38,995 nucleotides of DNA from NCBI RefSeq assembly GCF_003314995.1, contig NZ_QNRH01000016.1, positions 1 through 38,995 on the forward strand. Direction: 5' to 3'. The position numbers were made by a program, and so were the translations under genes. The notes under the pieces were generated by a model that saw only the letters and a program-made list of their open reading frames with translations, ran no database searches and was not told where the DNA came from. This document shows positions 1 through 38,995 of this stretch, in pieces. Position 1 is the first letter of the stretch. Each line of letters begins with the position of its first letter. Source of the DNA: Pseudochrobactrum asaccharolyticum (GTDB lineage Bacteria; Pseudomonadota; Alphaproteobacteria; Rhizobiales; Rhizobiaceae).

Positions 1-14
1 CTCTATCCGCACCA
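1..14 (+). repeat. attL core (14-bp direct repeat)
   Basis: CTCTATCCGCACCA is repeated exactly at 38982-38995, so the two copies bound the whole element. The sequence ends in CCGCACCA and fits the 3' end of a tRNA gene: three T-stem bases, a 7-base acceptor strand TATCCGC, A73 and CCA. The integrase starts 157 bp inside, the usual order for tRNA, attL, int. The repeat may extend beyond the window. Tyrosine integrases commonly use tRNA 3' ends, but the tRNA identity is inferred because the body would lie outside the window. Confidence 0.85.
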
Positions 15-103
15 TTTTTACTCCCTTTGAATTGCTGTAACTCATTGAAATTGCTACTTTATTAGATGTAGCGATTTTTGCTGATTTGCGTTTTTCATCA
101 TTT

Positions 104-139
104 CTGTGATACGAACTGTGATACAAGCTGTGTTACAGG
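104..139 (+). promoter_or_regulatory. Three tandem 12-bp integrase arm-type sites (left)
   Basis: Three adjacent 12-mers read CTGTGATACGAA (104-115), CTGTGATACAAG (116-127) and CTGTGTTACAGG (128-139). Three copies of the same motif in the same orientation lie near the right end at 38886-38921. Paired clusters of short direct repeats inside both prophage ends are what arm-binding domains of lambda-type integrases recognise. They lie between attL and the chosen integrase ATG, so they may also autoregulate int. The function is inferred; the repeats are seen directly. Confidence 0.75.
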
Positions 140-170
140 CCGCTTCTTAGTGGTCGTTCCGGAGTGCGAA

Positions 171-1532
171 ATGGCGCGTGTTTCTCATAAAAAAGACCCT
201 GATCGTTTCCTCATGAAGCGAGTCAGTAGCTATTATTATCATCGACGTGTTCCGGCCAATGTGGCTGCTGCTGATGAGCGCTCTCCTTTCGTTCGAATAT
301 CCTTGAAAACTGATGATCTGGCGCTAGCGCGTTCAAAGCGCGACCTGATTGAAGAGGCTGACAACCTTCTGTGGGCTTCCATGATCATGGATGAGGCGCA
401 TGATCCAGCGCGTGCACGTTACAGTGCGACTATGCGTAGGGTTGAGGCTTTGGGACTGACTTACCGTACTTCTCATGCACTGGCCACACAGTCATCCTTG
501 GAGGAGATTGTTTCTCGGTTGGAGATGACTGCGACGCAAAAGCTGCCGCAAGAGTTGGCACAGGGTGCCATTGGAGGCATACCGACACCTGCTGTGACGG
601 TCAGTAAGGCATTTGACATCTACTGCGATGAAATCGTTCCTGATGAATTGGTCAATAAGAGTGCTGTCCAGAAAGCGCAGTGGAAAAAGGTAAAGCTTCG
701 CGCTGTCAATAATTTCATCAATATCGTTAGTGATAAGGTCATGACCGACATCACCCGTGATGATGCCATGAAGCTCTACCGGCACTGGTTAGAGCGTATT
801 GCGCCAAAGGATGGTAGGCCAACTCATTCAGCGTCATCTGGCAACCGTGATATCGGAAATATGCGTGTTCTCTATGAGGCGTATTTTAATTATGTCGGTG
901 AAGAGGGGCGGCAGAACCCATTTGCTCGCCTGAACTTCTCCGCGAAGAAAAAGCGTTCGCGACCACCATTCCCTAAAGAGTGGCTCATCAATACGATTAT
1001 GAAGCCCGGCAACCTTGCGACATTGAATGAGGAGGCACGGGGTATAGTGCTGGCTCTGATTGAGACAGGGGCGCGGCCAAGCGAACTGGCGAACCTCACA
1101 GCTTCATCAATTCGCCTATCACACAAGATACCGCATATTTCGATTGAGCCACGTGATGATCCAGACGATCCGCGAGAGATAAAGACATCATCATCGGAGC
1201 GGCTTGTTCCGCTTGTCGGTGTGGCTCTGGCTGTGTTCCAGAGACATAAAGACGGCTTCCCACGTTATCGTAATCGTGAGAATGATTTGTCTGCAACCCT
1301 GAATAAGTATTTTAAGGAAAATAGCCTGTTCCCAACGGCTGATCATAAGATTTATTCGTTCCGGCACTCGTTTGAAGACCGTATGAAAGAAGCAAATCTT
1401 GATGATGAATTGCGCCGTATTCTCATGGGGCATGCGATTGATAGGCCGCGTTACGGCATGGGTGGTTCGCTGGAATGGCGGCGGGATGAATTGCTTAAAA
1501 TCGTACTACAGTTTAATCAATCGATTGTATAA
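171..1532 (+). CDS. int: Tyrosine site-specific integrase
   Basis: Phage integrase of 453 residues that would recombine attP with attB. The N-terminal part (residues about 8-75, with SYYYHRRVP) resembles the DUF6538 arm-binding region, and a SAM-like core-binding domain lies near residues 150-250. The catalytic domain has Arg302 in TGARPSEL, Arg398 in YSFRHSF, His421 in LMGH and Tyr428 in RPRYG. The usual box II His is Tyr395, a variant I associate with this subfamily. The ATG at 171 is chosen because GGAG lies at 161-164. The in-frame ATG at 78 would make the protein run through the tandem arm sites. Its position beside attL supports the call. Confidence 0.95.
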   Translation: MARVSHKKDPDRFLMKRVSSYYYHRRVPANVAAADERSPFVRISLKTDDLALARSKRDLIEEADNLLWASMIMDEAHDPARARYSATMRRVEALGLTYRTSHALATQSSLEEIVSRLEMTATQKLPQELAQGAIGGIPTPAVTVSKAFDIYCDEIVPDELVNKSAVQKAQWKKVKLRAVNNFINIVSDKVMTDITRDDAMKLYRHWLERIAPKDGRPTHSASSGNRDIGNMRVLYEAYFNYVGEEGRQNPFARLNFSAKKKRSRPPFPKEWLINTIMKPGNLATLNEEARGIVLALIETGARPSELANLTASSIRLSHKIPHISIEPRDDPDDPREIKTSSSERLVPLVGVALAVFQRHKDGFPRYRNRENDLSATLNKYFKENSLFPTADHKIYSFRHSFEDRMKEANLDDELRRILMGHAIDRPRYGMGGSLEWRRDELLKIVLQFNQSIV

Positions 1533-1574
1533 GTCTAAAACTGTTCTTTGATCTGATCATTATTTGAGGCGGGG

Positions 1575-2588
1575 ATGTCTGGTTCTAATCATAAAGAAAA
1601 TAGTAATAATGAATATCCGAGCATCGCCGAAGCTGATTGGTATGTTTTAGCGATTGTGTCATCAATTTTTACTTTCGTAGGGGCTGGGTTCGCTCTTTGG
1701 TGGATATTTCATGGTGTCTATCCGGATAAAGTCGCAGAACGGGCTACGATCGCTGGTATGGTTGTGACCTTCGGAGGTGTTGCGACAACATTTTGTACAG
1801 TGGTTTGGCGTGGTAAGATAACAACTCGTCAAGCTGATGTGGCTCTTGAACAAAATGCTGCAACGCAAAAGCAAATATCTCTCACAGAAAATAATAACTT
1901 AGTTACTTTGTTGCAAAAAGGGGCAGAGTTTATAGATGATAAGGAAAATAGAACGAAAAGAGCAGCCGGTGTTGCTTCATTAAATTTTGTATTATTTTCT
2001 AATAATAATTCATTTGCGGAAACTGCTTCATCCTTGTTGATTGATTTTGTTGAGGTGCATGGTCGTGAATTTCATCATGACAAAGTTATAAAAGATGTCA
2101 TTGGTAATATAAATAAGTACAATGTTGATAATAATTTAATTGTATATAGAAGGATATGGTTTTCTACTAAGCAAAATTTCAATAATCGAAATGCTATGTT
2201 TTTGTGGGTTGTGATGAAAAATGTTTTTCATGTTAGTTATCATGGTGGTTTTTTTTATAGGGATGATTTTTCAAATTATAATAATGCATGTAAAATTGAA
2301 TTTGAAGATGTATTGTTTAGACAGTCTACAATAGTTGTTGGTGGTGGATTTTATTATAAAAACTGTAAATTTGATAATTGTGAGTTTATTAATTTAAATA
2401 CACAATTCTTAAATGATCATATTTTTGTTAATGGTGATTTTTCGTCTACAAAAATTGTAGTAAATTCCGATTTCCCTGATTTAAGGGGTGGAAATAATTT
2501 TTATGCAAATGAAAAACCTATACTTTCTCAATTAGATCAAAATAAATCTATAAATTTGACAGATGTATTGTTAGAAAAAGTTGTTTAG
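1575..2588 (+). CDS. Two-TM membrane protein with pentapeptide-like C-terminus (cargo gene)
   Basis: A 337-residue protein with a GGCGGGG ribosome site before its ATG. Two hydrophobic segments lie near residues 23-45 and 56-76. They are followed by a charged linker (LTENNNLVTLLQKGAEF) and a helical part whose layout recalls membrane-anchored pentapeptide-repeat proteins with a QLG/GGIYALE-type segment. The C-terminal third has an irregular beta-helix-like pattern (NCKFDNCEFINL). The gene is strikingly AT-rich after about 1840, unlike its neighbours, and sits between int and the convergent early operon, a typical place for lysogeny-expressed cargo. Superinfection exclusion or another defence role is possible. 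The exact function is unknown. Confidence 0.8.
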   Translation: MSGSNHKENSNNEYPSIAEADWYVLAIVSSIFTFVGAGFALWWIFHGVYPDKVAERATIAGMVVTFGGVATTFCTVVWRGKITTRQADVALEQNAATQKQISLTENNNLVTLLQKGAEFIDDKENRTKRAAGVASLNFVLFSNNNSFAETASSLLIDFVEVHGREFHHDKVIKDVIGNINKYNVDNNLIVYRRIWFSTKQNFNNRNAMFLWVVMKNVFHVSYHGGFFYRDDFSNYNNACKIEFEDVLFRQSTIVVGGGFYYKNCKFDNCEFINLNTQFLNDHIFVNGDFSSTKIVVNSDFPDLRGGNNFYANEKPILSQLDQNKSINLTDVLLEKVV

Positions 2589-2589
2589 T

Positions 2590-2808
2590 TTATGGGGATA
2601 AATGTGCTGTTTTAGCTCGCTTTAGTGCCATTGAAACTACATCTTCTGCATCTCGTAAAGCTTCCAACTCTGTTTCCAGACGCTTCCAAATGGGCACAAG
2701 CAACACGGCTTCGCCCTTCGGAGCTTTAGCCATGATACCCGCAAGGATATCGAGCGCGTTCTCTACGCGCTCGGCTGTCATTGGTTTCTTCTTGCGAGCG
2801 TTTGCCAT
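2590..2808 (-). CDS. Small hypothetical phage protein
   Basis: A 72-residue, Lys-rich, mostly helical protein (begins MANARKKKPMTAERVENALD). Its ATG shares a base with the TAA of the upstream repeat-protein gene (TAATG), so the two are probably translationally coupled. It is the last gene of the leftward operon and its stop lies one base from the stop of the convergent membrane-protein gene. I do not recognise a family. It has no membrane segment or cysteine. Confidence 0.7.
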   Translation of the reverse strand: MANARKKKPMTAERVENALDILAGIMAKAPKGEAVLLVPIWKRLETELEALRDAEDVVSMALKRAKTAHLSP

Positions 2809-3860
2809 TATTCAATCTCGACAGGCTTGCCGTTTTTGAGCTTGTAAAAGGTGTTTGGTTTGATGCCGTCACGGCCAGCAATTCCAGCCCACACAGAAAT
2901 GATTTCCATATTATGGCTGCGCTCTACCAAGAAGAGAGCGCAGCCCTCTTTCCCTCGCACTTTGCCGTCGTAACCAGTTGCGGTGGCAGCGCTCCGGTTT
3001 CCCGATGCGGTGGCAGCGCTCCAGTCTCCTGATGCGGTGGCAGCGCTCCGGTATCCTGTTGCGGTGGCAGCGCTCTGGTATCCTGTTGCGGTGGCAGCGC
3101 TCCAGTCTCCTGATGCGGTGGCAGCGCTCCGGTTTCCCGATGCGGTGGCAGCGCTCCGGTTTCCCGATGCGGTGGCAGCGCTCCGGTTTCCCGATGCGGT
3201 GGCAGCGCTCCAGTCTCCTGATGCGGTGGCAGCGCTCCAGTCTCCTGATGCGGTGGCAGCGCTCTTGTCTCCCGATGCGGTGGCAGCGCTCTGGTCTCCC
3301 GATGCGGTGGCAGCGCTCTTGTCTCCCGATGCGGTGGCAGCGCTCCGGTATCCTGTTGCGGTGGCAGCGCTCTGGTATCCTGTTGCGGTGGCAGCGCTCC
3401 AGTTTCCCGATGCGGTGGCAGCGCTCCAGTCTCCTGATGCGGTGGCAGCGCTCCACTCTCCAGATGTCGTGGCGATGCTCTGAGCGCCTGAAACCTCTAC
3501 AAGTTCGTTTTTGCCTGTCGCATGTGTTGCATCAACACGCTTGGCACGATTGACAATATAGCGGACGGCAGATGCGACAAGCTCCGGAATTTTCAGCTCA
3601 GCTTTGATGGTGATTTCAGCGGCGGCGATTTTGGTATCGTCGCCGGCTTTATGTGTTTCTCCGGACAGCTCTACCTCACCATAGCGGCTGTTGGCTGGCG
3701 GGTAATAGTTGAATACATTTAGTGGGTACTCGCAGGCATGGAAGCCGCTTTCGCAAGCGATTACAGCGCCCTCGTGCTTGAAGCTCTTATTCAACTCAAA
3801 CTGAAAATCACGGCAGCACAAAGCCGCGTCAAAACCTTTATAGGCGACGATCTTAGTCAT
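2808..3860 (-). CDS. Phage protein with nineteen 9-residue SAATASG repeats (DUF7666-like)
   Basis: A 350-residue protein. The N-terminal about 120 residues (MTKIVAYKGFDAALCCRDFQ, then GFHACEYP) resemble an uncharacterised phage domain that I recall as DUF7666. The middle is 19 units of SAATASG-x-x (about residues 128-297), and a C-terminal cap (GKVRGKEGCALFLVERS) follows. The repeat style recalls beta-roll or YadA-head arrays, so an elongated beta solenoid is likely. The ATG at 3860 is preferred over an upstream GTG at 3893 because AAGGA precedes it and it overlaps the stop of the preceding gene. Function unknown; similar repeat proteins occur in other phages. Confidence 0.85.
   Translation of the reverse strand: MTKIVAYKGFDAALCCRDFQFELNKSFKHEGAVIACESGFHACEYPLNVFNYYPPANSRYGEVELSGETHKAGDDTKIAAAEITIKAELKIPELVASAVRYIVNRAKRVDATHATGKNELVEVSGAQSIATTSGEWSAATASGDWSAATASGNWSAATATGYQSAATATGYRSAATASGDKSAATASGDQSAATASGDKSAATASGDWSAATASGDWSAATASGNRSAATASGNRSAATASGNRSAATASGDWSAATATGYQSAATATGYRSAATASGDWSAATASGNRSAATATGYDGKVRGKEGCALFLVERSHNMEIISVWAGIAGRDGIKPNTFYKLKNGKPVEIE
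2970..3479 (-). repeat. 27-bp in-frame minisatellite array (19 units)
   Basis: The unit on the plus strand is GCGGTGGCAGCGCTC followed by a 12-base variable part. The repeats are contiguous and encode SAATASG-x-x on the minus strand. Variable codons give GDW, GNW, GNR, GDK, GDQ, GYQ and GYR versions. The block W-YQ-YR appears twice and runs of identical units (NR-NR-NR, DW-DW) occur, which points to slippage and unequal exchange. The first unit on the coding strand (SIATTSGEW) is degenerate. Because 27 is divisible by three, other frames are also open; they are not genes. Confidence 0.95.
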
Positions 3861-4596
3861 TAGATTTATCCTTGGAGAGGTTTGCAGGCGCACGGCTGGA
3901 TTCAGTGCATTCAGGACATTGTGATAGAAATTCGCTGTCGGGCGACTTTACTCTGTTTGTACTGGCGCAAATTGCACAAACGTGGTTTTGTTCGCTATTA
4001 CATAAATAATATGCTTTACCGTCCATAATGCGGAATGGTTGGTCATTTATGCTTGTGGTGAGCGCAGGTTTTACAAGTGCGCGAATGTCATTGGCATATA
4101 GACGATGATGATGCGCTACCAAAGTAAACGGTATGCCATCATAGGCTCCGTCACGAGTTGAGTAATACAGGGCTTCGTTGTCATGCCATTGTGCTGCCTC
4201 CTCAAGCGCCTCTTTACGTGTGGTTCTGATAGCTCCCAATAAAGATCTTAGATCTACGGTCTGTACGGCAATGCGTTCCGGCAGATTGTCACCGGCCAGC
4301 AGGGTTTCATATGTTCGCAGCAACTCAGAAAGGTCGAGTGGCGCATGATACGGTGCCTGCTCAACATCCGACAGATTGAACCAATCATCGCGGCTGGATG
4401 GGCTATCATGGATCGTCTGCGCGTAGTCTTTCGCGTCCTGTGGGCTATGGAACATCACGCAGCATGGGTTGGTGCCGCAGATTAACTGATAGCTTGTGCT
4501 GCCTGCATGCATATCTACCCAATATGTGCCATAGACGGTGACTGCGCGAAAACGGCTCTTGTATTCTGTCCATTCAAGTTTGGATTGTTCGGTCAT
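3853..4596 (-). CDS. Hypothetical phage protein with C-terminal Zn-ribbon-like cysteines
   Basis: A 247-residue soluble protein without an obvious enzyme motif. Near the C-terminus two CxxC pairs (CAIC and CPEC, about 20 residues apart) suggest a small zinc-binding knuckle. The N-terminal half is rich in aromatic residues (ITEYKSRFRAV-like start, TYWVDMH). It belongs to the leftward operon: its stop overlaps the next gene's ATG. The start at 4596 lies 12 bp from the preceding gene's stop. I do not recognise the family with confidence. Confidence 0.75.
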   Translation of the reverse strand: MTEQSKLEWTEYKSRFRAVTVYGTYWVDMHAGSTSYQLICGTNPCCVMFHSPQDAKDYAQTIHDSPSSRDDWFNLSDVEQAPYHAPLDLSELLRTYETLLAGDNLPERIAVQTVDLRSLLGAIRTTRKEALEEAAQWHDNEALYYSTRDGAYDGIPFTLVAHHHRLYANDIRALVKPALTTSINDQPFRIMDGKAYYLCNSEQNHVCAICASTNRVKSPDSEFLSQCPECTESSRAPANLSKDKSND

Positions 4597-4608
4597 GGAT
4601 ACAACTCG

Positions 4609-4800
4609 TCAGATAATGTTGAGCGCTTGCAAAAGGCGCATTGTGAAGGGTTCCAGATCCTCTGCGCTCAGATCTAAGTGATCGCTTGTTACCCATCCGC
4701 CGCATCCGTCCGGCATGCTAGCCGCTATGCCTTCGCTTCGAAGGGCGTAACCAATCGCGTATTTGATTTCGGTTTCTGTCGGTTTCTCTCTGTCGGACAT
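4609..4800 (-). CDS. Small hypothetical protein
   Basis: A 63-residue acidic protein starting MSDREKPTETEIKYAIGYAL. The frame is open further upstream into the sliding-clamp gene, but the ATG at 4800 has AGGAGCG just before it and follows the clamp stop by 13 bp, so the short form is chosen. It contains one GCGGW motif and no membrane segment. It is probably cotranscribed with the clamp gene. Function unknown. Confidence 0.7.
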   Translation of the reverse strand: MSDREKPTETEIKYAIGYALRSEGIAASMPDGCGGWVTSDHLDLSAEDLEPFTMRLLQALNII

Positions 4801-4813
4801 TGTTTTGACGCTC

Positions 4814-5950
4814 CTAAGCCCGCATGGGCATGATGATGAATACTGGTGGCTCACCGCTCTCCGGATCCATAACGGGAGACGCAATGCAGGCATCATTTGA
4901 GGTATTGAGTGCGAAGCGAATTTCTTCGGCATCTGTCGCGCTAAGAACATTGATGCAATATTTGTAGTTGAGGCCGATTACAGTCTCTTCAGAAGGGCTG
5001 TCGGAAAGCGAGACGACATCTTCCATGCGTCCAGCCGCAGGGTTGTCTATCTCCAAGCGAACATCTTCACTGCCAAATGTTAGTTTTACGGCCTCTGAAC
5101 GCTCGCCTACGACCAAGCTTACGCGGCCAACTGCTGCGAGTAATGCTTCGCGATCAACGATATAAATTTTGTCGTTGTTAAGAGGAATGATGCGTTGATA
5201 GTCAGGATATTTACCGTCAACTAGCTTCGATGTGACTGTCACGCCATCCTGAAAGGCAGCACGGATCTTGCGGTCTGACAGGCTGATAGTAATCATGCCT
5301 TCGGCCTTGGTGCAGTGTGACAATAGGTTTAGAACGCCGCGTGGAATAATTATGCCTGGCATATCTTCTGAGCCATCTGGCGCGCTGATTTTTATATGCG
5401 CAAACTGGTGTCCATCTGTTGCGGCAAAAGCAAGTTTCTCCTCAACACGGTGCATGAAAATGCCCGTTAGATAATATCGGGTTTCTTCCGATGAGACAGC
5501 GAAGCCGACCGAAGACAAAATTCGCGAGAATGAGTTGGCGGCTATGTCAAACTCATGTGTAAAGCCACCCGCTTCCATTGCAGGAAAATCAGAGGCTGGA
5601 AGCAGCGGGAGCTGCAAGAGGGATCTGCCAGCTTTAATGTTTAGGACTGTATCATCGCCTTCAAAGCTGATTTCACAACCATCTGGAGCTTTATTGATGG
5701 CACTATGCAGAAGCGCGGACGGCACTGTAATCGCTGGGAAATCTGTTATGCCAGACTGCCGCGCAGTAACTTTTACCTCTGTATCAAGGTTGGTTCCTGT
5801 CACTGTCAAAAGTCCGCCTTCGCACTTAATTAGCACATTTCCTAAAATCGGAATTGTGATGCGCTTTTCTACAGTACGGTTTGCTGCAGCCAGTGCTGGA
5901 AGCAATGCACGCCGCTCAATCGTGAAATTAATGTGCATTGGTCTTGTCAT
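4814..5950 (-). CDS. dnaN: DNA polymerase III beta subunit (sliding clamp), phage copy
   Basis: A 378-residue homologue of the bacterial beta clamp, which encircles DNA and tethers polymerase and repair proteins. The length is close to the usual 366-375. Recognisable parts are the N-terminal FTIERRALLPALAAANRTVE, the central TDGHQFAHIKI segment and the C-terminal IIMPMRA tail that closes the partner-binding pocket of the family (usually MPMR). It starts with an ATGA overlap on the regulator gene upstream; a second Met at residue 5 is an alternative. No phage polymerase is visible in the window, so it probably recruits the host enzyme or competes with the host clamp. Confidence 0.93.
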   Translation of the reverse strand: MTRPMHINFTIERRALLPALAAANRTVEKRITIPILGNVLIKCEGGLLTVTGTNLDTEVKVTARQSGITDFPAITVPSALLHSAINKAPDGCEISFEGDDTVLNIKAGRSLLQLPLLPASDFPAMEAGGFTHEFDIAANSFSRILSSVGFAVSSEETRYYLTGIFMHRVEEKLAFAATDGHQFAHIKISAPDGSEDMPGIIIPRGVLNLLSHCTKAEGMITISLSDRKIRAAFQDGVTVTSKLVDGKYPDYQRIIPLNNDKIYIVDREALLAAVGRVSLVVGERSEAVKLTFGSEDVRLEIDNPAAGRMEDVVSLSDSPSEETVIGLNYKYCINVLSATDAEEIRFALNTSNDACIASPVMDPESGEPPVFIIMPMRA

Positions 5951-6150
5951 TGCACTAACTCGAAAAGATCGTTCGGCTGGCAGCTTAGAGTTTTACAAAG
6001 CGTGGCCATTTGCTCGTATGAAATGGTTTTGAATTTGCCGTTAATCAGTAAGGATGTGTTTGGTTCGTTAAGGCCGAGGATTGGAGCAAGTTCACGGTTA
6101 CGGATACCTGCTTGCGCCATGCGGGCTTTGATATTGACTTTAATTTGCAT
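5947..6150 (-). CDS. Small XRE/Cro-CI family HTH regulator (HTH_26-like)
   Basis: A 67-residue DNA-binding protein, essentially one helix-turn-helix domain: MQIKVNIKARMAQAGIRNRE, then LAPILGLNEPNTSLLINGKF, ending LCKTLSCQPNDLFELV. This matches the YozG-type single-domain HTH family. The frame is open to 6204, but the ATG at 6150 has AAGGAAA about nine bases upstream and gives the canonical N-terminus. It is the first gene of the leftward operon and overlaps the clamp gene by ATGA, so it may autoregulate that operon. Confidence 0.88.
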   Translation of the reverse strand: MQIKVNIKARMAQAGIRNRELAPILGLNEPNTSLLINGKFKTISYEQMATLCKTLSCQPNDLFELVQ

Positions 6151-6253
6151 GCCAGTGTTTCCTTTACTTGCGCCGAAATCTCGGCTTTTGTGGCCATGAG
6201 TCATCGTTGACGCTGAAAGAGATTCCAGCGGCTTGCGAAATGAGGGATTGAAG

Positions 6254-6637
6254 ATGAAATTCGGTAGTTTAGGTGCAGCAGTTACTGCGGCTGGAATGTG
6301 TTTTCTTACGTTTGCGCCAGCTCAAGCCGCCACTATGGGGGAGGCTATAGATATGATGGCGGAAATGATTGTTCTCGAGAACCTTTGTCCTGATCTTCGT
6401 AAGAACATGGATTCCGTTCATGCGTTCTTGAAAGATAATGGCATAACTGATGGTGCTTTGGCAGAAACCAGTATCTTTTCTGATGAGCTTGAAGCAGCGG
6501 CTAAGCGTAGTTTTGGTGTTCGGAAGGACAAAACACGAGAAGAAAATTGCGCGGATGCGATCGAGCTTTATGGTGCCAATGGTACGAAGGTGAAGGGGCA
6601 CTTCGCTCTCAAATCCGAGCGGGCTAAGGTCAAGTAA
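6254..6637 (+). CDS. Small secreted (periplasmic) protein, cargo candidate
   Basis: A 127-residue protein with a clear Sec signal peptide: basic start (MKFG), hydrophobic core to about residue 23 and an AQA cleavage site before ATMGEA. The mature part is about 100 residues and has two cysteines (NLCPDL and ENCADA) that could form a disulfide. ATG 6254 has GAGGGA upstream; the open frame from 6233 is not needed. It is transcribed alone, opposite to both neighbours, as expected for a gene expressed from its own promoter in the lysogen. Function unknown. Confidence 0.8.
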   Translation: MKFGSLGAAVTAAGMCFLTFAPAQAATMGEAIDMMAEMIVLENLCPDLRKNMDSVHAFLKDNGITDGALAETSIFSDELEAAAKRSFGVRKDKTREENCADAIELYGANGTKVKGHFALKSERAKVK

Positions 6638-6645
6638 TTTGACCA

Positions 6646-6870
6646 TCACACTGTAACCAAATTGGTTGCCCGTTTGCGTGCTCGATGGGCAGCTTTTAGG
6701 CCGTAACGACTGATATCCTCGGAAGAAAAACCGCGATTATTTAAATTTTCGGGTGTCGTGGGCTCACCAAATTTGTTCATATCTTCCATGATTGTAGCCA
6801 TGTTTTTTATGGCTACATACTCCCTTAGTATCGTAATTTTTGATCTGCCTATTCCCTGAAATAGAAACAT
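6646..6870 (-). CDS. Small early phage protein under operator control
   Basis: A 74-residue protein ending in a pattern (LNNRGFSSEDISRYGLKAAH) seen in small uncharacterised proteins of rhizobial prophages. AAAGGAG lies nine bases before the ATG at 6870, which supports the long form although an internal Met exists at 6801. It is the first reading frame downstream of the left operator cluster, and one degenerate operator overlaps its first codons. That is what one expects of a gene directly repressed in the lysogen, in the position of lambda N. Function unknown. Confidence 0.7.
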   Translation of the reverse strand: MFLFQGIGRSKITILREYVAIKNMATIMEDMNKFGEPTTPENLNNRGFSSEDISRYGLKAAHRARKRATNLVTV

Positions 6871-6945
6871 GTACGCTAACTCCTTTGTCCGTATGTTTCT
6901 ATATTGGAAACATTATGTCAAGGGAATAGTTTCTGTTATAGAAAC
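6853..6945 (-). promoter_or_regulatory. Left operator cluster and leftward early promoter
   Basis: Three copies of a palindromic motif: TCCCTGAAATAGAAACA (6853-6869, one arm degenerate), TGTTTCTATATTGGAAACA (6894-6912) and GTTTCTGTTATAGAAAC (6929-6945). The consensus is GTTTCT-n5-AGAAAC, also present at 7641-7702. On the minus strand a perfect TTGACA (6916-6921) lies between two operators; a weak -10 (AAACAT, 6893-6898) overlaps one of them. This looks like a repressed leftward early promoter. The motif is seen directly; the binding protein is inferred. Confidence 0.75.
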
Positions 6946-7021
6946 AATTTAATTGGAGATACTATTGAATGCGTTTAGGCCGCCCCTGATTAGGTCGGTG
7001 TTAATGCCTTTTCTGGTTGGT

Positions 7022-7048
7022 AAAAAATGACCGCAGCAAAGGTGCGGT
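7022..7048 (-). terminator. Rho-independent terminator (leftward, downstream of repressor gene)
   Basis: Read on the minus strand, ACCGCA and TGCGGT form a 6-bp stem with a 7-base loop, followed by CATTTTTT. It would end transcription coming from the repressor gene. It also means that the repressor transcript runs antisense through the small plus-strand frame at 7070-7276. Confidence 0.65.
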
Positions 7049-7069
7049 AGGTATTAGTGAGGGATAGTT

Positions 7070-7276
7070 ATGATTACAAGACGATCAGTTATACAATCGA
7101 TCTCTGCCAGCGCTATGATGGTTAGTAGCAATAGCGCCAGAACTGACAATGTGGATCACAATCTTGAAAACATTCTCCGTGATTTAGCCCGGATAATGAA
7201 GTGCCGTACTGGACGTGACTGGAGAGTCACTTGCGATTATCAAAATGGATTTATTGTGTTAATCGAAAATAGGTAA
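7070..7276 (+). CDS. Small hypothetical protein with twin-arginine-like N-terminus
   Basis: A 68-residue frame with GAGGGAT well placed before its ATG. The start MITRRSVIQSISASAMMVSS resembles a short Tat or Sec signal (TRRSVIQ followed by small and hydrophobic residues). The remainder is a short folded-looking segment with two cysteines (MKCRTGRDW, VTCDYQNG). It lies between the two operator clusters, opposite to the repressor, so the repressor transcript would be antisense to it. I do not recognise a family. The ribosome site is the main support. Confidence 0.5.
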   Translation: MITRRSVIQSISASAMMVSSNSARTDNVDHNLENILRDLARIMKCRTGRDWRVTCDYQNGFIVLIENR

Positions 7277-7288
7277 TTATATCAAGCA

Positions 7289-7606
7289 CTATGAGGTGAG
7301 TGTTTTAAGGATGGCTAAGGCGCGGACTTTATCTTCATTTGATAAAGCGCTGTATATGTCATCTAAACTCGGATTGGCTGGATCTTTAAATAACGAAGGT
7401 ACATCGCATCTGAGAACATAAGCGATTTTCTCCAGCCAGTCCTGATTGTAACGCTGCTTACCATTCATAAGTTTGGATATGACGCTTTTGCTCGTATCTA
7501 ATGCTTGGGATAATTCTTCAGCCGTCATATTTCTATGTACGAGCCATTTTTGTAGCATCAGGTGAGATTTAACTCTTGGCGTTTTGTCATTTGTAATAGC
7601 TGGCAT
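7289..7606 (-). CDS. XRE-family lysogeny repressor (CI-like)
   Basis: A 105-residue protein whose middle is a classical helix-turn-helix: MTAEELSQALDTSKSVISKL followed by MNGKQRYNQDWLEKIAYVL. It is short for a CI repressor and lacks a LexA-like peptidase domain, so induction by RecA-stimulated self-cleavage is unlikely from this sequence. The ATG at 7606 gives a compact protein; the frame stays open upstream through the operators, where it is unlikely to be translated. Divergent from the Cro-like gene with operators between, it is the best candidate for the immunity repressor. Confidence 0.82.
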   Translation of the reverse strand: MPAITNDKTPRVKSHLMLQKWLVHRNMTAEELSQALDTSKSVISKLMNGKQRYNQDWLEKIAYVLRCDVPSLFKDPANPSLDDIYSALSNEDKVRALAILKTLTS

Positions 7607-7702
7607 GTTTCCATTATCGTAATAAATTCTCTTTTTGACGTTATCTGTAATAGAAACATTTGATATTGGTTGCCTTGACTTTCTGGTTTCTATAATAGAA
7701 AC
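7607..7702. promoter_or_regulatory. Right operator cluster with divergent early/repressor promoters
   Basis: Operators of the same family as the left cluster: GTTTCTATAATAGAAAC (7686-7702, 8-bp arms around one central base), TTATCTGTAATAGAAAC (7641-7657, three mismatches to consensus) and a weak half-site GTTTCCATTATCGTAAT (7607-7623). TATAAT at 7691-7696 sits inside the strongest operator and could be the -10 of the Cro operon, with TTGGTT at 7666-7671 as a possible -35 (19-bp spacing). The predicted transcript start is only a few bases before the Cro-like ATG, so a very short leader is likely. Confidence 0.75.
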
Positions 7703-7709
7703 ATATGGT

Positions 7710-7922
7710 ATGGAACATCCACTTACTTCATACCGTGCGATTTGCGGACAAACCATGGAGGCTTTTGCTTCCTCTATCGGCGTGTCTAAAGCATCGATTT
7801 CAAAATGGGAGGCTGGCGTGGCTATGCCGAGACGATCCCAATTAGAGAAAATTGTTGCTGTAACCAATGGCTGTGTAACTCCGCATGATTTTTTACAGTT
7901 TTACTATGAGGCTGTTCGATGA
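7710..7922 (+). CDS. Cro-like XRE regulator
   Basis: A 70-residue HTH protein (MEHPLTSYRAICGQTMEAFA, then SSIGVSKASISKWEAGVAMP) ending VTPHDFLQFYYEAV, a typical short Cro-type layout. ATG 7710 is chosen because the longer frame from 7635 would run through both right operators. No strong ribosome site is visible and the leader is very short. It is the first gene of the rightward operon and overlaps the next frame by ATGA. It presumably competes with the repressor for the operators. Confidence 0.85.
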   Translation: MEHPLTSYRAICGQTMEAFASSIGVSKASISKWEAGVAMPRRSQLEKIVAVTNGCVTPHDFLQFYYEAVR

Positions 7923-8074
7923 GCGTGCAGGATTACCACATACGACAGAGTCCGGACTGTCACGGAAATTTCCAAATTAATTCTTTCTGCAACCTCTGCC
8001 GTATCGCCCAGCGGCAGATGCTGGCCTGTCTTCGCGCTTTTTCCATCGTGCGCGAAGGCAGGTCTATTTTTTGA
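7919..8074 (+). CDS. Small Cys-rich protein coupled to Cro
   Basis: A 51-residue frame starting MSVQDYHIRQSPDCHGNFQI, with CHGNF, FCNLC and a further Cys at residue 37. The spacing (C14, H15, C24, C27, C37) could bind zinc. It begins with a perfect ATGA overlap on the Cro-like gene, its stop lies 9 bp before the CII ATG and it fills the gap exactly, so it is probably a real coupled gene. It is unannotated by size filters. Function unknown; a small DNA- or RNA-binding protein is possible. Confidence 0.65.
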   Translation: MSVQDYHIRQSPDCHGNFQINSFCNLCRIAQRQMLACLRAFSIVREGRSIF

Positions 8075-8083
8075 GGTGCTGTC

Positions 8084-8569
8084 ATGAGTGATTTACGTCC
8101 TACTTGTCCGAAATGGCGGCGCGGTCTGAAAGCTGTTGTTCGTCGGCTTTTAGAAATGTCGGGCGGTGTAACCAGTTTTGAACACGTGACACGAGTTAAA
8201 GCACCGGCTTTATCGAAATATGGTTCACCGGATGATGAGACGCACATGCCCGTGGATGTGGTCATGGATCTCATGCTGGATACAGGCTCAAATGGCATCT
8301 TATCTTATATGGCGGCACGGCTGGGCTACAAATTGGTGGCTCTGGAAGAGCAGCATTTTGATGGAGAATTACCAACAATTGCTGATGTCGCTCTCGTGAT
8401 TCAATCATTGAATGCGGTTGTTCAGGAGTATGCGCAAGCCAGCAAAGACAATGTGGTCACGGCAAGCGAAAAGCGACGGGTTTTCGATAAGATTGAAAAA
8501 GCAGTGCAAACGCTTCGTGTTTTTCAACGCATGCTGGATGCTGCGTCCCAGTCTGGCGGTGCAGAATGA
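8084..8569 (+). CDS. Phage regulatory protein CII (CP76 family)
   Basis: A 161-residue protein similar to the CP76 family of CII-type regulators. Residues about 15-75 hold the HTH region (RLLEMSGGVTSFEHV) and the characteristic LSKYGSPDDETHMPVDVVMD; the C-terminal 70 residues are helical. GAGGTG precedes the ATG. CII-type proteins activate or balance lysogenic transcription. The gene position directly downstream of the Cro-like operon start fits. Overlaps the following gene by ATGA. Confidence 0.85.
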   Translation: MSDLRPTCPKWRRGLKAVVRRLLEMSGGVTSFEHVTRVKAPALSKYGSPDDETHMPVDVVMDLMLDTGSNGILSYMAARLGYKLVALEEQHFDGELPTIADVALVIQSLNAVVQEYAQASKDNVVTASEKRRVFDKIEKAVQTLRVFQRMLDAASQSGGAE

Positions 8570-8766
8570 CCCGTCGTTACCGTTTTCACGGCTCTGAGGC
8601 GTTTGTTTCTCATTCCCGATACGGGGCGGCCAGATCCAAGGCCATTCTGAAAAAATATCCAAATCATGCTGACCGGCTGGCGCGTCTTGCAGTGGAAGGC
8701 CGCGTGCAGCGGCTTTGCATTGTGCCTGTCCGTTCCCATCAGAAACGGAGGCAGGATCATGACTGA
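8566..8766 (+). CDS. Small basic hypothetical protein
   Basis: A 66-residue, strongly basic protein ([20 protein letters not shown] start). It overlaps the CII stop by ATGA and its end overlaps the GapR start by 8 bp, so it is embedded in a translationally coupled chain. Charge suggests nucleic acid contact, but no motif is recognisable. Confidence 0.7.
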
Positions 8767-9022
8767 CGAAATTACCGGCGACAGCGCCCAGACCATAGCC
8801 GTGGGGCAGCTCCGCGCTTTTATTGAGCGTGTTGAGCGACTTGAGGAAGAAAAGAAGACCATCGCCGATGATATCAAAGAGGTTTTTGCAGAGCTGAAAG
8901 GCTCCGGCTTCGATAGCAAAGCAGTCCGTACAATCATCCGACTTCGCAAAAAGGAAGTGCATGAGCGCCAAGAGGAGGAGGCAATACTCCAACTCTATAT
9001 GGACGCGCTCGGCATGTCGTGA
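8759..9022 (+). CDS. gapR: GapR-family nucleoid-associated protein (DUF2312)
   Basis: An 87-residue protein of the alphaproteobacterial DUF2312/GapR family. The hallmark stretch is [20 protein letters not shown] followed by [20 protein letters not shown] and a C-terminal helix. Caulobacter GapR clamps overtwisted AT-rich DNA and stimulates type II topoisomerases during replication. The ATG at 8759 with GGAGG upstream gives the canonical length; the open frame from 8666 is not used. In a phage it may help its own replication or alter the host nucleoid. It also marks the host as alphaproteobacterial. Confidence 0.93.
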
Positions 9023-9032
9023 GGGTATGACC

Positions 9033-10343
9033 ATGACGCACGTTTATGATCCATATGCCGCTAAGCCGGTCAAACCTGCTAAATCCATCAAGAGCAAAGC
9101 TCCGGTTAAGAAGGCTGTAAAGGCTCAGCCTAAAGTGAAGGCGAAAGCTGTTGCTGAGCCTGAGTTCTATCCGGCGCATCCGCTTGCTGATCTGTTTCCG
9201 ATGATCGAGGAAGCTGAGCGCATCATGCTGGCTGATGATATTGCTGCACATGGTCAGCATGAGCCGATTTTGTTGCTGGAAGGTATGGTGCTGGATGGTC
9301 GCAACCGGCAGTGGGCTTGTTTGCATGCCGGTGTGAAGCCGGTTTATGCGCAATTTACAGGCTCCGATCCGTTGAATTTTGTGCTTTCCAAGAACTTGCA
9401 TCGCCGTCACTTGACGGAAAGCCAGCGTGCGCTTGTTGCTGCGTCCATTGTTGATTGGGAGCGTGGTGTAAATCAGAGCACTGGCGGGGCAGCAAATTTG
9501 CCGACCCGCACGGCGGCGACAAAGTTGTCAATTTCAGAGCGGGCGGTAACAGCGGCACGGCGTGTGCGTGACCATGGTGCGCAGGAACTGATTGACGCCA
9601 TTCGTGCGGGCAAGGTTTCGATCCATGCCGGTGAGGCGCTTTCTGAATTGCATCATGCTGAGCAGTGCAAGGTACTTCGCCAAGAGCAGAAACAGATTGT
9701 TGCGAAGGCGAAGGAAATTCGCGCTGAAAAGCAGCGGGTACGTCATGCCGTGCGTCTCACGCATATGGCCATTGTTGCTGATCAGGGTAGTTCGACTGCA
9801 CCCAATATGCTGGCTGGCACATATCCGGTTATCTATGCAGATCCGCCATGGAAGTTCGGTGTTCACTCGGAGGTTACTGGCCGCGAAAAGAGCGCTGAAA
9901 ATCACTATCCGACGATGGATACGGATGAAATATGCGCTTTGTTTGAGAAAATCGGCAATCCGGTTTCAAAGGATGCGGTGCTTTTTCTCTGGGCAACAAA
10001 TCCGATGCTTCCACAGGCTCTGCAGGTCATGCAGGCATGGGGCTTTACCTATGTTCACCACTGGATCTGGGACAAGCAGGTTGCAGGCACCGGCTATTGG
10101 GGGCGCGACCGGCATGAACTGTTGTTGATTGGCAGGCGTGGCGATGTGGCTGCGCCGTTAATGGGGACGCAGCCGGAGACCGTTTATTGTGAGAAAAAGA
10201 CCCGGCATTCGGCTAAGCCTGCCTATTTTGCCGAGCAGATTGAAAAGTTTTATCCGGAGATTCCTAAGCTTGAAATGTTTTGCCGTGAACCACGCGCCGG
10301 TTGGGATGCGTGGGGCTATGAAGCCGGAGGTGCGTCATGCTGA
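9033..10343 (+). CDS. ParB-like/MT-A70 adenine methyltransferase fusion
   Basis: A 436-residue two-domain protein. A Lys/Ala-rich linker opens it, then a ParB/sulfiredoxin-like domain (about residues 40-150: EAERIMLADDIAAHGQHEPI, with DGRNRQWAC) and a helical middle. The MT-A70 N6-adenine methyltransferase domain holds the catalytic DPPW at residues 270-273 (YADPPWKFG). ATG 9033 is favoured by GAGGG spacing over ATG 9027. Such fusions are common in alphaproteobacterial phages and may protect DNA from restriction or mark replicated DNA. The target sequence cannot be read from the protein. Confidence 0.9.
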   Translation: MTHVYDPYAAKPVKPAKSIKSKAPVKKAVKAQPKVKAKAVAEPEFYPAHPLADLFPMIEEAERIMLADDIAAHGQHEPILLLEGMVLDGRNRQWACLHAGVKPVYAQFTGSDPLNFVLSKNLHRRHLTESQRALVAASIVDWERGVNQSTGGAANLPTRTAATKLSISERAVTAARRVRDHGAQELIDAIRAGKVSIHAGEALSELHHAEQCKVLRQEQKQIVAKAKEIRAEKQRVRHAVRLTHMAIVADQGSSTAPNMLAGTYPVIYADPPWKFGVHSEVTGREKSAENHYPTMDTDEICALFEKIGNPVSKDAVLFLWATNPMLPQALQVMQAWGFTYVHHWIWDKQVAGTGYWGRDRHELLLIGRRGDVAAPLMGTQPETVYCEKKTRHSAKPAYFAEQIEKFYPEIPKLEMFCREPRAGWDAWGYEAGGASC

Positions 10344-10828
10344 TTGCATCTTATCGCCATACAGAGCGAGGCATTCTAGCGGCTAGAAAGAAGGCAATGA
10401 TATTGCCGTTTGTCCAGCCTGTACGGAAACACAACATTTCTTCTGATGACCGGCTTGTGCCAGTCGTTGCTGTGCGCTTTGAGGCGTTCATGTCTATGGT
10501 GCAGGCTGAACAAACTGCGCGTTGGATTGAGGAGCGTCAAAAACGATATCGCGCACGGTTTGATGTAATTGAGAAACGCATTTGTCGTGTTTTCAAAGTC
10601 ACTAAAAATGACTTGCATTCACGCCGACAAGATATGGCATCGGTGAGTGCTCGGCAGGCAATTTGTTATTGGGCAAGGCGGCTAACACCGCTTTCTTCGC
10701 CACAAATAGGAAAGCGGCTTGGTGGTTGTGATCATTCGTCAGTTCTGACGCGAGTTGCTGTGTATCACCAAAAGCGTGCAAAAATGGGTAGGCACTTACG
10801 CAAGCTCCATAAGGGAGGCGGGCGATGA
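10337..10828 (+). CDS. DnaA domain IV-like DNA-binding protein
   Basis: A 163-residue protein. Residues about 80-150 match DnaA domain IV: an initial helix (ICRVFKVTKNDLHSRR), SARQAICYWARRL and the signature GGCDHSSVLTRV, equivalent to GGRDHTTVLHA in DnaA. It lacks the AAA+ ATPase domain. It overlaps the methylase gene by 7 bp. It could bind DnaA-box-like sites at the phage origin or interfere with host DnaA; both are inference. Confidence 0.85.
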   Translation: MLIASYRHTERGILAARKKAMILPFVQPVRKHNISSDDRLVPVVAVRFEAFMSMVQAEQTARWIEERQKRYRARFDVIEKRICRVFKVTKNDLHSRRQDMASVSARQAICYWARRLTPLSSPQIGKRLGGCDHSSVLTRVAVYHQKRAKMGRHLRKLHKGGGR

Positions 10829-11343
10829 GTGCTGAGGCGATTGAACTGCGCAAGGCCAGACAGCGCTTTGCTGCTCTCGGCGGTGCTGAGTGGTTATTGT
10901 CATCCAATGGTGCTGAAACCTTTGTTGAAGCACGTAACGGCTTGGATACTGTGGTCGTTACTCATTTTGATAAGGCTGCAACACCCGAAGAGATCGACTT
11001 CTTTGCAAATGCTCCACACATGATTGGCTTGCTGCTGAGGCTGGTAGATCGTGCGATCAAGGCCGCCAATCAAAGCTCAGGCGGTCGGGCAACTCCGGTA
11101 CAAGGCAAGTCTGTGAACTATGCAGCTGAGGCTGCAATGAAATGCGGTGAGGCTGCGTTTCTGGTGTTCTTGGAGCAATGCCACGGGCTTGAGCGCCCAC
11201 TGACTGATGACAAGGCGGCTCAGAAGCTGCGCTCCTTATTGCGCATCACATCCAGAAAAGAATTGAACAATGACGCGGCTGCGGCTGAGCGCTGGCGCTC
11301 GCTGCGTGCTGCCTATGAGGCATGGCGAAAGGCGGGAAACTAA
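10825..11343 (+). CDS. Hypothetical protein of rhizobial prophage early regions
   Basis: A 172-residue, mostly helical soluble protein with an ATGA overlap on the DnaA-like gene. Residues about 90-115 include GKSVNYAAEAAMKCGEAAF and the end is a helix ERWRSLRAAYEAWRKAG. I recognise this only as a conserved hypothetical of such operons; no catalytic motif is visible. Its place between DnaA-like and initiator genes suggests a replication-linked role. Confidence 0.75.
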   Translation: MSAEAIELRKARQRFAALGGAEWLLSSNGAETFVEARNGLDTVVVTHFDKAATPEEIDFFANAPHMIGLLLRLVDRAIKAANQSSGGRATPVQGKSVNYAAEAAMKCGEAAFLVFLEQCHGLERPLTDDKAAQKLRSLLRITSRKELNNDAAAAERWRSLRAAYEAWRKAGN

Positions 11344-11630
11344 TGGCTAACGCTATCAAATTTACGGGAGCAAACATGCGATTGCTGCCACCGCAGGGGG
11401 CGGAAAATGTGGATGTGCTGCATACTTACACGAATGGTAGTTGCTCGGTGTTTTGTTTGGAATTGTCGTCTGATGAGTTGGCGGAGGTTCTTCGGACGGG
11501 GTGTGTGTTCCTGACGGTTCTTTCCGGTCAGACACAGCCGCCTGTGTTTATAGGAAGTGAGACTACTGTTCGTTCTGTTGTCGTGGATTATGGCGGCGTA
11601 TGGGCGCGAGAGCGGAGGGCGGCAGAATGA
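11343..11630 (+). CDS. Small hypothetical protein
   Basis: A 95-residue protein whose ATG overlaps the previous TAA (TAATG), and whose stop overlaps the initiator ATG (ATGA). The longer frame from 11322 is not used. It appears beta-rich (VDVLHTYTNGSCSVF, LSGQTQPPVFIGSE). No recognisable family. Confidence 0.7.
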   Translation: MANAIKFTGANMRLLPPQGAENVDVLHTYTNGSCSVFCLELSSDELAEVLRTGCVFLTVLSGQTQPPVFIGSETTVRSVVVDYGGVWARERRAAE

Positions 11631-12829
11631 GCCAAGAAGCAACCATTCGCCGTGGTGTGCGAAATGCGCGATATGCGGCAATACCAAATCATGTTTTTGA
11701 AGATATGCGCCTGAGTATGGAGGCTCGCTGGCTGCTGGGCTATCTTTTATCGAAGCCTGACAACTGGACTGTTGTGCAGAAAGATATCGCAAACAAAGGC
11801 GGTTGCGGACGCGATAAGGCGCGTAAGATGATCGCTGAGCTTGTTGATGCTGGTTATGCCGAGAAAGAGCAGGCGCGTGATGCCGGTCGTTTTGGTGGTA
11901 TGTCATTGGTTATCTATGATGAGCCATTGAATGGCGCACCTTCACCGCAGAAGGATGCGGGTAGTGTTGCATTTGTACCGCAGACTGAAATGCCGTCGAC
12001 GGTAAAACCGTCAACGGAAACACCGTCGACGGTAAATCCGGCACTAGTAAGTACTGATAATCTAGAAAATACTGATTATAGATCTGAGAGAGGCGTGCGC
12101 GAAGAAAATTCGAATTCTCAAGATATTGAAGATCACAAAGCTCTTGATCGGTCTTTTTGGAAAATCATCAAGGATTGGCCGAAAATTAACGGCATGCCTA
12201 AGGACAGGTGGTTTGCGGCATGGTGTGAACTGACGCCGGATGAGCGCATCGAGGCAGCGGAAATGCGTGATGCATGGCTGGCGATCCTTAAGGCGAATGG
12301 TCGTGATCATGTTCCTGTGCCTGAAAAATACTTCCGTCAAAAACTTTGGAAAGAAGTGCCGAGTGCCTCTGTAAAATCCCTGATGGATGACGGTTTAGAT
12401 GGTCGGGTAAAAGCTCCGGCGTTCGGAAATATGTGGGCTGCGAATATCTATCGGGAGCTGTGGGCTGGGGTTACTGAGTTTCAGACGCTTGATTCCATCG
12501 AACAGGAATTGGTGGAGAAGGGGCGCTTTACCGCTGAGCATATTCTGCGAGGAAAGCAATCTCGTTACGGCTTTCCAAATGTGAACATGTTGTTTGATCG
12601 CGCTACGGCGTTTCGTGGATTGTTGGTTTCAGCAGACTTGAAGCCAATTTCGAGTGGCATGGTTGCTGTGCCTGTCGGTGGTGACGTCTGGCATGAGTTG
12701 CAGGATGAGCATGCTAAACGCGGCTGGCCTTGGTTTCCAAAGCCCGGAAAGCAAACACATGTTTGGCTACCAAATGGGGTTGCCGGTCTCAATGAATTAC
12801 AGGATCTGTGGCAAGGATTGGACAAATGA
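11627..12829 (+). CDS. Replication initiator protein with N-terminal winged helix (lambda O analogue)
   Basis: A 400-residue protein with GGAGGG before the ATG. The N-terminal about 100 residues form a winged-helix DNA-binding module (YAAIPNHVFEDMRLSMEARW, then WTVVQKDIANKGGCGRDKAR), as in phage O-like and RepA-like initiators. A short linker of five-residue repeats (PQTEM, PSTVK, PSTET, PSTVN) is encoded by the iterons and followed by an AT-rich stretch. The C-terminal half is helical and would contact the helicase machinery. The combination of HTH and internal repeats is the lambda O layout. No helicase gene is visible, so host DnaB is presumably used. Confidence 0.82.
   Translation: MSQEATIRRGVRNARYAAIPNHVFEDMRLSMEARWLLGYLLSKPDNWTVVQKDIANKGGCGRDKARKMIAELVDAGYAEKEQARDAGRFGGMSLVIYDEPLNGAPSPQKDAGSVAFVPQTEMPSTVKPSTETPSTVNPALVSTDNLENTDYRSERGVREENSNSQDIEDHKALDRSFWKIIKDWPKINGMPKDRWFAAWCELTPDERIEAAEMRDAWLAILKANGRDHVPVPEKYFRQKLWKEVPSASVKSLMDDGLDGRVKAPAFGNMWAANIYRELWAGVTEFQTLDSIEQELVEKGRFTAEHILRGKQSRYGFPNVNMLFDRATAFRGLLVSADLKPISSGMVAVPVGGDVWHELQDEHAKRGWPWFPKPGKQTHVWLPNGVAGLNELQDLWQGLDK
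11978..12085 (+). other. Candidate phage replication origin (four 15-bp iterons plus AT-rich DNA)
   Basis: Four end-to-end 15-mers: CCGCAGACTGAAATG (11978, degenerate), CCGTCGACGGTAAAA (11993), CCGTCAACGGAAACA (12008) and CCGTCGACGGTAAAT (12023). Copies two and four contain the palindrome CCGTCGACGG. An AT-rich stretch follows directly (12044-12085). Iterons inside the initiator gene followed by AT-rich DNA are exactly the lambda ori design. Origin function is inference. Confidence 0.65.
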
Positions 12830-13473
12830 TAATGCCGGATAACAAAGCCTTTGAAGAAACACGCATCCTTGAAACTGCAAATCGTCTTACTGAACGTGAT
12901 CCTGATCGTATCAAACAGCGCATGCAGGATAAGTTTCTGGCTATTGCTGCCGGTAATGATTCGTCTGTTAAGCAGTGGTTTGTACTTCGCACGGCACATC
13001 GTAAAGAAAATGATGTGCATAAAGCTGTGATTGATGCTGGCATTGAAGCATGGCTGCCGATGAAAAAAGCGATTCAGCAGCGTCGTCACACACGACCAAG
13101 CAAAGAGATAATGATACCTGTTTTCAGTGGTTATCTGTTTGTCAAAGCTGTTTCATGTGCTGAGAGCTGGGTTGGTTTATCGCGTATTGACGGTGCGGTG
13201 TCACTGATATTCGGACAGCAGGGTGCGCTTGTTGTCAGTGATAAATATATGAATGATCTCATGTGCTTGACTGATGCCGGTTCATTTAATGAGGGGAGGT
13301 CACTTCCACACTTTAAGGGTGGCGAGCGCGTCTCGTATGATCTGGCAGGTAATGTCTTCAATGGAGTTGTTGAGGGGTATGTTGGTACACGGGCAGCGCG
13401 TGTTCTTTCCTTCATATTTGGGCAGGAGCGCGTGATTGAAGTTCCTCTTGCAAATTTAAAAAAATCGGCATAG
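12826..13473 (+). CDS. NusG-like transcription antitermination factor
   Basis: A 215-residue NusG paralogue. The NGN domain spans about residues 48-150 (WFVLRTAHRKENDVHKAVID, with IPVFSGYLFVKA and GLSRIDGAVSLIFG), and a KOW-like domain lies at about 163-205 (FKGGERVSYDLAGNVFNGVV). Specialised NusG paralogues (RfaH, LoaP) bind RNA polymerase and let it pass terminators in chosen operons. The start at 12826 overlaps the initiator stop by ATGA with AAGGA upstream. As the last gene before the structured leader and the late operon, it is the natural late-gene regulator of this phage. That role is inference; the family is clear. Confidence 0.85.
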   Translation: MIMPDNKAFEETRILETANRLTERDPDRIKQRMQDKFLAIAAGNDSSVKQWFVLRTAHRKENDVHKAVIDAGIEAWLPMKKAIQQRRHTRPSKEIMIPVFSGYLFVKAVSCAESWVGLSRIDGAVSLIFGQQGALVVSDKYMNDLMCLTDAGSFNEGRSLPHFKGGERVSYDLAGNVFNGVVEGYVGTRAARVLSFIFGQERVIEVPLANLKKSA

Positions 13474-13479
13474 CTCTAA

Positions 13480-13600
13480 TAACAGGGACGACCTGTGGAC
13501 TGTGAAGTAATTGCTTCCGATACCCTGTAGCAGCCTATATGGCGGAGCTCGGCACAGATCCCGAAGAAGCGCCCGACAAATCGGTAACCGCTTCTTCCCC
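13480..13600 (+). promoter_or_regulatory. Structured leader upstream of late operon
   Basis: A gap of about 150 bp without a convincing gene holds several stems. ACAGG/CCTGT is at 13482-13496, CAGGG pairs with CCCTG further on, and GAAG/CTTC lies inside. The strongest is GAAGAAGCG (13563-13571) pairing perfectly with CGCTTCTTC (13589-13597), enclosing CCGA-CAAA-TCGG. This lies between the NusG paralogue and the first late gene, so it may be a recruitment or attenuation element. Structures are seen in the sequence; their use is inferred. Confidence 0.5.
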
Positions 13601-13625
13601 AGTGCGAAGCTATGGGAATATTCCA

Positions 13626-14006
13626 GTGAGCAAGCTTAAAAGTTTAAAGCCAAGGCTTCCGGCCTTGGCTTCTCGTTTTGCATCTCAGGCATCTACTGAA
13701 ACAATCAGTAAGTCCCGATCTCGGGATGAGAGCCTGCATTATCGTAAATGGTATAAAACTGCTCGTTGGCAGCAATTGCGCATGGAAGTGCTGACGCGGG
13801 ACAAGTTTACCTGCCAGATGGTTGGATGCGGCAAAGTTACCGGCAAAACATCACAATTAGTCTGTGACCATATCCAGCCGCATCGCGGTAACGAGCGGCT
13901 GTTCTGGGATGTGAGTAATCTGCAGTGCTTGTGCAAGCCATGCCATGACAGGCTCAAGCAGCGCCAAGAGCAGTCATCACTTCATACGCGTGGTGTGTGG
14001 GATTAA
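13626..14006 (+). CDS. HNH endonuclease (packaging-associated)
   Basis: A 126-residue HNH nuclease. After a basic N-terminus (VSKLKSLKPRLPALASRF), the RKWYKTARWQQLRMEVLTRD helix leads into CQMVGC, then CDHIQPHRGNERLFWDVSNL and CLCKPCH. The four cysteines bind zinc and DH is the catalytic pair. The GTG at 13626 is chosen because this gives the family N-terminus (usually M-S-K-L-K) with GGGAA upstream; an ATG at 13539 would add 29 residues through the structured leader. HNH proteins beside TerS/TerL assist cos cleavage in HK97-like phages. Confidence 0.9.
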   Translation: MSKLKSLKPRLPALASRFASQASTETISKSRSRDESLHYRKWYKTARWQQLRMEVLTRDKFTCQMVGCGKVTGKTSQLVCDHIQPHRGNERLFWDVSNLQCLCKPCHDRLKQRQEQSSLHTRGVWD

Positions 14007-14009
14007 AGT

Positions 14010-14459
14010 TTAGCTCGATTGTGTTTGTAATAATTGATATGCACCGGCTGCTCCAGCTAACATTGAAAGTATGCCAGAGATTATTCCTGCTGTATTGAGA
14101 TATCCTAATACTCGTCCTCGTTTATCTATATTGAGGTGATCCCACCGCTTTTGAGGTGACATAAAGAGTAGTTCTTCGTACAGCCCTTCCGCCTTCTGAT
14201 AGTTCAAAAAAGCAAACAGTCCAGTGATTAACGCTAATGAACATCCGCCTATGAATGCGTAAACAGCCATAGGATTGGTCTTCCCCATTTCAATCGTTAC
14301 TTTGAAACTGAAAAACAAGCCCGCTGAGTTGGTAGTCATTAATGTTGCGATTAGCCATTTACTCATACTCATAGCTTGATCTGATGCTGAACGCATACCT
14401 TCGATCAGTCTTTGTTCAAATAAAATATCATTGTCACTTTTTGTTCTTTGTTCTGACAT
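14010..14459 (-). CDS. Three-TM membrane protein, reversed cargo gene in late operon
   Basis: A 149-residue protein with predicted membrane helices at about 34-53, 64-86 and 118-140, and a charged cytoplasmic loop (QKRWDHLNIDKRG) between the second and third. AAAGGA lies just upstream of ATG 14459, and TAGAAT (14481-14486, minus strand) could be its -10. It is inserted antisense between HNH and TerS, where most relatives have nothing, so it is a moron probably expressed in the lysogen. Superinfection exclusion is a common role of such small membrane proteins, but nothing in the sequence proves it. Confidence 0.8.
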   Translation of the reverse strand: MSEQRTKSDNDILFEQRLIEGMRSASDQAMSMSKWLIATLMTTNSAGLFFSFKVTIEMGKTNPMAVYAFIGGCSLALITGLFAFLNYQKAEGLYEELLFMSPQKRWDHLNIDKRGRVLGYLNTAGIISGILSMLAGAAGAYQLLQTQSS

Positions 14460-14553
14460 CGGTTTTCCTTTGAGCTCTCGATTCTAAATTACATTAAATC
14501 GGCATGGATCATAAGTAACGTAGACAACAAGGGGGGGCATCAAAAGTCTGCAA

Positions 14554-14598
14554 GGTCTCGGCTGCTAGACCGCCACCCCTCTCATTCGCGGGTTTTTT
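14554..14598 (+). terminator. Hairpin and T8 tract just upstream of TerS
   Basis: GGTCT (14554-14558) pairs with AGACC (14567-14571). CCGC then GCGG (up to 14590) is followed by eight Ts at 14591-14598. The second stem is short with a 12-base loop, so it is a weak candidate for a plus-strand terminator. If active, it would separate HNH from the packaging genes unless RNA polymerase is antiterminated, consistent with a NusG paralogue upstream. Confidence 0.4.
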
Positions 14599-14604
14599 TT
14601 CATC

Positions 14605-15060
14605 ATGACGAATTTTGACGTGGCATTTGACCTGCTGGGCGATCCGATACCGCCTAATCAGGGAAAACGCGGCAGGCCGCAGCATGTGCCTACCAAGGAA
14701 AATGCTAACAAAATCATGCTGTTATTGGCGCAAGGCTGGGCTGATATCCGAATTGCCGGTGCGCTCGGAATTACAATTCCGACTTTGAAGAAGCATTATT
14801 TTTCAGTTCTGAAAACCAGAGGCATTGCACGGGATCGTGTGGAGTCCATCGGCTTACTGTCCCTATGGAATATGGGACGTGAGGGAAATGTCGCTGCCAT
14901 GAAGGAATACTTCCGGCGGCATGATGCTGCGATTGGTGACCTGTTCAACGCCAAGGTTGATAAGGAAACCGAGAAGGTCGGCAAAAAAGAACAAACGCGC
15001 CGTGAGGCAGAAACCCCGCCTGATGAGTGGGAATCGGTAATACCAATGCAAAGGCACTGA
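14605..15060 (+). CDS. terS: Terminase small subunit
   Basis: A 151-residue DNA-recognition subunit. The HTH region lies at about residues 25-75 (TKENANKIMLLLAQGWADIR, then IAGALGITIPTLKKHYFSVL), followed by a helix with AMKEYFRR and a charged tail. TerS binds the phage packaging site and loads TerL. Identity rests on the HTH plus the position 2 bp before TerL; sequence in this family is weakly conserved. Confidence 0.85.
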   Translation: MTNFDVAFDLLGDPIPPNQGKRGRPQHVPTKENANKIMLLLAQGWADIRIAGALGITIPTLKKHYFSVLKTRGIARDRVESIGLLSLWNMGREGNVAAMKEYFRRHDAAIGDLFNAKVDKETEKVGKKEQTRREAETPPDEWESVIPMQRH

Positions 15061-15062
15061 TT

Positions 15063-16769
15063 ATGCTGGATTTGTCCTGTCCGGATTGGTTTGAAAAGAT
15101 CAAGGCAGGGCGTTCACCATTGCCTGACAATCTTCCTCTTGATGTGGAAGAGGCCAACGCAGCGATTGCCGTATTTGAGAAACTTCGTCTACCGGACGTG
15201 CCAGGCAAGCCATTGCTGAGGGATGCTGCAGGGCAGTGGGCAAAGGATTTTGTCGGGGTAATCTTCGGGCTTGTTGAGATGAGCGAAGATCGTGAGGTTG
15301 TTATCAACCGTAAGGTCAGGCGCTACTTTCAGCTGGTTCCGAAGAAAAATTCCAAGACAACAAACTCCGCTGCGATCATGCTCACAGCATTGCTTCGTAA
15401 CCGCCGTCCGAATGCAAGTTTTCTTTTAGTCGGACCAACTCAGGCGACTGCCGGTCTGGCTTATGATCAGGCAGAGGGAATGATTAATTCAGACCCGTGG
15501 TTGAAGAAACGGTTTCATACACGGGATCACATCAAAACCATTCAGGATCGCAAAACCGGCGCGACGCTAGAGATCAAATCTTTTGATAACAAGGTAATGA
15601 CCGGCCAGAAGCCTGTCGGTGTTTTGATTGATGAGCTGCATGAGTTGGGCAAAATTCATTATGCGCAAAAAGTGCTGGCTCAGATTGATGGTGGTATTCT
15701 GGCCAATCCGGAAGGATTTGTAATTATCATCACCACACAGAGTGATGAGCCGCCAGCCGGTGCTTTTGCGACCGAATTAGAGCATGCACGGTCTGTTCGG
15801 GATGGTGAGCATGTTGGTGGTGAAACTCTGCCAATGCTCTATGAGTTTCCAATGTCGCTTCAAGCTGATGAGCAGAAGCCATGGGAAAATCCAAAGGTCT
15901 GGCCTTATGTTTTGCCAAACCTCGGACGCTCGATCACGATTGAACGCCTGTTACCAAAGTTCAAAGAAGCGAAGGCGAAGGGAATTGAAACCTTCTCCAT
16001 TTGGGCTTCTCAGCATCTCAATGTTCAAATCGGTATCGCGATTAACGGAACGAGTTGGCGCGGGGCACAGCATTGGGATGGTTCCGTTGATACCGATCTG
16101 AAAGATCTGGATGTTCTTCTGTCTCGTTCTGAGGTCGCTGTTATCGGTATTGATGGTGGTGGGCTGGATGATCTTCTTGCCGTTGCGGTCATTGGCCGAT
16201 GCAAATTCACACGAAAGTGGCTGCTCTGGACACATGCGTGGTGTCAGAGAGATGTTTTGGAGTTGCGAAAAGACATCGCTCCAAAGCTGATAGATATTGA
16301 AGGATGTGGCGAACTTACATTCTGCGATGATACCACAACCGATATCATGGGGCTGGCCGATGTTTGTCAGCGTGTAAATGAAAGCGGGCTGTTGCCTCAA
16401 GAGGCTGGCATAGGTGTTGACCCTCAAGGTGTGGCAGCAATCATTGATGAATTGTCTGTTCGCGGAATGGACAAGCCGCAGGTTGTGGCCGTTTCTCAGG
16501 GCTTTCGACTGTCTCCGGCAGTTTGGGGCGTTGAGCGTAAGGTCAAAGACAGGACATTTATTCATGGTGGCCAAAAGCTGATGACCTTCTGCGTTGGTAA
16601 CGCAAAGGCAGCTCAGCGCGGCAATGCTGTGGTGATCGAGAAGCAAGTTTCGGGAAAAGCCAAGATTGACGCTCTGATTGCCACGCTTTGCGGAGCAATG
16701 CTGATGAGCCGTAATCCAGAGGCGTCAGGCACTTCTGTTTATGAGAGCCGTGGCATTTTGATGGTGTGA
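15063..16769 (+). CDS. terL: Terminase large subunit
   Basis: A 568-residue packaging motor. The N-terminal ATPase domain has a Walker A-like VPKKNSKTTN (around residues 92-101) and Walker B VLIDELHE (187-194, with Asp190-Glu191). The C-terminal nuclease domain has VIGIDGGGLDDLLAVAVIG, whose Asp binds metal, and later acidic residues. The protein cuts concatemers and pumps DNA into the prohead. ATG 15063 lies 2 bp after the TerS stop; a longer frame from 15027 overlaps TerS and is rejected. Confidence 0.95.
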   Translation: MLDLSCPDWFEKIKAGRSPLPDNLPLDVEEANAAIAVFEKLRLPDVPGKPLLRDAAGQWAKDFVGVIFGLVEMSEDREVVINRKVRRYFQLVPKKNSKTTNSAAIMLTALLRNRRPNASFLLVGPTQATAGLAYDQAEGMINSDPWLKKRFHTRDHIKTIQDRKTGATLEIKSFDNKVMTGQKPVGVLIDELHELGKIHYAQKVLAQIDGGILANPEGFVIIITTQSDEPPAGAFATELEHARSVRDGEHVGGETLPMLYEFPMSLQADEQKPWENPKVWPYVLPNLGRSITIERLLPKFKEAKAKGIETFSIWASQHLNVQIGIAINGTSWRGAQHWDGSVDTDLKDLDVLLSRSEVAVIGIDGGGLDDLLAVAVIGRCKFTRKWLLWTHAWCQRDVLELRKDIAPKLIDIEGCGELTFCDDTTTDIMGLADVCQRVNESGLLPQEAGIGVDPQGVAAIIDELSVRGMDKPQVVAVSQGFRLSPAVWGVERKVKDRTFIHGGQKLMTFCVGNAKAAQRGNAVVIEKQVSGKAKIDALIATLCGAMLMSRNPEASGTSVYESRGILMV

Positions 16770-16772
16770 GAG

Positions 16773-18050
16773 ATGGGATTTTTTAAAAGGTATTTCTCTC
16801 GCGGTGCTCATGCCTCGGCATCACCAAGGGCAGAGTATGGTGATAGCGCTTCGTTCTATTCGATTAATGATCCGCAGGTTCTTGAGTTTTTCAGAACTGG
16901 TGTGGAATCAATAACCGGAGCATCGGTGACAGTCGAAACAGCTATGCGTAATACTGCTTTGTTTCGTGCAGTAACATTGATTGCCAGCTCTATTGGTATG
17001 CTGCCGTTGCAGCTCATTCATGATGATACCAAGCAAAAGGCTACGGATCATCCATTGTATCGATTGCTGCATCGAGAACCGAATAGCTGGCAGACGGCTT
17101 TTGATTTTCGATCACTGATGCAGTTGCGGGCATTGGTTTACGGTAATGCCTTTGCATTGATCATCCGCTCCTTTGATATTCGCACCGGTAAACCCGTGAT
17201 CAGGCAACTTGTGCCGTTGGATCCGGCAAAGATGGAAGTGAAGCAAAATCCGGATTGGTCGATCGTTTACAACTACCAGACACAGCAAGGTCAGCACCGG
17301 ACTTTTAAGCCTGAGGATATCTTTCATTTGCGCGGTGTTTCTCTAGATGGGCTGAATGGTCTGTCTTTGGTCAAACAAGCGCGGGATGCCTTGGGGCTGG
17401 CAATCAGTGCTGAGTTAGCTGCAGGACGTTTATTCAAAAACGGCAGTTTTATCGGTGGTGCTTTGAAGCATCCGGGCAAACTGTCGCCAGAAGCTTTTGA
17501 ACGATTGAAAGCTAGTCTTGCTGAAAAAGAGGGTGCAGAGAATGCCGGTAAAAATCTGATCCTTGAAGAGGGGATGGATTTTACTGGAGTTTCCTCGTCT
17601 GCACGCGATGCCCAGATGCTTGAGCTTCGTAAGATGCAGGTTGAAGAGGTTGCTCGTGTCACCGGTGTACCGCGACCGCTCTTGGGTGTTGATGAGACTG
17701 CTTGGGGAACCGGCATTGAGGCTCTTGGACGTTTCTTTGTTCAATATGCCTTGGGCGCATGGTTCGAGGCATGGCAGCAGGCTGTTGAGCGATCACTTTT
17801 GACGGATGCCGAAAAAGACAGCCTTTCAGCCAAATATAATGCGGGCGCTTTGCTGCGTGGTTCTATCAAAGATCAGGCTGACTTCTTCGCCAAAGCGCTT
17901 GGCGCAGGTGGTGCTGCCGGTTGGATGACGCAAAATGAAGCGCGTGATCTGCAGGATATGCCGCGTGTTGAAGGTGGTGACACAGTGAGCAAGGGGGCGA
18001 TGATGAATTTCTCAGGAACAAAAAACGGAGCTAAAGACGATGAGCCATAA
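16773..18050 (+). CDS. Portal protein (HK97 family)
   Basis: A 425-residue HK97-type portal that forms the dodecameric DNA gate of the capsid. Family signatures include TAMRNTALFRAVTLIASSIG, HPLYRLLHREPNSWQTAFDF and the clip/stem region DIFHLRGVSLDGLNGLS. The late part has VARVTGVPRPLLGVDETAWG. Length is typical. The ORF overlaps the protease start by 11 bp. Confidence 0.95.
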   Translation: MGFFKRYFSRGAHASASPRAEYGDSASFYSINDPQVLEFFRTGVESITGASVTVETAMRNTALFRAVTLIASSIGMLPLQLIHDDTKQKATDHPLYRLLHREPNSWQTAFDFRSLMQLRALVYGNAFALIIRSFDIRTGKPVIRQLVPLDPAKMEVKQNPDWSIVYNYQTQQGQHRTFKPEDIFHLRGVSLDGLNGLSLVKQARDALGLAISAELAAGRLFKNGSFIGGALKHPGKLSPEAFERLKASLAEKEGAENAGKNLILEEGMDFTGVSSSARDAQMLELRKMQVEEVARVTGVPRPLLGVDETAWGTGIEALGRFFVQYALGAWFEAWQQAVERSLLTDAEKDSLSAKYNAGALLRGSIKDQADFFAKALGAGGAAGWMTQNEARDLQDMPRVEGGDTVSKGAMMNFSGTKNGAKDDEP

Positions 18051-18918
18051 GCGCATTTATGCCAGCCAGCGTCACAAAGCCTTGCCATTGCCAGCTAATC
18101 GCGAAATCTCCGCACTGACTAAGCCGCAGGTCTACGATAAGTGGGCGCAAGATGCAGCTGGGATCCGTGCGGTAGAGCGCGGGGATAATGTCATCGCCAT
18201 GTTTGACGTGATTGGTGAGGATTTTTGGACTGGTGGCGGTGTTACGGCCAAAAAAGTTACAGCACAGCTCAGGGCTATTGGCAATCGTCCGGTGGAGGTG
18301 CAGATCAATTCTGCCGGTGGTGATATGTTTGAGGGCATCGCAATCTATAATGTTTTGCGTGAACACTCACAGCCAATCACTGTTAAAGTAATGGGAATGG
18401 CTGCTTCTGCGGCTTCCATCATCGCTATGGCCGGTGATGATATCCAGATTGGTGCAGCATCCTTCATCATGATCCATAATTGCTGGGTTATGGCCATGGG
18501 TAACCGGCATGATCTGCAAGAAACAGCTGATTATCTGGCTCCGTTCGATCAGGCGATGATTGATTTATATGCTGCTCGCTCCGGTCAAAGCACTGCTGAT
18601 ATTGCGAAATGGATGGATGCCGAAACCTATATGTCAGGCTCTCAGGCTATTGAGCGCGGCTTTGCCAATAATCTTTTATCAGCAGAAGCCATGAAAACAG
18701 ATGCTGCTGCGCAAGCGGCAGACCGTGGCTTTAATGATCTGCGGGCTATGGAACTTTCACTGGTTTCATCTGGCAATACCCGTGCTGAGGCGCGGGAGAG
18801 AATTGAAAAACTTCGTACCGGTAATTCATCTGGTGCGGATCTGATCCAGCCTGCTGCATCAGCAGGTGACTTTTTCGGTTTGGCCGAATTGCTCGCTGAG
18901 CTGCAGCGGCCTTTGTAA
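18040..18918 (+). CDS. ClpP-like prohead maturation protease
   Basis: A 292-residue serine protease of the ClpP/crotonase fold that trims capsid and scaffold during head maturation. Ser123 lies in GMAASAAS and His146 in IMIHNCW, spaced as in ClpP (97 and 122); SAGGDMFEGIAIYN is the preceding oxyanion strand. The C-terminal about 70 residues are a non-catalytic tail that may act in assembly. The gene overlaps the portal and precedes the capsid gene, the normal HK97 order. Confidence 0.95.
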   Translation: MSHKRIYASQRHKALPLPANREISALTKPQVYDKWAQDAAGIRAVERGDNVIAMFDVIGEDFWTGGGVTAKKVTAQLRAIGNRPVEVQINSAGGDMFEGIAIYNVLREHSQPITVKVMGMAASAASIIAMAGDDIQIGAASFIMIHNCWVMAMGNRHDLQETADYLAPFDQAMIDLYAARSGQSTADIAKWMDAETYMSGSQAIERGFANNLLSAEAMKTDAAAQAADRGFNDLRAMELSLVSSGNTRAEARERIEKLRTGNSSGADLIQPAASAGDFFGLAELLAELQRPL

Positions 18919-18958
18919 ATCAACAAATATCCCGATACATTTTAAAGGAACCATGAGA

Positions 18959-20224
18959 ATGAAAAACGTCTCCATGATGTCGCTTGCCTCTGCCACAGCG
19001 CTCACCACTCCACGTGCAATTATCGGCCATACCATTAAGGCTGATAATAGTGATCCAAAGGCAATGATTGCGGCTGTGCAGACTGCAGTCACTGAATTGC
19101 GTGCATCTATCGATGAAAAGATGAAAAGCAAAGTTGATGATACTGTTCTGAATGAACGCATCGCCCGTATTGATGCTTCTGTTGGTAATTTCCAGTCTGC
19201 GATTGATGGCCTCAATGCACAGGTTGCTGCTGCCGGTATCAATCAGAATGTGATCGGTGATCTGCCTGCGGATCCTGAATACGTGAACGCTTTTAAAGCG
19301 CATATGCGTAAAGGCGATGTGCAGGCCAGTATGAGTAAAGGCACTGATACCGATGGTGGCTATCTTGCACCAGTTGAATGGGATCGCACGATTACCAATA
19401 AACTGAAAGAAGTCTCGCCGATCCGTTCTCATGCGCGCATTATCTCGATTACTTCTGCTGGTTTCAAAAAGTTGTTCAATGACCGTGCTATCGGTTCTGG
19501 CTGGGTTGGTGAAACTGCCGCACGAGCAGAAACCAGCACTCCAAAAATCGGTACACTCGATTTCCCTCTTGGCGAAATCTACGCCAATCCGGCGATTTCA
19601 CAGCAGTTACTTGATGATGCTGCGATCAATCTTGAGGCATGGCTGGCAGATGAAGTGCAGGCTGAGTTTGCTCGTCAGGAAGGTATCGCGTTTGTTTCCG
19701 GCAATGGTACAAACAAACCGCATGGTATTCTGACCTATGTGGAAGGTGCAGCAAATGCTGCCCGCCATCCTTTCGGTGCTATCAAAACTGTGCTGAGCGG
19801 TGCAGACGCTGGCTTTACAGCTGATGGTCTTATTGATCTGATCTACGACCTGCCTGCTGAATTCCGTGCGAATGCTAAAATCTTTACAAGCCGCCAGTCG
19901 CAGTCTGCGATGCGTAAGCTGAAAGACGGGCAGGGTAATTACCTCTGGCAACCATCCTACGCACTCGGACAGCCTGCAACACTGGCTGGCGAGCAGATTG
20001 TTGAGCTGGCAGATATGCCTAAGCCTGAAGCCGATGCAATCTCGGTACTGTATGGCGATATGGATGCCACTTACCTGATTGTTGATCGTATTGGTATTCG
20101 CGTTCTGCGTGATCCGTTCACCAATAAGCCGTTTGTGCATTTCTATACCACCAAGCGTGTTGGTGGTGGTGTGCATAACCCTGAGCCAATGCGTGCCCTG
20201 AAAATCGGCAAGCCAACTCCATAA
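18959..20224 (+). CDS. Major capsid protein (HK97 fold)
   Basis: A 421-residue HK97-type capsid protein. The first about 100 residues are helical and coiled-coil-like (IDEKMKSKVDDTVLNERIAR), a scaffolding delta domain expected to be removed by the protease. The body has GGYLAPVEWDRTITNKLKEV, the GWVGETAARAETSTP E-loop region and EGIAFVSGNGTNKPHGILTY. ATG 18959 is chosen for its 9-base spacing from AAGGA; ATG 18953 is only 3 bases away. Confidence 0.95.
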   Translation: MKNVSMMSLASATALTTPRAIIGHTIKADNSDPKAMIAAVQTAVTELRASIDEKMKSKVDDTVLNERIARIDASVGNFQSAIDGLNAQVAAAGINQNVIGDLPADPEYVNAFKAHMRKGDVQASMSKGTDTDGGYLAPVEWDRTITNKLKEVSPIRSHARIISITSAGFKKLFNDRAIGSGWVGETAARAETSTPKIGTLDFPLGEIYANPAISQQLLDDAAINLEAWLADEVQAEFARQEGIAFVSGNGTNKPHGILTYVEGAANAARHPFGAIKTVLSGADAGFTADGLIDLIYDLPAEFRANAKIFTSRQSQSAMRKLKDGQGNYLWQPSYALGQPATLAGEQIVELADMPKPEADAISVLYGDMDATYLIVDRIGIRVLRDPFTNKPFVHFYTTKRVGGGVHNPEPMRALKIGKPTP

Positions 20225-20248
20225 CCTTTCCGGTCATTTAGCGCCTGA

Positions 20249-20270
20249 GGCGGCGGTGTACACCGTCGCC
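20249..20270 (+). terminator. GC-rich hairpin after capsid gene
   Basis: GGCGGCGGTG (20249-20258) pairs with CACCGTCGCC (20261-20270) with one mismatch, so the working loop is TGTACA. There is no T tract. It may be an RNA-stabilising or partial termination structure that keeps capsid mRNA more abundant than the downstream connector genes. Inference only. Confidence 0.45.
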
Positions 20271-20293
20271 CAAATTCATGCGAGGTCAGTTCC

Positions 20294-20476
20294 ATGGCAA
20301 ATCCGAAGAAAACGGCAGACGATGCCAATGACGGTAAAATTGTTGACACTGAGGCTGTTAAGGCAGCTCCGCAAGACCTTGTAGAGATGAACGATCCGTC
20401 TCTCACTGGTCAGCAGGCCGTCGCTAAGGCACTGCAGGCAGGTAACAATCCGGTGTCGGAGCATACGGATGAGTGA
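20294..20476 (+). CDS. Small head-region protein
   Basis: A 60-residue acidic protein (MANPKKTADDANDGKIVDTE start) between the capsid and the connector. GAGG precedes its ATG, and its end overlaps the connector start by 8 bp, so it is probably translated. It has no membrane segment. A minor decoration or connector-associated role is possible, but I do not recognise a family. Confidence 0.65.
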   Translation: MANPKKTADDANDGKIVDTEAVKAAPQDLVEMNDPSLTGQQAVAKALQAGNNPVSEHTDE

Positions 20477-20768
20477 GCAGGATACTTCGCCGCTTGAGTC
20501 GCTGTTATCATTGGAAGGTGTGAAGCAGCACCTCAAAATTGATTTTGACGACGATGATGAGTTGCTCAAAGTCTATATGCCGGCTGCCGAAAAAGCTGTT
20601 CTCCAATATTGCAATATTGAGCTAGTGCCGGATGCTCAAGCTTCCGTTTTTAGAGTGGCGGCACTTCTGGTTGTCGAAGACCTCTATGATGATCGCGAAG
20701 ATAAGAGATCTGGTATTCCAGCTGCAGCGGCAAAGCTCATAGATCCATACAGAGTGATGCGGGTTTAG
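20469..20768 (+). CDS. Head-tail connector protein (HK97 gp6-like)
   Basis: A 99-residue adaptor of the gp6/QLRG type that docks under the portal. The N-terminal helix LESLLSLEGVKQHLKIDFDD, YMPAAEKAVLQY and the C-terminal VVEDLYDDREDKRSG followed by a short tail (IDPYRVMRV) match the usual pattern. Size is typical. It lies right after the capsid genes. Confidence 0.88.
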   Translation: MSEQDTSPLESLLSLEGVKQHLKIDFDDDDELLKVYMPAAEKAVLQYCNIELVPDAQASVFRVAALLVVEDLYDDREDKRSGIPAAAAKLIDPYRVMRV

Positions 20769-20808
20769 ATCGCAGCATCTGGCATAATTATAAGAAGGCG
20801 GTGCTGAT

Positions 20809-21003
20809 ATGGCTTGGGTTCGATTTACTCAGGACTTCGATTTCCGCGTTCGGCACGGTGTGACCAAGGCTTACAAAGCTGGAATGAAACTCAGCGTCAC
20901 GACACGGTGTGCGCGGGAAGCAATTGAGCTTAAACGTGCAGAGCGTATTAAAACACCTTCAAAATCTGAGCTGGAAGCGATGGTGGGTCATGACAGTCAA
21001 TAG
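20809..21003 (+). CDS. Small hypothetical protein in head-tail module
   Basis: A 64-residue protein (MAWVRFTQDFDFRVRHGVTK) with a compact beta-like start and an Arg/Lys-rich helix. AAGGCGG lies upstream. Similar small frames occur at this spot in rhizobial siphophages in my recollection. Function unknown. Its end overlaps the head-closure gene. Confidence 0.7.
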   Translation: MAWVRFTQDFDFRVRHGVTKAYKAGMKLSVTTRCAREAIELKRAERIKTPSKSELEAMVGHDSQ

Positions 21004-21376
21004 TGCTGGTGACCTACGCTCTAAAGTTGCTTTTCAGCGCAAAAAAGAGATCGTGACCGATACACAGAAAAGCGACCGTTATGGCAATGCTCTTGGTGAG
21101 TGGAAAACGGTCTTTGAGTGTCGGGCGCGGCTTCAACCACGTCTCGGGAGTGAGGAGGTTGTGGCAGCACGTTTGCAAGGCAAGCAGCCTTACATTCTTA
21201 CGGTTCGCTCCTCGAAGGCTTCACGCGAAGTCACACCGGCATGGCGTGCTTATGATGCCCGTGCTGGTATGAAAGCTGATGGCGTTACGCCTAAGCGTAT
21301 TTTCGATATCAAATCTGTTTCTAATGTCGATGAGCGCGATCAGTTTCTTGATTTCCTCGTCGTGCAGGAGGGGTGA
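20990..21376 (+). CDS. Head-tail adaptor (head closure protein)
   Basis: A 128-residue SPP1 gp16-like head completion protein that closes the connector. Recognisable parts are LRSKVAFQRKKEIVTDTQKS, NALGEWKTVFECRARLQPRL and RIFDIKSVSNVDERDQFLDF, a beta-barrel pattern. ATG 20990 gives the family start; the open frame from 20909 overlaps the previous gene and is not needed. Confidence 0.9.
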   Translation: MTVNSAGDLRSKVAFQRKKEIVTDTQKSDRYGNALGEWKTVFECRARLQPRLGSEEVVAARLQGKQPYILTVRSSKASREVTPAWRAYDARAGMKADGVTPKRIFDIKSVSNVDERDQFLDFLVVQEG

Positions 21377-21379
21377 TCC

Positions 21380-21805
21380 ATGGCTATGAAAGTGAATGGC
21401 TTTCAAAATCTGATGCGCAAGATTGCTAAAGTGCCGGATGCAGTAAAGCCGCGTGCGCAGGCCGATTTGATGTTGGCCGGACGCGAAATCAATATGTTGC
21501 AACGATCTCTTGCACCGCAGGATGATGGTGTTTTGCGCGGTTCCATCCGTACAGAACCTTTGCCAGATGGTGAGGTTGGAGTGCAGATTCTTGCGGGTGG
21601 TGAGGCAACGACAGTCACAGTGCGTAAATCGAAAAAGGGGAATTCCCCTAAATATGATTATGCGCTGGGACAGGAATACGGCACCGAAAAAATGCAGGCT
21701 AATCCGTTCTTTTGGCCGGGCTATCGTGCGCGGAAAAAGCGGGCAATGCGGCGCGTTCGGGCGGGTGTTAAGCGCTCCCTCAAAAGTCTGGCTAGCAAAT
21801 CATGA
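21380..21805 (+). CDS. HK97 gp10-like tail-completion protein
   Basis: A 141-residue protein of the HK97-gp10 family (Ne1-like completion). It has RAQADLMLAGREINMLQRSL, the DDGVLRGSIRTEP segment and the hallmark YALGQEYGTEKMQANPFFWP, followed by a basic C-terminal helix. It lies in the standard place before the tail terminator gene and overlaps it by ATGA. Confidence 0.93.
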   Translation: MAMKVNGFQNLMRKIAKVPDAVKPRAQADLMLAGREINMLQRSLAPQDDGVLRGSIRTEPLPDGEVGVQILAGGEATTVTVRKSKKGNSPKYDYALGQEYGTEKMQANPFFWPGYRARKKRAMRRVRAGVKRSLKSLASKS

Positions 21806-22215
21806 CAGATCCAGCACTTGAATTGCAGGCGGCAATAGTTACTGCGCTTAAAGATCTGAATACAGCAGCCGGAAACGGCGTTTATGATATCCCGCCGGTT
21901 GATCAGAACGGGACTATCACGGCTTCATATCCTTATATCACTATCGGATCCGGCAGTTTGGTGCCGATAGATGAGGAGTGTTTTGACCGGTCAGAATACA
22001 GTCATCAGATAGATGTTTGGTCTGACAGTCAGGGATATGTTGAGGTTAAGACCATAGCCGGTCAGATCCGAATGCGCTTGCATGAGCAGGATCTGACAAT
22101 CATTGGTCACACCGTGGATCGTATGCGCGTTGATAATATCGCTTTTTCGCGTGATGGCGGGGTCATTTCGCGGGCGCGGATCACTCTGATCACAGAGACA
22201 CAGCCGATCCTCTGA
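21802..22215 (+). CDS. Tail terminator/completion protein (DUF3168)
   Basis: A 137-residue DUF3168 protein that caps the tail tube. Features are LELQAAIVTALKDLNTAAGN, YDIPPVDQNGTITASYPYIT and the central SEYSHQIDVWSDSQGYVEVK region, with the final DGGVISRARITLITETQPI strand. Its ATG overlaps the gp10-like stop. The size matches the family. Confidence 0.93.
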   Translation: MTDPALELQAAIVTALKDLNTAAGNGVYDIPPVDQNGTITASYPYITIGSGSLVPIDEECFDRSEYSHQIDVWSDSQGYVEVKTIAGQIRMRLHEQDLTIIGHTVDRMRVDNIAFSRDGGVISRARITLITETQPIL

Positions 22216-22280
22216 TTTCATTTTCACAATTTAACTTTTGCCACGCTCATTTCGGGCGCGATAACTCATGGAGATATGTC

Positions 22281-22718
22281 ATGGCAACAACACGGAAACT
22301 GCTTATTCAGTTCGGTGATGGCGCTGCCGTGGAGGAGTTTAAGAACTCCTGTACGATCAACACCACGCAGGATTTTACCCTTGAGGCAACTACCACAGAC
22401 GGCACTGAGCCGAACTGTGAAGATCCAAACGCACCAAACTGGGTTCTGCGTGCGGTTGATACCCTGTCTGCAGGCATCAACGGTGCCGGTACAATGGATC
22501 CTGTTTCCTATGGCGTATTGCGTACTCTGATGCTGGCCGGTCAGGATTTCAAGGTACGTGTGCTGCTGGATGGCCTGACATCCCAGCAGGGCGGCGGGTA
22601 TTTTGAAGGGGCATATGTCATGACCAGCCTTGGCGTGAACAAGGAAGGTAAGGGCTATGTTACGGCTACGGTGGCTCTGCAGAGTACCGGCGAAGTCAAG
22701 TGGGTACCAGCAACTTAA
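22281..22718 (+). CDS. Major tail tube protein
   Basis: A 145-residue tail tube subunit that polymerises into the hollow non-contractile tail. Typical parts are KLLIQFGDGAAVEEFKNSCT, the DTLSAGINGAGTMDPVSYGV segment and VTATVALQSTGEVKW at the end. GGAGA precedes the ATG. The order (terminator, tube, chaperone, tape measure) is standard. Confidence 0.93.
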   Translation: MATTRKLLIQFGDGAAVEEFKNSCTINTTQDFTLEATTTDGTEPNCEDPNAPNWVLRAVDTLSAGINGAGTMDPVSYGVLRTLMLAGQDFKVRVLLDGLTSQQGGGYFEGAYVMTSLGVNKEGKGYVTATVALQSTGEVKWVPAT

Positions 22719-22727
22719 AGGCTGATC

Positions 22728-23207
22728 ATGACCAAGTATATTAAGAAGCCTTTTGCTGGTCAGGTGCGAGACTTCCGTCTTGATATCGGTGCTCTGCGGG
22801 AATTGCAGGGCACTTGTGATGCGGGTGTTTCCACTATTTTGGCTCGGCTCATGTCTCATCAGCCGCAGGCTAAAGATCGTAAACAGCCCCAGCCTGATCA
22901 ATATGTGCAGGGCATTGCAGATCCGGATTTCATTGCGGATCTAAATCTCTATGGCATGTTCCGCAATATCGGTGGGGATTGGCGGGTTGATGATGTCCGT
23001 GAGACGATCCGGCTTGGGCTTATCGGCGGCGGTATGACACCATCGGATGCCTATTTGCTGGTTGCCACATATGTTGATGCCAGACCATTGGCAGAAAATA
23101 TCAGTCTGGCTGCTGAGGTGCTGCTTCATGCAGTCATCGGCGATCCGGATGATTCGGTGGGAAAGCCGGAAGCCGAGACAGAGACGACAGCTCAAATGAG
23201 CGCATAA
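22728..23207 (+). CDS. Tail assembly chaperone, upstream part (gpG-like; GTA gp10 family)
   Basis: A 159-residue chaperone that coats the tape measure before tube assembly. It resembles GTA-gp10-type proteins: RDFRLDIGALRELQGTCDAG, then ADLNLYGMFRNIGGDWRVDD and LGLIGGGMTPSDAYLLVATY, with a flexible acidic tail. A slippery GGGAAAG near its end fuses a fraction of the product to the -1 frame downstream. In lambda this yields gpGT. Confidence 0.9.
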   Translation: MTKYIKKPFAGQVRDFRLDIGALRELQGTCDAGVSTILARLMSHQPQAKDRKQPQPDQYVQGIADPDFIADLNLYGMFRNIGGDWRVDDVRETIRLGLIGGGMTPSDAYLLVATYVDARPLAENISLAAEVLLHAVIGDPDDSVGKPEAETETTAQMSA

Positions 23208-23217
23208 TCTTCTCGGC
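23159..23217 (+). promoter_or_regulatory. Programmed -1 ribosomal frameshift signal
   Basis: The in-frame slippery heptamer G-GGA-AAG (23159-23165) equals that of lambda G/GT. A 6-base spacer (CCGGAA) leads to a stem GCCGAGA (23172-23178) with TCTCGGC (23211-23217), a perfect 7-bp pair. An inner GCTC-AAAT-GAGC hairpin lies at 23190-23201. The gene's own TAA at 23205 ends the normal product. After slipping, the -1 frame is open to 23410. Confidence 0.85.
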
Positions 23218-23410
23218 ATATTATGCTGCCGGTGCTGCAATGCATTTCAGCCCGCAGCAAATTGATGCAATGACCCTATGGGAATTTGCTGCCTGTGTTG
23301 ACGGCTTTGTTAAAGCCAACGGTGGAACCGAAGAGACCGCACCTCCTTCATTGGAGGAGCATCATGCAATGCTGCAAAAAATGAACAACATCACCTCGCG
23401 GCAGATTTAA
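23166..23410 (+). CDS. Tail assembly chaperone, frameshift extension (gpT-like)
   Basis: This -1 frame has no stop from 23153 to 23407 and no ribosome site before its first ATG (23240), so it is most likely made only as a fusion after slippage. The end contains IDAMTLWEFAACVDGFVKAN, a motif style seen in downstream chaperone domains, and closes in HHAMLQKMNNITSRQI. The fusion would keep about 146 residues of the upstream part and add about 80. It lies immediately before the tape-measure gene, where lambda T sits. Confidence 0.85.
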
Positions 23411-23457
23411 AAAGCTGCGGGGGATTGCAGCTTTTTCCTTCAAATTGAGATACTGAC

Positions 23458-26400
23458 ATGGCCGTTACTCTTGAGGAACTGCGTGCGACCCTTCGCATGG
23501 AGATGAAGCCGTTTATGCGTGATTTGCAGCAGATCAATGGGATCAGCGCTAAATCCGCACGTCTTATGGAAAGCACGTGGCTGCAGACCAGTAAGAAACT
23601 CGACGGCTTTGGCAAGAATATGGCTCGAAGCCTGATCACGCCTATGGCCGGTATCGGTGCGGCTCTCGGTACACGTGAGCTGGCGCAGCTGGCAGACACA
23701 TGGTCGGATCTGTCCAGTCGCGTCAATATTGCTGCTGGTAGTCAGGCCAAGGGCGTGGAGGTTATGGGGCGTCTGGGCGAAATGGCTCGGATGACCTATT
23801 CCGGTCTTGAACAAACAACAGAAAGCTATCTGAGCAATTCCACGGCCATCAAAGACCTGGGCTACAGCACCGATCAGGCTCTGGATTATACTGAGGCGCT
23901 CAATAATGCGCTCGTGGTGTCCGGAGCCAAAGGTGACAAGGCTGCCCGTGTAATTGATGCTTTGTCGAAGGCCATGGCCTTGGGCAAGCTGCAGGGCGAC
24001 AATCTGAATACTGTGATCTCCACTGGTGGCCGTGTTGCTGAGGCTCTGGCGGCAGGGCTTGGCACCTCGGTCAGTGGTCTGCGTAAACTTGGTGCTGAGA
24101 GCAAGATCACCGGTCGTGATATCGTCACGGCTCTGTCCAGCCAGATGGCAACGCTTCGTAAAGAAGCTGAGAGCATGCCAGCCACTATTAGTGATGGTTT
24201 CCAGCTGCTCAACAATGCCATGCTACAGTATGTTGGTAATGCAGACACTGCGACCGGTATTTCTGCCAAAGTTGCAGAGGCGCTGATTATCATCGCCGAT
24301 AATTTCGATAAGGTTGCTGATACAGGCCTGCAGGTGGCCGCAGTTATTGCTGGTGCTCTCGTTGGCCGGTCACTTACCGGCATGATCGCGAAGCTTGCGC
24401 TGAGCACGGCAGAACTGAAAAAATTCATTAGCATGCTTTCTGCAGCTCGTACCCTTGGCGGTATGGCCACGGCAATGACTGGTCTGAGTGCTGCAGCCGG
24501 TCCACTTGGTTTAATTATCGGTGGAGCGGTTGTTGGCTCGCTGGTCAATTACGGAATAGCCTCCGCTGATGCTGCAGAAAAATCTAAGACCTTCCAGCGT
24601 GAACTTGAAAATATGGGTTTGCTGGCCAAACAGGCTGCAGAGGATGTTGATGCGGCAGCTGTATCAATTGAGGAACTGTCTGATGCCGACAAAAGACGCA
24701 AGTTAAAGGCTATCAGTGAAGAGCTGGATCGGTTGCGCAATGGTGGCGGCTTATTCGGCGGTCAAGGTGATGAGCTTGGATCTATTGCTGATCGTGCAAT
24801 GAGAGCGTTGTGGAGTCTTCAAGGTCAGTTTTCACTATCAACTGAAGATAAAGATGGTCGTAAAGAAATTGCTAATATTGCTAATGAGTTCCGCGATACT
24901 TTCATACTCGCAGACGAAGCAAAACAGCGCTTGGAAGCGCTTAAAAACACGGACATTAGTCAGCCGGTTGTTGATCTAGCTAATGAGCTACTTCGCACTA
25001 TTGATGTGATCGCTGCGGGTGAGGCTGCTGCAGTTAGCTTTGGGGAAATGCCCGGACTGGTGGAGGCTAAGCAGGAAGTTATAGAACTTCGTGATCAGCT
25101 TTCTACTTTGGCTGAGCAGGATCAAATTACTGCAGCCCAGCAAAAAGCACTCGAAGAGTTGGTTGATAAGTTAACCGCGACCGAAGATGGTGCGGATGAT
25201 GCCCGAGTGGCATTGGCAAAGATTGGCCAAGACTTGCCAAATCTTGCCGGTTTTCTCTCCACCATGGATGCGGCAATCGCTAAGCTGGGCGTTGTCATCG
25301 CCAAATCTAAGGAAGCGAATGCAGCGCTTGCCAATGCGGGTATCAATTCCAAAACGGTTGATGCTTATAAACAATATCAGACCTCCCGCAATGAGGGAGA
25401 GGTCATCGTTGCCCAGCGTAAAGCCTATGAGCAAGACGCCATTCGCAAGTCAAAACTCGGCAAAGACCAGTATGCCCTCGAGGAGAAGATTGCGGCCGTA
25501 AAGGCCAAATCGCTCAAAGATGGTGTTGAGCTGACCGAAGATGCAATCCGGCGAATTGCACAAGCACAATTGGATGGTGAGAAATCCCGCACTGGTGAAG
25601 GCAAAAAACCAAAACGCGAAAAGCATAAAAAGACCGGTGAGGATTTCTTTGCTGCTGAAATCCAGCAGGTTAAGGATCGCACGGCAGCACTGGCCGAAGA
25701 GGCGCGGGTGACCGGCCTGACATATGTGGAGCAGGAAAAGCGCATGATGGCGCTGGATCTTGAGCAGTCAGTTTTGCAGCGCCTTCGTGAAGAGGCACGG
25801 CAAAAAGGTGTGACAGATCTGGATAGCATCAAGCTTTCACCTTCTCAGGTCAGTGCAATCAATGCTGTGTCTGAAGCTTATGCCAATCAGGCTGATGAAT
25901 TGCGCAAGGTGCAAGAGGCTCAGAATAATGCCGAGAATGCTGCGCAGCAGTTTTCAGACAGCATGCGGTCTGGCTTCGTCGGTCTGGTAACCGGTGCAAA
26001 TTCTTTCAAAGATGCTCTTAGTGGCCTTCTGAAAAAGTTGAGTGAGTTACTTCTGAATAGTGCATTTACCGCTTTTATGGGCGGCACTGGTGCTACGCAA
26101 TCAGGTGGTTGGCTAACGGGCGTCATGAAAGCCATCGGTTTTGCTGAGGGTGGATACACCGGTGATGGTGGAAAGTATGAAGCCAAAGGTATCGTGCACG
26201 GCGGCGAATTTGTTTTTGATAAGCAGGCAACTGCCAAGGCAGGGGTAGGTAACCTTGAGGCTCTGCGCCGCAATCTCAAAGGCTATGCAAATGGCGGATA
26301 TGTTGGGACACCGGCTATGCCTTCAATCCCGATGCCTCGTACACCTGATGTTAGCCAGATGAAAAGTAATGCCGGATCTGTCACGGCTCCGGTATCCATT

Positions 26401-26535
26401 CAAATCGATGCAAAGGGTGCTGACTCTGCCGGTTTGGCTAGAGTTGAACAGCAACTGGCTAAACTCAAAGCCGATATCCCTTCGCACGTCATTCAATCTG
26501 TACGCAAAGCTCAGAAATCTAATGTGAGGTTCTAA
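23458..26535 (+). CDS. Tape measure protein
   Basis: A 1025-residue protein that sets tail length and helps DNA entry. The tape-measure core near residues 65-210 is recognisable (LADTWSDLSSRVNIAAGSQA, then KAMALGKLQGDNLNTVISTG). Hydrophobic segments near 285-365 follow (AAVIAGALVGRSLTGMIAKL), then long coiled-coil helices and a Gly-rich C-terminus with FAEGGYTGDGGKYEAKGIVH and GGEFVFDKQATAKAG, typical of these proteins. Length implies a tail of roughly 150 nm by the usual 0.15 nm per residue rule. Confidence 0.95.
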   Translation: MAVTLEELRATLRMEMKPFMRDLQQINGISAKSARLMESTWLQTSKKLDGFGKNMARSLITPMAGIGAALGTRELAQLADTWSDLSSRVNIAAGSQAKGVEVMGRLGEMARMTYSGLEQTTESYLSNSTAIKDLGYSTDQALDYTEALNNALVVSGAKGDKAARVIDALSKAMALGKLQGDNLNTVISTGGRVAEALAAGLGTSVSGLRKLGAESKITGRDIVTALSSQMATLRKEAESMPATISDGFQLLNNAMLQYVGNADTATGISAKVAEALIIIADNFDKVADTGLQVAAVIAGALVGRSLTGMIAKLALSTAELKKFISMLSAARTLGGMATAMTGLSAAAGPLGLIIGGAVVGSLVNYGIASADAAEKSKTFQRELENMGLLAKQAAEDVDAAAVSIEELSDADKRRKLKAISEELDRLRNGGGLFGGQGDELGSIADRAMRALWSLQGQFSLSTEDKDGRKEIANIANEFRDTFILADEAKQRLEALKNTDISQPVVDLANELLRTIDVIAAGEAAAVSFGEMPGLVEAKQEVIELRDQLSTLAEQDQITAAQQKALEELVDKLTATEDGADDARVALAKIGQDLPNLAGFLSTMDAAIAKLGVVIAKSKEANAALANAGINSKTVDAYKQYQTSRNEGEVIVAQRKAYEQDAIRKSKLGKDQYALEEKIAAVKAKSLKDGVELTEDAIRRIAQAQLDGEKSRTGEGKKPKREKHKKTGEDFFAAEIQQVKDRTAALAEEARVTGLTYVEQEKRMMALDLEQSVLQRLREEARQKGVTDLDSIKLSPSQVSAINAVSEAYANQADELRKVQEAQNNAENAAQQFSDSMRSGFVGLVTGANSFKDALSGLLKKLSELLLNSAFTAFMGGTGATQSGGWLTGVMKAIGFAEGGYTGDGGKYEAKGIVHGGEFVFDKQATAKAGVGNLEALRRNLKGYANGGYVGTPAMPSIPMPRTPDVSQMKSNAGSVTAPVSIQIDAKGADSAGLARVEQQLAKLKADIPSHVIQSVRKAQKSNVRF

Positions 26536-27135
26536 GTGGCTGTTACATATCCTTTAGATATTCTCACTGGCTTTCCGGGCTGGTCAACTGAGTTTGATCT
26601 GCTTCAACGGCAGGAACTTAGTCGTACTGCGGGTGGTACTACCATCGCCAAGGATATGGGTACACCACTCTGGAAAGCGGCTTTTCAGTCGCGCGTTCTC
26701 AGTCCTAATACATTGGATATGTGGCGGGCAAAGCTGAACAGTCTTGAGGGGAGTTTGCAGCGGTTTATGGGGCGACCTATGAGCCGTTGTTATCCTATTG
26801 CTCATCCGAACGGTCGTGGGCTTGGTGATGTTTCCGCAGTGACTGTTGCTAGGATCACTCTGAATAAAGTCGTTACCTTAAACGGCGCTCCTGCTGATTA
26901 TAAATCCAGCATCGGCGACTATGTCCAGATTGGCCGACATCTCTATCAGATTGTCGGTCTGGATGGTGGTGTTGAGGTTCGACCGCATCTGGCACCTGGC
27001 ACAGCTGTCGGCAACACTGTTGTATTGGTTCGGCCATCGGTGCCTATGATTATTGTTCCAGCCACGTTATCGACAACGGCAGATGCCGGTACCGGACGCG
27101 GTACTATCACTTTTCAGGCGATTGAAAGCAGATAA
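26536..27135 (+). CDS. Minor tail (distal tail-like) protein
   Basis: A 199-residue protein starting with GTG directly after the tape measure. It has RAKLNSLEGSLQRFMGRPMS, then GDYVQIGRHLYQIVGLDGGV and TGRGTITFQAIESR. The pattern and position suggest a distal tail or adhesion-ring component linking tube and hub. I cannot name an exact family. Confidence 0.72.
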   Translation: MAVTYPLDILTGFPGWSTEFDLLQRQELSRTAGGTTIAKDMGTPLWKAAFQSRVLSPNTLDMWRAKLNSLEGSLQRFMGRPMSRCYPIAHPNGRGLGDVSAVTVARITLNKVVTLNGAPADYKSSIGDYVQIGRHLYQIVGLDGGVEVRPHLAPGTAVGNTVVLVRPSVPMIIVPATLSTTADAGTGRGTITFQAIESR

Positions 27136-27137
27136 TC

Positions 27138-27803
27138 ATGCGTTACGTTTCAGCTGAGATCCAGCTTGCGCTTGAACAGCGCAGGCTGGTTGCGCGTGAC
27201 TTTGTCTGGTTTGTGGCAAAGCGGCGCGATACCGGTGCCTCGGTCACTGAGGGCATTTGGTCTGACGTTTTCAATATAGAGGCCGAAGTCATCGAGCCTG
27301 ATACCGGTATCACGCAGACACGCACGTTCTACGGCATGGATAGTCTGGTTGGTATTAGTGATATTCCGCTGATTGCTAATCTCTCAGTACAAAATGCGAC
27401 TATTCAAGCCTCGCAGATCCACACGGAAATCGAGCGGATTGTCCGTGATTATGATTGCCAGCAGGCGCGGGTAGAAATCTATCGCGGGTTGTTTGATCAG
27501 GACACACGATTGATGGTGGCGCCTGCCGTTGCCCGTTTCGTCGGGTTCGTGGATACGATTGATGTCACCACGCCTTCTGAGAATGAGGAGGGATCGGTCA
27601 CCTTCACCTGTGCCAGCCACACACAGGAAGTAACCCGCTCCAATGCAGAGACACGCAGTGCTGCCTATCAGAAAGTCCGTGATCTGAATGACGGTTTTTA
27701 TGATGACAGTGCCACGGTCACTGAATGGGAAGTATGGTGGGGTTCGGTCAAAGGATCGGTACCAACGCAGAAGAAACGCAAAAAATTCTTAGGGATTTTC
27801 TGA
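27138..27803 (+). CDS. Tail hub-associated protein
   Basis: A 221-residue protein between the distal tail-like protein and the J-like tip. It is mainly beta (SAEIQLALEQRRLVARDFVW, GISDIPLIANLSVQNATIQA, RVEIYRGLFDQDTRLMV), which resembles hub domains of siphophage tips, and ends in a basic tail (KKRKKFLGIF). Its stop overlaps the GNAT start (TGATG). Function in the tail tip is inferred from context. Confidence 0.72.
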   Translation: MRYVSAEIQLALEQRRLVARDFVWFVAKRRDTGASVTEGIWSDVFNIEAEVIEPDTGITQTRTFYGMDSLVGISDIPLIANLSVQNATIQASQIHTEIERIVRDYDCQQARVEIYRGLFDQDTRLMVAPAVARFVGFVDTIDVTTPSENEEGSVTFTCASHTQEVTRSNAETRSAAYQKVRDLNDGFYDDSATVTEWEVWWGSVKGSVPTQKKRKKFLGIF

Positions 27804-28231
27804 TGATCCGGCATGCAACTGCTTCTGACAAAATGGCCTGCCTGCGCTTGTTGCGTGAAAGCCATGAGGCGGCGGGTTTTACATTCCCATTTAGCGCAGC
27901 CCATGCCTCTGCTCTTTTTGATTATCACCATACCAGTCCGCAGACTTGTGTTTTGGTGATTGGTGACAAGCCGGACGGGTTGTTAATGGCAGGCTGGTTC
28001 GAGCATCCATTCGGTGCTGGCCGCTATGCCAAGGAAACAGTCTGGTATGTCGCCCCGCAAGCGCGTGGGCGGGGTGCTATCAAGATGCTTGATGCTTATG
28101 AGACATGGGCGCGTGAACAAAACTGCAGCGCGGTCGGCATGGCAGCACTCGCAACCAATGATGTTTCAGCGCTTTATCTGCGTCGCGGCTATCAGCTTGC
28201 AGAAACGCATTATCTCAAAGCGCTCCTGTAG
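27803..28231 (+). CDS. GNAT-family N-acetyltransferase
   Basis: A 142-residue enzyme of the GNAT fold, which transfers acetyl from acetyl-CoA to an amine. The acetyl-CoA-binding motif is VAPQARGRGAIKMLDAYETW (Q/RxxGxG/A type), followed by beta5/alpha4 (MAALATNDVSALYLRRGYQL). It overlaps the tail gene by TGATG and lies exactly where lambda-like phages have their NlpC/P60 cell-wall hydrolase. Its substrate may be a tail protein or a host protein. Other alphaproteobacterial phages have a GNAT here in my recollection. Confidence 0.88.
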   Translation: MIRHATASDKMACLRLLRESHEAAGFTFPFSAAHASALFDYHHTSPQTCVLVIGDKPDGLLMAGWFEHPFGAGRYAKETVWYVAPQARGRGAIKMLDAYETWAREQNCSAVGMAALATNDVSALYLRRGYQLAETHYLKALL

Positions 28232-28252
28232 AATTTAATCCACGAGGAAATT

Positions 28253-30877
28253 ATGGCTCTTTTTACTGCTATCGCCAGCGCGGTAACGGCTGTTGGCGCG
28301 TGGGTTGGTAGTCTTGGGATTATCGGCAGTGCTTTGCTCAAAACGGCTGTTGGCATTGGCCTGAACCTGTTGGCGCAGTCGCTGGCCGGTAAACCGAAAG
28401 ACCCGACATTCTCCATTAATACAACCATTCAGGGTGGGGGCGATGTTCCGCGCTCAATCCTGCTTGGTAAAACTGCGACCGCCGGTTCTCTCGTCTGGGT
28501 AAACACATGGGGGCAGGATGGGGATAGCAAGAACGCTTATCTGACACAGGTCATTGCGCTCTCGGACTTGCCGATAAAGGCGCTGACCGGAGTATGGGTC
28601 AATAGTGAGAAGGTTGATCTGAGTGGCAGCAATACCGGCTGGGGGCATTCTGTTGCGCAGTACCGTAAAGACGGGCGCGATAATCTCTGGATCAAATTCT
28701 ATGATGGTACACAGACGGCAGCTGATACATTCCTGACCGGTACTTGTTCCAATCATCAACGGCAATGGTCAAGCAACCGTGTTGGCCGTGGTGTTGCCTA
28801 TGTGATTATCACCGCACTGGTTGCGAAGAATATGTTCTCCGGTATTCCCTCGTTTAAGTTCGAGGTCGATGGCGCAAGGCTTTACGATATCACCAAGGAT
28901 AGCAGTGCTGGTGGTAATGGTTCTCAGCGTTGGTCAGATCCGGCGACGTGGGGCGGAGATGGTGATCATCTGCCTGCCGTACAGGCCTACAATATTTTGC
29001 GCGAAATCCGGTACGGCAGTAAATGGCTCTACGGATTGCAGGGTGTAACCGGATCGCGTCTGCCTGCTGCAAGTTGGATTAAGCAGATCAATAAATGCCG
29101 TCAGCAAGTGCAGGGTGCATATGGCTTTGAGGCAATGTATCGCTCTGGTGGGGAACTGCCGGTTGATGCACCGATTGCGACTGCGCTTGAGGCTATTCTC
29201 ACCGCTTGTCAGGGGCGTATCAGCGAGGTTGGTGGCACTTATGCAATCCATATCGGTGCACCGGATGTACCGGTGATAGATTTTACCGATGATGATATTC
29301 TCTCAACAGAAGAGCAGACCTTCACGCCGTTTTTCGGGCTGGCTGATAGTATTAATGGCATCAGCGCGACACACCCATCTCCAATTAATGGTTGGGTGAC
29401 AATCACAGCACCACCGCTCTATCGTACTGATCTGGAGGCCAGACACGGCAATCGCCGCTTAATGTCTGATGTGCCTTTGGACTTTGTGCCCTATCCGGAG
29501 CAGGTGCAGCGATTGATGAAATCCGCTTTGCTGGAGGCGCAGCGGGCACGTCGTCACACACTGGTTCTGCCACCACGCTTTTGGGCTTTCTGCACTCCGG
29601 GCGAATATGTTGTCTGGTCGTCTGTGCGCAATGGCTATCAGGCCAAGATGTTCCGCATTGACGGGGTGTCTGACAAGGGCAATCTGGATGTGCTGGTGGA
29701 TATCACCGAAGTTGATCCATCGGATTATGCTTGGGACAGCAGCTCCGAATTCCGGCCACCGGTTGATGGTGCGGTTGGTATCATCCGTCCTGAGCCGATG
29801 CCGATCATCAGCTTTGGCGCATTGCCTGCGGTTGCGCAGGATAGCAATGGCAACAACCGGCGCTGTGGTATCAGGTTGTTTTGGGATGGTGCGGTCAATG
29901 CCGTGGATTATGTTCAGTATGAAGTTCGCAAAACCGAAACGCTGGAAACGATCTATATTGGCCGTACCGAAGAGGTGCCACGTGCTTCGCTGATCATTGC
30001 TCCTGGAATGTTGTTGCTGCCCAATCAGTCCTATCAGGTGCGGGCACGATACGGCACCTATGATGGCAATACGGAATTCATTTGGGCTGATTGGATTGAG
30101 GTTATTACCGATGATATCCGTCTCGGTCCGTTGGATATCTATGCGATCAATATCGAGCAGCTCAACAAGGATGTCAGCGATGTGCTGGCAGGACTTGGTG
30201 AGACCAGTCGGTATGTGCAGGAAGAGCTTGACCGCATTGGTGCAATGGCTGCTGAGCAGGAGGCGGGGAATTACTTTGCAGTCCAGCAATTGCGGCGTGA
30301 GGCCAGTGTTACCTCTCAGAGACTGACGGCCAGTTATACAGAATTGGTGGCCGTGTCAGTCGGACCTGGCAGCGCAATAGCAACTCGAATTGAGACGCTG
30401 GAGGCTAAGGTTGATGAGGATGTGGCAAAGGCAGTCAGTCTGCTCACCGCTGAAATTAAGGAAGTTGGTGAAACGGTTGAAGCGCAAGCACAATCCATCA
30501 CACAGCTGAGCGTCAATGTTGGCAATTTCTCCGCTGATGGTCTTATCCGGATTACCAGTGAGGCAACCAGTGGCAGCGCATTGAACCGCATAGCCTTCAG
30601 CAGCTTTGTCGAAGCTATGGGGGAAACTGCGCAGGCTGCCATGTGGCTTGAAGCCTTTACCGGCACAGATAGTCAACTGCTCAGTCGGATCGTCATGAAT
30701 GCAGATCAGTGGATCGTCACCAATGGGGTGAACAGTGCCGTGCCGATGACCTTCATTGACGGCAGGCTGACTTTGCAGGTTGCCAGTATCGGTGAGATTG
30801 AATCCGGTATGTTGCGCTCTCCGGACGGGAAATTCGTGATCAATCTGGCCGAAGGCTATTTAAGGATATCCCGATAA
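28253..30877 (+). CDS. Tail tip/central fibre protein (lambda J-like)
   Basis: An 874-residue J-type protein. The N-terminus has a hydrophobic, Ala/Gly-rich segment at about residues 5-45. A hub region follows (GGGDVPRSILLGKTATAGSL), then fibronectin-like sections (CGIRLFWDGAVNAVDYVQYE and SYQVRARYGTYDGNTEFIWA), a coiled coil (RIETLEAKVDEDVAKAVSLL) and a C-terminal part with ADQWIVTNGVNSAVPMTFID typical of the J C-terminus. It recognises or triggers at the receptor. Confidence 0.92.
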   Translation: MALFTAIASAVTAVGAWVGSLGIIGSALLKTAVGIGLNLLAQSLAGKPKDPTFSINTTIQGGGDVPRSILLGKTATAGSLVWVNTWGQDGDSKNAYLTQVIALSDLPIKALTGVWVNSEKVDLSGSNTGWGHSVAQYRKDGRDNLWIKFYDGTQTAADTFLTGTCSNHQRQWSSNRVGRGVAYVIITALVAKNMFSGIPSFKFEVDGARLYDITKDSSAGGNGSQRWSDPATWGGDGDHLPAVQAYNILREIRYGSKWLYGLQGVTGSRLPAASWIKQINKCRQQVQGAYGFEAMYRSGGELPVDAPIATALEAILTACQGRISEVGGTYAIHIGAPDVPVIDFTDDDILSTEEQTFTPFFGLADSINGISATHPSPINGWVTITAPPLYRTDLEARHGNRRLMSDVPLDFVPYPEQVQRLMKSALLEAQRARRHTLVLPPRFWAFCTPGEYVVWSSVRNGYQAKMFRIDGVSDKGNLDVLVDITEVDPSDYAWDSSSEFRPPVDGAVGIIRPEPMPIISFGALPAVAQDSNGNNRRCGIRLFWDGAVNAVDYVQYEVRKTETLETIYIGRTEEVPRASLIIAPGMLLLPNQSYQVRARYGTYDGNTEFIWADWIEVITDDIRLGPLDIYAINIEQLNKDVSDVLAGLGETSRYVQEELDRIGAMAAEQEAGNYFAVQQLRREASVTSQRLTASYTELVAVSVGPGSAIATRIETLEAKVDEDVAKAVSLLTAEIKEVGETVEAQAQSITQLSVNVGNFSADGLIRITSEATSGSALNRIAFSSFVEAMGETAQAAMWLEAFTGTDSQLLSRIVMNADQWIVTNGVNSAVPMTFIDGRLTLQVASIGEIESGMLRSPDGKFVINLAEGYLRISR

Positions 30878-31359
30878 TGGATGCAGAAATCTTTATGGAT
30901 GAAGCCAAACTTGTGGTGGCCAAAGAGGGGTTTGATGCGTCAAATCCCTCGCTGCCGGAGGGCGATAAGCTATTCGACAGCGATTGGCTGTTTGCCGGTA
31001 CCATTGTTCAGGCTGGTCTACATGTCGATAATGCGGACTATCGGTTAGATAAGAAGCCATACCCACGTATCTCATGGAATGAACCAACGAATTGGTCAAA
31101 TGTGCAGGTGATCAATTTTACACCGCTGCCTTATGTGCCGACAGTACTGCTGATACCACTCTCGGACAGTCGTTACTGGCACGATCAAGGTATGGTTTTG
31201 TTTGGTGCGGATAAACGTAACCGCAATTTCGGTGACGAATATTATCGTACAGGCGAGATTACCGTGAGCAATAGCCAGATCAGGATACCGCGCTGCTATT
31301 CCAAAGCCGGTAAATGGCATTTCCGCGAAGATTTTATGTTTTTGATTATGGCGATGTGA
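30877..31359 (+). CDS. Small tail tip/receptor-binding accessory protein 1
   Basis: A 160-residue beta-rich protein that starts within the J stop (TAATG). It has the pattern FTPLPYVPTVLLIPLSD, which recurs in the next gene as FPELPYIPLAFMGF and in the third as FGRTYAQPALILLK. The three genes in a row look paralogous. The likely role is tail-tip decoration or receptor contact. No database family recalled with certainty. Confidence 0.75.
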   Translation: MDAEIFMDEAKLVVAKEGFDASNPSLPEGDKLFDSDWLFAGTIVQAGLHVDNADYRLDKKPYPRISWNEPTNWSNVQVINFTPLPYVPTVLLIPLSDSRYWHDQGMVLFGADKRNRNFGDEYYRTGEITVSNSQIRIPRCYSKAGKWHFREDFMFLIMAM

Positions 31360-31360
31360 C

Positions 31361-31798
31361 ATGGCGGGTAAAATCGTAATTGGTAATCACGAAGGTGAGC
31401 AGGGCATCTTCGTTGCTCATGCTGGCAAAACCGTAGAGCAGGGTGCGCCATATCTCATGTCCTCGGTTGCAGATATGCTCAAGATTTGGGCGCAAGGATC
31501 AATAGCGTCATCTGCAAGCAGACAATCACTTGGCCTGTGGCGGCATGATATTACCGTCAATTTTCCGGAACTGCCCTATATTCCCTTGGCCTTTATGGGT
31601 TTCAAGACCTCAGGTAGTGAACCGTTTCAGTTCCCGCCTGATCTGTACACTCTAGTGACATCTAGTTCCACAACGGGCGATCTGATGCCTGCTGTTGGCA
31701 TTGCTCATAATAAGCTTGTCTTTGCCGGATGGACAGAACAGCAGTACTGTTTCTTTAATTACACGGTATTCCTGCTCAAAATCAGGGATAAGTTCTGA
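31361..31798 (+). CDS. Small tail tip/receptor-binding accessory protein 2
   Basis: A 145-residue paralogue of its neighbours. The opening KIVIGNHEGEQGIFVAHAGK aligns with CVLIQKGPDFKFRVSKPGKS in the next protein, and VNFPELPYIPLAFMGF is the shared core. It begins two bases after the preceding stop. Probably a small beta-sandwich at the tail tip. Confidence 0.75.
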   Translation: MAGKIVIGNHEGEQGIFVAHAGKTVEQGAPYLMSSVADMLKIWAQGSIASSASRQSLGLWRHDITVNFPELPYIPLAFMGFKTSGSEPFQFPPDLYTLVTSSSTTGDLMPAVGIAHNKLVFAGWTEQQYCFFNYTVFLLKIRDKF

Positions 31799-32157
31799 TG
31801 CAGGGCTGTGTTTTGATCCAGAAAGGACCGGACTTTAAGTTCCGTGTCTCGAAGCCCGGAAAGTCGGTGGATAGCACTGATCTGAATGATTTTATCATTC
31901 ATGAAAAGCTCGGCACTGCAGCGCCTTATATTACAGGATCAGCACAAGTTCCGGCATGGTCGAATGTGCTTATTCCTTTTGGGCGTACCTATGCTCAACC
32001 GGCACTCATCCTGCTCAAGCCCGGCAATGTGGTTGCCTATCAAACACAGTTTGAGGCTCGTATTCAAAGCAATATGTCCTCGATGCGGATCTACAATCAC
32101 ACAGGCACATCCCGTTATGTGACCTATTACGTCTATTGGAATTCCATAGGCGGCTGA
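31798..32157 (+). CDS. Small tail tip/receptor-binding accessory protein 3
   Basis: A 119-residue paralogue, the shortest of the three. Its N-terminus keeps the G-PDFKFRVSKPGKSV type segment and the core IPFGRTYAQPALILLKPG; the last strand is SRYVTYYVYWNSIGG. It overlaps the previous stop by one base (TGATG). Divergence among the three suggests duplication followed by specialisation. Confidence 0.75.
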   Translation: MQGCVLIQKGPDFKFRVSKPGKSVDSTDLNDFIIHEKLGTAAPYITGSAQVPAWSNVLIPFGRTYAQPALILLKPGNVVAYQTQFEARIQSNMSSMRIYNHTGTSRYVTYYVYWNSIGG

Positions 32158-32214
32158 ATTCTCAAATATTTCATTCAATGTTTTGAAATCCACCTTGTGT
32201 GGAGAGGAGAACGC

Positions 32215-32448
32215 ATGTCTGCAGATCAGACAATCCCTCAAATCCATCCTTTGGCCGAACAGCAAGAAACTGCATTTTTTGCTGGCGTTTTACGTCAACG
32301 CAATCTGTTGCTTGCCTCAGAAAACGTGGCCTTAAAGCAGCGTATTGCCAATTTTGAAGAAACTGAAAAGACATTGCAGGCACAGATTGAGCACCTGCAG
32401 GAGCAGCTTGCGGAAGCAGCGGAGGTTCATCATGGCAATCCGACCTGA
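32215..32448 (+). CDS. Small coiled-coil protein before the tail fibre
   Basis: A 77-residue protein with GGAGA before ATG 32215. After a short N-terminus it is a continuous amphipathic helix (LKQRIANFEETEKTLQAQIE), a probable coiled coil. It overlaps the fibre start by 17 bp. It could trimerise and help assemble the fibre or join it to the tip. Confidence 0.7.
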   Translation: MSADQTIPQIHPLAEQQETAFFAGVLRQRNLLLASENVALKQRIANFEETEKTLQAQIEHLQEQLAEAAEVHHGNPT

Positions 32449-33904
32449 TTGGGAAGTCGGCACGATTACACTGATTGCCGGTAGTACCGATTTTACAACG
32501 ACCAATAGTGCATTGCAGACGGCTGCTATCTCCGCAGGTGATGAAATTATCACGCCTACAGGCTTGGTTCTGATCATCGCTGAAATCACAGGGCAGAATG
32601 CCGGTCAGCTAATGCTACCATGTCCTGCCGGTGCCGCAGGCGCTAATCAGCCATTGCGCATCCGCTATCAGCCGGATGGAAGCCGTGTGCAAGGCGCAAT
32701 GCGTATGGTCAGGGAATTGCTGGTCACCGGCAACCTTGATGCCTTTGCGACACTAGCAGGGCGGCCGAATGCTGTCCCTGTATTCACCGGCTTTGGCGCA
32801 TTGTCGCTTATGGATACAGATATGCTCGGCGGTGGCTCTGCCGGTGGATGGGATGCCACTGTGTTTGATAGTGCAGGGCTGGATGCTTATGCAGATCGTC
32901 CTGCAGGCTATCGCGTGATGGTGATTGATGCAGGTGAACTTCGCTCTGCAGTATTCCAAAAATTGAGTGAGGCTGCCAGTGATTGGTCACAACCGATCTA
33001 CTTTACCGGCAAGGACGGCAGACCTGGTGAACAGGGGGAGGCCGGTAATGATTTTGAGCCGGATGCAATCGGGCTGCTTTCTGATCGCTCATTATACAAT
33101 AATCAACCTGCTGGCTTTGCATTTTTGGCCACGGATGCTGCGGCTCTCTACTTCCGACAGGGAGCTGTTGGCGATTGGTCTGTGCCAATTCCGTTTGGGG
33201 CAGGAAAGCCGGGTGCTAATGGTTTGTCTGCTTATCAGATTGCGGTGCAGGAAGGTTTTACAGGGACACAAGCAGAATGGATTGCAAGTCTGCACGGGTC
33301 TGATGCCAGTGTTACTACTGCCAATGTTGGGGCGGCGGTAGCTGCTGCAGCAGGTGAACAATCAATATCTGATGCCGATAGTCTGGCTGGTGTCAAAAGC
33401 GGCACATCCAGCATGCGCCGATGGACATGGGGCATTGTTAAGGCGTGGATAAAAGGCTGGATCACGAAAGCTGATGTAGATCTCGACAACGTCGCCAACA
33501 AGTCCGAAGCACAGATGGTTGCGAGTGGAGCTATTGCTAATAAGTTCGCGTCTCAGCAGCAGTTAATTGAGAGCAAATTACCCGCAGACGGCGTGGCGGA
33601 AGACAGTGCAAAACTGGAAGGTAAGACAACTGCACAATTACCACTTCTTGGTGTAGGGCAGAGTTGGCTAGAGCCAACTAGAGCAATGGGGATAGTTTAT
33701 CAGAATACAACAGGAAAGCCTATAATGATTGGAGTAAGGCTGACCTCAGCGACAGCAACGTTAGAAGTATCAAGTAACAATTATTCATGGATAATAGTTG
33801 GCTATGGTAGTCAAACCTCTTATCTTTCAGTTTATGCCGTTGTGCCGAATAACCATTATTATCGAGCAACTGGTGGGGGTACCTCGTGGGTGGAGTTACG
33901 TTAA
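32432..33904 (+). CDS. Tail fibre protein with collagen-like segment
   Basis: A 490-residue fibre. The N-terminal domain (IRPDWEVGTITLIAGSTDFT) attaches to the tip. A collagen-like GKDGRPGEQGEAG lies near residue 192. Further parts are GLSAYQIAVQEGFTGTQAEW (a collagen-type Ig/linker seen in many fibres), then a coiled part with DVDLDNVANKSEAQM, and a C-terminal Tyr/Ser-rich receptor-binding tip (NNYSWIIVGYGSQTSYLSVY). ATG 32432 is chosen over earlier frames. The C-terminus is the likely host-range determinant. Confidence 0.88.
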   Translation: MAIRPDWEVGTITLIAGSTDFTTTNSALQTAAISAGDEIITPTGLVLIIAEITGQNAGQLMLPCPAGAAGANQPLRIRYQPDGSRVQGAMRMVRELLVTGNLDAFATLAGRPNAVPVFTGFGALSLMDTDMLGGGSAGGWDATVFDSAGLDAYADRPAGYRVMVIDAGELRSAVFQKLSEAASDWSQPIYFTGKDGRPGEQGEAGNDFEPDAIGLLSDRSLYNNQPAGFAFLATDAAALYFRQGAVGDWSVPIPFGAGKPGANGLSAYQIAVQEGFTGTQAEWIASLHGSDASVTTANVGAAVAAAAGEQSISDADSLAGVKSGTSSMRRWTWGIVKAWIKGWITKADVDLDNVANKSEAQMVASGAIANKFASQQQLIESKLPADGVAEDSAKLEGKTTAQLPLLGVGQSWLEPTRAMGIVYQNTTGKPIMIGVRLTSATATLEVSSNNYSWIIVGYGSQTSYLSVYAVVPNNHYYRATGGGTSWVELR

Positions 33905-34323
33905 TGGATAAAGGTTTTTACCATCCTGTTCGTGGTTACTGGCAGACTGTAGGAGGCAGTCTTTCGTTAGCTGATTGCCCAGAAGGCACTATCGAAGTTC
34001 CGTTAAAGCCGAGCATCAATCATGTATTGCAAAATGGTGAGTGGGTTTATGTTTCGCCACCGCAACCAACGGCCGAGGAACTGCGGGCGCAAATGCCGGA
34101 TAAAACCCCACGTGAGTTTCGTGATATTCTTACAGATATGGGAGTTTTCCCGCATATGGTGGCTACGAAAATCAATGAAATCCCATTCGATATTGAGCGT
34201 CAAAGGGCACTCAATGCGTGGGAAGTTTCTACCTATATCAGTCGTACCGACCCGTATGTCGATATGATCGGCGCTATGTTTGATAAATCGCCTGCTGAAA
34301 TTGATGCGGCATGGGTAGCTTAG
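33904..34323 (+). CDS. Tail fibre assembly/chaperone-like protein
   Basis: A 139-residue protein immediately after the fibre gene (TAATG overlap). A beta N-terminus (GFYHPVRGYWQTVGG) and QNGEWVYVSPPQPTAEELRA precede a helical end (DIERQRALNAWEVSTYISRT). The layout fits fibre assembly chaperones of phages. The ATG 33904 is used rather than 33886. Function is inferred from order and architecture. Confidence 0.78.
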   Translation: MDKGFYHPVRGYWQTVGGSLSLADCPEGTIEVPLKPSINHVLQNGEWVYVSPPQPTAEELRAQMPDKTPREFRDILTDMGVFPHMVATKINEIPFDIERQRALNAWEVSTYISRTDPYVDMIGAMFDKSPAEIDAAWVA

Positions 34324-34405
34324 GATTAGATTGAAGCTTGTTTGTAAAACATCTAAAGAACTTTATAGATTTGTGATGATTCATCTGTGTTGGTGAGGCT
34401 TAATT

Positions 34406-35920
34406 TTGAAATTCAAGATAGTATCTAAACTAGCTAGATCAATAAGAAAAAGATTTTTAATTGTTAAAAAGTACATGCTTAATGTTGCCTTTTTAGGGGA
34501 TTTTTTATTAGATTTATCCTGTAAGGCTGATAGAGCAAAAGCTATTAAGTGGCTGCATAAGGTAGGTAATAAGCCACTTGAAGGTGTGGATAGCGTCCCT
34601 ATTTTTCGTGATGTAAATTTATCGATTTGTGATCGTCTGCCGAAAGCTAACTGGCGAGTTATCATCCAAAGTAACGGTGAAGTGCATTTACAATATGGCG
34701 CGGGCGTTGAGCGCCAAGAAAATGCAATCTTTGAAGGTGTTTGGTATGGTGAGTATTCAAAATTTGATTTTGACAATTCATCATATGTTTATGGTAGTGG
34801 GGTTAAAATTGTTGATGATGAGATAATTTTTGTTCCTCCAAGTCATTCTTTGGATTGCATTTGTATGCTCTTCGACAAGCAAGACAAATCTATGGTGTTT
34901 TCTAATTCAATAATATCATGTCTTGCTCTTGTTTCACTGAATGAAATGGCTGATTTATCAGCGAAAATCTCTGATATTTCTCATGTTGAAAATGATAGAA
35001 TAACATCTGGAGGGGTGTTTAATTACAATCCTAAGCTCTATGAGGATGAGCGGTATATTTTTTATAATCTAATGTACCATAATTTTTCTTTTAAGAGTGG
35101 TTTGTCAGCCTCAATATTGCCAAGAATAAAAATGGAAAAATTTGGTACATATGAAGAATACATTGATTTTCTAGACGATGTAATTGCTTCTCTTATTCGT
35201 AACGGAAGTTCAAACTTTCGTGAAAGGAAGCTCAAACCAATGAGCTCTATCAGCAGTGGATATGACAGCCCTGCTGTATCAGTCTTGTGTGCAAAAGCTG
35301 GAGTTGAGCAGTTTGCAACAATTAATGTTACAGTTGGGGGGCAGTCGGATAGTGGTAAGTCTATTGCAGAAAAGCTAGGGCTGAGTTGTACAGAGTGCCA
35401 ACATCCTTTGGGTGAAGATATTAAAGATTTAACTACTGCGTTGGATGAAGAATATATTGAAATGCTTCATATATTTCTGGCGACACAAGGCATTGGTGAC
35501 AATGTCGCATTAATGGCATTTGACGAGGTTATTGGAGATAGTTTGTTTTTCAGCGGTACTTATGGTGATGTGTTTTGGGCTAGAAATGAATGGCGTGAGG
35601 CTGGGTTCCCATTAACCAAGTCTTATGAAAAAAGCATTGGTGAGTATCGTCTGGATAAGGGCTTTGCATTTATCCCCGTACCTGCAATTGGCATGCAGTT
35701 TCCAAAAAGTGTATTTCGTTTGTCTGATAGCTGTGAAATGAAACCTTGGATGGTTGGTGGGACCTATGATCGACCAATACCAAGACGTATCATTGAGGAT
35801 GCTGGCGTACCACGTGGTACTTTTGCTATTGAAAAAAATGCCACAAATCCGCATCCATTGAATGTACTTGAATATAAACAGTTGAGTTATTTTATGAGAT
35901 TGAAACGCTACTTATCTTAA
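34406..35920 (+). CDS. Asparagine synthetase-like ATP pyrophosphatase (cargo gene)
   Basis: A 504-residue protein with a PP-loop SSGYDS at residues 283-288 (SISSGYDSPAVSVLCAKAG), the ATP-binding hallmark of the asparagine synthetase C-terminal domain. The N-terminal about 250 residues look like a degenerate Ntn glutaminase-type domain without a Cys2 nucleophile, so glutamine use is unlikely. The start is TTG with GTGAGG upstream. The region is AT-rich and outside the tail operon. Relatives occur in polysaccharide and peptide modification clusters. With the adjacent glycosyltransferase, a surface-glycan modification is plausible. The real substrate is unknown. Confidence 0.82.
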   Translation: MKFKIVSKLARSIRKRFLIVKKYMLNVAFLGDFLLDLSCKADRAKAIKWLHKVGNKPLEGVDSVPIFRDVNLSICDRLPKANWRVIIQSNGEVHLQYGAGVERQENAIFEGVWYGEYSKFDFDNSSYVYGSGVKIVDDEIIFVPPSHSLDCICMLFDKQDKSMVFSNSIISCLALVSLNEMADLSAKISDISHVENDRITSGGVFNYNPKLYEDERYIFYNLMYHNFSFKSGLSASILPRIKMEKFGTYEEYIDFLDDVIASLIRNGSSNFRERKLKPMSSISSGYDSPAVSVLCAKAGVEQFATINVTVGGQSDSGKSIAEKLGLSCTECQHPLGEDIKDLTTALDEEYIEMLHIFLATQGIGDNVALMAFDEVIGDSLFFSGTYGDVFWARNEWREAGFPLTKSYEKSIGEYRLDKGFAFIPVPAIGMQFPKSVFRLSDSCEMKPWMVGGTYDRPIPRRIIEDAGVPRGTFAIEKNATNPHPLNVLEYKQLSYFMRLKRYLS

Positions 35921-35978
35921 TTATGAGGAGTTTTCACTGTTCTATAAATAGTTTTATGGTATGTAAGCCCTCGCAAAT

Positions 35979-36025
35979 AAACATCTTTTCTATGCCTCTG
36001 CTGTGGCCTTTAATAAGATGTTTTT
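35979..36025 (+). terminator. Terminator-like hairpin after the synthetase-like gene
   Basis: AAACATCTT (35979-35987) pairs perfectly with AAGATGTTT (36015-36023), and a run of Ts lies at 36021-36025. The loop is long (27 bases) and the stem AT-rich, so strength is uncertain. Confidence 0.5.
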
Positions 36026-36309
36026 GCAGGAGTATCTAGCATGGGTAAAGCCGAGTTAGTGGACACGGCGTTCGTACCAGTATTCAGTCATAAACCAAAC
36101 TATGGATAGTTTAGGTTTTAACTAGTCACAATCATTCCGATAATGGCAGCTGTGTTCGGCAGTCTTTAGTTATGCGTGATAATAAGCAGGCAGGGAGAAA
36201 TATCTTCGCTCAATGAAAACGTTACCCGTTTATTGTTATGAATTATAATAATTTGATGGGCTATGTGACCTAAGGTTTATTTTACTTAAGTCACACAGTA
36301 TCGTTTCGT
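36026..36309. other. Gene-free region with hairpin and short SD-led frame
   Basis: This AT-rich 284-bp stretch holds no gene over 30 codons. GCAGGAG lies upstream of an ATG at 36041 that reads 22 residues (MGKAELVDTAFVPV, then a stop at 36107-36109); it may be a leftover or a small peptide. TGTGACCTAAG (36264-36274) pairs with CTTAAGTCACA (36285-36295) with one mismatch, just past the glycosyltransferase stop, and may end that leftward transcript. Confidence 0.45.
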
Positions 36310-37059
36310 TTATTCTTGATTTAATAAGTTAAGATCATGGTCGTCATATGTTGTATTCTGCGCTTTCTCAATTGCCTTCCAAAAAGCGCGTTTTCTTTTT
36401 TTAGATCTGCGTTTTTCAAGGAAATCTTGAATTCTATTGCCTGTTTTTTTTGAATACAGATTAGAGCCTGTAGCAAAAAATTGTTCAGCATAAATTTTAC
36501 CGGTGCCTGTATAACTGATGCCGGTACTATGATTAGGATTAAATGTGTAAGAGGGTAGTGTTATGGTGTCATCCGGATATTCAAGAGCAGTTTTTCCGAC
36601 CAAGTAATTGCCAGTTGAGATATAGGCGTGCCCCAATCTGGATGGCGTTTGTGAGTGAATTTTCTCAATAATTGCGCCAACAGCTGTATTGTTTGGTGGA
36701 GATGCCAAAAAAGGCATCCTTAGGTTCCCTCTGATAAATTCATTTTCAAATACAGTGTATGCTTTATTTTCTACAAAAAGATCGTCGACTGCGTTTAGGC
36801 AAATTGAATCTGCAGGTGCAATAAAACCGCCTTCTTCCAAAAGTATTTCGTAGCGCAACATATCGGCAACACCAGAGTACGCACCTCGCCTCATGTATTC
36901 TTCAATGTGCTCTTGCAATCTCCAACGGCGACTATTCAAGTAAGCATTGTCAAATATTTTGTATTCCCAGTCCGGATGCTTTTCAGTCCACGTCTTCATC
37001 CATTGTTCTGGTGGTAAGTATGGGCCAATCCATATATGGCCAAGCATTTTAGGAATCAA
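36310..37059 (-). CDS. GT32-like glycosyltransferase (cargo gene)
   Basis: A 249-residue enzyme resembling capsule/outer-membrane sugar transferases of the GT32 type: MIPKMLGHIWIGPYLPPEQW, then YSGVADMLRYEILLEEGGFI. Where the family has DxD after GGxY, here it reads GGFIAPADSICL, so the first Asp is replaced and metal binding may differ. It starts with TTG (37059) or with ATG four codons later (37047). It faces the synthetase-like gene and is AT-rich. Likely transfers a sugar to a host surface glycan, changing phage adsorption. Substrate unknown. Confidence 0.82.
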   Translation of the reverse strand: MIPKMLGHIWIGPYLPPEQWMKTWTEKHPDWEYKIFDNAYLNSRRWRLQEHIEEYMRRGAYSGVADMLRYEILLEEGGFIAPADSICLNAVDDLFVENKAYTVFENEFIRGNLRMPFLASPPNNTAVGAIIEKIHSQTPSRLGHAYISTGNYLVGKTALEYPDDTITLPSYTFNPNHSTGISYTGTGKIYAEQFFATGSNLYSKKTGNRIQDFLEKRRSKKRKRAFWKAIEKAQNTTYDDHDLNLLNQE

Positions 37060-37263
37060 CGTGCACCGTCCGTAACTATAATCAAACTCTCAAAATCATT
37101 TACTATATTTCATGTAAGAGTTTTTATTGATTATCGCTACATAAAGCCGCAATGTGGATAAATAGTTGGTACGTAGGTAGGTGGTTACTTGACGGAAATA
37201 CGCCTAAATCGCTGCTTACATTCATGCAGCAGGACTGGCCTGATCTGAGGCTTTTTCTCTTCT

Positions 37264-37283
37264 CCGCCGCTGAGGCGGTTTTT
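37264..37283 (+). terminator. Rho-independent terminator before lysis cassette
   Basis: CCGCC-GCTGA-GGCGG followed by TTTTTG. A compact 5-bp GC stem plus T tract. It would stop rightward transcripts arriving from the cargo region before the lysis genes. Confidence 0.75.
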
Positions 37284-37309
37284 GTTGCCGTTAGTTGATT
37301 GGATATAAT
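37282..37309 (+). promoter_or_regulatory. Promoter candidate for the lysis cassette
   Basis: TATAAT at 37304-37309 with TTGTTG at 37282-37287 (16-bp spacing), just behind the terminator. The endolysin ATG lies about 30 bp downstream with AGGAAA. This would allow independent lysis expression. Confidence 0.55.
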
Positions 37310-37340
37310 CGACACGGCTTTTTTCATAGGAAAATCACAA

Positions 37341-38147
37341 ATGGATAAAACCGTGCCAACCGGCGCGGCGATCCTGCTTGACTTCATTCGTAAGACTGAG
37401 GTTGGGCGGGTTGATCGCGCGTCTTATGATGTCATCTATGGTCACAACCAGAACAAGCTGTCAAAGCCGATCACGTCTATGACGATTGGTGAATTGGTGG
37501 ATGCGCAGGCCGATTTTACGCGGCGGTTTAAATCCTCTGCCTCTGGTGGATATCAGTTTATGCGCAAAACCTTGCAAGATTTGGCGCGGGAGCTGCGTTT
37601 GTCCGGCAAGCAGATGTTTAATCCCGATCTGCAAGATCGCCTCGGTTATCACCTGCTTAAGCGCCGTGGCTATGAAGAGTTCATGGCTGGCAAAATCACC
37701 ATGCCAGAGTTTGGCAAACGGTTGGCAATGGAATGGGCTTCGTTTCCGGTGCTGGCAGCAACTAAGGGGCAGCATCAGCAGCTCAAGCGCGGCCAGTCTT
37801 ATTATGCCGGTGATTCGCTCAATAAAGCATTGGTCACGCCGGAGGCCATTGAAGCGGTTTTGCGCAAGGCCAAAGCTGCTGGAAACGGCTTACAGGTGCC
37901 GGTTACTGAAAAGCCGGAAGTGGAAAGCCTGCCACCTGAACCTGAAAAGCCTAAGCCGGTCTGGAAATCAAAGCGGGCATGGTTTTGGAGTTATATCGGC
38001 ACCATGTCGCCTGCAGCACTCATGGGTGCATTTGATTGGCGGGTGCAGATGGTTATTGTTCTCAGCATCATCGGGATCTCAATCTATTCCATCCTCACCA
38101 TGAAGCAGGTGAAAGACAAAATCACCGAACTTGTTGAGGCGCTCTGA
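37341..38147 (+). CDS. Endolysin (muramidase-like) with C-terminal membrane helices
   Basis: A 268-residue lysozyme-like enzyme. The catalytic N-terminal part (residues about 8-145) starts ILLDFIRKTEVGRVDRASYD, with Glu18 in KTEVG as the probable acid, then SSASGGYQFMRKTLQDLARE. A Pro/Glu linker (PEVESLPPEPEKPKP) separates two hydrophobic helices near 216-233 and 235-258. Such membrane anchoring could hold the enzyme until lysis. ATG 37341 is used with AGGAAA upstream; its stop overlaps the Rz start (TGATG). The exact glycosidase family is not certain. Confidence 0.88.
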   Translation: MDKTVPTGAAILLDFIRKTEVGRVDRASYDVIYGHNQNKLSKPITSMTIGELVDAQADFTRRFKSSASGGYQFMRKTLQDLARELRLSGKQMFNPDLQDRLGYHLLKRRGYEEFMAGKITMPEFGKRLAMEWASFPVLAATKGQHQQLKRGQSYYAGDSLNKALVTPEAIEAVLRKAKAAGNGLQVPVTEKPEVESLPPEPEKPKPVWKSKRAWFWSYIGTMSPAALMGAFDWRVQMVIVLSIIGISIYSILTMKQVKDKITELVEAL

Positions 38148-38413
38148 TGTTGGGGCGGCTTAAAATCATTGCTGCCTTGGTGCTGGTGGGCGTTCTGGTG
38201 CTCGCCAGTGCTATTCAGTTTGGTAAGTTCAAACAGCGACAAGAGAGCGCAATTCAGCAATTACAGGGTGATATCCGTGCTGAACGGGAGAGGGTGAAAG
38301 ACGATGCGAAAACACGCAATCTTTCGGACTATGATTTTTGCATTCAGTCTCTTCGCCGTCGCGGGGTGCAATCCGCAGACTGTGAGCAGCTGCGCGGGTT
38401 GGCGCAAGAATGA
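38147..38413 (+). CDS. Inner-membrane spanin (Rz-like)
   Basis: An 88-residue i-spanin: an N-terminal membrane helix (IIAALVLVGVLVLASAIQFG) and a periplasmic coiled coil (QRQESAIQQLQGDIRAERER). With Rz1 it would fuse inner and outer membranes at lysis. Its 3' end overlaps the Rz1 frame by 110 bp. Confidence 0.85.
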   Translation: MLGRLKIIAALVLVGVLVLASAIQFGKFKQRQESAIQQLQGDIRAERERVKDDAKTRNLSDYDFCIQSLRRRGVQSADCEQLRGLAQE

Positions 38414-38516
38414 TCTTTCAGCGGTTGGGCTGGTGGCACTGACAAAAGTTGACCGGCAAGCTGCTGAGCGTGTGGAAGGTAATGACCAAAATGGAAAACG
38501 GCAGGGGTGCTGGTAA
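38304..38516 (+). CDS. Outer-membrane spanin lipoprotein (Rz1-like)
   Basis: A 70-residue lipoprotein in the +1 frame relative to Rz. The signal sequence MRKHAIFRTMIFAFSLFAVA ends in a lipobox (AVAGC, acylation at Cys22). The periplasmic part has the CAGWRKNDLSAVGL pattern and ends RQGCW, familiar from rhizobial spanin-type lipoproteins. The embedded Rz/Rz1 layout is classical. Confidence 0.85.
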   Translation: MRKHAIFRTMIFAFSLFAVAGCNPQTVSSCAGWRKNDLSAVGLVALTKVDRQAAERVEGNDQNGKRQGCW

Positions 38517-38683
38517 TGAAGGATCAGGTTGTTGAACGGGCAACAACGGCAATAGCGACTGGGGCGCTGGCAAATCCGCTATGGCTTCCACATCTTGAGA
38601 AAGTGCTTTCGTTGGGGTTGTCCAGTTTGGGTATTGTGTGGTTGCTGGTGCAGATCGCGCATAAACTAAAGCATTGGAAATAA
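38516..38683 (+). CDS. Holin candidate (55 residues)
   Basis: A 55-residue protein whose ATG overlaps the Rz1 TAA (TAATG). It has an N-terminal soluble helix (MKDQVVERATTAIATG), a weakly hydrophobic NPLWLPHLEK stretch and a clear membrane helix (VLSLGLSSLGIVWLLVQIAH), with a basic tail (KLKHWK). A small, single-helix, basic-tailed protein in the lysis cassette fits a holin. It is shorter than common size filters. A terminator follows directly. Confidence 0.72.
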   Translation: MKDQVVERATTAIATGALANPLWLPHLEKVLSLGLSSLGIVWLLVQIAHKLKHWK

Positions 38684-38686
38684 TTG

Positions 38687-38723
38687 AAACCGTGTTGGTC
38701 TTGATTGATCAGCACGGTTTTTT
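38687..38723 (+). terminator. Rho-independent terminator ending the lysis cassette
   Basis: AAACCGTG (38687-38694) pairs with CACGGTTT (38713-38720) and is followed by more Ts (TTTTTT at 38718-38723). Inner bases (TGGTC and GATCA) can extend the stem. It ends the right-end transcript before attR. Confidence 0.85.
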
Positions 38724-38939
38724 GGTTAGCCTCTCGACATGAAGCATTGCGAGAATATCGCTTTGGCTAACTTTGCTTTTGAGTAATGAAATCAATGCGT
38801 AAGTCTCTCCCTCCGGAACCACCATTTCCCTAGAAAGATCATATAGTTTGATTGTATGATTATTATTGGGTTTGGTGGTGCGTTTGTGCGTTACATTTTG
38901 TGATACAAATTGGGATACGTAGTGTCGAAAAATATGCAT
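38709..38939 (-). CDS. Possible small protein at the right end
   Basis: A frame of 76 residues from ATG 38939 ending in the terminator; a longer TTG form starts at 38957. The last 40 residues look protein-like (VVPEGETYALISLLKSKVSQ), but there is no ribosome site and the first part is encoded by the arm-site repeats. It could be a small accessory protein or chance. I treat it as doubtful. Confidence 0.25.
   Translation of the reverse strand: MHIFRHYVSQFVSQNVTHKRTTKPNNNHTIKLYDLSREMVVPEGETYALISLLKSKVSQSDILAMLHVERLTKKPC
38886..38921 (+). promoter_or_regulatory. Three tandem 12-bp integrase arm-type sites (right)
   Basis: GTGCGTTACATT (38886-38897), TTGTGATACAAA (38898-38909) and TTGGGATACGTA (38910-38921) match the left-end motif (consensus near CTGTGATACAA) in the same direction and with the same 12-bp period. 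This gives one arm cluster at each prophage end. Confidence 0.75.
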
Positions 38940-38981
38940 TTTATTTAATAATATCAATGGTTGTGTTTAGGTGCGGCTGCT

Positions 38982-38995
38982 CTCTATCCGCACCA
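38982..38995 (+). repeat. attR core (14-bp direct repeat)
   Basis: Exact copy of CTCTATCCGCACCA at 1-14. Just upstream, GGTGCGG (38970-38976) is an inverted copy of CCGCACC within the core (38988-38994), an arrangement expected of paired core-type integrase sites with an 11-base gap. The two core repeats define the element length of about 39 kb. Confidence 0.85.

What the first reader, a model, noticed from the sequence alone, without database searches (positions are those of the whole stretch)
22728..23410. Lambda-type programmed -1 frameshift in the tail chaperone with stimulatory stem
GGGAAAG is in the correct frame. A 6-base spacer leads to a perfect 7-bp stem and an inner 4-bp hairpin. 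The -1 frame continues without stops through a WEFAACVDGFVKA domain and ends right before the tape measure. Standard gene calling would miss the extension.
Basis: seen in the sequence. Interest (0 to 1): 0.7.

Follow-up and report, generated by a model that had tools for sequence, protein, structure and literature searches.

The report
Ribosomal frameshift in phage tail chaperone
A prophage gene just before the tail-length ruler gene carries a sequence that very probably makes some ribosomes slip back one base and build a longer tail-assembly helper protein; this is a well-known phage trick, found here in a gene family whose inspected database records do not mark it.

Summary
A Phage_TAC_11 (GTA gp10-type) gene (22728-23207) carries G GGA AAG at 23159-23165 in the right frame; six bases later comes a 7-bp stem (23172-23178/23211-23217; z -4.4). 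The -1 frame stays open to 23410, just before the tape measure gene (23458).

Relatives make a programmed -1 frameshift very likely. Of 133 loci, 129 have the extension, all in the -1 frame. Of 97 distinct loci (window included), 96 have a slip motif at or near the same spot: GGGGGAR 45, GGGAAAR 37, AAAAAAR 14. With the place fixed by protein alignment alone, 86 of 86 have one; synonymous resampling gives 5.7. A stem follows after 4-7 nt in 83 of 96 and covaries in 16 close relatives. In the window, conserved extension residues lie upstream of its first start codon.

This is a new member of a known kind (lambda G/GT). GGGGGAA is already a published chaperone motif. No protein product has been seen.

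Wider lead: some gene transfer agent clusters seem to use the same device (C CCT TTC) between TAC_11 and TAC_6, while relatives use an overlapping start/stop.

The parts
22728..23207 (+). 0-frame tail assembly chaperone ('G' part), 159 aa, Phage_TAC_11 family
   Evidence: PF11836 E 1.9e-21; phrog_8985 E 8.8e-33; lies between the Phage_tail_2 tail tube gene 22281-22718 and the tape measure gene
23159..23165 (+). slippery heptamer G GGA AAG (in frame with the 22728 start)
   Evidence: sequence; slip motif at or near this place in 96 of 97 distinct loci
23166..23171 (+). 6-nt spacer
   Evidence: sequence; spacer of 4-7 nt in 83 of 96 loci, 5-6 nt in 65 of 96, within a search range of 2-13 nt
23172..23178 (+). 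5' arm of the stimulatory stem
   Evidence: fold z -4.40; covariation in 16 close relatives, window included
23190..23201 (+). inner 4-bp hairpin (GCTC AAAT GAGC)
   Evidence: conservation not tested
23211..23217 (+). 3' arm of the stem; overlaps the -1 frame codons of the conserved F-S motif; the 0-frame stop (23205-23207) lies in the loop
23165..23410 (+). -1 frame extension ('T' part), 81 codons plus stop; predicted fusion product 146 + 81 = 227 aa
   Evidence: homologous -1 frame extension in 129 of 133 loci; remote profile match to the TAC_6 proteins of GTA-type clusters
23458..26535 (+). tape measure protein gene (neighbour that defines the position)
   Evidence: TMP_3 E 4.2e-50

Best explanation
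It is a programmed -1 ribosomal frameshift in the tail assembly chaperone gene of a siphophage-type prophage. Most ribosomes finish the 159-residue chaperone. A minority, paused by the stem 6 nt downstream, slip back one base on G GGA AAG, pass the 0-frame stop and make a 227-residue fusion with the extension. By analogy with lambda G and GT, many copies of the short form would coat the tape measure protein and few copies of the fusion would recruit the tail tube subunit. Shown here: the sequence layout, its conservation, the frame relation, the stem with covariation. Inferred: that slippage happens, its rate, and the roles of the two proteins.
For: 129 of 129 loci in which both parts were found have them in the -1 relation (133 loci examined); the search is not tied to a frame, as it also found an in-frame case. 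96 of 97 distinct loci have a slip motif at or near the same place, 77 at exactly the expected position. Test with the place set by the protein profile alone: of 97 loci, 86 have a residue aligned to the conserved Gly, and its codon is GGG in 44, GGA in 41, GGT in 1 and GGC in 0, although GGC is 56% of Gly codons upstream in these genes; GGG is always followed by Glu and GGA by Lys. In the same 86, a motif is present in 86, against 5.7 (max 14 in 500 runs) after synonymous resampling; GGGAAAR/AAAAAAR alone 42 against 2.0 (max 7). In L035 the 0-frame stop follows the heptamer directly (CTG GGA AAA TAG), in L029 it follows GGG GAG with only 13 nt of overlap. In the window the conserved F-S-x-Y-Y part of the extension lies upstream of the first ATG/GTG/TTG of that frame, ATG 23240; over the family no such codon lies between slip site and core in 75 of the 80 loci whose core a pattern could find. 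Stem: 87 of 96 loci have a stem scoring 7 or more just downstream, against 146 of 672 windows elsewhere in the same loci. In 16 close relatives 93.8% of pair cells are paired against 43.0-64.8% when slid; 16 cells changed on both sides and a covariation score of 0.427, neither reached in 500 shuffles. Position before the tape measure gene.
Against: No product was measured. The extension has no Pfam match above cut-off in the 33 family members scanned, the window's included, and Foldseek found no solved structure like either part. One distinct locus (L071) has no recognised slip motif; three loci (L037, L038, L045) have a TAC_11 match but no extension, and a fourth (L069) ends there. One named phage, RHph_X2_26, has both parts in one frame. 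Five of 80 loci, L029 among them, do have a start codon between slip site and core, so re-initiation is not excluded for these. Two of the five covariation measures do not exceed their shuffles (pairs changed on both sides 4, reached by 57 of 500; further pair types 9, reached by 457 of 500). Fold z-scores are modest in many loci: 31 of 96 below -2, against 51 of 480 control windows. Loci are not phylogenetically independent, and 11 of 97 did not reach the profile column.
Confidence: 0.93

Rival explanations
1. The two parts are separate genes; the small downstream ORF is started on its own at ATG 23240 (56 aa) by re-initiation or its own ribosome binding site, and the heptamer is coincidental.
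For: phrog_18467 begins at this ATG, and 6 of 9 inspected phage records annotate the downstream part as a separate ORF. In GTA-type loci of one family the homologous pair has a start codon overlapping the first gene's stop (19 of 27 loci). 5 of 80 family loci have a start codon between slip site and core.
Against: In the window, conserved extension residues lie upstream of the ATG and no ATG, GTG or TTG precedes it in that frame; no purine-rich ribosome binding site just before 23240 by eye; slip motif and stem are kept far beyond the coding need tested.
Confidence: 0.04
2. The -1 product is made by RNA polymerase slippage rather than by the ribosome.
For: The family includes runs of A (AAAAAAR in 14 of 97), where transcription slippage is possible (established knowledge of the process, not tested).
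Against: The window has only GGGAAAG, a short mixed run; a stem downstream with a 4-7 nt spacer in 83 of 96 loci fits ribosome pausing.
Confidence: 0.02
3. The gene is a decayed or wrongly sequenced fusion; the frame break is a defect.
For: RHph_X2_26 has both parts in one frame.
Against: 129 of 129 loci with both parts share the same break in the same direction, which defects would not.
Confidence: 0.01

Closest known systems
Phage lambda G / GT tail assembly chaperones (programmed -1 frameshift on GGGAAAG)
   Same: Same gene position before the tape measure, -1 direction, short and extended product. PMC5009743 (passages read) describes lambda G-T frameshifting, the 30:1 ratio, G binding the tape measure and T the tail subunit, and G_GGA_AAG as highly shift-prone in E. 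coli. That lambda's own heptamer is GGGAAAG is recalled.
   Different: The protein matches PF11836 and no other Pfam family. A covarying stem 4-7 nt downstream is a clear feature here; lambda's downstream sequence was not compared. Ratio and roles unmeasured.
TAC_11 tail chaperones of rhizobial phages (16-3, NV1.1.1, RHph_X2_25, RHph_TM3_3_14B) and RcGTA g10
   Same: Same 0-frame family, -1 extension and a slip motif in these four phages. RcGTA g10 and phage 16-3 are linked by pfam11836 in PMC11409702 (passages read).
   Different: Of 9 phage records inspected (of 13 hit) none shows a joined product there. PMC11409702 names the GTA pair tail chaperone 1 (g10) and 2 (g10.5) and its main text has no occurrence of 'frameshift'.
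Caulobacter phage phiCbK chaperones (AAAAAAC; GGGAAAC in Colossus)
   Same: Published -1 frameshifted chaperone pair before the tape measure in phages of an alphaproteobacterium (PMC3556154, passages read).
   Different: Different slip motif; protein relation to the window not tested.
'fivetwo' GGGGGAA chaperone slip motif of actinobacteriophages (PRFect)
   Same: 45 of 97 distinct loci of this family use GGGGGAR. PMC10885494 reports GGGGGAA across the thousand or so 'fivetwo' motifs of its SEA-PHAGES data and proposes G:U pairing (passages read).
   Different: Here mostly GGGGGAG (40 of 45), in another phage family. The window itself has the canonical heptamer.

Membership tests
Lambda-type (G/GT) programmed -1 frameshift of tail assembly chaperones | Two overlapping reading frames directly upstream of the tape measure gene | tested here: met
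   22728-23207 and -1 frame to 23410, tape measure at 23458
Lambda-type (G/GT) programmed -1 frameshift of tail assembly chaperones | X XXY YYZ heptamer in the upstream gene's frame inside the overlap | tested here: met
   G GGA AAG 23159-23165; -1 frame open from 52 nt before the 0-frame stop
Lambda-type (G/GT) programmed -1 frameshift of tail assembly chaperones | Frame relation and slip site conserved among relatives | tested here: met
   129 of 129 with both parts in -1 frame; slip motif in 96 of 97, GGGAAAR or AAAAAAR in 51 of 97
Lambda-type (G/GT) programmed -1 frameshift of tail assembly chaperones | Both short and extended proteins are made in an unequal ratio | not testable with these tools
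   needs protein data
Lambda-type (G/GT) programmed -1 frameshift of tail assembly chaperones | Short form binds the tape measure, extension binds the tail tube protein | not testable with these tools
   needs binding assays
Phage_TAC_11 (PF11836, GTA gp10) family | Match over Pfam's gathering score | tested here: met
   76.4 bits against 27.8, in two stretches
Phage_TAC_6 (PF09550) family for the extension | Match over Pfam's gathering score | tested here: not met
   No PF09550 hit for the 33 extensions scanned, the window's included. Remote relation only: hhalign of the extension profile with GTA-type extensions, probability 93.1, E 3.3e-7, 47 columns; 5 of 5 GTA-type extensions scanned match PF09550 (5 of the 22 in that alignment)
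Lambda gpG protein family | Sequence match to the lambda G family in Pfam | tested here: not met
   Only PF11836 was hit at E up to 10; no direct alignment with lambda gpG was made

The most novel reading that the evidence does not exclude
Gene transfer agents keep, in some lineages, the phage frameshift that couples the two tail chaperones (g10 TAC_11 and g10.5 TAC_6), on C CCT TTC about 20 nt before the g10 stop. Relatives in the same bacterial family have an overlapping start/stop (RTGA) instead. The mode of coupling, and so presumably the chaperone ratio that governs tail assembly, has thus switched during GTA domestication.
Probability: 0.5. Interest if true: 0.55.

Novelty: new member of a known kind. 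Interest (0 to 1): 0.3.

Why it matters
The window adds a well-supported case to a known kind. The gain is mainly for annotation: in the 9 phage records inspected, this chaperone is recorded as 'tail tube protein', hypothetical, TAC11 or GTA-family protein, with the extension as a separate small ORF (6), unannotated (2) or in one frame (1), although the two very probably form one frameshifted product. The family also offers natural variants (GGGAAAR, AAAAAAR, GGGGGAR) at one place with a stem behind them, useful for measuring what a slip site needs. If the GTA lead holds, it would show how a domesticated phage changes the coupling of two assembly proteins.

Tried and rejected
Fold search of both predicted parts against solved structures gave nothing usable (best E 1.9 and 7.0). 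A scan of viral contigs with the extension alignment A1 was not possible because no stretch was conserved enough. GGGGGAR as a new slip motif: rejected as new, since PMC10885494 reports GGGGGAA. A search for GGGGGAG with 'frameshift' and 'phage' gave 1 paper, a Corynebacterium genome (listing only); one for GGGGGAA with 'ribosomal frameshift' listed PRFect and a corynephage genome (PMC5506516, listing only). A first form of the codon argument (Gly codon counted only at sites chosen by the motif) was circular and was replaced. TTT-codon selection as proof of the GTA site: weak, since the F codon of the FPW motif is TTT also in 12 of 20 RTGA-only loci. Downstream structure at the GTA site: mixed, z (mononucleotide shuffles) below -3 in 4 of 14 loci and above 0 in 7 of 14.

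Published GTA chaperone frameshift: searches (4 papers; 118, of which 20 listed; 7; 12) showed none. Passages were read of PMC10299305, PMC11409702, PMC9022992, PMC8718954, PMC9601964, PMC8601537, PMC4882933, PMC3556154, PMC10127595; in PMC7296036 the terms looked for did not occur; other listed papers were not opened. PMC8601537 and PMC4882933 report chaperone frameshifts for Rhodobacter phages, not for the GTA. A search for 'programmed ribosomal frameshift' with 'tail assembly chaperone' and 'alphaproteobacteria' gave 0 papers, although such cases are in print under other words. Xu, Hendrix and Duda 2004 was not looked up and is known here only through citations.

Full report
What is there. 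The window's late region runs terminase, portal, protease, capsid, then tail terminator, tail tube protein, a TAC_11 gene and the tape measure gene. The TAC_11 gene is 22728-23207 (159 aa, PF11836 E 1.9e-21). In its frame, codons 145-146 are GGA AAG preceded by G: the heptamer G GGA AAG at 23159-23165. Slipping back by one base gives GGG AAA and then 81 further codons from 23165 to TAA at 23410. The tape measure gene begins 48 nt after that stop. GGGAAAG as such is not rare: 2 matches in the window on both strands, 4.03 expected. The case therefore rests on position, frame and relatives.

Relatives. That makes 133 loci, three of them the window itself (L001, L002, L010) and others repeated between collections. 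In all 133 a profile of the 0-frame protein hits; in 129 a profile of the extension hits within reach, always in the -1 frame. Four lack it: L069, whose contig ends there, and L037, L038, L045. The profiles were built from loci chosen after seeing the motif, but the search is not tied to a frame: it also found the in-frame case of RHph_X2_26.

Slip site. Removing near copies (90% DNA identity) leaves 97 of 129, the window included. Near the end of the conserved 0-frame domain 96 of 97 have a slip motif in frame: GGGGGAR 45, GGGAAAR 37, AAAAAAR 14; L071 has none. The position is exactly the expected one in 77 and within 12 nt in 94. A first resampling test, with the window centred on the observed site, gave 6.7 expected against 96 of 97. 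A cleaner one fixes the place by the protein profile alone: 86 of 97 loci have a residue at the conserved Gly column. Its codon is GGG 44 (always before Glu), GGA 41 and GGT 1 (before Lys), GGC 0, while GGC makes 56% of Gly codons upstream. A motif is present in 86 of 86 against 5.7 (sd 2.4, max 14) after synonymous resampling, and GGGAAAR/AAAAAAR in 42 against 2.0 (max 7). Of the 45 GGGGGAR loci, 43 have no GGGAAAR or AAAAAAR in frame within 70 nt. In L035 the stop follows GGA AAA directly, and in L029 it follows GGG GAG with 13 nt of overlap; L029 does have a start codon before or at its core, so it pins the site less firmly.

Stem. In the window the stem begins 6 nt after the heptamer and encloses the 0-frame stop; z is -4.40. 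Across 96 loci the best ungapped stem starting 2-13 nt downstream scores 7 or more in 87, against 146 of 672 windows elsewhere in the same loci; the spacer is 5-6 nt in 65 and 4-7 nt in 83, and there are 76 different 5' arms. In 16 close relatives, window included, the helix has 93.8% of cells paired, against 43.0-64.8% when slid by 1-3 columns. Cells changed on both sides (16) and covariation score (0.427) are not reached in 500 shuffles; the number of pairs so changed (4) and of further pair types (9) are not beyond theirs. L108 was left out because its arms do not fit this register. The structure was read from these same sequences, which favours it over the slid versions. Average folding energy is a weaker signal: mean z -1.40 at the site against -0.36 in 480 control windows. 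Relatedness was not corrected for.

Why not a separate gene. In the window the conserved extension starts with F-S-x-Y-Y, upstream of the first ATG (23240) of that frame, and no ATG, GTG or TTG precedes it there. Over the family no such codon lies between slip site and core in 75 of the 80 loci whose core a simple pattern found; L016, L029, L033, L075 and L077 have one. The family profile phrog_18467 starts at the window's ATG, as gene callers would. Among nine phage records inspected, of 13 hit, six annotate the downstream part as its own ORF, two not at all and one (RHph_X2_26) has a single in-frame ORF; none shows a joined product there. Eight of the nine have a slip motif and a -1 extension.

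The proteins. AlphaFold gives mainly helical models for both parts (mean pLDDT 88.9 and 81.1, the first with two short strands), with no solved relative found. The extension profile aligns with the TAC_6-like proteins of GTA-type loci (probability 93.1, E 3.3e-7, 47 columns), of which 5 of 5 scanned match PF09550. So the pair in the window probably corresponds to GTA chaperones 1 and 2 joined by a frameshift; this rests on a remote profile match.

GTA lead. TAC_11 loci came from a class-wide sample (289 genomes, 41 with a match, 30 loci) and from two families (6 and 40 genomes): 60 loci, read. In most the TAC_6-like domain lies in the -1 frame, but in L160 and L165 it lies in the +1 frame, and in L155, L163 and L166 none was seen. 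Of the 60, 54 were classified: 26 with a start codon overlapping the 0-frame stop only, 13 with a slip motif only, 8 with both, 7 with neither (GGGAAAC and AAAAAAT counted as slip motifs, and 'both' includes TTG triplets lying inside the conserved domain). Fourteen have C CCT TTC 19-22 nt before the stop, followed by CC[CT] TGG; in all 14 no start codon precedes the FPW motif within the last 60 nt of the 0-frame gene. In L174 the -1 frame opens only 22 nt before the stop. In the family of G305, 19 of 27 newly fetched loci have the overlapping start and 6 have C CCT TTC (L190 skipped, L195 neither). One example of each was checked and both lie in GTA-type clusters with GTA_TIM and Rcc01698 C-terminal domains. 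Against: half of the 14 show no downstream structure, and part of the motif's conservation may be forced by the two overlapping codings. Searches of the held library found no report of a GTA chaperone frameshift.

Verdict. The finding is real and correctly read. It is a new member of the lambda G/GT kind. Frameshifted chaperones in phages of Caulobacter and Rhodobacter, both alphaproteobacteria, are already in print (PMC3556154, PMC4882933, PMC8601537; passages read).

Noticed in passing
L145, L149, L150, L152, L153, L173-L175, L197-L202: GTA-type TAC_11/TAC_6 pairs (14 loci) with C CCT TTC 19-22 nt before the 0-frame stop and no start codon before the FPW motif: a possible unreported -1 frameshift in gene transfer agents.
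   Followed up: partly
L176-L189, L191-L194, L196: Relatives in the same bacterial family (19 loci) couple the same two genes by an overlapping start/stop (RTGA) and have no slip motif.
   Followed up: partly
L160, L165: Here the TAC_6-like domain lies in the +1 frame relative to TAC_11, unlike most other pairs: +1 shift, separate gene or sequencing slip.
   Followed up: no
L142:1486-2058 (RHph_X2_26, MW960037.1): Both chaperone parts lie in one reading frame with no slip motif: a natural fusion or a sequencing slip. How the short form would be made is unclear.
   Followed up: no
L143 (G000:C1:354549-354836): The window's own genome has a second TAC_11 gene outside the window, followed in the -1 frame by a TAC_6-like domain, with A AAA AAT directly before the stop; an ATG just before its FPW motif makes separate initiation possible.
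   Followed up: partly
22728-23207, residues about 44-82: The close relatives share an insert of about 39 residues in the TAC_11 domain that splits the Pfam match into two stretches; the other members of the alignment lack it.
   Followed up: no
L071: The only one of 97 distinct loci with a -1 extension but none of the three slip motifs; it reads TTG GAA AAG near the place.
   Followed up: no
22728-23207: Pfam, PHROGs and several phage records name this family 'tail tube protein', although the gene before it (22281-22718) is the one that matches the tail tube family Phage_tail_2.
   Followed up: partly
8961-10343 (+) and 2808-3893 (-): An MT-A70 type methyltransferase gene and a large minus-strand ORF with a DUF7666 domain upstream of the structural genes.
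   Followed up: no
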